A stretch of 44,156 nt of DNA, taken from NCBI GenBank assembly GCA_024696945.1, contig JAILGF010000210.1, forward strand, positions 1-44,156. The letters run 5' to 3'. Below the pieces are notes generated by a model. That model ran no database searches, was not told the origin of the DNA, and saw nothing but the letters and a program-made list of their open reading frames with translations. The stretch is from Lachnospiraceae bacterium (lineage in GTDB: Bacteria; Bacillota; Clostridia; Lachnospirales; Lachnospiraceae). Below are positions 1 through 44,156 of the stretch, one piece after another (position 1 is the first letter of the stretch; every line of letters begins with the position of its first letter). A program made the translations under genes and the position numbers.

Positions 1-108
1 GGAGCATTAGAGCTCGCTAAGCGTCCGGAAAACAAGGGCAAGGTGATAGTTGCGCTTCTTCCCGACAGCGGCGACAGATACTATTCAACAGCATTATTCA
101 CAGACTGA
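1..108 (+). CDS. cysK: Cysteine synthase, C-terminal end (partial)
   Basis: Only the last 35 codons are in the window, ending with TGA at 106-108. The reading frame ends in a segment of the form [20 protein letters not shown], which closely matches the C-terminus of O-acetylserine sulfhydrylases (cysteine synthase A), PLP enzymes that make cysteine from O-acetylserine and sulfide in the cytosol. The body of the gene, including the PLP lysine, lies upstream and is not visible. A good intrinsic terminator follows 33 nt downstream, so this gene ends its transcription unit. Cystathionine beta-synthase-like paralogues share this ending, so the exact subfamily is inferred. Confidence 0.82.
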
Positions 109-141
109 TTCGAGAGACTCTTTGGATATATGATTGGCAAA

Positions 142-166
142 GGAGAGCAGATGACTGCTCTTTTTT
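142..166 (+). terminator. Intrinsic terminator after cysK
   Basis: A stem AGAGCAG/CTGCTCT with loop ATGA is followed directly by a run of six T. It separates the cysteine synthase end from the lipoprotein gene. Confidence 0.78.
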
Positions 167-200
167 GTGTTGTAAAATCATGGCAATTTCTCTTAGAGTA

Positions 201-209
201 TGGTACAAT
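201..209 (+). promoter_or_regulatory. Possible extended -10 promoter for the lipoprotein gene
   Basis: TGGTACAAT is an extended -10 (TGn followed by TACAAT). No convincing -35 box lies 17 nt upstream. It sits 59 nt before the chosen start of the next gene, after the cysK terminator. The assignment is weak. Confidence 0.3.
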
Positions 210-268
210 AATAATGTGTATTTAAAATTTTGACATAATAATTGGAATATAATGGAGAAATATGCTAT

Positions 269-1576
269 ATGGAACATAAAAAAGTACTGAAATCATTACC
301 CGGTTTGGCACTGTTTTTTTCACTGCTGTTGTCAGCCTGCTCCTCACCGAAACAGTTACCGGTCGATGAGCCCAAAACCGTAGATGTCACTACCACTCCT
401 ATAGAGATCGCAGAGGATGAAAATAAGCTTTCCTTCAGCGAGATTGAAAAGCTGGCTGCAGAAAATGTATATAATGTTCACTGGTATACCTCGACAGAGG
501 GTGACTTTGCTGCGGGCACGTCGTTTATAATGGATTCCGATAAGTTTGGAGGGAAGGTGCTGGTTACAGCTTTCCATTATCTGGTACCGGATGAGAATGA
601 TGGTACATTTAAAGGTGCAGACCTGCCCGGTTTTGTTCAGGGAGGTACTATAATTCAGGCTAAAAGCAAAGAAACTACCGGTGCAAGTCTCAAAAACTGT
701 ATAGTGATAGAAGATGCAGCTGCTGTTCCGTTAATAAATAAAGATGTTGCCGCATTTACCCTGTATAATGCAGAAAATCTGAAAACACTGCCTGTTTCAA
801 CACATCCCTTAAAAATGGGTGACAAGCTGTATCTACTCGCAAGTCTTTGGAAGGGTGATAATTTAAACGAGAACTGTGTGTATGAAGGTACTTCTGTTTT
901 GGACCTGAACGGGGAGCTGAAATTTAAGCTAAAAGATAATTACGATACTACAGGCGGCAGTGGGGGACCTATCATCAATGAATATGGTGAAGTGGTGGCC
1001 ATACATATGGCATCAACCCAGGACAACTCGTATATGTTCGGACATTCGTCCGACAGCTTTCTGGCACAGATAAATGCGGGGACGGTTTCGCATGTCACAT
1101 ATGAGGAAAAAGCTGAGGTTGTAGAAGCAGCAGAAGGAGAAGTACCGACTTATTATCATAAAGCTGATGATCTTTCTGCGGAAACCTATTTCTTTAATAT
1201 GAAGATAACCGGGGTTGAAACCGTCGACAGTATTGGAGAAATAAAAGCGGATGAGGGACAGAAGTTTGCTATTGTCAGCATGTGTATTGATACAGTAGGG
1301 CTAAATACCGGTGATTTTTATCTGTTCAGTGAGGACTTCTGCGTATATTGGGAGGATGATTATAGTCCTGCATACGGATATGAAGAAACACATGCTGAAG
1401 ACATAGCGCGTGATAGCACTATGATCCGGGACAATTCGATAACCTTTTTGAAGTATGCCTTCCAGATTCCGGAAGATTTTGAATCGATGATACTTTATTT
1501 CATGGATTACTATTATGATACAAATGATGTATTCCATGAGCTTGCAGAGCATTATTTTGAAATTCCAACGAAATAA
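269..1576 (+). CDS. Trypsin-like serine protease lipoprotein
   Basis: A secreted lipoprotein of 435 aa. The ATG at 269 is chosen because GGAGA lies 10 nt upstream; the frame is open further back to a TTG at 242, which has no ribosome site. Residues 1-24 are a lipoprotein signal peptide ending in LLLSAC, so Cys24 should be lipidated. Residues about 85-260 read as a chymotrypsin-fold protease: His103 in VTAFHYL, Asp159 in NKDVAAF and Ser231 in TTGGSGGPI form the expected H-D-S triad, the last with the GxSGGP signature. The remaining ~150 residues form a separate C-terminal domain rich in acidic and aromatic residues, possibly of the DUF4352/Telokin-like type, but I do not recognise it securely. 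It probably acts on the outer face of the membrane; the substrate is unknown. Confidence 0.8.
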   Translation: MEHKKVLKSLPGLALFFSLLLSACSSPKQLPVDEPKTVDVTTTPIEIAEDENKLSFSEIEKLAAENVYNVHWYTSTEGDFAAGTSFIMDSDKFGGKVLVTAFHYLVPDENDGTFKGADLPGFVQGGTIIQAKSKETTGASLKNCIVIEDAAAVPLINKDVAAFTLYNAENLKTLPVSTHPLKMGDKLYLLASLWKGDNLNENCVYEGTSVLDLNGELKFKLKDNYDTTGGSGGPIINEYGEVVAIHMASTQDNSYMFGHSSDSFLAQINAGTVSHVTYEEKAEVVEAAEGEVPTYYHKADDLSAETYFFNMKITGVETVDSIGEIKADEGQKFAIVSMCIDTVGLNTGDFYLFSEDFCVYWEDDYSPAYGYEETHAEDIARDSTMIRDNSITFLKYAFQIPEDFESMILYFMDYYYDTNDVFHELAEHYFEIPTK

Positions 1577-1703
1577 TAATCTTCAACATCTTAAAGATTT
1601 ACGCCTTCATAATATATAAGTAACAAGAATAAAGGAATAATCGTAAGCATATATTGATACACAGCCAATTAACTCTAATCTTCCGACGTGGGAAGGATTC
1701 TCT

Positions 1704-1718
1704 TATGCCGAAAAAATG
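1704..1718 (+). promoter_or_regulatory. Possible 4-codon leader ORF overlapping the next start
   Basis: GGAAGG at 1691-1696 is spaced 7 nt from an ATG at 1704 that opens the tiny frame Met-Pro-Lys-Lys-stop. Its stop overlaps the ATG of the beta-helix gene as ATGA (1715-1718 region). This would allow start-stop coupling, but may be chance. Confidence 0.25.
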
Positions 1719-3053
1719 ATAAAGATTATGAATAATAATAGAAACAAGCTTATTTTGTCAATATGTTTGGTAGTTATAGCAGTTACTATAATAGGTGTTA
1801 TAATCATCAAAAGTAATCATGAAAAAAATACTCTTGAAGAAACCATTCAGGAAGAAATTATTCATAGGGAAAGCATTAATGAGAAAACCACCCATGAAGA
1901 AAACAATCTTCCGGTAACTGCGGAAATTACCATATCCCCGAAGCCCACCGAAAGTAATGAAGAAGACGAATCCTTTATGGAGACAATGTATGATTATTCC
2001 TTCGCAGGAATGAAAAGTTCAAAAAAGAGAGTAAAGGATACCGATTACATCAGTGTCACAGAATATGGGGTAATTCCCGATTCGGGACAGGAGGAATCAA
2101 GCCGTGTCATAAATGCGATCAAAGATACGGCTTCAAAAGGAAAATATCTGTATTTCCCAAAAGGAACTTATTATGTAAAGAACGTTAAAATATATGATAC
2201 CGATAACGTGAGGATATGTGGTGACGGGGAAGAAACGGTCCTAAAGACAGCTGATGATGCTGTGGGTGAAGTAAAATGGGATATAACAATGGGGTTTTAC
2301 CGATGTAATAATCTTACGGTGCGAGATCTCACATTTGACGGCAACAATAAGAAGGTTGCTGGAAATTCAGAAGTAGGCGTGCTTCAACTTCGTATAGAAA
2401 ACTGTGAAAATGCGAACGTATACGGATGTCGGTTTCAGAATAACAATAGTGGGAACATCAACATTGTTGGCCATGTGGAAGGAGTAAAAATATTCTATTG
2501 TGATTTTTTAAATTCAGATTGTTCTGTTATTGTGATGCCGGGATATATTACTAATGGTTATATTTGCAATAACTATATAGACGGGCAGGAGTGGGAATGG
2601 AGCGAACCGATCTCGTTTTACAATTCTCCTAACGATGATGAACCCAACAGTAACATAATTATCAGTGGTAATGATATCAGAAATCATACCCAGAGTGCGG
2701 GAGGCATATTTATCACCTATCCGAGCAAAGATATATATGTGCTGGATAATTATTTCTACAGATGCGGCGCTGCCATCGGGAGCGGTACCAGACTTCAGAA
2801 CCCGGGAGATGACAGAGGACCATGGAATATCGAGTGCAGGAATAATATAATCGAATCACCGGTATGGCATGGATTTGATCTGCTTTTTGCAGAAGGCTGG
2901 ACGATAGAAGATAATACCATAACAGATATAACGGATGGTTTTGCAGTGTATCTCTACTGTTGTAATAACTGCAAGATCAAGAATAACTCTATCGACGGGA
3001 GCCGGGTATATCAGGTTGACTGTCACGGTAATATTATTATGTATAATAAATAA
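1716..3053 (+). CDS. Membrane-anchored pectate-lyase-like beta-helix protein
   Basis: 445 aa. Residues 11-32 are a single hydrophobic segment near the N-terminus, so the protein is probably anchored with its bulk outside the cell. Residues 33-105 are a Glu/Thr-rich linker. From about 110 the sequence follows the pectate lyase 3 / right-handed beta-helix pattern: an opening segment VTEYGVIPDSGQEES, a helix, then YFPKGTYYV, followed by many short strands with Asn-rich turns (NNNSGN, NNCKIKNN). Such proteins are polysaccharide lyases, glycoside hydrolases or polymer-binding proteins; no catalytic triad is obvious, so the substrate is not assigned. A start at 1716 or at the ATG at 1728 (MNNNRNK) is possible. 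The ribosome site fits a tiny upstream ORF better than either start. Confidence 0.7.
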   Translation: MIKIMNNNRNKLILSICLVVIAVTIIGVIIIKSNHEKNTLEETIQEEIIHRESINEKTTHEENNLPVTAEITISPKPTESNEEDESFMETMYDYSFAGMKSSKKRVKDTDYISVTEYGVIPDSGQEESSRVINAIKDTASKGKYLYFPKGTYYVKNVKIYDTDNVRICGDGEETVLKTADDAVGEVKWDITMGFYRCNNLTVRDLTFDGNNKKVAGNSEVGVLQLRIENCENANVYGCRFQNNNSGNINIVGHVEGVKIFYCDFLNSDCSVIVMPGYITNGYICNNYIDGQEWEWSEPISFYNSPNDDEPNSNIIISGNDIRNHTQSAGGIFITYPSKDIYVLDNYFYRCGAAIGSGTRLQNPGDDRGPWNIECRNNIIESPVWHGFDLLFAEGWTIEDNTITDITDGFAVYLYCCNNCKIKNNSIDGSRVYQVDCHGNIIMYNK

Positions 3054-3069
3054 AGACAGTAATTGGTCA

Positions 3070-3098
3070 TTGAATACCATAAAGCATGGTGGTATAAT
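3070..3098 (+). promoter_or_regulatory. Sigma-A promoter for yqeY
   Basis: TTGAAT, a 17-nt spacer and a perfect TATAAT lie 31 nt before the yqeY start, just after the beta-helix gene. This gives yqeY its own promoter. Confidence 0.72.
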
Positions 3099-3128
3099 AC
3101 AGATAAAATAATTATGGGAGGATTTGAA

Positions 3129-3566
3129 ATGCAGTTTACAAAATTACAAAAAGATATGATGCAGGCAATGAAGGATCACGACAAGGTTAAAAAGGATGCT
3201 TTATCGGCACTTGTATCAGCAACTAAGAAACTGGCAATTGATGCGGGATGCAGGGATGAAATACCGGACAGCATGACGGATCAGGCTATATTAAAGGAAA
3301 TTAAGACCTTAAAAGAGCAGATAGATACCTGTCCTGATTCCCGTATGGAGCTTAAGGAAGAGTATAAGGCAAGACTTGCCGTTTTTGAGGAGTATGCTCC
3401 AAAGATGTTATCGCCTGAAGAAGTTGAAAAAATAATCAAAGAAAAGTTCGCAGATGTTCTGGCTTCAGGCAACAAAGGCATGGTTATGAAGGCCGTTATG
3501 GCTGAACTTAAAGGTAAGGCTGACGGCAAGGTGATAAATGAGGTTGTTGGGAAATTGACCTCGTAA
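3129..3566 (+). CDS. yqeY: GatB/YqeY domain protein
   Basis: 145 aa, close to the ~148 aa usual for YqeY. The ATG at 3129 is preceded by GGGAGG at a spacing of about 7; the longer open frame back to 3063 overlaps the promoter and is not used. The sequence is almost all helical and has the family's layout: an N-terminal bundle with MQAMKDHDKVKKDALSAL, and a C-terminal part with EEYAPKMLSPEEVEKIIKE and GKADGKVINEVV, which matches the tail domain shared with the GatB subunit of tRNA amidotransferase. YqeY is a small cytosolic protein presumed to bind tRNA or amidotransferase; its role is not settled. It converges on the next, minus-strand gene with only 46 nt between stops and no visible terminator. 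Confidence 0.9.
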   Translation: MQFTKLQKDMMQAMKDHDKVKKDALSALVSATKKLAIDAGCRDEIPDSMTDQAILKEIKTLKEQIDTCPDSRMELKEEYKARLAVFEEYAPKMLSPEEVEKIIKEKFADVLASGNKGMVMKAVMAELKGKADGKVINEVVGKLTS

Positions 3567-3612
3567 TGTATTGAGAGCGTGGGTCAAAAAATGTTATTCT
3601 AAAAGCGAGTTG

Positions 3613-5358
3613 TTATGGTTTCATAACCTTACGATACCAGGTGACTTCGGAATCGTATCTTAAATTGGTATAGGTTTGTGAGTCCATGGAGGTTCTAAGA
3701 AATCTGATATAATTCTCAGAACCGTGTCCGTTTTCAGGCTCAAGGGTTTTTAAGCGGTCATCCTCTGCAAAAAACAGGCAGATTTTGGAGGCGTCGATCC
3801 ATTCGTCATACACATCGCCTGATTCCGAATAGGTTATTGCATTGGGGAAGAAGAATGAAGCGTAATCATGAATATTGCCTTCTAAGCCGTTGTCGGTATA
3901 TATTACCAAGCAGAATTCATCGGTATTCTTCATCCCGTTTTCTTTAAGGGTATCGGAAATATAATCTATTGCATACTTCATGGGTTGGACGTACCGGAAA
4001 TACCTAAAGGAATTGTGGGGTTGTCTGAAGTTGAACAATCCGGCGAAAAAGAAAAAAATCAACAGTATTATAAACACGGGCTTTGAAAGATGAAGTCCGT
4101 GTTTTTTTACTATCCGCAGTATTGCCAGGAAGATACAGGTTATAAGTACGGGGATGACTATCATGTTCCTCTGCATTAGCCAGGCCTTTTCATATGAAGC
4201 ATAACCGACCATATAGTCGGAGAAAAAGACTACTCCGAGGACCCAAAGTGAAATAAGGGCATCAATGAGCAGAAGCCTTCCCGTAAGAGAAAGAACCAAG
4301 TACAATATTATTAAACCGCCGAATATCCCAAGGAATCTGACATTTGCATCTGTAAGGAATTCTTTTATACTTGAAAATGCGGATTCAAATACGGAAGTAT
4401 TTTCCCTGAATTCGGTGATCCTGTCGGAACGTCCGGATATATAGGTAGCGATGAAAAACGAAAAAATATTGGCGGCGCAGCCGATGCAGGCATACCCGAC
4501 GGATGAAGAAAGCTTCTCTTTTTCACTTACAGAAAAAAGAGCTTTTTTATATATATTGGAGAGCGCATTAATTAACAGGAAAACAAGCAGCAATCCCAGG
4601 GATGCAAGAACGGGCGTGTAGGAGTCTGCCATAAGACATCCGACATATGAAATTGCAGATACAATGATGATGTTTGGGCTCACCAGGAGTTTTAAAAAAA
4701 GACCTATCGCAAGCAAAGTAAGAGCCACAGGGGTTATTGCCTGCTCAAAATTCATATAGTATTCTGTAATAAAGGGAAATGCTAAAAGCGCGAAGCAGGG
4801 AAGAAGTACATATATTTCTTTGATCCCTTCCTTTTTCAGCCAATCTCTTAAGCCGAAAAACAGAACGGTAAGTCCTATGAGAAACATCAAACCAAAACCT
4901 GCATGCAGTGTCCATACGTTTGCACCGAAAATATATGCAGGGATAGCGGCAATAAGATACTGTCTGGCGGGGTACCCGAGAAATGCGGTTCCGGTGTAAC
5001 CAAGATCCGGCTTTTCAAAAGCCCTAAGACCTTCTGCAAGCTGTTGCGCCGAATCGGGATTGATATCTGAGAAGGAAACGTTTCCTATAAAAAACAAGAA
5101 TAAAAGAATTAATCCGAGAAATACACCTGCAAGAAGATAATCTTTCGCCTTAACATCTTTTTTTATATTGAGGCCCACATAAAACAGGAAATATCCCAGC
5201 CAGAATATTCCTGTGAACAGCCATACATAAGCGGCTACACAAGAAAAGAAGCCCCCGACCCCATATGCCAAAAGCTCGAGGGCCGAAATAAATGAAAAGT
5301 AAATAATTAGGATTTTAAGGGAATGATTGTCTATTTTGAAATTTAACTTTGTTTTCAT
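3613..5358 (-). CDS. Polytopic GT-C-like membrane protein (putative glycosyltransferase)
   Basis: 581 aa with about a dozen hydrophobic segments through residue ~440 and a C-terminal soluble part of ~140 aa. After the first helices a loop holds SFSDINPDSAQQ with Asp98 and Asp102, followed by YTGTAFLGYPARQYLIAAIP. This resembles the acidic first extracellular loop of GT39/PMT-like and ArnT-like glycosyltransferases, which use polyprenyl-phosphate sugars at the outer membrane face. That placement is by topology and loop pattern, not by a clear family match. AGGA lies upstream of the ATG at a workable distance. A promoter precedes it (5404-5432). It may act in wall or surface polysaccharide synthesis; the nearby dTDP-sugar gene fits but is on the other strand. 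Confidence 0.6.
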   Translation of the reverse strand: MKTKLNFKIDNHSLKILIIYFSFISALELLAYGVGGFFSCVAAYVWLFTGIFWLGYFLFYVGLNIKKDVKAKDYLLAGVFLGLILLFLFFIGNVSFSDINPDSAQQLAEGLRAFEKPDLGYTGTAFLGYPARQYLIAAIPAYIFGANVWTLHAGFGLMFLIGLTVLFFGLRDWLKKEGIKEIYVLLPCFALLAFPFITEYYMNFEQAITPVALTLLAIGLFLKLLVSPNIIIVSAISYVGCLMADSYTPVLASLGLLLVFLLINALSNIYKKALFSVSEKEKLSSSVGYACIGCAANIFSFFIATYISGRSDRITEFRENTSVFESAFSSIKEFLTDANVRFLGIFGGLIILYLVLSLTGRLLLIDALISLWVLGVVFFSDYMVGYASYEKAWLMQRNMIVIPVLITCIFLAILRIVKKHGLHLSKPVFIILLIFFFFAGLFNFRQPHNSFRYFRYVQPMKYAIDYISDTLKENGMKNTDEFCLVIYTDNGLEGNIHDYASFFFPNAITYSESGDVYDEWIDASKICLFFAEDDRLKTLEPENGHGSENYIRFLRTSMDSQTYTNLRYDSEVTWYRKVMKP

Positions 5359-5403
5359 AATGTAATCCTACTTTTACCGATAGTATTTAATCAATCTCTA
5401 AAC

Positions 5404-5432
5404 AGTGTATCATAGAATATGAGGCTCGTCAA
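5404..5432 (-). promoter_or_regulatory. Sigma-A promoter for the GT-C-like gene
   Basis: On the minus strand, TTGACG, a 17-nt spacer and TACACT lie about 46 nt upstream of the ATG at 5358. Confidence 0.6.
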
Positions 5433-5469
5433 CGACGTTCACAGTAGAACCGAAAGCTGGACCAACGGT

Positions 5470-6681
5470 TTACCTGCAGATAAAAATCCCCGCCTCCTTG
5501 GTTACATGAAAACCGTTTCCTATTTCGCTGTGTACATATTTCCTGAATTCTTTATAATTATCAACGATATATTGGTTTTGATTTCCGTGACAGGAGGTGA
5601 TGTAATCGGTCAGGTCTTTTTCATCGGTAACCACGAGACTATCTTCATACTCCCGCCATTCAACCGAACTAAACTGCTTTTCCAATATCTTTTTTCCGTT
5701 TGTCTTTCCAAATATTTCATAGAGATCCTTTGCAGCGAGGACAATCCTGTCATCGAAGCCTTTTGCAAGCTCACTGATTTCTTTCATGTGCCTTGGTCCG
5801 TAGGTGCTGCAGATAAATGTTCCGCCGGGTTTTAGAACCCGTCTTATTTCTTTAAGTGTTCTGTTGAGATTTCCCGCATAGAACAGAACATGGTTTGCAA
5901 TGACCATATCTGCGGAAGCGTTGGGCAGATCGAGGTTCTCCATATCCATCAGGCTGAAATGAAATCTTTTATCGGACGGAGCAAATCTTTCTCCGGCTTC
6001 TTTTAGAACTCCTTCGGAGTTATCGGAAAGTATGACTTTTATTTTTTTCGGTACGAGGTCCATATTTTGCAGCCAGAAATCTCCGTTGCCGCAGCCGATT
6101 TCCAAAATATTCATACCGGAAATTATCCCGCAATTTCTATAGATCCAGGGAAACCACTTTTCCGTGTTTTGCGAGTAAAGGCTATGAAGCTTTATACGGA
6201 TCGAAATGTTGGAGGTATTTATGTACTGTTGCATTAAACTCTTTTTGAGGCTTTCATCCGTTACCTGCTTCATAAGGAGCGACCAGTCGGCGCTTCCCTT
6301 TGTCCTTATTTCTTCCATAGTATTTTGCAGCGCTTCCCGGACAAGTGACATCTGTTTGATCTTCTCATCCAAAAGATTTAACTGCTGTTCCAGAGAAGTA
6401 AGGAGGGTTTTCTGCCTGTCATTTTCAGGTTCATCCATGAGACCGGAATTTATGGTTTCCGGTGTTGATTCCTGTACGTCGGCCAAAGAAAAACCAAGGT
6501 ATTTCAAAAAGAGGATTCTCTGCATTTTTTCAAAATCCCTGTCGGTATAAAGCTTATAGCCGTTTTCTTCGACATAGGACGGGGTAAGAAAACCGTGGTC
6601 ATTGTAATAACGTAAGGTTTTCTTTGTTACATGTGCTTTTTTCGCAAATTCTCCGGATGTATATAAGCCTTCCTTTTTCAT
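5470..6681 (-). CDS. MerR-family regulator fused to a class I methyltransferase
   Basis: 403 aa from the ATG at 6681 (MKKEGLYTSGEFAKKA). The open frame extends further upstream to 6900 but crosses the promoters. Residues 1-70 are a MerR DNA-binding domain: LYTSGEFAKKAHVTKKTLRYYNDHGFL, then the wing with NGYKLYTDRDFEKMQ and the LGFSLADVQE helix. Residues about 92-130 form the dimerising coiled coil. Residues about 165-403 form a SAM-dependent methyltransferase: motif I ILEIGCGNG at 192-200 and VLKPGG at 282-287. MerR dimers usually bind a dyad inside an overlong promoter spacer, and one is present 50 nt upstream (6725-6755). The methyltransferase may sense or modify the inducing compound; its substrate is unknown. 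The best ribosome site (AGAGG) is unusually far, about 14 nt, from the ATG. Confidence 0.88.
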   Translation of the reverse strand: MKKEGLYTSGEFAKKAHVTKKTLRYYNDHGFLTPSYVEENGYKLYTDRDFEKMQRILFLKYLGFSLADVQESTPETINSGLMDEPENDRQKTLLTSLEQQLNLLDEKIKQMSLVREALQNTMEEIRTKGSADWSLLMKQVTDESLKKSLMQQYINTSNISIRIKLHSLYSQNTEKWFPWIYRNCGIISGMNILEIGCGNGDFWLQNMDLVPKKIKVILSDNSEGVLKEAGERFAPSDKRFHFSLMDMENLDLPNASADMVIANHVLFYAGNLNRTLKEIRRVLKPGGTFICSTYGPRHMKEISELAKGFDDRIVLAAKDLYEIFGKTNGKKILEKQFSSVEWREYEDSLVVTDEKDLTDYITSCHGNQNQYIVDNYKEFRKYVHSEIGNGFHVTKEAGIFICR

Positions 6682-6724
6682 TTTTATGTTGCAGTTCCTC
6701 TCAAAAAAATTTTCTAAAAAATAC

Positions 6725-6755
6725 TTGACTGTGCCCTTAGGGCACACCTTATACT
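6725..6755 (+). promoter_or_regulatory. MerR-type promoter with operator dyad in a 19-bp spacer
   Basis: TTGACT (6725-6730) and TATACT (6750-6755) are separated by 19 bp. The spacer contains GTGCCCTTAGGGCAC (6731-6745), 7-bp arms around one base. A 19-bp spacer with a centred dyad is the hallmark of promoters controlled by MerR-family proteins, and the MerR gene is adjacent. This promoter points towards the dTDP-glucose dehydratase gene at 6844. Confidence 0.7.
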
Positions 6756-6759
6756 CCAT

Positions 6760-6788
6760 ATTGTAATATAAAAAGGGCCCGGTGTCAA
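6760..6788 (-). promoter_or_regulatory. Promoter for the merR-methyltransferase gene
   Basis: On the minus strand, TTGACA (6788-6783), 17 nt, then TACAAT (6765-6760). Its start point (about 6753) would fall on the -10 box of the plus-strand MerR-type promoter, so the two promoters face each other and overlap. The transcript would carry the dyad in its 5' leader. Confidence 0.7.
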
Positions 6789-6843
6789 TCGCGAATGAAT
6801 TAACGGCTGACATAATAAAAAAGATTTTTAGGAGGAAAACAAC

Positions 6844-7863
6844 ATGACAATAATAGTTACCGGAGGAGCCGGATTTATCGGAAGCAACTTTATATTCCAT
6901 ATGCTTGGAAAATATCCCGATTATCGCATCATCTGTCTTGACTGCCTGACATATGCGGGCAATCTTTCAACACTTAAATCCGTTATGGACAATCCCAATT
7001 TCAGATTCGTTAAGGAGGATATCACAAACAGAGAAGCGGTATATAAGCTTTTTGAAGAGGAAAAGCCCGACATGGTCGTTAACTTTGCGGCAGAGAGCCA
7101 TGTAGACCGTTCCATTGAGAACCCGGAGGTTTTCCTTAACACGAACATACTCGGAACTGCAGTACTTATGGATGCCTGCAGGAAATATGGGATAAAGAGA
7201 TATCATCAGGTATCGACCGATGAGGTATATGGGGATCTTCCTTTAGACCGTCCCGATCTCTTCTTTACAGAGGAAACACCCATCCATACCAGCAGCCCTT
7301 ACAGCTCATCAAAGGCCGGTGCGGATCTTTTGGTCCTTGCATATCACAGGACTTACGGATTGCCCGTATCCATCAGCCGCTGCTCAAACAACTACGGACC
7401 TTATCATTTCCCGGAGAAGCTTATCCCTCTTATGATAGCCAACGCACTTCATGACAAGCCTCTTCCTGTATACGGAAAGGGTGAGAATGTCAGGGATTGG
7501 CTTTATGTTGAGGATCACTGCCGTGCCATCGACCTTGTTATCCATAACGGACGTGAGGGCGAGGTATATAATATCGGCGGACATAATGAGATGAGAAACA
7601 TCGATATAGTTAAGATGATCTGTAAGGAGCTTGGGAAGCCCGAAAGTCTTATCACTTATGTTACCGACCGTAAGGGACACGATATGAGATATGCGATAGA
7701 CCCGACCAAGATCCATAATGAGCTCGGTTGGCTTCCCGAGACAAAATTTGCCGACGGAATAAAGAAGACCATAAAGTGGTATCTGGAAAATCAGGAGTGG
7801 TGGGAAACCATCATCTCGGGAGAATACAGAAACTACTATGAGAAAATGTACGGCAATCGCTAA
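6844..7863 (+). CDS. rfbB: dTDP-glucose 4,6-dehydratase
   Basis: 339 aa, the family's usual length. This cytosolic short-chain dehydrogenase/reductase-type enzyme converts dTDP-glucose to dTDP-4-keto-6-deoxyglucose using bound NAD, the second step towards dTDP-rhamnose and other deoxysugars. The NAD-binding motif TGGAGFIG is at 6-13, STDEVYG with the catalytic Thr125, Asp126 and Glu127 at 124-130, and the YxxxK pair is Tyr153/Lys157 in YSSSK. Further family blocks SRCSNNYGPYHFPEKLIPL and GKGENVRDWLYVEDHC are intact. AGGAGG at 6830-6835 sets the start. Other rml genes (rmlA, C, D) are not adjacent. The only promoter seen upstream is the MerR-type one at 6725-6755. Confidence 0.96.
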   Translation: MTIIVTGGAGFIGSNFIFHMLGKYPDYRIICLDCLTYAGNLSTLKSVMDNPNFRFVKEDITNREAVYKLFEEEKPDMVVNFAAESHVDRSIENPEVFLNTNILGTAVLMDACRKYGIKRYHQVSTDEVYGDLPLDRPDLFFTEETPIHTSSPYSSSKAGADLLVLAYHRTYGLPVSISRCSNNYGPYHFPEKLIPLMIANALHDKPLPVYGKGENVRDWLYVEDHCRAIDLVIHNGREGEVYNIGGHNEMRNIDIVKMICKELGKPESLITYVTDRKGHDMRYAIDPTKIHNELGWLPETKFADGIKKTIKWYLENQEWWETIISGEYRNYYEKMYGNR

Positions 7864-7878
7864 GCATAAAAAATGTTC

Positions 7879-7906
7879 TTGACTTTTGCGAATGTTCTTA
7901 TATAAT
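7879..7906 (+). promoter_or_regulatory. Sigma-A promoter for the DHH phosphoesterase gene
   Basis: TTGACT, a 16-nt spacer and a perfect TATAAT, 40 nt before the start at 7947. Confidence 0.7.
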
Positions 7907-7946
7907 TATATCAATTACGGTTTAAATTCGCAGATCCGGAGAGCAT

Positions 7947-9005
7947 ATGGATATTTTACAATTCTATACTCTAATTGAATACTGCAGGAATAAAAGGACC
8001 TTTATACAGACCCATAATATCCCTGACCCCGACGCCATAGGTTCTGCCTATGGCTTAAAGAGGTTATTCAGGCATTACGGACTTAAGGCTACCATATGCT
8101 ATGACGGTGAGATTGACAGGATCAGTGCCGCCAAGATGATGGATATGTTCGGTATAGAAATGTTTTCAAACCGTGATCTGAAGGATACTATGACAAGGGA
8201 TGACTGCATTATCTGTATTGATACCCAGAAAAAAGCCGGTAACATTACCGACCTGAACGGAAGCGAGATAGCGGTTATCGATCATCATCCCGAGGTTGAT
8301 TATACTCTGACCTATAACTACTTATATAAAGATATCCAAAAGGTGGGAGCGTGCTGTTCGATAATCGCCAGTTATTTTAAGGAGCTGGAGATAGATCCGG
8401 GTTCCGATACGGCGACGGCTCTTCTTCATGGAATTAAGATGGACACCCTTCAGTTTACCAGAGGTGTCACAAAAACCGATATCGAGATGTTTGCTTATCT
8501 TCATGATTATGCGGATCAAGATAAGCTGAACGGACTTGAAAGCAGCGGTATCATATTTAACGATCTTAAAACCTACAGTGCAGCTATAAATAACATACAC
8601 GTTTTTGATTATCTGGGAATATCATATATTCCTTTCCCGTGTCCCGATTCGCTTGTATCGATGGTGGCAGACTTTATCATGTCATTAAAGGAGATCGAGG
8701 TTGCGGTGGTTTATAACGTCCGTCCGGACGGTCTTAAATTCTCGGTCCGTTCCGAAAGAAGAGATGTGGATGCCGGCGTGCTTATTTCGGCAGCACTTTC
8801 GGGACTTGGAAGCGGAGGCGGCCATGCAGCCATGGCCGGTGGAAGGATCAAGTCACAAAGACTTGCCGAGCTGGGACCCTTCCGTGAGCATTTCATAAAT
8901 GACAGATTTATGAAGATGCTGGGTATTTCCAACAGACGTAATCTAAAACAGTCTCTTCTGCCCAGCAGCAATATCAATATCGAGGTTAAAGATATCATAC
9001 CATAA
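7947..9005 (+). CDS. DHH/DHHA1-family phosphoesterase (NrnA-like)
   Basis: 352 aa. The N-terminal DHH domain shows the metal-binding motifs: IPDPDAIGSA (26-34), CIDTQ around 90-94, and the name motif IDHHPEVD with Asp112-His113-His114. The C-terminal DHHA1 domain has the glycine-rich GSGGGHAAMAGG at 288-299, which binds the substrate phosphate or base. Relatives hydrolyse very short RNA (nanoRNA), pAp or cyclic dinucleotides in a Mn-dependent reaction. The arrangement fits the NrnA/bifunctional oligoribonuclease group, but the first motif is NIPDPDAIGS rather than the common HxxPDGDAIGS, so the substrate is uncertain. GGAGAG lies only 3 nt before the ATG, closer than usual. The gene stands alone between its promoter and a strong terminator. 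Confidence 0.85.
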   Translation: MDILQFYTLIEYCRNKRTFIQTHNIPDPDAIGSAYGLKRLFRHYGLKATICYDGEIDRISAAKMMDMFGIEMFSNRDLKDTMTRDDCIICIDTQKKAGNITDLNGSEIAVIDHHPEVDYTLTYNYLYKDIQKVGACCSIIASYFKELEIDPGSDTATALLHGIKMDTLQFTRGVTKTDIEMFAYLHDYADQDKLNGLESSGIIFNDLKTYSAAINNIHVFDYLGISYIPFPCPDSLVSMVADFIMSLKEIEVAVVYNVRPDGLKFSVRSERRDVDAGVLISAALSGLGSGGGHAAMAGGRIKSQRLAELGPFREHFINDRFMKMLGISNRRNLKQSLLPSSNINIEVKDIIP

Positions 9006-9054
9006 AGATAAGCGTGGGATTTCCCACTATCACCTCTTAACCCCAAAATCAATA

Positions 9055-9092
9055 CCTGTCAGGATAAAAGTCTTGACAGGTTTTATTTTTTT
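9055..9092 (+). terminator. Strong intrinsic terminator after the DHH gene
   Basis: A 10-bp stem starts CCTGTCA and returns TGACAGG, with one G-T pair and a 6-nt loop, followed by a long T-rich run. Confidence 0.87.
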
Positions 9093-9115
9093 TATTATAG
9101 TGTAATCAGACTTGA

Positions 9116-9153
9116 GGTCAACAAAATTGACCGGGGAAGACACCCATTATAAA
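9116..9153 (+). promoter_or_regulatory. Possible promoter/operator of the unknown repeat-protein gene
   Basis: GGTCAA and TTGACC (9116-9121 and 9127-9132) are perfect inverted arms around CAAAA. The right arm can serve as a -35 box, but the best -10 (TATAAA at 9148) is only 15 nt away. The dyad suggests a repressor site over the promoter; this is tentative. Confidence 0.3.
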
Positions 9154-9227
9154 AAACAGGAGTCCCGATAATTTAAACAGAAGCCGGCTGTAAAAATAAT
9201 ATTCCGGCTATTAAGGGGGAGACACCC

Positions 9228-10874
9228 ATGGAAAAAAACGTAAGGATTATTGACAAAGATGGTAACGTGATCGGTTTCACTTACCCCAAAAGGGCTAAGG
9301 GGCTGGTCAAAAAAGGTCGGGCTGAGCCCGTGAATGAAAACTGCATAATGATAACGGATACTCAGGTTCCGGCCGTAGTTGACAGTATAAATACGGAGGT
9401 TCATAATATGAGTAAAGTTATAGGTTTTGAAGCAAGAGGATTTCAGATCGATCCTACATGTAAGGGAAATAATGTTGCCAACAGGATGTTTGTCACAGAC
9501 GCTTTAGGGAATAATGTTGAGGTATATGAAATAGGCAGTTACGGTTCTGATTGGACTCAGATCTCTTATGAGATGCCGGTGGAGAAGAATGAGGACTTTG
9601 AGTTCCTGTTTGCTATGACAGGAGACATTGATGCTAATAATTCTCCGAGCGTACAGTCGAATTTCATTATAATGCCGATACATGAAAAGCCAAAGGTCCT
9701 TTTGGAAGACCTGCGTAACGGTGAAGAGAGCCATTCGGCAGCTTCTAAGGCTGAGGATGATGATCCCGGAAAGAACGACTGGGACAACAGATATCAGTAC
9801 AGCCTTCTTCATAGGGATTACAGACCCACTATGGAAAAGGTTTGGAACGGTTCAAGCATCAGGTTCTATAGAATACCGTTTAATACGGGAGATGCTGACA
9901 AGATCCGTTTTGTATTTGTAGCATTCCAAAGACCGTACAAGATATTCCCGGTCAAGAATTTTGAAGAGTATTCAAAGCTCCCGGATTTTAATTCCGAAGG
10001 GAATAATAACTGGTTTGGAAACGGACCGAAGCCTAATTTTGGCGGAAATCAGTCAAGGGGCAAAAACGGAACAAACTGGAATTGGAACTGGAACCGCGGA
10101 AACAACGGACCCGGTAACGGCCCTTCAGGCTGGTACAGCGGACCTAAGGATTTCAAGGATGCCGAAAAATTTCTTAGCAATATCGGAAACATTGTCAACA
10201 ATGCCGTTAAGGAAGCTATGGAGAATTTTGACAGGTTCCAAAAAGGAAATTTCGGGAAACGTAATAATTCCGGAGATAATGTAACACGTGACGGAAAAAG
10301 AAAAATATTTCCTGAAATGCTTACCCTTATTCTGGAAAAACTCGATGAGGATGATGAGATACTTGATCTGGCCAACTGTGATATAGAAAGCGGCAAGGAT
10401 TTCGTGCCGGGGAACGGTGATGATGGCGGGACAGTGGATGACCTCACATTTTCATTGGATAACTCTTCGATGGACGGGGATGCATTCTATAGGATTATGA
10501 GCAAGGTCGGTGACTGCTGCAAGGTTAATGCAAATAACTGTGTACTGGGCACATCCGGACATGGTCCTGAGCTCGCAGGAGGCTTTGGAGAAAGATCTGA
10601 TGATACAGCGTTCCATTTTGTAAACTCACAGATAAGTGAAGCTGCGTTTATCAGTATCTTATCTAAAATCGGTGATTGCTGTACAGTGGATTTTTCAAAT
10701 GCCGATATTAAGGATTTTGAGGAGCTGAGGGATCTGTCGGGTTTCTGTCATGAAACCTTCGATGATACAGAGATAAGAGTTGATAACACAACTATTTCTC
10801 AACGTTTCTATCAGGCACTGGTTCGTGCTTGCGGAAGCGAATCAAAGATTGTAGGTAGAGCTGTTATTGTTTAA
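9228..10874 (+). CDS. Unrecognised modular protein with low-complexity linker and GDCC repeats
   Basis: 548 aa; I do not recognise the family. The ATG at 9228 has GGGGGAG at a good distance. Residues 1-45 are a small basic module (IIDKDGNVIGFTYPKRAKGL, then KKGRA), similar in pattern to the RRXRR/PLMP N-terminus of IscB-type proteins. Residues about 62-250 look like one or two beta-rich domains (RMFVTDALGNNVEVYEIGSY; IRFYRIPFNTGDADKIRFVF). Residues 255-305 are low complexity, rich in Asn, Gly and Trp, including NWNWNWN. After a short amphipathic helix come repeats at about 406-440, 463-494 and 518-548: a strand with an Asn-Ser/Thr turn, a helix (FYRIMSKVGDCC, FISILSKIGDCC, FYQALVRACGSE) and another strand; an earlier degenerate unit is at 363-385. 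There is no signal peptide or membrane segment, so it is probably cytosolic. No function is assigned. Confidence 0.75.
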   Translation: MEKNVRIIDKDGNVIGFTYPKRAKGLVKKGRAEPVNENCIMITDTQVPAVVDSINTEVHNMSKVIGFEARGFQIDPTCKGNNVANRMFVTDALGNNVEVYEIGSYGSDWTQISYEMPVEKNEDFEFLFAMTGDIDANNSPSVQSNFIIMPIHEKPKVLLEDLRNGEESHSAASKAEDDDPGKNDWDNRYQYSLLHRDYRPTMEKVWNGSSIRFYRIPFNTGDADKIRFVFVAFQRPYKIFPVKNFEEYSKLPDFNSEGNNNWFGNGPKPNFGGNQSRGKNGTNWNWNWNRGNNGPGNGPSGWYSGPKDFKDAEKFLSNIGNIVNNAVKEAMENFDRFQKGNFGKRNNSGDNVTRDGKRKIFPEMLTLILEKLDEDDEILDLANCDIESGKDFVPGNGDDGGTVDDLTFSLDNSSMDGDAFYRIMSKVGDCCKVNANNCVLGTSGHGPELAGGFGERSDDTAFHFVNSQISEAAFISILSKIGDCCTVDFSNADIKDFEELRDLSGFCHETFDDTEIRVDNTTISQRFYQALVRACGSESKIVGRAVIV

Positions 10875-10898
10875 CTTTACGATAATAATATTTTAAAG

Positions 10899-10923
10899 GT
10901 GGAGCCTCCGAAAGGGGCTCCAC
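10899..10923 (+). promoter_or_regulatory. Stable hairpin just upstream of the NAD(P)HX repair gene
   Basis: GTGGAGCC and GGCTCCAC form a perfect 8-bp stem with a GAAA-containing loop. There is no T-run, so it is a poor intrinsic terminator. It ends 10 nt before the ribosome site of the next gene and could affect transcript stability or translation. Confidence 0.45.
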
Positions 10924-10942
10924 TGTGTTATTGGGAGTAATC

Positions 10943-12538
10943 ATGGTAGACATTTTATCTGTTGAAAATATGAGAAAGAGTGATGCTGCAACCATAGAAG
11001 GCGGAGTCCCGGGTACTGAACTGATGTACCGTGCCGGGAAAGCGATATATGAGACTGTGGAATGGAAAGCCCCCGTGGGAATAGTCTGCGGAGTCGGTAA
11101 TAATGCCGGGGATGGGTATGTTCTGGCAGAGCTATTGAGAGAAGCAGGTATTGAATGCACGCTGATCCTGCTCGAGGACAGGTTTTCTGAGGATGGGAGA
11201 TACTATTTTGAAAAATGCACCAAGACAGATGAAACCGGAAACAGCTGCAAAATAGATATACGCCGGTTTGAAGAATTTAATTCCTTCGAAGAATTCGGAA
11301 CACTGGTGGATTGCATTTTCGGAACCGGTTTTCGGGGTGAGGTAAAAGGGAAAGCAAAGGAAGCAATAGAGAAGATCAATGCAAGCGGAGCATATGTGGT
11401 TTCCGTGGATATTAACAGCGGCCTGAACGGTGATTCGGGGATGTGTGGTAAAGGTGATATCGAAGGAACATGTGTAAAGTCTGATATTACGGTATCCATA
11501 GGAAGCTATAAGCCCGGACATTTCCTAAATATGGCTAAGGATGTAATGAAGCAAAAGGTGAACTGCGATATAGGAATAAGGCCGATACAGAAACCGTATT
11601 ATCTTATCGAAGAAAAAGATCTGAAACTGTATTTTACAGAGCGCCCCAATTTCTCCAATAAAGGCACTTATGGATACATAGCCATCATTGGAGGCTCTAA
11701 GAAGTACAGCGGGGCGGTAAGACTTGCCGCTATGGCTAATGCATCCATGAGAGCAGGGGCAGGCGTAGTTAAAGTAGGAATACCGAATTCCCTATATCAT
11801 GATCTGATGCCTTTAATACTTGAAAGTACGGTATTTCCCTTGTCAGATGATGATGGAGAACTTGTATTTAAAGAGCAGGAAATATCGGAGCTGATCTCAA
11901 ATGTAAAGGCGGTTGCTTTCGGAATGGGGATCGGACAGAGCGATGCGACGGGGAAGTGCCTGGAATATCTCTTAAGAAATTATTCCGGGACCTTGATAGT
12001 GGATGCTGACGGACTAAACCTAATGTCAAAAATGGACAGGGAGCTGATACGCAGGGCAAAGGGAAGGATTGTGCTGACGCCGCACATCAAGGAGTTTGAA
12101 AGGCTCACCGGTCTTTCAAAGGATGAAATATTGAGCTGTCCGGTAAAGCATGCGGAAACTTATGCCCTGGATACGGGAACGATCGTACTTTTAAAAGGCC
12201 CGTCAACAATAGTGACGGATGGTGTGAGGACTTATATAGTAGAAGCCGGCTGTTCGGGTATGGCCACCGCGGGAAGCGGGGACGTGCTTTCCGGAATTCT
12301 TTCGGCGGTCTGTTCATATCTTCCCGGTCGAAAACCCGATCAGCGGGACGGTTCTGCGATCGATCTGATAGAAGCAGTGGCAGCAGGAGCGTATATAAAC
12401 GGAAAAGCCGGAGAGCTTGCTCAGAAGAAATACGGATCGATCAGTATGATAGCGAGCGATACCGTAGCCTGTATCCCGGAGGTGATAATGGGAGGATTAC
12501 TTCCGACTTCCGAAAATAAGAGTTGTAATTTATCTTGA
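10943..12538 (+). CDS. nnr: Bifunctional NAD(P)H-hydrate epimerase / ADP-dependent NAD(P)H-hydrate dehydratase
   Basis: 531 aa from the ATG at 10943, which has GGGAG 5 nt upstream; a GTG at 10925 in frame is less likely. This is a fused YjeF_N-YjeF_C metabolite-repair enzyme. Residues 1-215 are the epimerase, with GVGNNAGDGYVLA at 50-62 and VSVDINSGLNGDSG at 153-166, the place where relatives have the PSG(L/I) loop. Residues about 230-525 are the ribokinase-fold dehydratase: KGTYGYIAIIGGSKKYSGA, FGMGIGQS, LIVDADGLNL, LTPHIKEFERL, LLKGPSTIV and the catalytic GSGDVLSG at 444-451 (Asp447). It restores NADH or NADPH damaged by hydration. Transcription probably continues from the gene upstream, since no terminator with a T-run separates them. 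Confidence 0.93.
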   Translation: MVDILSVENMRKSDAATIEGGVPGTELMYRAGKAIYETVEWKAPVGIVCGVGNNAGDGYVLAELLREAGIECTLILLEDRFSEDGRYYFEKCTKTDETGNSCKIDIRRFEEFNSFEEFGTLVDCIFGTGFRGEVKGKAKEAIEKINASGAYVVSVDINSGLNGDSGMCGKGDIEGTCVKSDITVSIGSYKPGHFLNMAKDVMKQKVNCDIGIRPIQKPYYLIEEKDLKLYFTERPNFSNKGTYGYIAIIGGSKKYSGAVRLAAMANASMRAGAGVVKVGIPNSLYHDLMPLILESTVFPLSDDDGELVFKEQEISELISNVKAVAFGMGIGQSDATGKCLEYLLRNYSGTLIVDADGLNLMSKMDRELIRRAKGRIVLTPHIKEFERLTGLSKDEILSCPVKHAETYALDTGTIVLLKGPSTIVTDGVRTYIVEAGCSGMATAGSGDVLSGILSAVCSYLPGRKPDQRDGSAIDLIEAVAAGAYINGKAGELAQKKYGSISMIASDTVACIPEVIMGGLLPTSENKSCNLS

Positions 12539-12551
12539 ATTATAATATAGT
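12523..12551 (+). promoter_or_regulatory. Possible promoter for the GlsB-like gene
   Basis: TTGTAA, 17 nt, TATAGT. It overlaps the end of the nnr gene in a very AT-rich stretch, so chance is a real alternative. Confidence 0.35.
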
Positions 12552-12556
12552 ATATC

Positions 12557-12611
12557 TAACGGAGTTGTCCGTTATACGGAACCTTAATATATTTAAATAC
12601 ATTAAGGGTTC
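12557..12611 (+). promoter_or_regulatory. Two consecutive hairpins in the leader of the GlsB-like gene
   Basis: TAACGGA/TCCGTTA (12557-12574) has a 4-nt GTTG loop. Next, GAACCTTAAT (12579-12588) pairs with ATTAAGGGTTC (12601-12611) with one bulged base. Neither is followed by a T-run. They may be the remains of nnr 3'-end processing or leader structure for the next gene. Confidence 0.4.
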
Positions 12612-12644
12612 TGCCCAATAAATTAAGAAAAGGAGATAGTAAAG

Positions 12645-12887
12645 ATGTTAGTTGATATTCTTGTGAGCCTTGCGCTCGGAGCACTTGCCGGCTGGCTGGC
12701 AGGTATTATTATGAAAAGTAACGGCGGACTTTTGCTTAACATCATTCTCGGTATCGTCGGCGGTATTGTCGGAGGATATGTTTTCGGACTTATCGGAATT
12801 ACGTTTTTTGGTGTCGTAGGCACGATTATCCGTGCGGTAGCAGGAGCATGTCTTGTTATTTTCATTGTCAGACTGATCAAGAAGTAG
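12645..12887 (+). CDS. GlsB/YeaQ/YmgE family small membrane protein
   Basis: 80 aa, almost wholly hydrophobic, with three Gly-rich transmembrane helices: LALGALAGWLAGIIM, then LNIILGIVGGIVGGYVFGLI, and VVGTIIRAVAGACLVIFIV. The pattern of an N-terminal AGWLAG, then LGIVGGIVGG, then VGTIIRAVAGA is that of the transglycosylase-associated (Tgl-associated) protein family, usually 80-85 aa. Members are induced by stress in Gram-positive bacteria, but their biochemical role is unknown. AAGGAGA precedes the ATG at a spacing of about 8. It probably forms a short transcript of its own. Confidence 0.9.
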   Translation: MLVDILVSLALGALAGWLAGIIMKSNGGLLLNIILGIVGGIVGGYVFGLIGITFFGVVGTIIRAVAGACLVIFIVRLIKK

Positions 12888-12900
12888 TTTTAAAGCAAAT

Positions 12901-12964
12901 GTGTTATCGGGGACGGTTTTTCCGACACATTCTGTGTGTCAAAAAGAACCGTCCCCATTGTCAC
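12901..12964. repeat. Degenerate REPIN-like palindrome (GGGGACGGTT family)
   Basis: GGGGACGGTT on the left (from 12909) faces AACCGTCCCC on the right (to 12956). The right arm continues outwards as CATTGTCAC, like the copy at 19931-19999. Inside, GACAC and GTGTC also pair. The left outer arm has decayed. A GTG inside the right arm opens an artificial N-terminal extension of the next gene. Confidence 0.7.
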
Positions 12965-12995
12965 GTTTGGAAAAGAAAAGATAAAGAGGTTTTGT

Positions 12996-13835
12996 ATGGG
13001 GTACATAAATATCGATGAAAAAATAAAACTCTTTTATGAGGAATACGGTCAGGGAGAAAACTATATACTCTCTGCGCAGGTAGGTTTTTATCCTAAGGGA
13101 ATGCAGCAGAAGCTTGCAGAGATGGGATATCACGTATATTGTATAACGCTGCGTGGCTTTGCTCCTTCCTCATATGTTGAGGAGGATTACGGTGAGGACT
13201 GGTACAATGTATTTGCCGATGATGTTGTAAGATCTGCAGATGCACTTGGGATTGAAAAGTTCACGTACATGGGAGCATCCCACGGGGCAGGTGTAGGCTG
13301 GCATCTGATGCTGAGACACCCGGAGAGAGTTGAGTCTTTTATTGCCGTAGTGGCAGGTCCTCACAGTCTAAAGGAAGGCACCATGTCCTACCGACAGATG
13401 TTAGAGCAGGGGATCATCAAATTTCCGCCGCCCTTTGATCCGGAGATCGATAATGATCCCGCGAGAACCCTGAGACGTCAGCGAAGAGCAGATCACATAC
13501 GAAATAATAACAAGAAGCCTGATCCTAAAGAGCAGGCCATTGATTACGGAAGACCCTTGATGGGGCTAAAAACCGAGGAAAGACTTTGTGAGGAATTAAA
13601 GAAAATCCAGGTGCCCACACTCCTTATCGGCGGAACCGAGGATCCCATAAGCAAGATGGAGCTTATGATGCGCACCGCGGAATGCCTGCCTCATTGCAAG
13701 CTGGTGGTTTACTCAAACTGCGGGCACAATATCGATACCGATCTCATAGAAGAGACAACCGACGAGGCCGATCGGTTCATAAAAACCGTAAAGGAAAATG
13801 AAGGCCGATGGTATAAAAGAGTTGAGGAAATCTAA
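12996..13835 (+). CDS. Alpha/beta hydrolase
   Basis: 279 aa from the ATG at 12996, preceded by AGAGG at 6 nt. The frame is open back to 12936, but that part lies in a repeat element. The catalytic residues of the fold are visible: nucleophile Ser95 in YMGASHGAGVG, Asp216 in IGGTEDPIS and His244 in NCGHNID. The oxyanion region usually written HG is replaced by SAQVGFYPKG. A cap insertion of ~60 residues (about 125-190) is rich in charged residues. Relatives include esterases, C-C hydrolases and dehalogenases; the substrate cannot be predicted. No signal peptide is present. The next gene begins 38 nt downstream, so it may share a transcript with the S41 peptidases. Confidence 0.85.
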   Translation: MGYINIDEKIKLFYEEYGQGENYILSAQVGFYPKGMQQKLAEMGYHVYCITLRGFAPSSYVEEDYGEDWYNVFADDVVRSADALGIEKFTYMGASHGAGVGWHLMLRHPERVESFIAVVAGPHSLKEGTMSYRQMLEQGIIKFPPPFDPEIDNDPARTLRRQRRADHIRNNNKKPDPKEQAIDYGRPLMGLKTEERLCEELKKIQVPTLLIGGTEDPISKMELMMRTAECLPHCKLVVYSNCGHNIDTDLIEETTDEADRFIKTVKENEGRWYKRVEEI

Positions 13836-13873
13836 AAAGTAAAAATAAAATCTCAAACAGGAGAGAGTTACAT

Positions 13874-15532
13874 ATGGAAAAGCAGTTAAACAGAAAAAGT
13901 CAGTTTGCGGTTATGCGTATCATTCCGGTTATGCTTGTTATGGTGATGGCTATCGGTATGGTTCCGGTAAGCGCAAAAACAAAGAAAGCCCAAGATATCC
14001 CGATGGTTGAAGTATCTTCTATAGAGGATCTTGTAAAACGACTGAAAACAGACGGTGAAGAAAAGATAATTTTTTCGACGGATGAGGCGGTATCAGTCAC
14101 AATACCTTCAGGGAAATACAGCGGCAAAAAGCACCTGGTGATCAGGGCTGCCAATGCTTCAGTTACAAACAAGGCTAAGTTTGTCACTGTGAATATCGAA
14201 GCAATAATAGATTACACGGAGAAGGTATCCGGGAACAACATAACCGTATCCTGTGACGGCGCTTGCATTATTGTAAATAATAAGAAGAAGGTAGCGAAGC
14301 TTACGATAGATGCAGGTTATGTCGGAGTGACGGTCAGGAAAAATGCAAAGATCAAAAATCTTGTTTTAAATCACCCGGAAGACTCGGATGCGGTGCTTGA
14401 AACCATGCCGGTCGATGAGGCGGTTTTAATCGGCAAGGAAGTATATGAAAATTACCTCTCATTTTCAGAAGTGATCGATCTGTTTAACATAGCAAGAACA
14501 TACTACTACAAGGAAACGGATCCTGTGAAGCTCATTGAAGGAGCCGCAAGGGGTATGCTTTATTCACTGGAGGATCCTTATTCATATTATTACGATCCTC
14601 AGGAATTTGCGGATATGTGGGAAGATGATGAAGGCAATTATGTAGGTATTGGTGTGGCAATTACCGCCAACTATAATAAGAATATCAGTATCATCAGTCA
14701 AGTTTTCAAAGGAGGTCCTGCCGAGAAAGCAGGTGTGCAGCGTGACGATATTTTATACAGAATCGGAGAGGATTTTTATGTCACTGCTGAAAATCTCGAT
14801 AAGGCGGTCCAGCTTTTAAGGGGTGTTCCGGGAACGGATGTGGATGTTACATTCCTAAGGAATGGGAAAGAGATCACATATACAATTACCCGAAATGAGG
14901 TTAAGGTTAATGAGACCGAAAGCACGATGATAGACGGTGAAATCGGCTATATTGTTCTTTATCAGTTCGCCGGAAGCTGTGAAACTGATTTTGAAAAGGA
15001 ATTGAATGATCTGGTTTCACAGGGAGCAAAGGGGATTATCATAGACCTCAGGGACAACCCGGGAGGCTGGGTTGATCAGGCACAGTATATTGCCGATCTG
15101 TTTATGGATGAAGGAGAACTATGTTATCTGGTATACAATGATGGTTCTGAGGATCACAATATATATCCCACAACAGACGGAAAGGTTGAGGTAAAGCTTG
15201 CGGTGCTGGTTAATGAAAACAGCGCAAGCTCCTCCGAGATCCTGACCGGTGCGCTTAGAGACTGCGCAGAAGCATCGGTAGTAGGTGTCAAAAGCTTCGG
15301 AAAAGGTATTGTTCAGGGAGTATATGGTGTAGGAACCAGAGGAGCCGGATACCAGCTCACGACCGCGCAGTATTTCACTCCGAACGGTACGGCAGTCCAT
15401 GGAATAGGCATCACTCCCGATTATATCGTTGAACTACCGAAGGGTGACAATGGTACGTACAAATTTGCAGATACGGAAAACGACGTACAGCTGAAAAAGG
15501 CGGTCGAGGTTATGAAGGATAAGCTTCAGTGA
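13874..15532 (+). CDS. S41-family C-terminal processing peptidase with PDZ domain, copy 1
   Basis: 552 aa. Residues 1-34 are an export signal (basic start, hydrophobic core, VPVSA). Residues about 42-170 form a repetitive beta-strand region unlike standard CtpA proteins. A helical part follows (SEVIDLFNIARTYYYKETD ending LEDPYSYYYDPQEF). The PDZ domain spans about 255-340 (GIGVAI, GGPAEKAGVQRDDIL). The protease domain has IIIDLRDNPGGWV at 388-400 and the Ser-Lys pair Ser452 (NSASSSEI) and Lys477 (KSFGKG), 25 residues apart as in E. coli Tsp. It should act outside the membrane as a Ser/Lys endoprotease that recognises C-termini. AGGAGAG precedes the ATG. A close paralogue follows directly. Confidence 0.93.
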   Translation: MEKQLNRKSQFAVMRIIPVMLVMVMAIGMVPVSAKTKKAQDIPMVEVSSIEDLVKRLKTDGEEKIIFSTDEAVSVTIPSGKYSGKKHLVIRAANASVTNKAKFVTVNIEAIIDYTEKVSGNNITVSCDGACIIVNNKKKVAKLTIDAGYVGVTVRKNAKIKNLVLNHPEDSDAVLETMPVDEAVLIGKEVYENYLSFSEVIDLFNIARTYYYKETDPVKLIEGAARGMLYSLEDPYSYYYDPQEFADMWEDDEGNYVGIGVAITANYNKNISIISQVFKGGPAEKAGVQRDDILYRIGEDFYVTAENLDKAVQLLRGVPGTDVDVTFLRNGKEITYTITRNEVKVNETESTMIDGEIGYIVLYQFAGSCETDFEKELNDLVSQGAKGIIIDLRDNPGGWVDQAQYIADLFMDEGELCYLVYNDGSEDHNIYPTTDGKVEVKLAVLVNENSASSSEILTGALRDCAEASVVGVKSFGKGIVQGVYGVGTRGAGYQLTTAQYFTPNGTAVHGIGITPDYIVELPKGDNGTYKFADTENDVQLKKAVEVMKDKLQ

Positions 15533-15557
15533 TCAATTTATAAGGAGTAGAATTTTT

Positions 15558-17216
15558 ATGGAAAAGATGTTAAACATAAAAAGCAGAGCTGTTGTTATGC
15601 GCATAATCCCCATTATGCTGATTTTGGTGATGATCGTCGGAGCAGTTCCGGTAAGCGCAAAAACAAAGCAAACCCGGGAGATCCCGTCAATTGAGGTATT
15701 CTCTAAAGACGAGCTTATAGAACAGCTGGAAACAGACGGTGAAGAGACAATAAATTTTTCCACCTATGAGGCCGGAACGATCACAATACCATCCGGGAAA
15801 TACAGCAGCAAAAAGCATCTGGTGATCAGGACAGACTATGCTTCGATCATAAATAAGGCTAAGTTTGCCACCATAAATATTGAGGCTGTTACGGATTACA
15901 CGGAGAAGGTTTCCGGAAATAAAATAACCGTATCCGGTGACGGTGCAATTATCAACGTGTATAAAAAGAAGAAAGTAGCAAAGCTTACAATTAATGCGGC
16001 CAATGTCAGATTATCCGTTGATAAGAGTGCCAAGATCAAAAAACTGGCCATAGCCCCCACGGAAGAACTTGATGTAGCTCTTGGAACTATGATGGCCGAT
16101 GAGATTACGGTAATCAGCACAGCTGAGTATGAAGACTTTATGTGGTTTTCGGAGGTTATGGACCTGTTTGACAATATAAGGGCTAGCTATTATAAGGAAA
16201 CAGATCCGGTGGAGCTCATGGAAGGAGCTGCACGCGGCGTACTTTGGTCACTAGAGGATCCGTATTCATATTATTATAATCCCCAGGAATATTCTGATAT
16301 GTGGGCGGAAGACCAAGGAAACTACGTAGGTATCGGTGTAATGATCAACTCTGACATGAATACCAATATCAGTACCATCTGCCGTGTTTTCAAAGGAAGC
16401 CCTGCCGAGAAAGCCGGTGTACAGCGCGGGGATATTTTGTACAAGGTCGGTGAGGATTTCTATGTAACTGCCGAAAATATTACAAACGCGGTCAAAATTA
16501 TCAAGGGACTTCCCGGAACGGATGTAGATGTTACTTTCATTAGGAATGGAGAGGAGATTACATATACAATTACCCGAAATGAGATTAGTGTTAATGAAGC
16601 AGAAGGTACAATGATAGATAATGAGATCGGTTATATTGCCCTTTACTCATTTGCCGGGACCTGTGAATTTGAATTTGAAGCGGAGCTGAACAACCTTGTT
16701 TCTCAGGGTGCAAAGGGGATTATTATAGACCTCAGAGACAATACCGGAGGCTGGGTCGATCAGGCTCATTATATTGCCGATCTATTCATGGATGCGGGAG
16801 AACTGTGCTATCTGGTTTACGGTAATGGTTATGAGTCCCATGGTGAATACCCCACAACAGATGGTAAGGCAGATGTAAAGTTGGTGGTATTGATCAATGA
16901 GAACAGTGCCAGCTCCTCAGAAATCCTGACAGGGGCACTGCGTGACTGTGCTGATGCTTCGATAGTAGGAGTCAAAAGCTTCGGAAAGGGTATTGTTCAG
17001 ATGGTCCACGGTATAGGAACCAGAGGTGCCGGATTCCAGCTTACAACTGCAGAGTACTTCACGCCTAATGGCACAGCGGTTCACGGAATAGGGATTACAC
17101 CCGATTATATCGTTGAGCTTCCGGAGGGCGACAACGGTATGTATAAATTCGCAGATACGAAAAACGATGTACAGCTGAAGAAAGCGGTTGAGGTTTTAAG
17201 GGAAAAGCTTCAGTGA
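15558..17216 (+). CDS. S41-family C-terminal processing peptidase with PDZ domain, copy 2
   Basis: Also 552 aa and collinear with the preceding gene over its full length, starting 25 nt after that gene's stop with AAGGAG upstream. Signal peptide, beta-strand N-region, PDZ domain and protease domain are all kept: IIIDLRDNTGGWV, NSASSSEILTGALRDC and VGVKSFGKGIVQ. Catalytic Ser452 and Lys477 are intact, so both copies should be active. The two differ most in the N-terminal beta region and in the segment before the PDZ domain, and least around the active site. That pattern suggests an old duplication followed by change in substrate or partner recognition. A shared transcript is likely; no T-run terminator is seen before the RNA promoter at 17228. 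Confidence 0.93.
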   Translation: MEKMLNIKSRAVVMRIIPIMLILVMIVGAVPVSAKTKQTREIPSIEVFSKDELIEQLETDGEETINFSTYEAGTITIPSGKYSSKKHLVIRTDYASIINKAKFATINIEAVTDYTEKVSGNKITVSGDGAIINVYKKKKVAKLTINAANVRLSVDKSAKIKKLAIAPTEELDVALGTMMADEITVISTAEYEDFMWFSEVMDLFDNIRASYYKETDPVELMEGAARGVLWSLEDPYSYYYNPQEYSDMWAEDQGNYVGIGVMINSDMNTNISTICRVFKGSPAEKAGVQRGDILYKVGEDFYVTAENITNAVKIIKGLPGTDVDVTFIRNGEEITYTITRNEISVNEAEGTMIDNEIGYIALYSFAGTCEFEFEAELNNLVSQGAKGIIIDLRDNTGGWVDQAHYIADLFMDAGELCYLVYGNGYESHGEYPTTDGKADVKLVVLINENSASSSEILTGALRDCADASIVGVKSFGKGIVQMVHGIGTRGAGFQLTTAEYFTPNGTAVHGIGITPDYIVELPEGDNGMYKFADTKNDVQLKKAVEVLREKLQ

Positions 17217-17227
17217 CAAAAAAATTC

Positions 17228-17256
17228 TTGCATTTTCAGAAACTCTATGATATATT
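17228..17256 (+). promoter_or_regulatory. Promoter of the structured RNA
   Basis: TTGCAT, a 17-nt spacer and TATATT, with the expected start near 17263, just before the first stem of the RNA. Confidence 0.62.
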
Positions 17257-17262
17257 AATGCT

Positions 17263-17477
17263 TACATGAATTCTAAACTATTCATGCAATATTGCCCACC
17301 ATTTTGGTTAAGCCCATACGGACAGGCGGGGCGACTGCCGCGGGTGGCGAAAGGCCACATTAGGTAACATCGCTTCTGAATAGGTCAATGCGTGCAGCCG
17401 GAGTGTTTTCGGTACTGTGGATAGTTTATTACTATGTTAGGATTTTCAGGACAGATGTTATCATCTGTCCTTTTATT
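17263..17477 (+). ncRNA. Structured non-coding RNA, about 215 nt (possibly raiA-motif type)
   Basis: The 396-nt gap between the S41 pair and speA holds no gene but has a promoter, extensive pairing and its own terminator. The strongest helix is long-range: 17274-17283 (TAAACTATTC) pairs with 17419-17428 (GGATAGTTTA), 10 bp with one G-U, closing a ~135-nt core. Inside are GTGGC/GCCAC with a GAAAG loop (17344-17358) and the GC-rich block GGCGGGGCGACTGCCGCGGG (from 17326). CATGAAT/ATTCATG (17265-17271/17280-17286) competes with the closing stem. Length, self-contained promoter and terminator, and ornate core fit a stand-alone RNA such as raiA, or a leader controlling speA. I cannot confirm a family from memory. 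The core lacks the hallmarks I know of tmRNA, SRP RNA and RNase P RNA. Confidence 0.68.
17449..17477 (+). terminator. Intrinsic terminator of the structured RNA
   Basis: GGACAGATG/CATCTGTCC is a perfect 9-bp stem with loop TTAT, followed by TTTTATT. Confidence 0.87.
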
Positions 17478-17522
17478 ATCTGAAAAATTATAAGCACAAA
17501 CGAGAGTCATTTAAGTGGTGAA

Positions 17523-17541
17523 CTCCGGATAAAATCCGGAG
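17523..17541 (+). promoter_or_regulatory. Hairpin in the speA leader
   Basis: CTCCGGAT and ATCCGGAG pair perfectly around AAA. No T-run follows. It lies 72 nt before the speA start. Between it and speA only a weak promoter-like pair (TTGTGA ... ATATAT) can be seen, so the polyamine operon promoter is uncertain. Confidence 0.4.
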
Positions 17542-17612
17542 GGTGCAAGAAAAATTAGGTCAGTTGTGAATAGTTGTAACAAAGATATATATAGAAAGGC
17601 CTGGAACCTGCT

Positions 17613-19064
17613 ATGAACATAGAAGCACAAAAGCATGCTCCGGTGTATGAAGCACTTGAGAGATTCAGAAAACAGAGAATAGTCCCCTTTGATGTGCCGG
17701 GACATAAGCGCGGAAGGGGAAACCCCGAGCTAAAAGAGCTCCTGGGGGAGAAATGTGTCAGTCTTGATGTAAACTCCATGAAGCCGCTTGATAATCTCTG
17801 CCATCCCATGTCGGTGATCAAGGATGCGGAAGAGCTGGCAGCAGAGGCATTCGGAGCCGACCATTCCTTTTTTATGGTCGGGGGAACAACTTCGGCGGTA
17901 CAGGCTATGGTGCTTACGGCATGCCGTGCGGGAGATAAGATCATCCTTCCGAGAAACGTGCATAAGAGTGTTATTAATGCTCTGGTGCTCTGCGGTGCAG
18001 TACCCGTATATGTTAACCCTGAGGTAGATAAGAAGCTGGGCATAGCACTAGGAATGGAGCTTGAAGAGCTTGAGAAGGCGATCAAAGAGAACCCCGATGC
18101 AGTCTGTGTTTTTGTAAATAATCCCACTTATTACGGAATATGTTCTGACTTAAGAGGTATAGTTAAGCTGGCACATGAGAACAAGATGCTCTGCCTGGTT
18201 GATGAAGCTCACGGAACACATCTTTATTTTGAAAAGAGCCTTCCCGTATCGGCTATGGAGGCAGGAGCGGATATGGCATCAGTATCTATGCACAAGTCGG
18301 GCGGAAGTCTTACACAGAGCTCTTTGCTTCTGGTAAACAAGACGGTTAACTGGGAATATGTGGCTCAGATAATCAATCTTACACAGACGACAAGTGCTTC
18401 CTATCTGCTTCTTTCGAGTCTTGATATTTCAAGAAGAAACTTAGCGCTGAGAGGCGCGGAATCCTTCAGCAAGGTTAAGGATATGGCGGAATATGCTCGC
18501 GCCGAGATAAATTCAATAGGCGGATATTATGCATATGGAGCCGAGATAGTTAACGGCAAGAGCATATATGATTTTGATGTAACGAAATTATCGGTATATA
18601 CAAGGGATATCGGTCTTGCAGGCATTGAGGTCTATGATCTTTTGCGTGATGAGTACGATATCCAGATAGAATTTGGTGATATCGCAAATATTCTGGCATA
18701 TATTTCAATAGGTGACAGGATACAGGATATTGAGCGTCTGGTCGGAGCACTGGCGGATATAAAGAGGCTTTATTCCAAGGATCCTGCATCCCTTATGGCA
18801 GCCGAATATATAGCTCCGAAGGTCTGTGTTTCACCCCAGAAGGCATTTTATTCGGATAAGACTGCACTTCCGATAGCGGAAACCGCAGGCAGGATATGCA
18901 GTGAGTTTGTTATGTGTTATCCTCCCGGAATACCGATCTTAGCTCCCGGCGAGCTTATAACGGAGGATATTATTGAGTACATCATGTACGCTAAGGAAAA
19001 GGGCTGCTCCATGCAGGGTACCCAGGACCCGTACATGGAGTATCTACAGGTACTTGAGAAATGA
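17613..19064 (+). CDS. speA: Arginine decarboxylase (Orn/Lys/Arg decarboxylase, aspartate-aminotransferase fold)
   Basis: 483 aa, the size of Bacillus-type SpeA. It lacks the N-terminal wing domain of the large inducible decarboxylases. The PLP-binding lysine is Lys228 in SVSMHKSGGSLTQSS; DEAHG (Asp197, His200) stacks on the cofactor; the N-terminal FDVPGHKRGRG and the C-terminal YPPGIPILAPGE are family signatures. The fold alone does not separate arginine, lysine and ornithine use. Agmatine deiminase and N-carbamoylputrescine amidase 8 kb downstream strongly favour arginine to agmatine. It is the first gene of a polyamine operon; speE follows after 11 nt. The spacing of the AAAGG ribosome site is long, about 13 nt. 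Confidence 0.92.
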   Translation: MNIEAQKHAPVYEALERFRKQRIVPFDVPGHKRGRGNPELKELLGEKCVSLDVNSMKPLDNLCHPMSVIKDAEELAAEAFGADHSFFMVGGTTSAVQAMVLTACRAGDKIILPRNVHKSVINALVLCGAVPVYVNPEVDKKLGIALGMELEELEKAIKENPDAVCVFVNNPTYYGICSDLRGIVKLAHENKMLCLVDEAHGTHLYFEKSLPVSAMEAGADMASVSMHKSGGSLTQSSLLLVNKTVNWEYVAQIINLTQTTSASYLLLSSLDISRRNLALRGAESFSKVKDMAEYARAEINSIGGYYAYGAEIVNGKSIYDFDVTKLSVYTRDIGLAGIEVYDLLRDEYDIQIEFGDIANILAYISIGDRIQDIERLVGALADIKRLYSKDPASLMAAEYIAPKVCVSPQKAFYSDKTALPIAETAGRICSEFVMCYPPGIPILAPGELITEDIIEYIMYAKEKGCSMQGTQDPYMEYLQVLEK

Positions 19065-19075
19065 GGTAAGGTTTA

Positions 19076-19930
19076 ATGGAGCTCTGGTTTTCTGAATTCC
19101 ATACCGATAAAGTTAAATTATCGGTTAAGATAGAAAAGCATTTATTCGGTGAGCAGACCGATTTTCAGAGATTGGACGTGTTTGAATCCGAGGAGTTCGG
19201 AAGGTTCATAAGCTCGGACGGAAGCATCGTTTTTTCGGAAAAGGATGAGTTTACGTACGATGAGATGATAGTTCATGTTCCGATGGCCGTTCACCCGAAT
19301 GTGGAAAAGGTTCTGGTCATCGGCGGCGGTGACGGCGGAGTTGCCAGAGAGCTTTCATATTACGATGAGATAAAACAGATAGACGTTGTTGAACCTGATG
19401 ATGCTTTTATTTCGGTGTGCAAGGAATTCTTCCCGGACAATGCAAGAGGACTTGAGGATCCGAGAGTTAAGGTTTATAACAGGGACGGCTTGAGATTCTT
19501 AAGGGATAAGCTCGGAGTTTACGATCTTATTATAAATGATGCGATAGACCCGTTGGGACATACCGCAGGTCTCTTTACGAAAGAGTTTTACGGGAACTGC
19601 TACAGGGCCTTAAGAGATGACGGTATCATGGTATATCAGCACGGAAGTCCCTTCTACGATGAGGATGAGGATACCTGCAGGGCCATGCACAGGAAGGCAA
19701 GCCACAGCTTCCCGATAAGCCGTGTATATCAGGCACACATTCCGACATGTGCATCAGGTTATTGGCTGTTCGGCTTCCTTTCAAAGAAGTTCCATCCGCT
19801 GACGGATCTTGATGCGGATAGGTGGAACAAGAGAGGCATTAAGACCTGGTACTATACAACAAATCTTCACCAGGGAGCATTCATGCTGCCAAAATATGTT
19901 GAAGATATGTTAGAGGAAGAAGAAGACTGA
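19076..19930 (+). CDS. speE: Spermidine synthase homologue (aminopropyltransferase family)
   Basis: 284 aa. The whole length aligns in pattern with bacterial SpeE: MELWFSE start, the small N-terminal beta domain with EQTDFQRLDVFESEEFG, SEKDEFTYDEM, then the Rossmann fold with GGGDGG at 83-88 and VVEPDDAF at 104-111. Canonical enzymes transfer aminopropyl from decarboxylated SAM to putrescine and carry a D-S/T-x-D/E-P-x-G active-site motif. Here it reads NDAIDPLG (Asp155 kept, Ser/Thr replaced by Ala). The YQHGSPFY block keeps Gln188. No AdoMet decarboxylase gene is in the window, and the neighbours encode a different route to spermidine, so its true substrates are open. Its stop is followed immediately by a 69-nt palindrome. 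Confidence 0.85.
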   Translation: MELWFSEFHTDKVKLSVKIEKHLFGEQTDFQRLDVFESEEFGRFISSDGSIVFSEKDEFTYDEMIVHVPMAVHPNVEKVLVIGGGDGGVARELSYYDEIKQIDVVEPDDAFISVCKEFFPDNARGLEDPRVKVYNRDGLRFLRDKLGVYDLIINDAIDPLGHTAGLFTKEFYGNCYRALRDDGIMVYQHGSPFYDEDEDTCRAMHRKASHSFPISRVYQAHIPTCASGYWLFGFLSKKFHPLTDLDADRWNKRGIKTWYYTTNLHQGAFMLPKYVEDMLEEEED

Positions 19931-19999
19931 GGTGACAGTGGGGACGGTTCTCTTTGTCATCTCGTTGAGATGACAAAGAGAACCGTCCCCACTGTCACC
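19931..19999. repeat. Perfect 33-bp palindrome (REPIN-like, GGGGACGGTT family) inside the polyamine operon
   Basis: Arms 19931-19963 and 19967-19999 are exact reverse complements around a 3-nt GTT loop. The core GGGGACGGTTCTCTTTGTCA recurs in a decayed form at 12901-12964. It begins at the base after the speE stop and ends 26 nt before the dehydrogenase ATG, with no T-run. In RNA it would make a very long hairpin between two genes of one operon. Confidence 0.9.
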
Positions 20000-20025
20000 A
20001 GATAAAAAAACAGGAGGGTATAAAA

Positions 20026-21285
20026 ATGAGCAGATTATTGGTTATCGGTTGCGGGGGTGTGGCACAGGTTGCCATTTCTAAGTGCTGTCAGAATTCAAAA
20101 ACATTTACGGAGCTTTGCATTGCCAGCCGTACAAAGTCCAAATGCGATGCTTTAAAGGAAAAGCTTCAGCCTAAGACGGATACTGTTATCACTACCGCAA
20201 AGGTAAATGCAGATTTCAAGGATGAACTGGTAGCTCTCATCAAGGAGTACAAGCCCGATGCAGTGCTTAACGTTGCACTTCCTTATCAAGACCTTACCAT
20301 TATGGATGCTTGTTTAGAGTGCAAGGTTGATTACATTGATACGGCAAATTTTGAGCCCGAGGACACGGACGATCCCGAGTGGCGTGCCATATATGAAAAG
20401 AGATGCAAGGAGAAAGGCTTTACCGCTTACTTTGATTACTCATGGCAGTGGGCATATCAGGACAGGTTTAAAGAGGCAGGTATCACAGGCTTACTCGGCA
20501 GCGGCTTCGATCCCGGTGTAACGAGTGTATTCTCGGCATATGCATTAAAGCATTATTTTGACGAGATAGATACCATTGACATTCTTGACTGCAACGGCGG
20601 TGACCACGGATATCCTTTTGCTACAAACTTTAATCCCGAGATCAACCTCCGTGAGGTTTCAGCAAACGGCTCTTACTGGGAGAACGGCCACTGGGTTGAG
20701 ACAAAGCCCATGGAGATAAAGAGGGAGTATAACTTCGAGGGTGTTGGTATGAAGGATATGTATCTTCTTCATCACGAGGAGATCGAGTCCCTTGCAAAGA
20801 ATATCCCCGGCGTAAAGAGAATCAGGTTCTTTATGACCTTTGGACAGAGCTATCTTACGCATATGAAGTGTCTGGAAAATGTCGGAATGCTTTCTACTTC
20901 ACCCATTAATTTTGAGGGCAAGGAGATTGTTCCCATCCAGTTCTTAAAGGCCCTGCTGCCCGATCCGGCATCGTTAGGACCGAGAACCGTAGGAAAGACC
21001 AATATCGGCTGTATCTTTACCGGACGTAAGGACGGAAAAGAGAAGAAGATCTACATCTACAATGTTTGTGATCATCAGGAGTGCTACAAGGAGGTTGGCT
21101 CACAGGCTATTTCCTATACTACCGGTGTTCCTGCCATGATCGGTACTGCTCTTGTTATTTCAAAGAAGTGGAACAGGGACGGTGTATTTACCGTAGAAGA
21201 GTTCGATCCCGATCCCTTCATGGATATGCTTAATGAGTACGGACTTCCCTGGAAGGTTGATGAGGATCCTGTACTGGTGGATTAA
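20026..21285 (+). CDS. Carboxynorspermidine/carboxyspermidine dehydrogenase (saccharopine dehydrogenase family)
   Basis: 419 aa, typical of CASDH. The N-terminal nucleotide-binding fold has LLVIGCGGVAQVAI at 4-17, followed by IASRTKSKCDAL, the usual NADPH-preferring arginine region. Family blocks YKPDAVLNVALPYQDLTIMDACLE, DYIDTANFEP, LGSGFDPGVTSVFSAYA and NGGDHGYPFATNFNPEINLREV follow. CASDH reductively condenses aspartate beta-semialdehyde with putrescine (or diaminopropane) to carboxyspermidine (or carboxynorspermidine) in the cytosol. The partner decarboxylase nspC lies 1.3 kb downstream. An ideal AGGAGGG site precedes the ATG, so translation should be efficient despite the upstream palindrome. 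A related cyanobacterial-type enzyme acts on agmatine instead of putrescine and cannot be excluded by sequence reading alone. Confidence 0.93.
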   Translation: MSRLLVIGCGGVAQVAISKCCQNSKTFTELCIASRTKSKCDALKEKLQPKTDTVITTAKVNADFKDELVALIKEYKPDAVLNVALPYQDLTIMDACLECKVDYIDTANFEPEDTDDPEWRAIYEKRCKEKGFTAYFDYSWQWAYQDRFKEAGITGLLGSGFDPGVTSVFSAYALKHYFDEIDTIDILDCNGGDHGYPFATNFNPEINLREVSANGSYWENGHWVETKPMEIKREYNFEGVGMKDMYLLHHEEIESLAKNIPGVKRIRFFMTFGQSYLTHMKCLENVGMLSTSPINFEGKEIVPIQFLKALLPDPASLGPRTVGKTNIGCIFTGRKDGKEKKIYIYNVCDHQECYKEVGSQAISYTTGVPAMIGTALVISKKWNRDGVFTVEEFDPDPFMDMLNEYGLPWKVDEDPVLVD

Positions 21286-21292
21286 ATAATCA

Positions 21293-22501
21293 ATGGATAG
21301 ATCAAAGATTCAATGGACAGTAAGATATACTTTTTTGAATGTAGCCTATTTTGCGGCATTTTGTACCATACATGCTTATGCAGCGGTATATCTTCTGTCA
21401 AAAGGATTCAGTAATACGGAAGTCGGTGTGCTTTTGGCGGTGGCAAACGTCACATCTGCGATCCTGCAGCCGATAATAGCCGACATTATAGATAAACCCG
21501 GACCGCTGACAAACAGGCGCTTCATTATGATATCGGTAATGATAATCCTGTTCGGTTCGCTTGTTTTAATGCTCGCGCCGTCTAACAACGCCGTAATCTT
21601 CTTTATATATGCGCTGATATACATGATACAGTTTGCATATCAGCCCGTAATGACGGCATTATGCTTTGAGTACCAAAAAGCAGGGTGCAACATCATGTAT
21701 GGTCTGGCAAGAGGACTAGGTTCGGCAAGCTTTGCTTTTACTTCCGTGTTTATAGGCGGGATTGTCGAGAAAAACGGAGTGGCGATACTTTTGTGGGTGA
21801 ATATCGTAACTATGATCATTTCACTGCTTATTGCGTTTACTTTTAAAAAACCGATAAATTCGGCAGCTGACGGAGCAACCGTAAAAGCTTCAGCCGGATC
21901 CGGTCAGAAGAAAAGTAATCTGGCGACGTTTATCCGTGATTATCCTGCATTTGTACTTTTTCTTTCGGCAACGATATGTTTTTTCTTTGCCCACAATATG
22001 ATCAACGATTTTATGATCAGGATAATCAATAATCTGGGCGGAAATGAGACGGAACTCGGATTTGCCAATTTCCTGCAGGCGATACTGGAATTGCCGGTTA
22101 TGGCGCTTATTGCCATTGTACTTAAAAAGATATCTGCGGAAAAACTTTTAATGATATCCGGTGTGGCATTCTTTGTGAAGATACTTTTGCTTGTTTTTGC
22201 AAAGGGGATGCCCATGATGTATGTAAGCCAGTCGGTGCAGATATTTGCATATGCCGTTTTTATACCGGCAGGCGCTTATTATGTAAGCAAAACGATGGAT
22301 GAACAGGACCAGGTTAAGGGGCAGGCATTTATTACCAGTGCCATAACGATCGGCGGAGTTTTCTCAAATCTGATAAGCGGCGTGATACTCGATCATTTCG
22401 GAATACTGACCATGCTTATTACCGGAAGTGCGGTGTGCGCAGTCGGAGTAGTGATAGCATTTATCGCAATGACCAGGCTGCCACACAGAAAAGTTAAATA
22501 A
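21293..22501 (+). CDS. MFS transporter, candidate polyamine-pathway transporter
   Basis: 402 aa with about 12 membrane segments in two halves of six, split by a short charged loop near residue 205. It has the overall pattern of the LacY/nucleoside-H+ symporter-like MFS group (FLNVAYFAAFCTIHAYAAVYLLSKGFSNTEVG at the start; GLARGLGSASFAF in helix 5; a repeat of the pattern in the second half). The start lies 7 nt after the dehydrogenase stop and has no good ribosome site of its own, so translation is probably coupled. Location in the polyamine operon suggests import or export of agmatine, putrescine or spermidine; this is inferred only from context. Confidence 0.88.
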   Translation: MDRSKIQWTVRYTFLNVAYFAAFCTIHAYAAVYLLSKGFSNTEVGVLLAVANVTSAILQPIIADIIDKPGPLTNRRFIMISVMIILFGSLVLMLAPSNNAVIFFIYALIYMIQFAYQPVMTALCFEYQKAGCNIMYGLARGLGSASFAFTSVFIGGIVEKNGVAILLWVNIVTMIISLLIAFTFKKPINSAADGATVKASAGSGQKKSNLATFIRDYPAFVLFLSATICFFFAHNMINDFMIRIINNLGGNETELGFANFLQAILELPVMALIAIVLKKISAEKLLMISGVAFFVKILLLVFAKGMPMMYVSQSVQIFAYAVFIPAGAYYVSKTMDEQDQVKGQAFITSAITIGGVFSNLISGVILDHFGILTMLITGSAVCAVGVVIAFIAMTRLPHRKVK

Positions 22502-22511
22502 TAGAAAACAA

Positions 22512-22532
22512 GGGCTCCGGAAAACGGAGCTC
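22512..22532 (+). promoter_or_regulatory. Intercistronic hairpin between MFS gene and nspC
   Basis: GGGCTCCG pairs with CGGAGCTC (one G-T) around GAAAA. It is followed by TTATAG rather than a T-run, so at most it is a weak attenuator or processing site. Confidence 0.4.
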
Positions 22533-22604
22533 TTATAGTAAATCAAAGCACGTTACAGAGGTGCAAACGGGCACTATGCCAAAGATGAGAAAGTTGGAAT
22601 TCTT

Positions 22605-23762
22605 ATGTTTAAAAATGTACAGACGCCTTGCTATATAGTGGATGAGGCAAAAATAAAAAAGAACCTTGAGATATTAAAAAGCGTGGAAGAGGAGAGCGGA
22701 GCACATATCCTGCTTGCCCAAAAGGCTTTTTCGATGTTTTCGCTTTACCCGCTTATCGGGCAGTATATAAGCGGAACCACAGCGAGCGGATTATATGAAG
22801 CAAAGCTTGGGTACGAAGAAATGGGCAAGGAAAACCATGTGTATGCACCGGCATACAGACCGGAACATATGGAAGAGCTGGTAAAAATCTGCGACCATAT
22901 TATATTTAACAGCTTTGCACAATATGACAAACATAAGGAAACAATAAAAAGGGCAAATGAGTTGAAAAACTCGCCAACCCATGTCAGTGCCGGTATCCGT
23001 ATCAACCCCATGTGCTCCACGCAGGAGGGGCATGAAATATACGATCCCTGTGCTTACGGTTCAAGGCTCGGAGTAACAAAGGAAAACTTTAGGTACGATG
23101 CCGATTTCGGCGAAGGCGGCATCGAAGGTCTTCATTCCCATACTTTGTGCGAGCAGAATTCAGACGCATTGATCACTACGTTTAAGGCTATAGAGGAGCA
23201 GTTCGGAGATATATTATATAAGGTAAAATGGCTGAACCTGGGCGGCGGTCATCATATTACAAGAGATGACTATGATGTGGCGAGTCTCATAGAGCTTGTA
23301 AAATACATCCGTGAAAAATATGATGTCGAGGTGTATCTGGAGCCCGGCGAGGCTATAGCGCTTAATGCCGGTTACCTTGTTACCGAGGTTATGGATAAGG
23401 TTAAGAACGGCATGGAGATTTTGATCCTTGATGCATCTGCGGCCTGTCATATGCCCGATGTTCTTGAGATGCCTTATCGACCTCCGTTAAGAGGCGGCTA
23501 TGAAGCAAACGAAAAAGCATATACATACAGATTATCTTCTCTTACCTGCCTTGCAGGTGATGTGATAGGTGATTACAGCTTTGAGAACGAGATCAATATC
23601 GGTGACAAGCTGGTATTTGAAGATATGGCCATTTATTCAATGGTGAAAAACAATACGTTCAACGGTATTCCGCTCCCTGATATACTGCTGTTAAAGGAAG
23701 ACGGAACTACTCTGAAAGTGAAATCCTTTGGGTATGAGGATTTCAAAGGAAGATTATCATAG
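22605..23762 (+). CDS. nspC: Carboxynorspermidine/carboxyspermidine decarboxylase
   Basis: 385 aa, alanine-racemase-fold PLP decarboxylase. Near the start TPCYIVDEAKIKKNLEIL and ILLAQKAFSMFSLYPLI carry the PLP lysine (Lys40). The barrel continues with SAGIRINP, GSRLGVTKENF, GIEGLHSHTLCEQN, LNLGGGHHITRDDYD and the phosphate-binding VYLEPGEAI. The C-terminal beta domain has DASAACHMPDVLEMPYRPPL and CLAGDVIGDY, both typical of NspC and distinct from diaminopimelate or ornithine decarboxylase. It removes the carboxylate from carboxyspermidine to give spermidine (or norspermidine), the step after the dehydrogenase encoded upstream. Confidence 0.95.
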   Translation: MFKNVQTPCYIVDEAKIKKNLEILKSVEEESGAHILLAQKAFSMFSLYPLIGQYISGTTASGLYEAKLGYEEMGKENHVYAPAYRPEHMEELVKICDHIIFNSFAQYDKHKETIKRANELKNSPTHVSAGIRINPMCSTQEGHEIYDPCAYGSRLGVTKENFRYDADFGEGGIEGLHSHTLCEQNSDALITTFKAIEEQFGDILYKVKWLNLGGGHHITRDDYDVASLIELVKYIREKYDVEVYLEPGEAIALNAGYLVTEVMDKVKNGMEILILDASAACHMPDVLEMPYRPPLRGGYEANEKAYTYRLSSLTCLAGDVIGDYSFENEINIGDKLVFEDMAIYSMVKNNTFNGIPLPDILLLKEDGTTLKVKSFGYEDFKGRLS

Positions 23763-23783
23763 GAAGGTTAGGAGTATAATAAT

Positions 23784-24335
23784 TTGTTATATTTAATACG
23801 ACATGGAAAAACGGATTGGAACGTAAGACATAAAATTCAGGGACAGACGGATATACCGTTAAATGATGAAGGAAGAAAAATGGCTGCGGAAGCAGCTGAA
23901 AAATACCGGGATATCAATTTTGACGTGTGTTACTGCTCTCCCTTGGTAAGAGCAAGAGAAACTGCTGAGATCCTGCTTGACGGACGGAACATTCCGATCA
24001 TATACGATGACAGGCTTAAGGAGTATGGATTTGGCATTTATGAAGGAACAGAAAACAGTTTTTCTATTCCCGATTGTCCCGTGAATGAGATGTTCTTCCA
24101 TCCCGAGAATTATAAATTAAAGGTAGAAAAAGGGGAAAGCCTTGATGAGCTTTTTGACAGAACGGGAGCATTTTTAAGAGAGGCAGCGTTACCTCTTGTA
24201 AACGACGGAAAAGATGTGCTGATCGTCGGTCACGGCGCTATGAATTCCTGTATCATCTGTCAGCTAAAGTATAATTCGGACAGGACAAAATTCTGGGCAG
24301 AAGGAATCCCTAATTGCGAACTGCTAAAAGTATAA
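23784..24335 (+). CDS. Histidine phosphatase family protein (phosphoglycerate-mutase-like)
   Basis: 183 aa starting at a TTG (23784), with TTAGGAG 9 nt upstream; no ATG is near. The catalytic RHG motif is at 6-8 (LIRHGKTDWN), followed by GQTDIPLNDEGR, YCSPLVRARETAEI with the second arginine, LKEYGFGIYEGT with the acid, and GHGAMNS with the second histidine near residue 149. All active-site residues of the branch are present. Members dephosphorylate small phosphoesters; the substrate is unknown. It is 21 nt downstream of nspC, so it is probably co-transcribed, although a role in polyamine metabolism is not evident. Confidence 0.9.
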   Translation: MLYLIRHGKTDWNVRHKIQGQTDIPLNDEGRKMAAEAAEKYRDINFDVCYCSPLVRARETAEILLDGRNIPIIYDDRLKEYGFGIYEGTENSFSIPDCPVNEMFFHPENYKLKVEKGESLDELFDRTGAFLREAALPLVNDGKDVLIVGHGAMNSCIICQLKYNSDRTKFWAEGIPNCELLKV

Positions 24336-24342
24336 GTGAACT

Positions 24343-24371
24343 TTGACACGGACGTTAAATTATGATATGAT
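24343..24371 (+). promoter_or_regulatory. Sigma-A promoter for the TerD-like gene
   Basis: A consensus TTGACA, 17 nt and TATGAT directly follow the phosphatase gene. The start point would be near 24378, giving a 160-nt leader. Confidence 0.72.
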
Positions 24372-24389
24372 AAAAGAAGCTTGCAGCTA

Positions 24390-24420
24390 GGGGGATTTAC
24401 TTCTTGGGCGAAAATCCCCC
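24390..24420 (+). promoter_or_regulatory. Leader hairpin of the TerD-like gene
   Basis: GGGGGATTT and AAATCCCCC pair perfectly over 9 bp with a 13-nt loop, about 12 nt after the predicted transcription start. No T-run follows. It could protect the 5' end or bind a regulator. Confidence 0.5.
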
Positions 24421-24537
24421 GATATCGCAGGCATGCCACAGCTAATAATGCTTACTTCAACCTATAGAAAACAGCATTATGATATCGTGGCTTTTTTTAA
24501 AATTTTTAGGATCGCCCATATTTATCAGGGAGCTGCT

Positions 24538-26598
24538 ATGGAAATTATATTCAAGGATTACCTGTTTTCGAAGCACATATTGGTAAATGACAAGGGAACC
24601 GATGAAAACGCATTTGAAACGCTCTTCTCCATTGCGAACTTATTTAATATACGTATAAAGGAAGGCCAGGGAATAGTTCATCGGGAAATGATAGAGTTTA
24701 TTTCCCGGCTGGTAGGTGAAAAGGTACCGGAGCCTTTTTATAAGGGTTTTCCGGCGAGTGTAAAAAAGCTATCGTCGGATAAGCTTCTGTTCGACCAGAT
24801 GGTGCATTACACCGTAACCTACGGGTTTGGGAATTTCTCGGAGGCCGGTCATTCTCTCATGGAGGAGAATTTTGAACGTATCGCTTTCAAGGAGAAAGCC
24901 GAGATAAAGGATTTCGTCATACTGAACGAAACAGATGCAGAAAAAAAACTTGCCGGGTTTGTTGATGACATGTTCTGCGGTACCAGACCGCTTTCAGAGC
25001 CTCAGTTTAAGGTTATATCCTCTTTTTTAAGAGAATACAGCCACCGCCCCTCAAAATGTGCATCAAAGAATCTTGCCATAAGGCTTCTTGTGGAAAACCG
25101 GGCGCTGTATTTTGCCCGTTTTCTTCAGCTTCCCGACATTACCAAGGTTGTTGAGGATCTTAACTATAGGCTTTATGATAATACCGATGTTAAGAAACTG
25201 AACCTGAAGAACCAGGACAGAAAGCTTATCATTTCGGTTATAGATTATATGTTTGGCAAAGGTATTTCAAAGGATATCGACAGGGACATCATCAGCTGCT
25301 TTGAAAGAAAGGCCGTTTGGAGCGGGCTCCTTCATCATCTGCATTATAAACCTAAAAACGCCAAAGCCTCAGAGTTTGTCCGGCTTATGAGAGGGAATGA
25401 AAACAATTCTGTTTATTCCGGCTTTGAAAGTGAGATGAGCAAAGGAAACATCGCCGAGGCGGTTGAGGTCCTTAAAAAGGGTAAGGGTTCTGGATCGATA
25501 CTCCGTAATCTTGATTATCTTATCAGTAGATGCAGGAATGAGGAGGATGAAAAGGCCGTCCTTGACAGCATTTCTTCATCGAATGTTATAATTCTCCTGC
25601 AGCTTCTTATAAAGTATTCTTCAAAGTATCGCGGGAAAGAAAGCCGGACTTTTAAATTTACAAGGTTTGAAAGACTTAAGGTATATTCCGAAACAGAGGA
25701 AGATGTTGTCAGAAGAAAAAGCTTTTTAACCGAGGAGCAGACCAAGAGATTAAGAGATTTTATCCATCGGAAGCTTAAAGAGGTATTAAAGAACCGTTTG
25801 GGTAAGGTTTATATCGAGAGCAAAATGAGAAATATGGCTCTGCCTCTTCAGGAGACCGCGTCCTCCGGCGGACTTGGAGTTCTTGCAAAGGGAAGCAGGA
25901 TTCCTATTCCGGATTTTAAAAAGATAAGGGCTTTTACCTATTGGGAAAAGGTTAATGATATAGATCTTTCTGCTTTTGGACTCGCTGAGAGCGGGACAAG
26001 AATAGAGTTTTCCTGGAGAACAATGGCGGATAATCAATCTGAAGCCATTACGTATTCCGGAGATCAGACCAGCGGATTTAAAGGTGGTTCAGAGTATTTT
26101 GACATTAATCTTGATGAGTTTAAGAAATGGTATCCTCAGATAAGATATATCATATTCTGTGATAATGTTTTTTCACCGCTGAGATTTTCGGATTGCTTCT
26201 GTAAGGCGGGATATATGATAAGGGATAACGAGGATTCGGGTATGGTTTTTGAACCAAAGACCGTTGCTTCGTCCTTCCTGATCAATTCCGACAGCACGTT
26301 TGCATATTTGTTTGGCATAGACCTTGAGATGAACTCGCTCATCTGGCTTAATATGAACAAGGACAGCTATGAAGCCGTTGCGGGAGAATCCTCCATGACA
26401 TTTTTGCTCGAGTATTTCTCTGTAACGGATATCGTAAACGTTAAATCCTTCTTTGAAATGGCCGCTTCCGAGATAGTGGATGATCCTAAGCAGGCGGATG
26501 TTGTGGTATCGGATTCTGTCAGCGAGTCAGAGATAAAAGAGGGCGCAAGCCTTATCCACAGCTACGATTTTGAGAAGATGACAGCGATCATGGGGTAG
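24538..26598 (+). CDS. Large cytoplasmic protein with C-terminal TerD-like domain
   Basis: 686 aa from the ATG at 24538 (GGGAG 7 nt upstream); the frame is open back to 24433 without a good site. There is no signal peptide or membrane span. Residues 1-410 are largely helical and rich in Lys, Glu and Leu, and I do not recognise them. Residues about 445-605 resemble the TerD fold: LAKGSRIPIPDFKKIRAFTY, then NDIDLSAFGLAESG, ITYSGDQTSGFKGGSEYFDI and FEPKTVASSFLINSDSTFAYLFGIDL, with the repeated Asp positions expected for calcium binding. TerD proteins are linked to tellurite resistance and stress or phage response; the role here is unknown. It sits between nspC and aguA but has its own promoter and could drive aguAB. 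Confidence 0.65.
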   Translation: MEIIFKDYLFSKHILVNDKGTDENAFETLFSIANLFNIRIKEGQGIVHREMIEFISRLVGEKVPEPFYKGFPASVKKLSSDKLLFDQMVHYTVTYGFGNFSEAGHSLMEENFERIAFKEKAEIKDFVILNETDAEKKLAGFVDDMFCGTRPLSEPQFKVISSFLREYSHRPSKCASKNLAIRLLVENRALYFARFLQLPDITKVVEDLNYRLYDNTDVKKLNLKNQDRKLIISVIDYMFGKGISKDIDRDIISCFERKAVWSGLLHHLHYKPKNAKASEFVRLMRGNENNSVYSGFESEMSKGNIAEAVEVLKKGKGSGSILRNLDYLISRCRNEEDEKAVLDSISSSNVIILLQLLIKYSSKYRGKESRTFKFTRFERLKVYSETEEDVVRRKSFLTEEQTKRLRDFIHRKLKEVLKNRLGKVYIESKMRNMALPLQETASSGGLGVLAKGSRIPIPDFKKIRAFTYWEKVNDIDLSAFGLAESGTRIEFSWRTMADNQSEAITYSGDQTSGFKGGSEYFDINLDEFKKWYPQIRYIIFCDNVFSPLRFSDCFCKAGYMIRDNEDSGMVFEPKTVASSFLINSDSTFAYLFGIDLEMNSLIWLNMNKDSYEAVAGESSMTFLLEYFSVTDIVNVKSFFEMAASEIVDDPKQADVVVSDSVSESEIKEGASLIHSYDFEKMTAIMG

Positions 26599-26668
26599 GT
26601 TATAACAAAATTGACAGCAAAATGAGATTAATATCGATAACGAAATATCGAAATCCGGAGAAAACGGA

Positions 26669-27790
26669 ATGAAAATATTAAAAACACTTCCAAAAGCAGA
26701 CGGTTATTATATGCCCGGGGAATTTGAGCCCCACAGGGGAACGATAATGATATGGCCCGAAAGGCCCGGGTCATGGCCTTTTGGGGCTAAAGCTGCAAGG
26801 AAGGCTTTTACCAAAATAATAAAAACCATTGCTGAAAGCGAGGAAGTATTTGTTGCAGTAAGCAGGAAGGGCTTTGAATCCGCAAAAGATGCTCTTGGCA
26901 GTACAGATAATGTTAAGCTTTTTACCGCCGAAACTGATGATGCATGGGCCAGAGACGTTGCACCGACATTTGTCAGGAATAGCCTTACCGGTGAGGTCAG
27001 AGCCGTTAACTGGTCCTTTAACGCATGGGGAGGAGCATACAACGGGCTTTATGCTTCCTGGGCGAAGGACGATGCGTTTACTTTATATTTTGCAGAGAAG
27101 GAAGGGTATCCGGCATATGATGCAGCGCCTTTTGTGCTGGAGGGCGGTTCCATACATTCCGACGGTGAGGGAACGATACTGGTTACGGAAGAATGTCTGC
27201 TAAGTCCCGGAAGGAATCCGGATTTAAATAAGGAAGAAATAGAGTACAGATTAAAGGAATATCTTGGTGCGGAAAAGGTTATCTGGCTTCCCGGCGGAAT
27301 ATATAATGATGAAACCGACGGCCATGTTGATAATATATGTGCTTTTATAAGACCGGGAGAGGTGGTTCTCGCCTGGACGGATGATCAAAATGATCCCCAG
27401 TATGCTCTTTCGGCTGCAGATCTTAAGGTTCTTGAAACGGAGACCGATGCCAAGGGGAGACTGTTAAAGGTACATAAGCTTCCTATTCCGAAAAACCACG
27501 TTTTTATAGGTGAAGAAGACCTTAAAGGATACGAGTTTGAAGAAGGTGAGGATGAGAGAGAGGTCGGAGAGAGACTTGCCGCATCCTATGTGAACTTCTA
27601 TTTTTCAAACGGAGCGGTAATACTTCCGGCATTTGGCGGAGAAAATACTGAAAGTGATGATGAGGCTGCGGAGATAATGCGGGGGCTCTGCCCTGAAAGA
27701 AAAGTGGTTCAGATCCCGGCGAGGGATATACTGCTCGGGGGCGGGAATATCCACTGCATAACTCAGCAGATACCACGAGGAGACAGGTAA
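26669..27790 (+). CDS. aguA: Agmatine deiminase
   Basis: 373 aa, typical length. It hydrolyses agmatine to N-carbamoylputrescine and ammonia through a covalent Cys intermediate. Visible residues: [21 protein letters not shown] at 17-37, [12 protein letters not shown] with Asp96, [14 protein letters not shown] with Glu158, ETDGHVDN with Asp217 and His219, and the nucleophile Cys363 in [17 protein letters not shown] at the C-terminus. All are intact. GGAG lies before the ATG. aguB starts one base after this gene's stop, so the two are translated as a unit. With speA, these genes form the plant/bacterial ADC-AIH-CPA route from arginine to putrescine. Confidence 0.96.
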
Positions 27791-27791
27791 G

Positions 27792-28667
27792 ATGAGGAAT
27801 GTAACGGTTGCGGCTATACAGATGCAGTGTAGCCAACAAGTTCAGGAAAATCTGGAAAAAGCGGAAAAAATGATCAGAGAGGCAGCAGGACTCGGAGCTC
27901 AGGTAATCCTTCTTCCGGAGCTGTTTGAAAGGGAATATTTCTGCCAGCAGAGAAGATATGATTTTTATGAGTATGCACTGCCTGTATCGGAAAACCCTGC
28001 TGTAAGGATGGGAATGAGACTGGCGGCAGAGCTTAAGGTCGTGCTTCCTATAAGTTTTTATGAGAAGGACGGGAATGTTTTATTTAATTCCTTGGCGTGG
28101 ATAGATGCTGACGGCTCTCTGCTTGGAATCTACAGAAAAACCCATATTCCCGACGATCATTTTTATCAGGAAAAATTCTACTTTACGCCCGGAAATACGG
28201 GATTCCTGGCATTTGATACGAAATACGGACGCTTTGGGGCAGGTATATGCTGGGATCAGTGGTTCCCGGAGACTGCAAGGGCGCTGGCTCTTCAGGGAGC
28301 AGAGGTGATATTCTACCCGACCGCCATCGGATCGGAGCCCATTCTTGAGAATGACAGTATGCCCCACTGGAGAAGATGTATGCAGGGACATGCCGGAGCC
28401 AACTTAGTTCCCGTGGTTGCGGCCAACCGGATAGGCAGGGAAGATGTGGAACCGTGCGAGGCCAATGCGGGACAGAAATCTTCATTGCTGTTTTACGGAT
28501 CATCCTTTATTACGGATGAAACCGGAGAGGTTTTAAAAGCTGCTTCAAGAGATAAAGAAGAAATATTGGTTCAAACCTTTGATCTTGACATAATAAAAGA
28601 AAACAGGCTCGCATGGGGAATATTCCGTGACAGGAGACCTGAGATGTATCTGGGAATAGCAAGGTAA
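27792..28667 (+). CDS. aguB: N-carbamoylputrescine amidase
   Basis: 291 aa, nitrilase superfamily (C-N hydrolase). The Glu-Lys-Cys triad is present: Glu43 in LLPELFER, Lys116 in YRKTHIPDDHFYQEKFYF and Cys153 in GAGICWDQWFPE. The IPDDHFYQEKFYFTPG and YPTAIGSEP blocks are specific to N-carbamoylputrescine amidases rather than beta-ureidopropionases. It releases ammonia and CO2 from N-carbamoylputrescine to give putrescine, the co-substrate of the carboxyspermidine dehydrogenase. GAGGAG in the end of aguA is the ribosome site. This is the last gene of the locus, followed 6 nt later by a strong terminator. Confidence 0.96.
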   Translation: MRNVTVAAIQMQCSQQVQENLEKAEKMIREAAGLGAQVILLPELFEREYFCQQRRYDFYEYALPVSENPAVRMGMRLAAELKVVLPISFYEKDGNVLFNSLAWIDADGSLLGIYRKTHIPDDHFYQEKFYFTPGNTGFLAFDTKYGRFGAGICWDQWFPETARALALQGAEVIFYPTAIGSEPILENDSMPHWRRCMQGHAGANLVPVVAANRIGREDVEPCEANAGQKSSLLFYGSSFITDETGEVLKAASRDKEEILVQTFDLDIIKENRLAWGIFRDRRPEMYLGIAR

Positions 28668-28673
28668 AAAACT

Positions 28674-28712
28674 ACACCGGAAATGCTTGATAGACATTTC
28701 CGGTGTTTATTT
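28674..28712. terminator. Bidirectional intrinsic terminator between aguB and the M15 peptidase gene
   Basis: ACACCGGAAATG/CATTTCCGGTGT is a perfect 12-bp stem with a 9-nt loop. T-rich sequence follows on the plus strand, and an A-run on the left (28666-28672) gives a T-run on the minus strand. It serves both converging genes. Confidence 0.9.
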
Positions 28713-28716
28713 TTCG

Positions 28717-29538
28717 TTATTCGGGTGCTTTTTCAAAATGCTGGTAATCCTTCTTGGATTTCCACTCGCCGCCCCAGGTGAAGCCGTGGTTTATGAAAAT
28801 CTCATAGCAGGCGTCATCCTTTTTTATATAGTAGGGATTGTCAGCTTCTCTATCTACATAATCCCCTGCATTTTCGGGCTGAAGGAAGGTGGTGCCATCC
28901 TTTCGATCGTAAACATAAGGATTATAAAGGGGATTGATATCTATTGCAAGTCCCAATGCATGATTTGAAAGTGTGGAGGATTCTGCGATAGTTCTGTAGC
29001 AGAAAGCTGAGGAATTGTTATCTTCCATGGATGCTTCATCTTCTGCATTGTATTCGTCGATGAGACGGATTTTTTCTATAGGATATTTTATATCGAACAG
29101 TTCCCTGAAAATTTCAAGTACGTCATGTGCCACACTGTGATTGACTATCAGTTCTCCCTCATGGACCTCGCCGTCAAAGCCGTAATGCATTACATGCAGC
29201 CATCTTAAATCATCGAGCTCTATGGTAGCTCCTTCCGGATAGGATTTCCCCTGTATACGTTCTAAGATATCAGCGGTTATTCTTGTCATATAGAACTGTG
29301 AGGAATAGTCAATAACCGTTGTAGGAGTCGGAATGGGAGTCGGAGTCGGGGTTACGAATGAAGGAGCTTCGGTCGGACTCGGTGTTGGAGTGCCGACATT
29401 TCCGGTTTCCTGGATAATGGGTTTCCCATCGTTTTCTTGTGATGCTTCCTTATAATATTTTACCATCATATATATACTGAATATCAATAAACCGGTCAGC
29501 AGTGTCAGGATGAAAATATAGAAGATTTTTTTTGCCAA
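28717..29538 (-). CDS. M15-family D-Ala-D-Ala carboxypeptidase-like protein, membrane anchored
   Basis: 273 aa starting with TTG at 29538. Residues 5-27 are an N-terminal membrane anchor, followed by a spacer to ~75 that is rich in Thr and Pro (TPTPSPTEAP and TPTPTPIPTPTT), typical of wall-spanning linkers. The rest is an M15-type metallopeptidase domain: STLSNHALGLAIDINPLYNP gives zinc ligands His193 and Asp200, GGEWKSKKDYQHFE gives His267. Such enzymes cleave peptidoglycan peptides (VanY, L-Ala-D-Glu endopeptidases). It should act in the cell wall zone. The ribosome site is weak (CAGG about 10 nt from the TTG), so expression may be low. Confidence 0.87.
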   Translation of the reverse strand: MAKKIFYIFILTLLTGLLIFSIYMMVKYYKEASQENDGKPIIQETGNVGTPTPSPTEAPSFVTPTPTPIPTPTTVIDYSSQFYMTRITADILERIQGKSYPEGATIELDDLRWLHVMHYGFDGEVHEGELIVNHSVAHDVLEIFRELFDIKYPIEKIRLIDEYNAEDEASMEDNNSSAFCYRTIAESSTLSNHALGLAIDINPLYNPYVYDRKDGTTFLQPENAGDYVDREADNPYYIKKDDACYEIFINHGFTWGGEWKSKKDYQHFEKAPE

Positions 29539-29636
29539 AGCTTCAATACCTGCCCTGCGCTACGCAGTATCCTTTCTGTACAGTTTTAATCTGACTTTAA
29601 GGATAGCAGTATTGTTTGGATGTGTCAAGTCTTGTT

Positions 29637-30080
29637 TTACTTTTCATCTTGCGCATCCGGCCGGTTGTCGGCTGCTGTCGGAATGCTTTCCTTGTTTGGT
29701 TCTGTGTCTTTGAAATTCCGGTTAAAAATAGAAATGAAAGGACATTTCGGATCGCAGCAATAAGCCGGTCCGCTGTCGTTTTCTTCGGAAAACAGAATTT
29801 TAAACGGCTGGGTCCCGTATTTCCTAAGCCGGTTTTGGAGCATGCAGAAGGTAAACAGATAAACCTGTTTTTCACCGTTTGCTATCCTCTGGAGAGTACT
29901 TTCCGAAACTCCCAGTTCATCTTCCAAGTCTTCCCAGGAACAATCTTCTGTTTCTTTATGCATTTGGATGTAGAGACCAAGTTCACGTACTGCCAGGTGG
30001 ATTTTTTCTTCAATACTTTTGGAAACTTCTACAAGTAGATCGAGTTTTTGGGCTTTATCTTCTTTTTTCTTCTTCTTCAA
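29637..30080 (-). CDS. Small helix-turn-helix protein
   Basis: 147 aa starting with TTG at 30080, set by a strong AAAGGAGGG 7 nt upstream. The N-terminus is a run of lysines (KKKKKEDK). Residues about 15-80 are helical, with WEDLEDELGVSESTLQRIANGEKQ resembling an Xre/HTH_3 DNA-binding helix-turn-helix; the upstream helix is amphipathic. Residues about 85-147 contain two Cys pairs (YCCDPKCPF) and a charged disordered tail. The Cys cluster could bind metal. The target is unknown. Its transcript probably begins with a 100-nt structured leader (30128-30227). Confidence 0.7.
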   Translation of the reverse strand: MKKKKKEDKAQKLDLLVEVSKSIEEKIHLAVRELGLYIQMHKETEDCSWEDLEDELGVSESTLQRIANGEKQVYLFTFCMLQNRLRKYGTQPFKILFSEENDSGPAYCCDPKCPFISIFNRNFKDTEPNKESIPTAADNRPDAQDEK

Positions 30081-30127
30081 CTCTTTTCCCTCCTTTATAA
30101 GCTGCTATTTCCAGCCTGACTACGTTT

Positions 30128-30227
30128 TGCTGATCGGGCAGAACAAACGTATTAGATAAAGAAGCCTCCGGTCGGGTGCAGCCTCACACCCGGTAGGAGG
30201 TCTCTTATACTGCCGTACTGATCAGCA
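30128..30227 (-). ncRNA. Structured 5' leader of the helix-turn-helix gene
   Basis: Three nested stems: outer TGCTGATC (30128-30135) with GATCAGCA (30220-30227); next GGCAG (30137-30141) with CTGCC (30210-30214); inner CCTCC (30165-30169) with GGAGG (30196-30200) enclosing CGGGTG/CACCCG. A minus-strand promoter places the transcript start at the outer stem, and the 5' strand of that stem would be the first nucleotides. On the minus strand the inner hairpin is followed by CTTCTTTATC, a weak terminator-like tail. I do not recognise a known riboswitch. The orientation is inferred. Confidence 0.5.
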
Positions 30228-30234
30228 CATAAAT

Positions 30235-30243
30235 ATAATAGCA
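30235..30243 (-). promoter_or_regulatory. Extended -10 promoter for the leader and helix-turn-helix gene
   Basis: TGCTATTAT on the minus strand (TGn plus TATTAT). The -35 region is poor. The predicted start, near 30228, coincides with the base of the leader structure. Confidence 0.45.
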
Positions 30244-30297
30244 CATGTTTGCTTATAAGAAAATTGTCTTTCGTGACGATAGCGTGTCATCATTGAC

Positions 30298-30351
30298 GGG
30301 GTCAGACCCCAAAGGGAGTCTGACCCCTATCCGCCTTTGGGGTCTGACCCC
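30298..30351. repeat. REP-like palindrome of the GGGGTCAGACCCC type
   Basis: GGGGTCAGACCCCAAAGG (30298-30315) is the exact reverse complement of 30334-30351. A third GTCTGACCCC lies between them (30318-30327). The left half is itself a palindrome around one base. It has no coding content and no T-run. Confidence 0.8.
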
Positions 30352-30355
30352 TATA

Positions 30356-30482
30356 TAAATAAGTAGAAACACAAAAATAATAAAATCTGATGCAGGAAAT
30401 ATCGAAAGAAAATCAGAAAATAAACCAGAAAAATCAAAAAGAAAAATAAAAAACAAAAAATCCAGAAAATAAAAAAAGAGCC
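30356..30482 (+). promoter_or_regulatory. A-rich tract upstream of the rpoB promoter (possible UP element)
   Basis: About 125 nt made mostly of A on the plus strand with phased A-runs and very few C or G, directly before the -35 box. A-tracts at this place raise promoter strength by binding the RNA polymerase alpha C-terminal domains or by bending DNA. The effect is inferred. Confidence 0.5.
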
Positions 30483-30511
30483 TTGACAGCTTGAAAAAAA
30501 TGTGTTATTAT
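30483..30511 (+). promoter_or_regulatory. Sigma-A promoter of rpoBC
   Basis: TTGACA, a 17-nt spacer and TATTAT, giving a ~110-nt leader before rpoB. Confidence 0.8.
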
Positions 30512-30627
30512 GGACAATGCACGATTATCTGGAAGTATGCCCATCTATTCTATTATAGCATAATTTCCGGGGATTGCAAGCACATTTTAATAAGTTCTAC
30601 CAAATATATTCAAGGGGTGACACATCA

Positions 30628-33600
30628 ATGATGGAAAAAAACAGGATACGTCCTATCAAAGTCGGTAAGGGCGTGCGAATGAGTTACTCAAGGCAGAAAG
30701 AAGTCCTGGAGATGCCCAACCTCATCGAGGTTCAGAAGGATTCCTACAACTGGTTCCTTACTGAAGGTCTCCACGAAGTGTTCAGGGATATTTCCCCTAT
30801 CGAAGACTATAACGGAAAGCTTAGTCTTGAATTCATCGATTTTCAGCTCTGCAAGGATGACGTTAAGTATACTATTGAAGAATGTAAGGAACGTGACGCT
30901 ACATATGCGGCACCCCTTAAGGTAAAGGTAAGACTTCACAACAAGGAAGATGAGGAGGTCATCAAGGTCCATGATATCTTCATGGGAGACTTCCCTTTAA
31001 TGACCGATACGGGAACATTTGTTATCAATGGTGCTGAGCGTGTTATCGTAAGCCAGCTGGTTCGTTCCCCCGGTATCTATTACGAGATTACCCACGACAA
31101 ATTAGGAAAGAAGCTGTATGCCTGCACGGTTATTCCCAGCCGTGGAGCATGGCTTGAGTACGAGACAGATTCCAATGATGTCTTCTACGTACGTGTAGAC
31201 CGTAACAGGAAGGTTCCGATTACGGTATTTTTGCGTGCTTTAGGTGTCGGAACAAAGGCTCAGCTTATAGATATGTTCGGTGATGAGCCCAAGATCGAGG
31301 CTTCCCTTTCAAAAGAGCCCGCAGAGGTTGCTGAAGAGGACAGCTACGAAGGCGGCTTAAAGGAATTATATAAGAAGCTCCGTCCCGGTGAGCCCATCTC
31401 ATTGGAGAGTGCGGATTCACTGGTAAGAAGCATGTTCTTTGACGTAAGACGTTATGACCTTGCTAAGGTCGGACGTTATAAGTTCAACAAGAAGCTTGCT
31501 TTAAAGCGCCGTGTAGTCGGATGTACATTGGCAGAGGACGTTGTCAATTCCGAAACGGGAGAGATCCTTGCAGAAGCAGGCACCACAATCAGTGAGACAT
31601 TGGCTGACGAGATCCAGAATGCAGGTGTTTTCTCAATTACCGTTAAGGCAGAAGATCATAACGTTAAGGTTATTTCCAATATGGCAGTTGATATTGCCTG
31701 CCATGTTCCTTTCAAGTGTGACGAAAAGGTTAAGGCAGAGCTTGGAATTACAGAGCCTGTTTATTATCCCGCACTGAAAGAGCTCTTAGAGCAGTACGAG
31801 AATGAGGATGAGCTGAAGGATGCCATCAAGCGAAGCATAGCTCTTCTTATTCCTAAGCATATCACAAAAGAAGATATTTTCGCTTCCGTAAGTTACAATA
31901 TCCACCTTGAGTACGGCGTAGGCCACAAGGATGATATTGATCACCTTGGAAACAGACGTATCAGGGCAGTCGGAGAGCTTCTTCAAAACCAGTACCGTAT
32001 AGGTCTTTCAAGAATGGAAAGAGTTGTTCGTGAGAGAATGACCACCACCGATCTTGATAATGTAAGCCCACAGAACCTTATTAATATCAAGCCTGTTACA
32101 GCTGCTGTTAAGGAATTCTTCGGAAGCTCCCAGCTGTCGCAGTTCATGGATCAGCATAACCCGCTCGGCGAGCTTGCTCATAAGAGAAGGCTTTCAGCAT
32201 TAGGTCCAGGAGGTCTTTCTCGTGACCGTGCATCATTTGAGGTTCGTGACGTTCACTATTCACATTACGGAAGAATGTGTCCTATCGAGACACCCGAAGG
32301 TCCTAACATCGGTCTGATCAACTCGCTGGCTTCCTATGCAAGGATCAACGAATACGGATTTATCGAGGCTCCTTATCGTAAGGTTGATAAGTCGGATCCC
32401 GAGAATCCAAAGGTTACAGATGACGTTATCTACATGACCGCCGATGAAGAGGATAAGTATGTAGTAGCTCAGGCTAATACACCTCTTGATGAGGAAGGCC
32501 ACTTTATAAATGCAAACGTTTCCGGACGTTTCAAGGAGGATACATCACAGTTCCAGAAGACAAAGGTTGACTTCATGGACGTATCTCCTAAGATGGTATT
32601 CTCTGTAGCAACCGCACTTATTCCTTTCCTTGAGAACGACGATGCTAACCGTGCCCTCATGGGATCGAACATGCAGCGTCAGGCAGTTCCGCTTCTTAAT
32701 ACTCAAGCTCCCGTTGTCGGAACCGGTATGGAGCATAAGACCGCGGTTGACTCCGGTGTATGTGTATTGGCAAGAAATGACGGTAAGGTTGAAAAATCTA
32801 CCGCAACTCATATAGTTATAAAGAAGGATGACGGAACCCGCGATGAGTACAAGCTCATTAAGTTCACCAGAAGCAACCAGGGAACCTGCATCAATCAGAG
32901 GCCCATTGTTAACAAGGGTGATATTGTTAAGGCAGGACAGGTTATCGCAGACGGTCCTTCAACAGATCATGGCGAGCTTGCCCTCGGAACTAACCCTCTT
33001 ATCGGTTTCATGACCTGGGAAGGTTACAACTACGAGGATGCCGTACTTCTTAGCGAAAGACTTGTGGCTGAGGATGTATATACCTCGGTACACATTGAGG
33101 AATATGACGTAGAAGCAAGGGATACCAAGCTTGGACCCGAGCAGATCACAAGAGATATCTCAGGTGTCGGCGATGACGCACTTAAAGACCTTGACGAACG
33201 CGGAATCATCCGTATCGGTGCTGAGGTACGTGCAGGCGATATTCTGGTTGGTCGTGTTACTCCTAAGGGAGAGACCGATCTTACTCCCGAAGAGAAGCTC
33301 CTTCGTGCGATCTTCGGCGAGAAAGCAAGAGAAGTTCGTGATACCTCACTTCGTGTACCTCACGGAGAGTATGGTATCATAGTAGATACAAAGGTATTCA
33401 CCAGAGAAAACGGTGATGAAATGCAGCCCGGTGTAAACCAGACCGTACGTGTTTACATTGCTCAGAAGAGAAAAATCCAGGTCGGCGACAAGATGGCAGG
33501 ACGTCACGGAAACAAGGGTGTTGTTTCCCGTGTTCTTCCCGTAGAGGATATGCCTTTCCTGCCTAACGGAAGACCGCTTGATATCGTGCTTAATCCTTTG

Positions 33601-34602
33601 GGCGTGCCTTCACGTATGAATATCGGTCAGGTGCTCGAGATCCACTTGAGCCTGGCTGCAAAGGTACTTGGATTCAATATTTCAACACCTGTATTTGACG
33701 GTGCTGATGAGGATGATATTCAGGATACACTTGATATGGCTAACGATTATGCAAACCTTCCTTTCAATGCCGAGGAAAAGCAGGCTTGGGCGGATAAGGC
33801 TGAGGAAAAGGGCGAAGAATTCGATTCCAAGATGCAGGATTTCAGCTCCAAGTATTCTAAGGTTTTAGGAAAAGAGGTTATGGCATATCTCGGTTCTGAG
33901 AGCAATCTGAAGAGCCGTGACAACTGGCGCGGTGTTCCCATCAACCGTGATGGTAAGGTAAGACTTCGTGACGGACGTTCGGGAGAGTATTTCGACGGTG
34001 CCGTTACAATCGGATTCATGCATTACCTTAAGCTGCATCACCTTGTTGATGATAAGATCCATGCACGTTCGATCGGACCTTACTCACTCGTTACACAGCA
34101 GCCTCTGGGCGGCAAGGCTCAGTTCGGCGGACAGCGTTTCGGTGAGATGGAGGTTTGGGCTCTCGAGGCTTACGGTGCAAGCCATGTACTTCAGGAAATC
34201 CTTACCGTTAAGTCCGATGATGTTACCGGACGTATTAAGACCTATGAGGCAATTGTTAAGGGCGAGAATATTTCGAAGCCCGGAATTCCCGAGTCCTTCA
34301 AGGTGCTCTTAAAAGAGCTCCAGTCACTGGCTCTCGATGTTACAGTGCTCGATGAGAACGGTGAAGAGATCAAGCTTACCGAAGATATCGATTACAGCGA
34401 GAATACCGGTGAGGCTTGGCGCGAAGGAACAGAGGACGACTACAATAAGCCTTACGATGATGATTACGAGGACGCCGGATATTCTGTATTGGAAGGCGAT
34501 CCGAATGCCGATGGGGATATGTATGATTCGTACGATTCCTATATGCAGGACGATGATATGTTTGCAGATTATGATGATGACAGCTCGGATGACGAGGTGT
34601 AA
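30628..34602 (+). CDS. rpoB: RNA polymerase beta subunit
   Basis: 1324 aa. The start is the first of two adjacent ATGs (30628), with AAGGGGTGA 7 nt upstream; the open frame back to 30574 (TTG) is leader. All beta-subunit landmarks are present: the rifampicin-pocket region around residues 500-530 ([20 protein letters not shown]), [18 protein letters not shown], the [11 protein letters not shown] block and [27 protein letters not shown] near the end. The subunit pairs with beta-prime to form the catalytic core. The last ~56 residues are an added acidic tail (24 Asp/Glu, many Tyr) not found in the Bacillus or E. coli proteins. rplL is not directly upstream, so rpoBC has its own promoter. rpoC follows after 49 nt. 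Confidence 0.99.
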
Positions 34603-34651
34603 CGGAAACTTATCAAAAAATACAGAATAAAATCAGGAAAGGGAAGTAATT

Positions 34652-37600
34652 ATGTCTACAGATTACAATACAGAGACTGTTAAAGATATAAATTATGATG
34701 CTATCCGAATCGGACTTGCGTCTCCTGAAAAGATACGTGAATGGTCAAGGGCAGAGGTTAAGAAGGCAGAAACCATCAATTACCGTACCTTAAAGCCCGA
34801 AAGAGACGGTCTTTTCTGTGAGAAGATATTTGGACCGAGCAAGGACTGGGAATGCCACTGCGGAAAATATAAGAAGATCCGCTTTAAGGGCGTTATCTGT
34901 GATAAGTGCGGCGTTGAGGTTACAAAGGCTTCCGTTCGTCGTGAGAGAATGGGACATATCGATCTTGCAGCACCCGTATCACATATATGGTATTTTAAGG
35001 GAATCCCTTCACGTATGGGACTTATCCTTGACATTTCTCCCAGAAACTTAGAGAAGGTTCTCTACTTCGCATCATATATAGTACTTGACAAGGGAATCAC
35101 AACCCTTAACGAGAAGGATATCCTCTCCGAGTATGAATATAACGAAGCAAAGGACAAGTGGCCTCAGGAAAACGCATTCCGTGTAGGAATGGGCGCAGAG
35201 GCAATCTTAGAGCTTTTAAAGAAGATCGATCTTGAAAAGGATTGCGAGGAGCTCCATGCAGAGCTTGAGGCTTCAACAGGACAGAAGCGCGCAAGGATAA
35301 TCAAGAGACTTGAGGTATTTGAAGCATTCCGTGAGTCCGGTAATAAGCCCGAGTGGATGATACTCCAAGCTATCCCCGTACTTCCTCCGGATCTTCGTCC
35401 TATGGTACAGCTCGACGGCGGACGTTTCGCTACATCCGATATGAACGATCTTTACCGTCGTATCATTAACAGAAATAACAGATTGAAGAAGCTCCTTACC
35501 TTAGGAACTCCCGAGATCATCGTAAGAAACGAGAAGCGTATGCTTCAGGAGGCAGTTGATGCCCTTATTGATAACGGCCGTCGCGGACGTGCTGTTACAG
35601 GCCCCGGAAACAGAAACTTAAAGTCACTCTCGGATCTGTTAAAGGGAAAGCAGGGACGTTTCAGACAGAACCTGCTCGGAAAACGTGTTGACTATTCAGG
35701 ACGTTCAGTTATCGTTGTAGGTCCTGAGCTTAAGATCTATCAGTGCGGTCTCCCCAAGGAGATGGCTATAGAGCTCTTCAAGCCCTTCGTTATGAAGGAG
35801 CTTAATGCCCGCGGTATTGCTACCAATATCAAGCAGGCTAAGAAGATGGTTGAGAAGCTTGAAACCCAGGTATGGGACATCCTTGAGGATGTCATCCATG
35901 AGCATCCCGTTATGCTGAACCGTGCACCAACACTGCACAGACTTGGTATCCAGGCTTTCGAGCCCATCCTTGTAGAGGGTAAGGCTATAAAGCTTCATCC
36001 TCTTGTATGTACCGCATTCAACGCCGACTTCGACGGTGACCAGATGGCTGTCCATCTTCCTCTTTCAGTAGAGGCACAGGCAGAAGCTAGATTCCTTATG
36101 CTTTCTCCTAACAACCTGTTAAAGCCTTCAGACGGTGGTCCAGTTGCCGTTCCTTCACAGGATATGGTACTTGGTATCTACTATCTGACACTGCTTAAGG
36201 AAAATGACAAGGGTGCAGGCAGCTTCTATAAGAATACTGCAGAAGCAATCCTTGCTTATGAGAACGGTTTCATTACCCTTCAGGCTCCTATTAAGGTACG
36301 CCGTGAGGGAATATGGCCTGAGACCGGCGAGAAGATCACAAAGGTTATAGATACAACACTTGGACGTCTTATCTTAAACGAAGCAATTTCCCAGGATCTG
36401 GGTTATGTTGACAGATCCGTAAAGGAGAATTACCTCGATCTCGAGATAGATTTCCTTGTAAAGAAGAAGCAGCTTAAGGGAATTCTTGAGAAGTGCATCA
36501 ACAATCACGGAGCAACAATGACCGCAGAAACCCTTGATGCCATCAAGTCCCTCGGTTACAAGTATTCTACAAGAGCAGCCATGACGGTTTCAATTTCCGA
36601 CATGACCGTTCCCGCTGCAAAGAAGGATATCATCGCCAGAGCAGAAGCTGATGTTGATACTGTATCAAAGAAGTACCGCAGAGGTTTCCTTACCGATGAG
36701 GAACGTTATAAGGCAGTTATCGAGACTTGGAAAAAGGCCGATGAGGATATCACCAAGAAGCTGATGGAAGGTCTTGATAAATATAATAACATTTACATGA
36801 TGGCCGATTCCGGAGCCCGTGGTTCTGACAAGCAGATCAAGCAGCTTGCCGGTATGCGTGGACTTATGGCGGATACATCAGGTAAGACCATCGAGCTTCC
36901 TATCAAGGCTAACTTCCGTGAAGGTCTTGACGTTCTGGAATACTTCATCTCTGCACACGGAGCACGTAAAGGACTTTCCGATACCGCTCTTCGTACCGCA
37001 GACTCAGGATACCTGACAAGACGTCTGGTAGATGTATCCCAGGATCAGATCATACGTGAGAATGACTGTTGTGAAGGTGTTGAAGAGATTCCCGGAATGG
37101 ATGTTAAGACCTTTGCAGACGGCAAGGAAGTTATTGAGTCCTTAAAGGAACGTATTACAGGACGTTTCTCCTGTGAGGACATTTATGATGATAACGGCGA
37201 GCTTATCGTTAAGAAGAATCATATGATCACACCTAAGCGTGCCGAAAGGATCGTGGCTACAAAGGCTGTACGCGAAAAAGAATCACCCGACGATAAGAGA
37301 TTTGATGCAAGGATCAAGATCCGTACGGTACTTACCTGCCGTTCACATCTCGGTATCTGTGCTAAGTGTTACGGTGCAAACATGGCAACAGGTGAGCCCG
37401 TACAGGTAGGTGAGGCAGTAGGTATCATCGCAGCACAGTCGATCGGTGAGCCCGGTACACAGCTTACCATGCGTACCTTCCATACAGGTGGTGTTGCAGG
37501 TGATGATATTACACAGGGTCTTCCCCGTGTCGAGGAACTTTTTGAGGCTCGTAAGCCTAAGGGACTTGCTATTATCGCTGAGTTTGGCGGTACCGTTACC

Positions 37601-38509
37601 ATTAAGGATACAAAGAAGAAGAGAGAGATCGTAGTTACCAGGACCGATGAGGACGGCTCGTTAGAGTCAAAGAATTATCTTATCCCTTACGGTTCACGTA
37701 TAAAGGTTAAGGACGGACAGGTACTTGAGGCCGGTGATGAGCTGACCGAAGGTTCCGTAAATCCTCATGATATCTTGAAGATCAAGGGCTTAAGGGCTGT
37801 TCAGGATTATATGATCCAGGAAGTTCAGAGAGTTTACAGACTTCAGGGTGTTGAGATCAACGATAAGCATATCGAGGTTATTGTTCGTCAGATGCTTAAG
37901 AAGGTTCGTATCGAGGAGAACGGAGATACCGAATTCCTTCCCGGAAGCATGGTTGACCTCTTTGAATATCTTGATGCAAATGAGAAGGCTGTTGCAGACG
38001 GAAAGAAGCCTGCAGAGGGCAAGGAAGTTATGCTCGGTATCACAAAGGCAGCGCTTGCTACCAATTCCTTCCTGTCGGCAGCATCATTCCAGGAGACCAC
38101 CAAGGTTCTTACCGAGGCAGCTTGCCGCGGTAAAGTAGATCCTCTTATCGGTCTTAAGGAAAACGTTATCATCGGTAAGCTGATCCCTGCAGGAACCGGT
38201 ATGAAGACCTATCGCAACATCCATCTGAGTACCGATGCCGAGTTTGAAGAGGCTTTAGCTGCCAACAAGCGTTATGAGCAGTATAACAATACACGTCACA
38301 ATAAGTTTAAGGATGATGACGAGTATTATGATGATCTTCGTAATGACGAGGATGATGAGGACGGATACTACGACGAGAACGAAGAAGACTATGAGGTTAA
38401 TTATCATGGCGAGTACTCCGATGAGGATTTCGAGGAGTATGAAGAAGGCGATTTTGCCGATGATGAGTTCGATGACGTAGACAGTGATTCCAACTCTGAT
38501 GATGAATGA
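34652..38509 (+). CDS. rpoC: RNA polymerase beta-prime subunit
   Basis: 1285 aa. The N-terminal zinc site is Cys68, Cys70, Cys83 and Cys86 (CHCG ... ICDKCG). The catalytic magnesium motif NADFDGD is at 457-463. The bridge-helix/trigger-loop region ([26 protein letters not shown]), the second zinc site ([13 protein letters not shown]) and [19 protein letters not shown] are intact. The protein ends in a very acidic tail: 37 of the last 65 residues are Asp or Glu. The same feature on RpoB suggests a shared function of the tails. GGAAAGGGAAG precedes the ATG. The 3' end runs into a riboswitch-like region and the terminator at 38636. Confidence 0.99.
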
Positions 38510-38549
38510 TCAAATAAGAAAAACAGAATATAGCATCTTCTAAAGATGC

Positions 38550-38591
38550 CGACAGTTCGTTTGTGCCATCCTGTCGTAAAACAAAACCAGG
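38550..38591 (+). ncRNA. Candidate preQ1-I riboswitch upstream of queT
   Basis: CGACAG (38550-38555) pairs with CTGTCG (38571-38576). The loop starts TTCG, as preQ1-I loops start G-UUC after the first stem. An A-rich tail, TAAAACAAAACCAGG, follows and resembles the pseudoknot tail of known preQ1-I RNAs (for example AACAAAACAAGG). TCCTG in the stem can pair instead with CAGGA in the tail, a possible switch. A terminator is 45 nt downstream and queT, a queuosine-precursor transporter gene, follows. A hairpin GCATCTT/AAGATGC abuts it at 38533-38549. The loop-tail pseudoknot is only 4 bp, so this remains a candidate. Confidence 0.42.
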
Positions 38592-38635
38592 ACAGTAAGA
38601 AATATTTTACGCGATCAGTATAATATTTTATGGAT

Positions 38636-38665
38636 GGCTCTGCATTTTGCGGAGCCTTCTTTTTT
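38636..38665 (+). terminator. Intrinsic terminator between rpoC and queT
   Basis: GGCTC-T-GCA and TGC-G-GAGCC form a 9-bp stem with one T-G pair and a TTT loop, followed by TTCTTTTTT. It could end rpoBC or act as the expression platform of the riboswitch candidate. Confidence 0.82.
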
Positions 38666-38719
38666 ACATATCTATGGTCAGGGGCACTTGAATTTTTAAA
38701 GAAAGGTCTAAAGATAGAT

Positions 38720-39241
38720 ATGAAAACAAAGTATATAACTCAGGCAGCAGCAATAGCAGCTTTATATGTAGTTCTTACCATGCTGGCAAATGCATTGGGG
38801 CTTGCAAGCAATGCCATTCAGGTCAGATTTTCTGAGGCGCTGACCATCCTGCCGTTTTTCACAAATGCAGCCGTTCCGGGATTATTTGTAGGCTGTTTAT
38901 TAAGCAATATACTTTGCGGTGGTGTTATATGGGATATCATTTTTGGAAGTGTTGCAACACTTCTTGGTGCACTTGGTACTTATGCCATTAGGAAAAAGTT
39001 GCCTGATTTGTGTGCAGCAATCCCTCCCATTATCGCGAATACATTAATAATTCCATTTGTTCTTGTTTATGCGTATGGACCTGAAGGCGGAATAACGGAT
39101 GGTATACCGTTCTTAATGCTTACGGTAGGAGCGGGAGAAGTTATTTCCTGCGGAATACTCGGAACTGCACTGCTTAAGCTGTTAAAGCCTCACAGAAATG
39201 TAGTATTTGGGGATCAGTCAGAGTTAAAAACTAATAAATAA
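38720..39241 (+). CDS. queT: QueT family queuosine-precursor transporter
   Basis: 173 aa from the ATG at 38720; the frame is open upstream to 38630 but that part contains the terminator. The protein has about five membrane segments and the family's signature blocks: AIAALYVVLTMLANALGLAS, AIQVRFSEALTILPFFTNAAVPGLFVGC and LLSNILCGGVIWDIIFGSVATLLGALGTY. QueT is the substrate-binding membrane component of an ECF-type importer for preQ1 or queuine precursors, and works with shared ECF ATPases. Many queT genes are under preQ1 riboswitches, which agrees with the upstream RNA. The GAAAGG site is about 13 nt from the ATG. Confidence 0.92.
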   Translation: MKTKYITQAAAIAALYVVLTMLANALGLASNAIQVRFSEALTILPFFTNAAVPGLFVGCLLSNILCGGVIWDIIFGSVATLLGALGTYAIRKKLPDLCAAIPPIIANTLIIPFVLVYAYGPEGGITDGIPFLMLTVGAGEVISCGILGTALLKLLKPHRNVVFGDQSELKTNK

Positions 39242-39252
39242 CCGGATAAATG

Positions 39253-39282
39253 CCGTATCGGGATACCGATGCGGTGTTTTTT
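39253..39282 (+). terminator. Intrinsic terminator after queT
   Basis: CCGTATCGG/CCGATGCGG is a 9-bp stem with one T-G pair and loop GATA, followed by TGTTTTTT. Confidence 0.87.
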
Positions 39283-39286
39283 CGTA

Positions 39287-39315
39287 TTGACAAAAAGGTT
39301 CCTTAAAAGTAAAAT
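39287..39315 (+). promoter_or_regulatory. Sigma-A promoter for the response regulator gene
   Basis: TTGACA, a 17-nt spacer and TAAAAT, starting 5 nt after the queT terminator. Confidence 0.68.
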
Positions 39316-39379
39316 TCAAATATAAGAAGAGGTAAATTGTCCGAGTTTGGGATTATAACAGATACAAGAAGGTAATACT

Positions 39380-40054
39380 ATGATAGAGATATTGCTTGTC
39401 GATGACGAACCGTTATTGCTGGAAAGCCTGGAAATAGTACTGACCGTTAAAGGTGGTTTTTCGGTATGCGGCACGGCAGGAAACGGGGTTGAGGCATTAC
39501 AGCGTCTTAAGGAAAAATGCCCGGACGTTATGCTTATAGATCTTAACATGCCCGGGATGGGCGGAATAGAGCTTATAAAGAAGGTAAAGGAAGGATATCC
39601 TTCTGTAAAGATGATAGTACTTACAACCTTCTATGATGAAAAAAATATTACCGAAGCCCTGTCAAACGGAGCTTCGGGATATATCTTAAAGGATTCCGGT
39701 AAGGATGCGATCATTGAAGCAGTAAATCAGGCTGTAAAAGGTGTGGGAATACTGGATGCCAAGGTTATGCAGAAGCTGACGGGAATGTTAGGCGCCGACA
39801 GCTTCAACACAGAACATGGCAGCAGACATGAACAGACCGAAATGTCCGAAACCATGGAAACCCGTATGGAGAAAGCCGGACTTACCGACCGCGAAAAAGA
39901 AATTGCAAGGCTTATAGCAGAGGGCTGCACAAATACTCAGATCGCATCGATTCTTTTTATCACTGAAGGAACCGTAAAAAATTATGTATCAATAATTTAC
40001 GATAAATTTGATATCAGGGATCGAGCAAAGCTTGTTGTGTATTTAAAAGGATGA
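39380..40054 (+). CDS. NarL/FixJ-type response regulator
   Basis: 224 aa. The receiver domain (1-120) has the acidic pair Asp8/Asp9, phosphoacceptor Asp54 (LIDLNMPGMGG), Thr82 and Lys104, so it should be phosphorylated normally. After a ~35-residue linker rich in Glu, Met and Thr, residues ~165-224 are a LuxR-type helix-turn-helix (LTDREKEIARLIAEGCTNTQIASILFITEGTVKNYVSIIYDKF). It is a DNA-binding two-component regulator. No histidine kinase gene is adjacent; the next gene converges on it with 7 nt between stops. AAGAAGG precedes the ATG. Confidence 0.95.
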   Translation: MIEILLVDDEPLLLESLEIVLTVKGGFSVCGTAGNGVEALQRLKEKCPDVMLIDLNMPGMGGIELIKKVKEGYPSVKMIVLTTFYDEKNITEALSNGASGYILKDSGKDAIIEAVNQAVKGVGILDAKVMQKLTGMLGADSFNTEHGSRHEQTEMSETMETRMEKAGLTDREKEIARLIAEGCTNTQIASILFITEGTVKNYVSIIYDKFDIRDRAKLVVYLKG

Positions 40055-40061
40055 ACTGCTT

Positions 40062-40949
40062 TTACACGGGAAAGTTTAGCTGCAGCTTGGCAAAGAAATC
40101 CTCAAGGATATAGCGGCTGTCCACATTTTTGTATATACGTATGACGGGATTCCCCGGCATTACGGAAGAGGAGGTATCTTCGTTAATATACGGAGCGGGC
40201 TCAAAAGTGTATTTTCCGCAATCGGGATTCAAGGCCAGAGCTATGGCGGGAGAATCTCCCAAGGACCAGCTTTCACCCTTGGTCCAGCCCGCATTAGGTG
40301 ACATATTGTATTCTATCATGTTCTCATAAAGGTGTTTTCCTATTTTTCCATAGGGAGACACCTTTAGTTTTAGTTCTGCAAGACCGACATTTATAGTTGT
40401 ATATACATCCGAAGGAACCAGCCAGAGGTCTGTCCCGCTTGAAAGGACTTCGTTTGCGGCTGTTATATCGTTTCCTGCATTAAATTCCCTAAACGGTGCT
40501 TTTACTTCACCGCCGCCGTGAGTTCCTATCCAGATAACGGTGACCTTTTTCTTTATTTCCGGACACTTCCTAAAAGCCATGGCTACGTTTGTGATGGCAC
40601 CCTGGCAGAGGATGTATATTTTGTCCTCGCGTAAAGCTTCTTTTATAATAAAATCAACACCTTGACTGCAGTTGTTCCCACCCTCTGCCATAGAGGAAGC
40701 TTTATGCAAAGGGTATTCCTCGCCCATAAGAATGGGAACTTCCATCTCCATGGCATCAAGTATGGTCTCTATTTCTTTAAAGCTCTTTTGTACAGAGCCT
40801 TCTTCATTAAAATGTTCTGCAACTATTCCCTTAACAATAAGCTTCGGACTCAGTAATGCCTGGACAATTGCAAAAGGATCGTCAGCCTCACATGCGGCGT
40901 CAGTGTCTATGATCACGTTAATTTTTTTATAATCCGGTATTTTAATCAT
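40062..40949 (-). CDS. Inosine-uridine-preferring nucleoside hydrolase family protein
   Basis: 295 aa. The start is the second in-frame ATG (40949), because GGAGAAG 8 nt upstream lies inside the codons that a start at 40964 would use. The calcium-binding N-terminal motif reads IDTDAACEADDPFAIVQAL. Compared with the usual DTDxGxDD it has two extra residues, a variant I associate with a sub-branch of the family. The middle has LCQGAITNVAMAFRKCP, VIWIGTHGGGE and a C-terminal region with WSLGDSPAIAL where the last acid of the family usually lies. These enzymes split the N-glycosidic bond of nucleosides in the cytosol. The exact substrate is uncertain. A promoter lies 48 nt upstream. Confidence 0.85.
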   Translation of the reverse strand: MIKIPDYKKINVIIDTDAACEADDPFAIVQALLSPKLIVKGIVAEHFNEEGSVQKSFKEIETILDAMEMEVPILMGEEYPLHKASSMAEGGNNCSQGVDFIIKEALREDKIYILCQGAITNVAMAFRKCPEIKKKVTVIWIGTHGGGEVKAPFREFNAGNDITAANEVLSSGTDLWLVPSDVYTTINVGLAELKLKVSPYGKIGKHLYENMIEYNMSPNAGWTKGESWSLGDSPAIALALNPDCGKYTFEPAPYINEDTSSSVMPGNPVIRIYKNVDSRYILEDFFAKLQLNFPV

Positions 40950-40996
40950 CTTATGCTTCTCCATATCATATGTTTTTAAAACAATATTCTAATCCA

Positions 40997-41025
40997 ATTA
41001 TAGCTATACAGCAAGTTCTTTGCAA
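40997..41025 (-). promoter_or_regulatory. Sigma-A promoter for the nucleoside hydrolase gene
   Basis: On the minus strand, TTGCAA, 17 nt and a perfect TATAAT. Confidence 0.68.
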
Positions 41026-41170
41026 GATTTAAAATTTATTCCAAAATCTTTTTGGTATTTAAGGATTGTTTAATATTTTGTTATTAAAATGGAACTGACG
41101 AATAAATCGGCCTGCCGGTTCCCGGCCAGAACACAGTAAGGAATATGATTGAATAACAAGGAGTAAGACG

Positions 41171-43540
41171 ATGTTTTTTGAGATATTAAAAAGAGATCTA
41201 AAAAGAAAAAAGACGATGAATTTCATCATATTCATCTTTGTCATCATGTCGGTAACATTTGTATGTTCGAGTGTGACGAATTTATCGGGTACCTTTAATT
41301 CACTCGATAAGTATTTTGCAGATGCCGGAGTTGGCGATTTCATCGCATTGGAAAGAGCACAGGGAGCAGAAAGGACCGCTACCGAAATAGCGAGAGAGCT
41401 TCCCTATGTAAATGAGATTAAATCGGAAAAGGTACTTTATAATGTAGAAGGAATTAAAGTTAAATCCGGAGAAATAATAAAAGTATCCGAAATAGTAATG
41501 ATCAGTTCCGTTGACAGGAGAATAAACAGGTTCTATTATTCCGAAAAAAATCTGGAGATTACAGAAATCCCTAAAGGCGGGATTTATCTTAGGAAAAGTG
41601 CTTTGGAAACACTTAATTCCGATGTAGGGGATACGATAACGGTCACCATAGACGGTATCGAGAAGGAGTTTAAAATACTGGGAGTGTTAAAGGATGCGTT
41701 TTTTGGCGGTTCCCTTATGGATACTCCGAGGTTTCTGATAAGCGAAGAGGATTTTTCAGAATATCTTAAAGCGGATAACATAGATCAGTATCTTGGAAGT
41801 ATTGATTACTTCTATACGGAGAATACGGATGACTTAAGAAAAGAGCTTTCCGAATGTACCAATATAGCATTTATGGACACAAAAGGTACGATGAAGATAA
41901 CCTATCTTATGGAAATGGTAGTTGCGGGAATGCTCATGATAGTAAGTATCTGTCTTATCATCATCGCTTTGTTTATACTTAAGTTTACAATATCCTTCAC
42001 AATTAGTGAGGAATTCAGGGAAATAGGCATCATGAAGGCGATAGGAATACCGAGTGCAGGGATAAGAATGCTGTATCTTGTAAAATACCTGGCACTTGCC
42101 TTGCTTGGAGCCGTGATCGGATTTATATGTTCCTTCCCTTTTTCAAACCTTCTTATGGAAAAGGCCAAGGAAACTATTGTAATATCCGATGAGGGTTCCA
42201 CGATGCTTTCCGTAATAAGTGCCATAGTGGTTGTAGCGATAGTAATGTTCTTTGGATTTCGTTCAACAAGGCTAATAAAGAAATATACTCCTGTTGATGC
42301 GATAAGGAACGGCAGTACCGGTGAAAGATATAAAAAGAAAGGGATATTAAAGCTTTCAAAATCCGGTTCACGTCCGGCTCCGTTTATGGCGTTCAATGAT
42401 ATCTTAAGCGGAGTAAAGCGCTTTATGGTGATGATCATCACGTTCAGTATCGGTATCCTGCTTGTAATGATTGTACTTAATTGCATCAGCACATTAAAGA
42501 GTGAAAAGCTTGTCAGATGGTTTGGCGTAACCGAAGCGGATGTATATCTTTCTAGTACAAAGAATATAACAGATTACCATAATGAAAACGGCAAGGAATT
42601 ATTACAGGATGAGCTCGAGAATATAAGGATCCTGCTTCAGGAAAAAGGAATGTCTGCAAAGGTTGGCGCCGAGGTACTGTTTAATTATTCTCTGAAAAAG
42701 GGCGATCGAAAAGCAAATTCGATGGCATTTCTCGGAGTGAATACGGATACGAATGATTATGACAACTATGTAGAAGGCAGCGCACCTCAGAACCCGAATG
42801 AAATTGCACTCCATTATATGTTGTTAGAAAATCTAAATGCAGCGATAGGTGACACTGTAACCGTTACCGATCCGGACGGTCCGAGAGACTATATCGTTTC
42901 CGGTATCTTTGAAACCATGACGAACAGGGGTGAAGGAGTAAGATTTCATCAGGATGATGACAGGAATTACTTATACATGAACGGTATCTGGGGAATACAG
43001 ATTAAGTTTACCGATAATCCTTCGGATAAGGAAAAGACAGCGCGTATAGAGAAGATGAAGGAACTACTTCCTGATTATGAGATATATACACCCAGTGGAT
43101 TTACAGATAAGACGATCCATTCTGCTGCATATCTTGATGATACCAGATGGCTTGTACTTTTAGTGGTAATCCTGATCAATATCCTGGTAGCGGTACTTAT
43201 GGAAAAGTCTTTCCTTACAAAGGAACGCGGAGAGATAGCTTGTCTTAAGGCGTTGGGATTCAGAGATTCATCAATAGTATTCTGGCAGACACTGAGAGTT
43301 TTCATAGTAATGCTGATATCAACCGTGATAGCAATAGCTTTGAACAATCCGGTATGCCAGATATCTGTAGGCGGTATATTTAAAGGTATGGGTGCAAAGA
43401 AGATCATTTTTGATCCTAATGTACTGGAAAGCTATGTGATCTACCCCGGCATAATCATTGCAGCCACATTGTTCGGAGTGTTCCTGACAGCGATGTCCGT
43501 GAAACATATCAGTGCTAACGAGATCAACAGTATAGAGTAA
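41171..43540 (+). CDS. ABC transporter permease, FtsX/MacB type
   Basis: 789 aa. About eight membrane helices: one near the N-terminus (17-37), three around 245-365, one near 423-446 and three between 660 and 778. The two large extracytoplasmic parts (about 38-240 and 447-655) match the MacB-PCD plus FtsX layout, present twice. Conserved cytoplasmic signals EFREIGIMKAIGIPS and ERGEIACLKALGFRDSS before the last helix pairs are the FtsX hallmark. Such permeases, paired with a dedicated ATPase, act as mechanotransmitters or exporters of lipoproteins and antimicrobial peptides rather than importers. AAGGAG sets the start. Its ATPase gene follows after 22 nt. Confidence 0.93.
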   Translation: MFFEILKRDLKRKKTMNFIIFIFVIMSVTFVCSSVTNLSGTFNSLDKYFADAGVGDFIALERAQGAERTATEIARELPYVNEIKSEKVLYNVEGIKVKSGEIIKVSEIVMISSVDRRINRFYYSEKNLEITEIPKGGIYLRKSALETLNSDVGDTITVTIDGIEKEFKILGVLKDAFFGGSLMDTPRFLISEEDFSEYLKADNIDQYLGSIDYFYTENTDDLRKELSECTNIAFMDTKGTMKITYLMEMVVAGMLMIVSICLIIIALFILKFTISFTISEEFREIGIMKAIGIPSAGIRMLYLVKYLALALLGAVIGFICSFPFSNLLMEKAKETIVISDEGSTMLSVISAIVVVAIVMFFGFRSTRLIKKYTPVDAIRNGSTGERYKKKGILKLSKSGSRPAPFMAFNDILSGVKRFMVMIITFSIGILLVMIVLNCISTLKSEKLVRWFGVTEADVYLSSTKNITDYHNENGKELLQDELENIRILLQEKGMSAKVGAEVLFNYSLKKGDRKANSMAFLGVNTDTNDYDNYVEGSAPQNPNEIALHYMLLENLNAAIGDTVTVTDPDGPRDYIVSGIFETMTNRGEGVRFHQDDDRNYLYMNGIWGIQIKFTDNPSDKEKTARIEKMKELLPDYEIYTPSGFTDKTIHSAAYLDDTRWLVLLVVILINILVAVLMEKSFLTKERGEIACLKALGFRDSSIVFWQTLRVFIVMLISTVIAIALNNPVCQISVGGIFKGMGAKKIIFDPNVLESYVIYPGIIIAATLFGVFLTAMSVKHISANEINSIE

Positions 43541-43562
43541 AGAAAGAAGAGGATAATAAAAA

Positions 43563-44156
43563 ATGAGCAAGAAGGTTTTAGAAGTTAAGGATTTATGCAA
43601 GACATATGTAGTTAATAAGAGACAGAACAATGTACTCAGGAATGTAAATTTTGAAGTTGAAGAGGGTGAGATGATAGCTATCATGGGACCTTCGGGTTCG
43701 GGCAAGTCAACTCTGCTTTATACCGTGTCGGGTATGGACAATATGACTGCCGGCGAGGTTAATTTCTGCGGTAAGGATATTTCGAAGCTTAAGGCTAAGG
43801 AGCTGGCAGATGTGCGTCTTAATGAGATGGGATTTATTTTCCAGCAGATGTATATGCTGAAGAATCTGAATATCCTCGACAACATCATCCTTCCCGCACG
43901 CCAGTCTAAGGCAAATAAGCTTTCAAAGTCCGAAAAGACCGAGTATGGGAAGAGCCTGATGAAGAAACTGGGTATCATAGATATTGCGGAAAATGATATC
44001 AATGAGGTATCCGGTGGTCAGCTCCAGCGTGCATGTATCTGCAGGAGCATGATAAATAAACCTAAACTTATTTTCGCAGATGAGCCGACAGGTGCTCTTA
44101 ACCGTACCAGCTCAGAAGAGGTAATGACAGAGCTCGGGAAGATCAACAATGAAGGT
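43563..44156 (+). CDS. ABC transporter ATP-binding protein (partial, runs off the window)
   Basis: The first 198 codons are present; the 3' end is outside the window. Walker A GPSGSGKS is at 42-49, the Q-loop glutamine at 94-95 (FIFQQMY), the signature SGGQLQR at 150-156 and Walker B IFADEP at 170-175. The sequence (MGFIFQQMYMLKNLNILDNI) is of the MacB/LolD-type group that pairs with FtsX-like permeases, matching the gene upstream. AGAGGA lies about 9 nt before the ATG. Confidence 0.95.
   Translation, partial: MSKKVLEVKDLCKTYVVNKRQNNVLRNVNFEVEEGEMIAIMGPSGSGKSTLLYTVSGMDNMTAGEVNFCGKDISKLKAKELADVRLNEMGFIFQQMYMLKNLNILDNIILPARQSKANKLSKSEKTEYGKSLMKKLGIIDIAENDINEVSGGQLQRACICRSMINKPKLIFADEPTGALNRTSSEEVMTELGKINNEG

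Follow-up and report, generated by a model that had tools for sequence, protein, structure and literature searches.

Genes and features at the locus

The window, by which we mean the whole stretch of 44,156 nt analysed here, contains a speA-type arginine/lysine decarboxylase gene at 17613-19064 on the forward strand, on which all features described below also lie unless stated otherwise. The product of this gene gave only LdcC/ADC-type NCBIfam matches, below their cut-off. Further same-strand genes, presumably of the same operon, occupy positions 19076-28667: speE (19076 to 19930), a carboxynorspermidine synthase-like gene (from 20026; NCBIfam score 408.9, under the cut-off of 800), an MFS gene (from 21293), nspC (from 22605), two ORFs with no assigned function (23784-24335 and 24433-26598), aguA (from 26669) and aguB (from 27792). 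The NCBIfam assignments of speE, nspC, aguA and aguB were above cut-off. The cluster holds both speE and the carboxynorspermidine route, although a search for SpeD of family TIGR03331 gave no match in the window's genome, the assembly of which is 86% complete. Immediately upstream of the RNA considered here lies a pair of neighbouring 552-aa ORFs (13874-15532 and 15558-17216), which look by eye like paralogous S41-type peptidases.

speA is the first gene 3' of an RNA at 17263-17477, whose predicted fold is more stable than those of shuffled sequences (z = -3.22; 1 of 200 shuffles was equally good). A scan located an intrinsic terminator with a perfect 10-bp stem and a T tract at 17448-17476; two terminator-like sites were found in 17150-17660, the second one on the minus strand, compared with 0.2 in shuffled sequences. 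No ORF of at least 60 aa occurs on either strand of 17216-17511. An earlier reading of this DNA from the sequence alone (the sequence-only reading) had described a structured RNA without an ORF that ends in a perfect terminator, and our analysis agrees on each of these points. The promoter that it had also described was not confirmed: a candidate read by eye, TTGCAT-17-TATATT (17228-17233 and 17251-17256), has 8 of 12 consensus matches, which is under the threshold of a scan that gave no promoter on the forward strand of 17150-17660. Between the terminator and speA, a perfect hairpin with no T tract (CTCCGGAT/ATCCGGAG) is present at 17523-17541.

The same reading had proposed a 10-bp closing helix, here called P1, between 17274-17283 and 17419-17428. 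The ten standard pairs do exist, one of them a U-G pair, but compensating changes were absent from the seven genus members compared: none of the ten pairs showed a two-sided change, and the pairing level of 83.1% was equalled or exceeded in 205 of 500 shuffles. The departures from P1 were greatest in loci L034 and L035. The 5' strand of P1 has an alternative partner in a local hairpin, CATGAAT/ATTCATG (17265-17271/17280-17286), which appeared in the single-sequence folds of all seven genus members and in the minimum free energy (MFE) structure of the unfinished transcript (to 17463), as expected of the competing 5' hairpin that had been suggested.

Relation to Rfam families

Rfam family RF02440 (SpF59_sRNA) matched positions 17293-17341 (49 nt) with 53.9 bits, above the gathering score of 37.2, and was the only Rfam family to reach its gathering score anywhere in the window. 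There was accordingly no match to tmRNA, SRP RNA or RNase P RNA, in keeping with the sequence-only reading, nor to 6S RNA, the T-box leader or known riboswitch families. A SAM-I-like aptamer was also rejected, as the window had no match to a SAM family and 40 related loci had none at gathering score. raiA RNA occurs in Clostridia and is of roughly the same size as the window RNA; the suggestion of a raiA-type RNA fails nonetheless, because the raiA covariance model gave no match in the window up to an E value of 5, and none was found in the 40 related loci. RF02440 was the sole family at this RNA in those loci, where it was detected in 19 of 20 and 16 of 20 in two sets; two further matches in the second set, to tRNA and tmRNA, were located elsewhere. 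In locus L211 the RNA is followed by an ORF that by eye is IS200-like, and an Rfam tmRNA match lies at 2020-2367.

Rfam models RF02440, also described as 'ldcC RNA', as an sRNA of 54 nt; among 150 genomes from the window's family, 29 carried it. A second copy in the window's own assembly (G000:C145:17-65) is cut by a contig end and may derive from another strain or from contamination. The name given by Rfam is what links RF02440 to the pneumococcal sRNA F59. F59 has been listed between SP0915 and SP0916 of Streptococcus pneumoniae with a length of 82 nt, and later as srn235/F59/Spd_sr49, M7, spanning 327 nt; 'Lung' is the entry beside it in a table on roles in virulence. SP_0916 is reported to be an arginine decarboxylase.

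Structure and covariation of the full-length RNA

Reading outward from the RF02440 core in homologues revealed conservation far beyond 54 nt, and typical homologues are much longer than the Rfam fragment and multi-branched. From 5' to 3', the typical plan begins with the 5' strand of P1, followed by P2 (GACC/GGUC), which encloses the hairpins P2a and P3. The P3 loop reads CAUACGGACA and is followed by UGCCG and hairpin P4. P5 (UUAUUGA/UCAAUAA) then encloses P6 (GAG/CUC) and P8 (UUUUAUAAG/CUUGUGAAA), and this domain is capped by P7 and P9, which are variable or missing. A linker leads to the 3' strand of P1, which often ends in AGACUCU. Without P1, model matches in 100 relatives were 134-248 nt long.

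An initial attempt to align 62 long flanks with MAFFT produced no usable consensus, and an alignment of 23 hand-picked relatives took its place. In this alignment, which was not fitted to a structure, 91.2% of the paired cells were complementary, compared with 84.1% in shuffles, and 91 cells carried double changes, compared with 34; neither value was reached in 500 shuffles. Two-sided changes were seen in 15 of 47 pairs (2 of 500 shuffles as high), and the number of further pair types was only mildly raised (35 of 500 shuffles). We also examined 100 relatives, chosen by hand to thin near-duplicates, in an alignment that was made by the model and therefore leans towards the structure. Here 29 of 47 pairs showed two-sided change, none of 500 shuffles was as high on any of five measures, and 94.3% of cells were paired, compared with 37-46% in slid controls. 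One pair of P3 switches from G-C to C-G (55 and 40 of the 100 sequences, respectively), and in P4 all five pairs showed two-sided change with 88.5% of cells paired. P5 and P8 rest mainly on conservation, because P5 is almost invariant and most changes in P8 are one-sided, a single pair showing two-sided change. The CGGAC columns of the P3 loop are 97-99% identical and the GCCG columns of UGCCG 99-100% identical; a CGG-CCG pseudoknot between the two is possible, and they vary too little for a test of it.

P1 lies outside the family model, and its flanks were compared separately. In 170 loci, the mean pairing energy of the flanks was -23.2 kcal/mol, compared with -17.2 kcal/mol when the 3' flanks of other loci were swapped in, and at the 5% level the flanks beat their own shuffles in 67% of loci and the swapped flanks in 39%. 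Because of this modest flank pairing and the absence of two-sided change in the window's genus, P1 is the least supported helix of the family. The sequence-only reading had named a lack of covariation in relatives as a result that would tell against it; covariation is indeed lacking, among the seven genus members, in the helix that it singled out, while the RNA as a whole covaries among both the 23 and the 100 relatives.

Distribution

The family model (R1), which has 168 positions and was trained on 23 sequences, was run with strict filters on three genome samples. It matched 20 of 398 in the phylum sample, 48 of 391 in the class sample and 37 of 398 in the sample from another class (that of G215). 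The three samples overlap in part, and the window's genome is among the matches of the first two. The RNA occurred in 26 families of one class sample and nine of another; it is thus widespread, yet absent from most genomes sampled. Scores exceeded 100 bits in 57 of 75 matches, the training sequences being in part among those searched. The later locus list omits two of these 75 matches, namely L002 (the copy at the contig end) and L051 (whose score equals that of L015), together with L101-L110, which were not in that scan. Among loci selected by the presence of speA, only 45 of 70 had a match. Carriers with a species name include Roseburia inulinivorans DSM 16841 and Coprococcus catus (L051). 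A BLAST search of plasmid records gave a single match, in a 2.7-Mb record of Paenibacillus cellulosilyticus, and phage records gave none.

Genes downstream of the RNA

We identified the first recognised gene downstream of the RNA in 96 distinct loci, excluding the window and the speA-selected loci L031-L110. The initial tally was 33 carboxynorspermidine synthase genes, 29 speA, 19 speD, 13 potA and two loci with none, so that 94 of the 96 loci precede polyamine genes. Inspection of translations moved L154 from none to potA (start at +307) and L208 from speA to speD (start at +145), which gave a corrected tally of 33 carboxynorspermidine synthase, 28 speA, 20 speD, 14 potA and one none. Elsewhere, L085 had been filed under speE after its speA start was overlooked. 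The speD assignments were supported by NCBIfam TIGR03331, and those of potA by NF043075 in L142 (565.8 bits, cut-off 550) and TIGR01187 in L143 (359.7 bits, cut-off 355.6). In three operons, potA is followed by two permease-like genes and a gene for a PotD-like protein (by eye). Of the operons with carboxynorspermidine synthase and nspC, four had no speA among the same-strand ORFs of the stretch fetched and one had both. The 28 family loci found through RF02440 precede speA (20), speD (7) or none of these (L011); the last, which scores 107 bits, precedes a gene that by eye resembles an M28 peptidase. The family thus shows the covarying structure in the leader of functionally related genes that characterizes riboswitches, P1 of the window's genus being a helix that does not covary.

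Pairing of P8 with the terminator

A terminator-like hairpin precedes the gene in 166 of 169 leaders; L094, L044 and L025, which have none, were omitted from the pairing analysis, as was the named record L218. For each leader, we determined which 20-nt segment pairs best with the terminator's 5' arm. The 3' strand of P8 was in the top 5% of segments in 123 of 166 leaders and was the best segment in 103. Among 188 control terminators located at other places in these loci, the corresponding numbers were six and two, and the median pairing energy was -11.05 kcal/mol for the leaders compared with -4.65 kcal/mol for the controls. When only distinct terminator arms were counted, 100 of 135 reached the top 5%; the number was 71 in a previous analysis of 88 loci, which omitted L094, L044, L025 and L084. 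The misses include the pot leader L142, for which the script chose a hairpin start too far upstream. The terminators vary by clade and the pairing follows them: CAUCGACUUG pairs with CAAGCGAUG in L142, and CAUCAACUUG pairs with CAAGUGAUG in the speD leader L117.

P8 and this antiterminator are mutually exclusive because both use the same nucleotides. Such mutually exclusive folds, the mark of an expression platform, were found across the family, with two reservations. The pairing was weak in one cluster (L194, L195 and L211-L217), and, although the MFE structure of the complete transcript showed the terminator in 164 of 166 leaders, just 32 of the 166 had the antiterminator in that of the unfinished transcript. 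The latter figure, for which no control was run, would fit a strong aptamer fold but is not supporting evidence.

The window RNA as a shortened variant

The R1 match in the window covers 17292-17385 (49.8 bits, E = 5.6e-10). Pairs of P2 (17294-17297/17329-17332) and, inside it, P3 (17312-17314/17325-17327) were verified in the window, and P2a (17298-17300/17306-17308), also inside P2, was recognised by eye; the homologues of all three covary in the 100 relatives. The conserved P3 loop, CATACGGACA, lies at 17315-17324, its possible pseudoknot partner TGCCG at 17336-17340 and the P4 hairpin (GTGGC/GCCAC) at 17344-17358. These elements are nearly invariant in the genus, with a difference in P2 of L031. 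By eye, P6 and the 5' strand of P8 are missing from the window and from L031-L036, and the window does not have the three-way P5-P6-P8 domain. Judged from its sequence, the copy in the window belongs to the R1 family as a shortened variant, not as a typical member.

The counterpart of the P8 3' strand, CATCGCTTCTGAA (17368-17380), would form the 5' half of the antiterminator, and the region of the terminator 5' arm, TTCAGGACAGATG (17445-17457), its 3' half. The former (CAUCGCUUCUGAA in the predicted pairing) is the best partner in the leader for the arm UUCAGGACAGAUG, with 11 standard pairs and -11.0 kcal/mol, and the equivalent pairing is also the best of the leader in L031-L036. Unconstrained folding of the transcript to 17463 gave the 5' hairpin and the antiterminator, and that of the full transcript gave P1 and the terminator; the second fold offered by the 5' hairpin in the sequence-only reading is therefore plausibly half of a two-state switch. 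Single-sequence folding alone misleads here, because the window's own MFE structure lacks P2 and P3, the homologous fold being about 5 kcal/mol costlier (-65.8 compared with -70.6).

Other loci depart from the typical plan in their own ways. L030 and L104 appear by eye to be shortened in a different manner. L065 and L106 retain the 3' domain and lack the 5' core (by eye), the reverse of the loss in the window, and each half of the RNA seems to have been lost independently of the other, in different lineages. Upstream of speA in L039, L041, L047 and L055, a start resembling CATGAAT and a terminator of the CAGGTGA type are visible by eye with no model match, and loss of the aptamer from these loci is possible.

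Proposed mechanism and alternatives

On this sequence evidence, the RNA is probably the 5' leader of polyamine genes and a transcription attenuator, most likely an OFF riboswitch that responds to a polyamine end product, for which spermidine is the best candidate. In the OFF state, the conserved fold (the long P1, the P2-P4 domain and, in most relatives, P5-P8) would sequester the P8 3' strand (CACUUGUGAA in relatives), or its counterpart in the window, and the terminator before the first gene would form. In the ON state, the fold would not be stabilised, the P8 3' strand would pair with the 5' arm of the terminator, and the blocked terminator would allow the genes to be transcribed; in the window, the P1 5' strand would also move into its local hairpin. 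The signal that stabilises the fold would be the polyamine end product. The structure and its covariation in relatives, the gene context and the mutually exclusive pairing are read directly from the alignments and loci; direct ligand binding, the identity of the ligand, the OFF direction and sensing by the shortened window copy are what we infer. The position before polyamine genes in 94 of 96 loci, together with the terminator/antiterminator switch, lends good support to the earlier suggestion of a new speA regulator.

Spermidine is favoured as the signal because it is common to all these operons, whereas none of agmatine, decarboxylated SAM and cadaverine connects every one of them. The same cis-acting attenuator might instead answer directly to another signal, for example putrescine, agmatine, decarboxylated SAM or a metal ion: the leader is often followed first by speA or speD, and RNA can bind many cations. 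We consider this unlikely, as neither agmatine nor decarboxylated SAM connects directly to the pot transporters or to the operons that have only carboxynorspermidine synthase and nspC; putrescine is compatible with these and would be the next best candidate after spermidine. Control by a protein or a leader peptide, with no small molecule bound by the RNA, has precedents in attenuators of other pathways, and polyamines broadly influence translation, but the conserved loops and the multi-branched covarying fold make it improbable here. In 96 of the 100 aligned relatives, stop codons occur in all three frames inside the P5-P8 block (the other four have one open frame), so that a conserved ORF does not cross this block; the argument against a leader peptide is limited to ORFs that would do so.

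The label that Rfam and the pneumococcal surveys attach to F59/srn235 would make the RNA a trans-acting sRNA that stands alone. This reading has in its favour the strong terminator at the end of the RNA and the 'Lung' entry of F59, but we regard it as highly improbable: location upstream of polyamine genes and a pairing that excludes the terminator are marks of a cis-acting leader. The sequence-only reading was probably wrong to call the RNA stand-alone; attenuation of a leader, with the terminated RNA as its short product, is more likely. A secondary role in trans may exist beside regulation in cis. A separate doubt concerns the window's genus, where the RNA might be a decaying remnant that no longer senses anything. 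The shortened 3' domain, a score of 49.8 bits in a family where most matches exceed 100, a P1 that does not covary, and the leaders L047 and L055, which have no model match and in which by eye little remains beyond the start and the terminator, all point that way. The genus nevertheless retains P2-P4 and the core, the 5' hairpin in all seven members, and an antiterminator pairing that in the window and L031-L036 no other part of the leader surpasses, and we think decay the less plausible account by a good distance. With P6 and the P8 5' strand missing, the window copy may respond differently or be decaying.

Comparison with known polyamine-related RNAs

A 2023 paper judges earlier evidence for the sensing of polyamines by RNA unconvincing and itself describes only a rare SAM-I variant (PMC10853860). 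This spermidine riboswitch, a four-stem structure for which 13 representatives were aligned, is tied to speE, speB and ldcC and acts as an OFF switch by termination (PMC10853860). The family described here shares the proposed OFF/termination logic but has a different fold with no SAM match. The odc1 motif is likewise a structured leader of genes for polyamine-pathway decarboxylases; it differs in that it is found in Alphaproteobacteria, consists of one hairpin with a pseudoknot and a uORF, and acts at translation start (PMC8632094). The potE motif, described with odc1 in the same survey of structured RNAs, is also unlike our family (PMC8632094). None of five polyamine terms occurred in another survey of structured RNAs (PMC11109978). 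As for RF02440 itself, the window passes its gathering score and, going by the name, the pneumococcal sRNA lies in the same place, upstream of SP0916; the family described here adds P3 to P9, P1 and the expression platform to the 54-nt sRNA model and, unlike RF02440 as filed, also precedes speD, carboxynorspermidine synthase and potA. A literature search that left aside preprints, most subscription journals and supplements found no account of this RNA as a riboswitch, and none of any kind beyond the lists of pneumococcal sRNAs.

These findings bear on how widely bacteria sense polyamines with RNA, which has been an open question. The RNA may represent a widespread, unrecognised riboswitch class of Bacillota, with a fold unrelated to the SAM-I-derived one, that senses spermidine and shuts off both its synthesis by two routes and its uptake, and that has stayed hidden because Rfam holds a 54-nt streptococcal 'sRNA' piece of it; we see the case for and against so broad a claim as evenly balanced. 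If it is true, a pneumococcal 'sRNA' would be recast as a metabolic leader. The RNA supplies a complete, testable candidate switch that is far larger and more widespread than the 54-nt database fragment.
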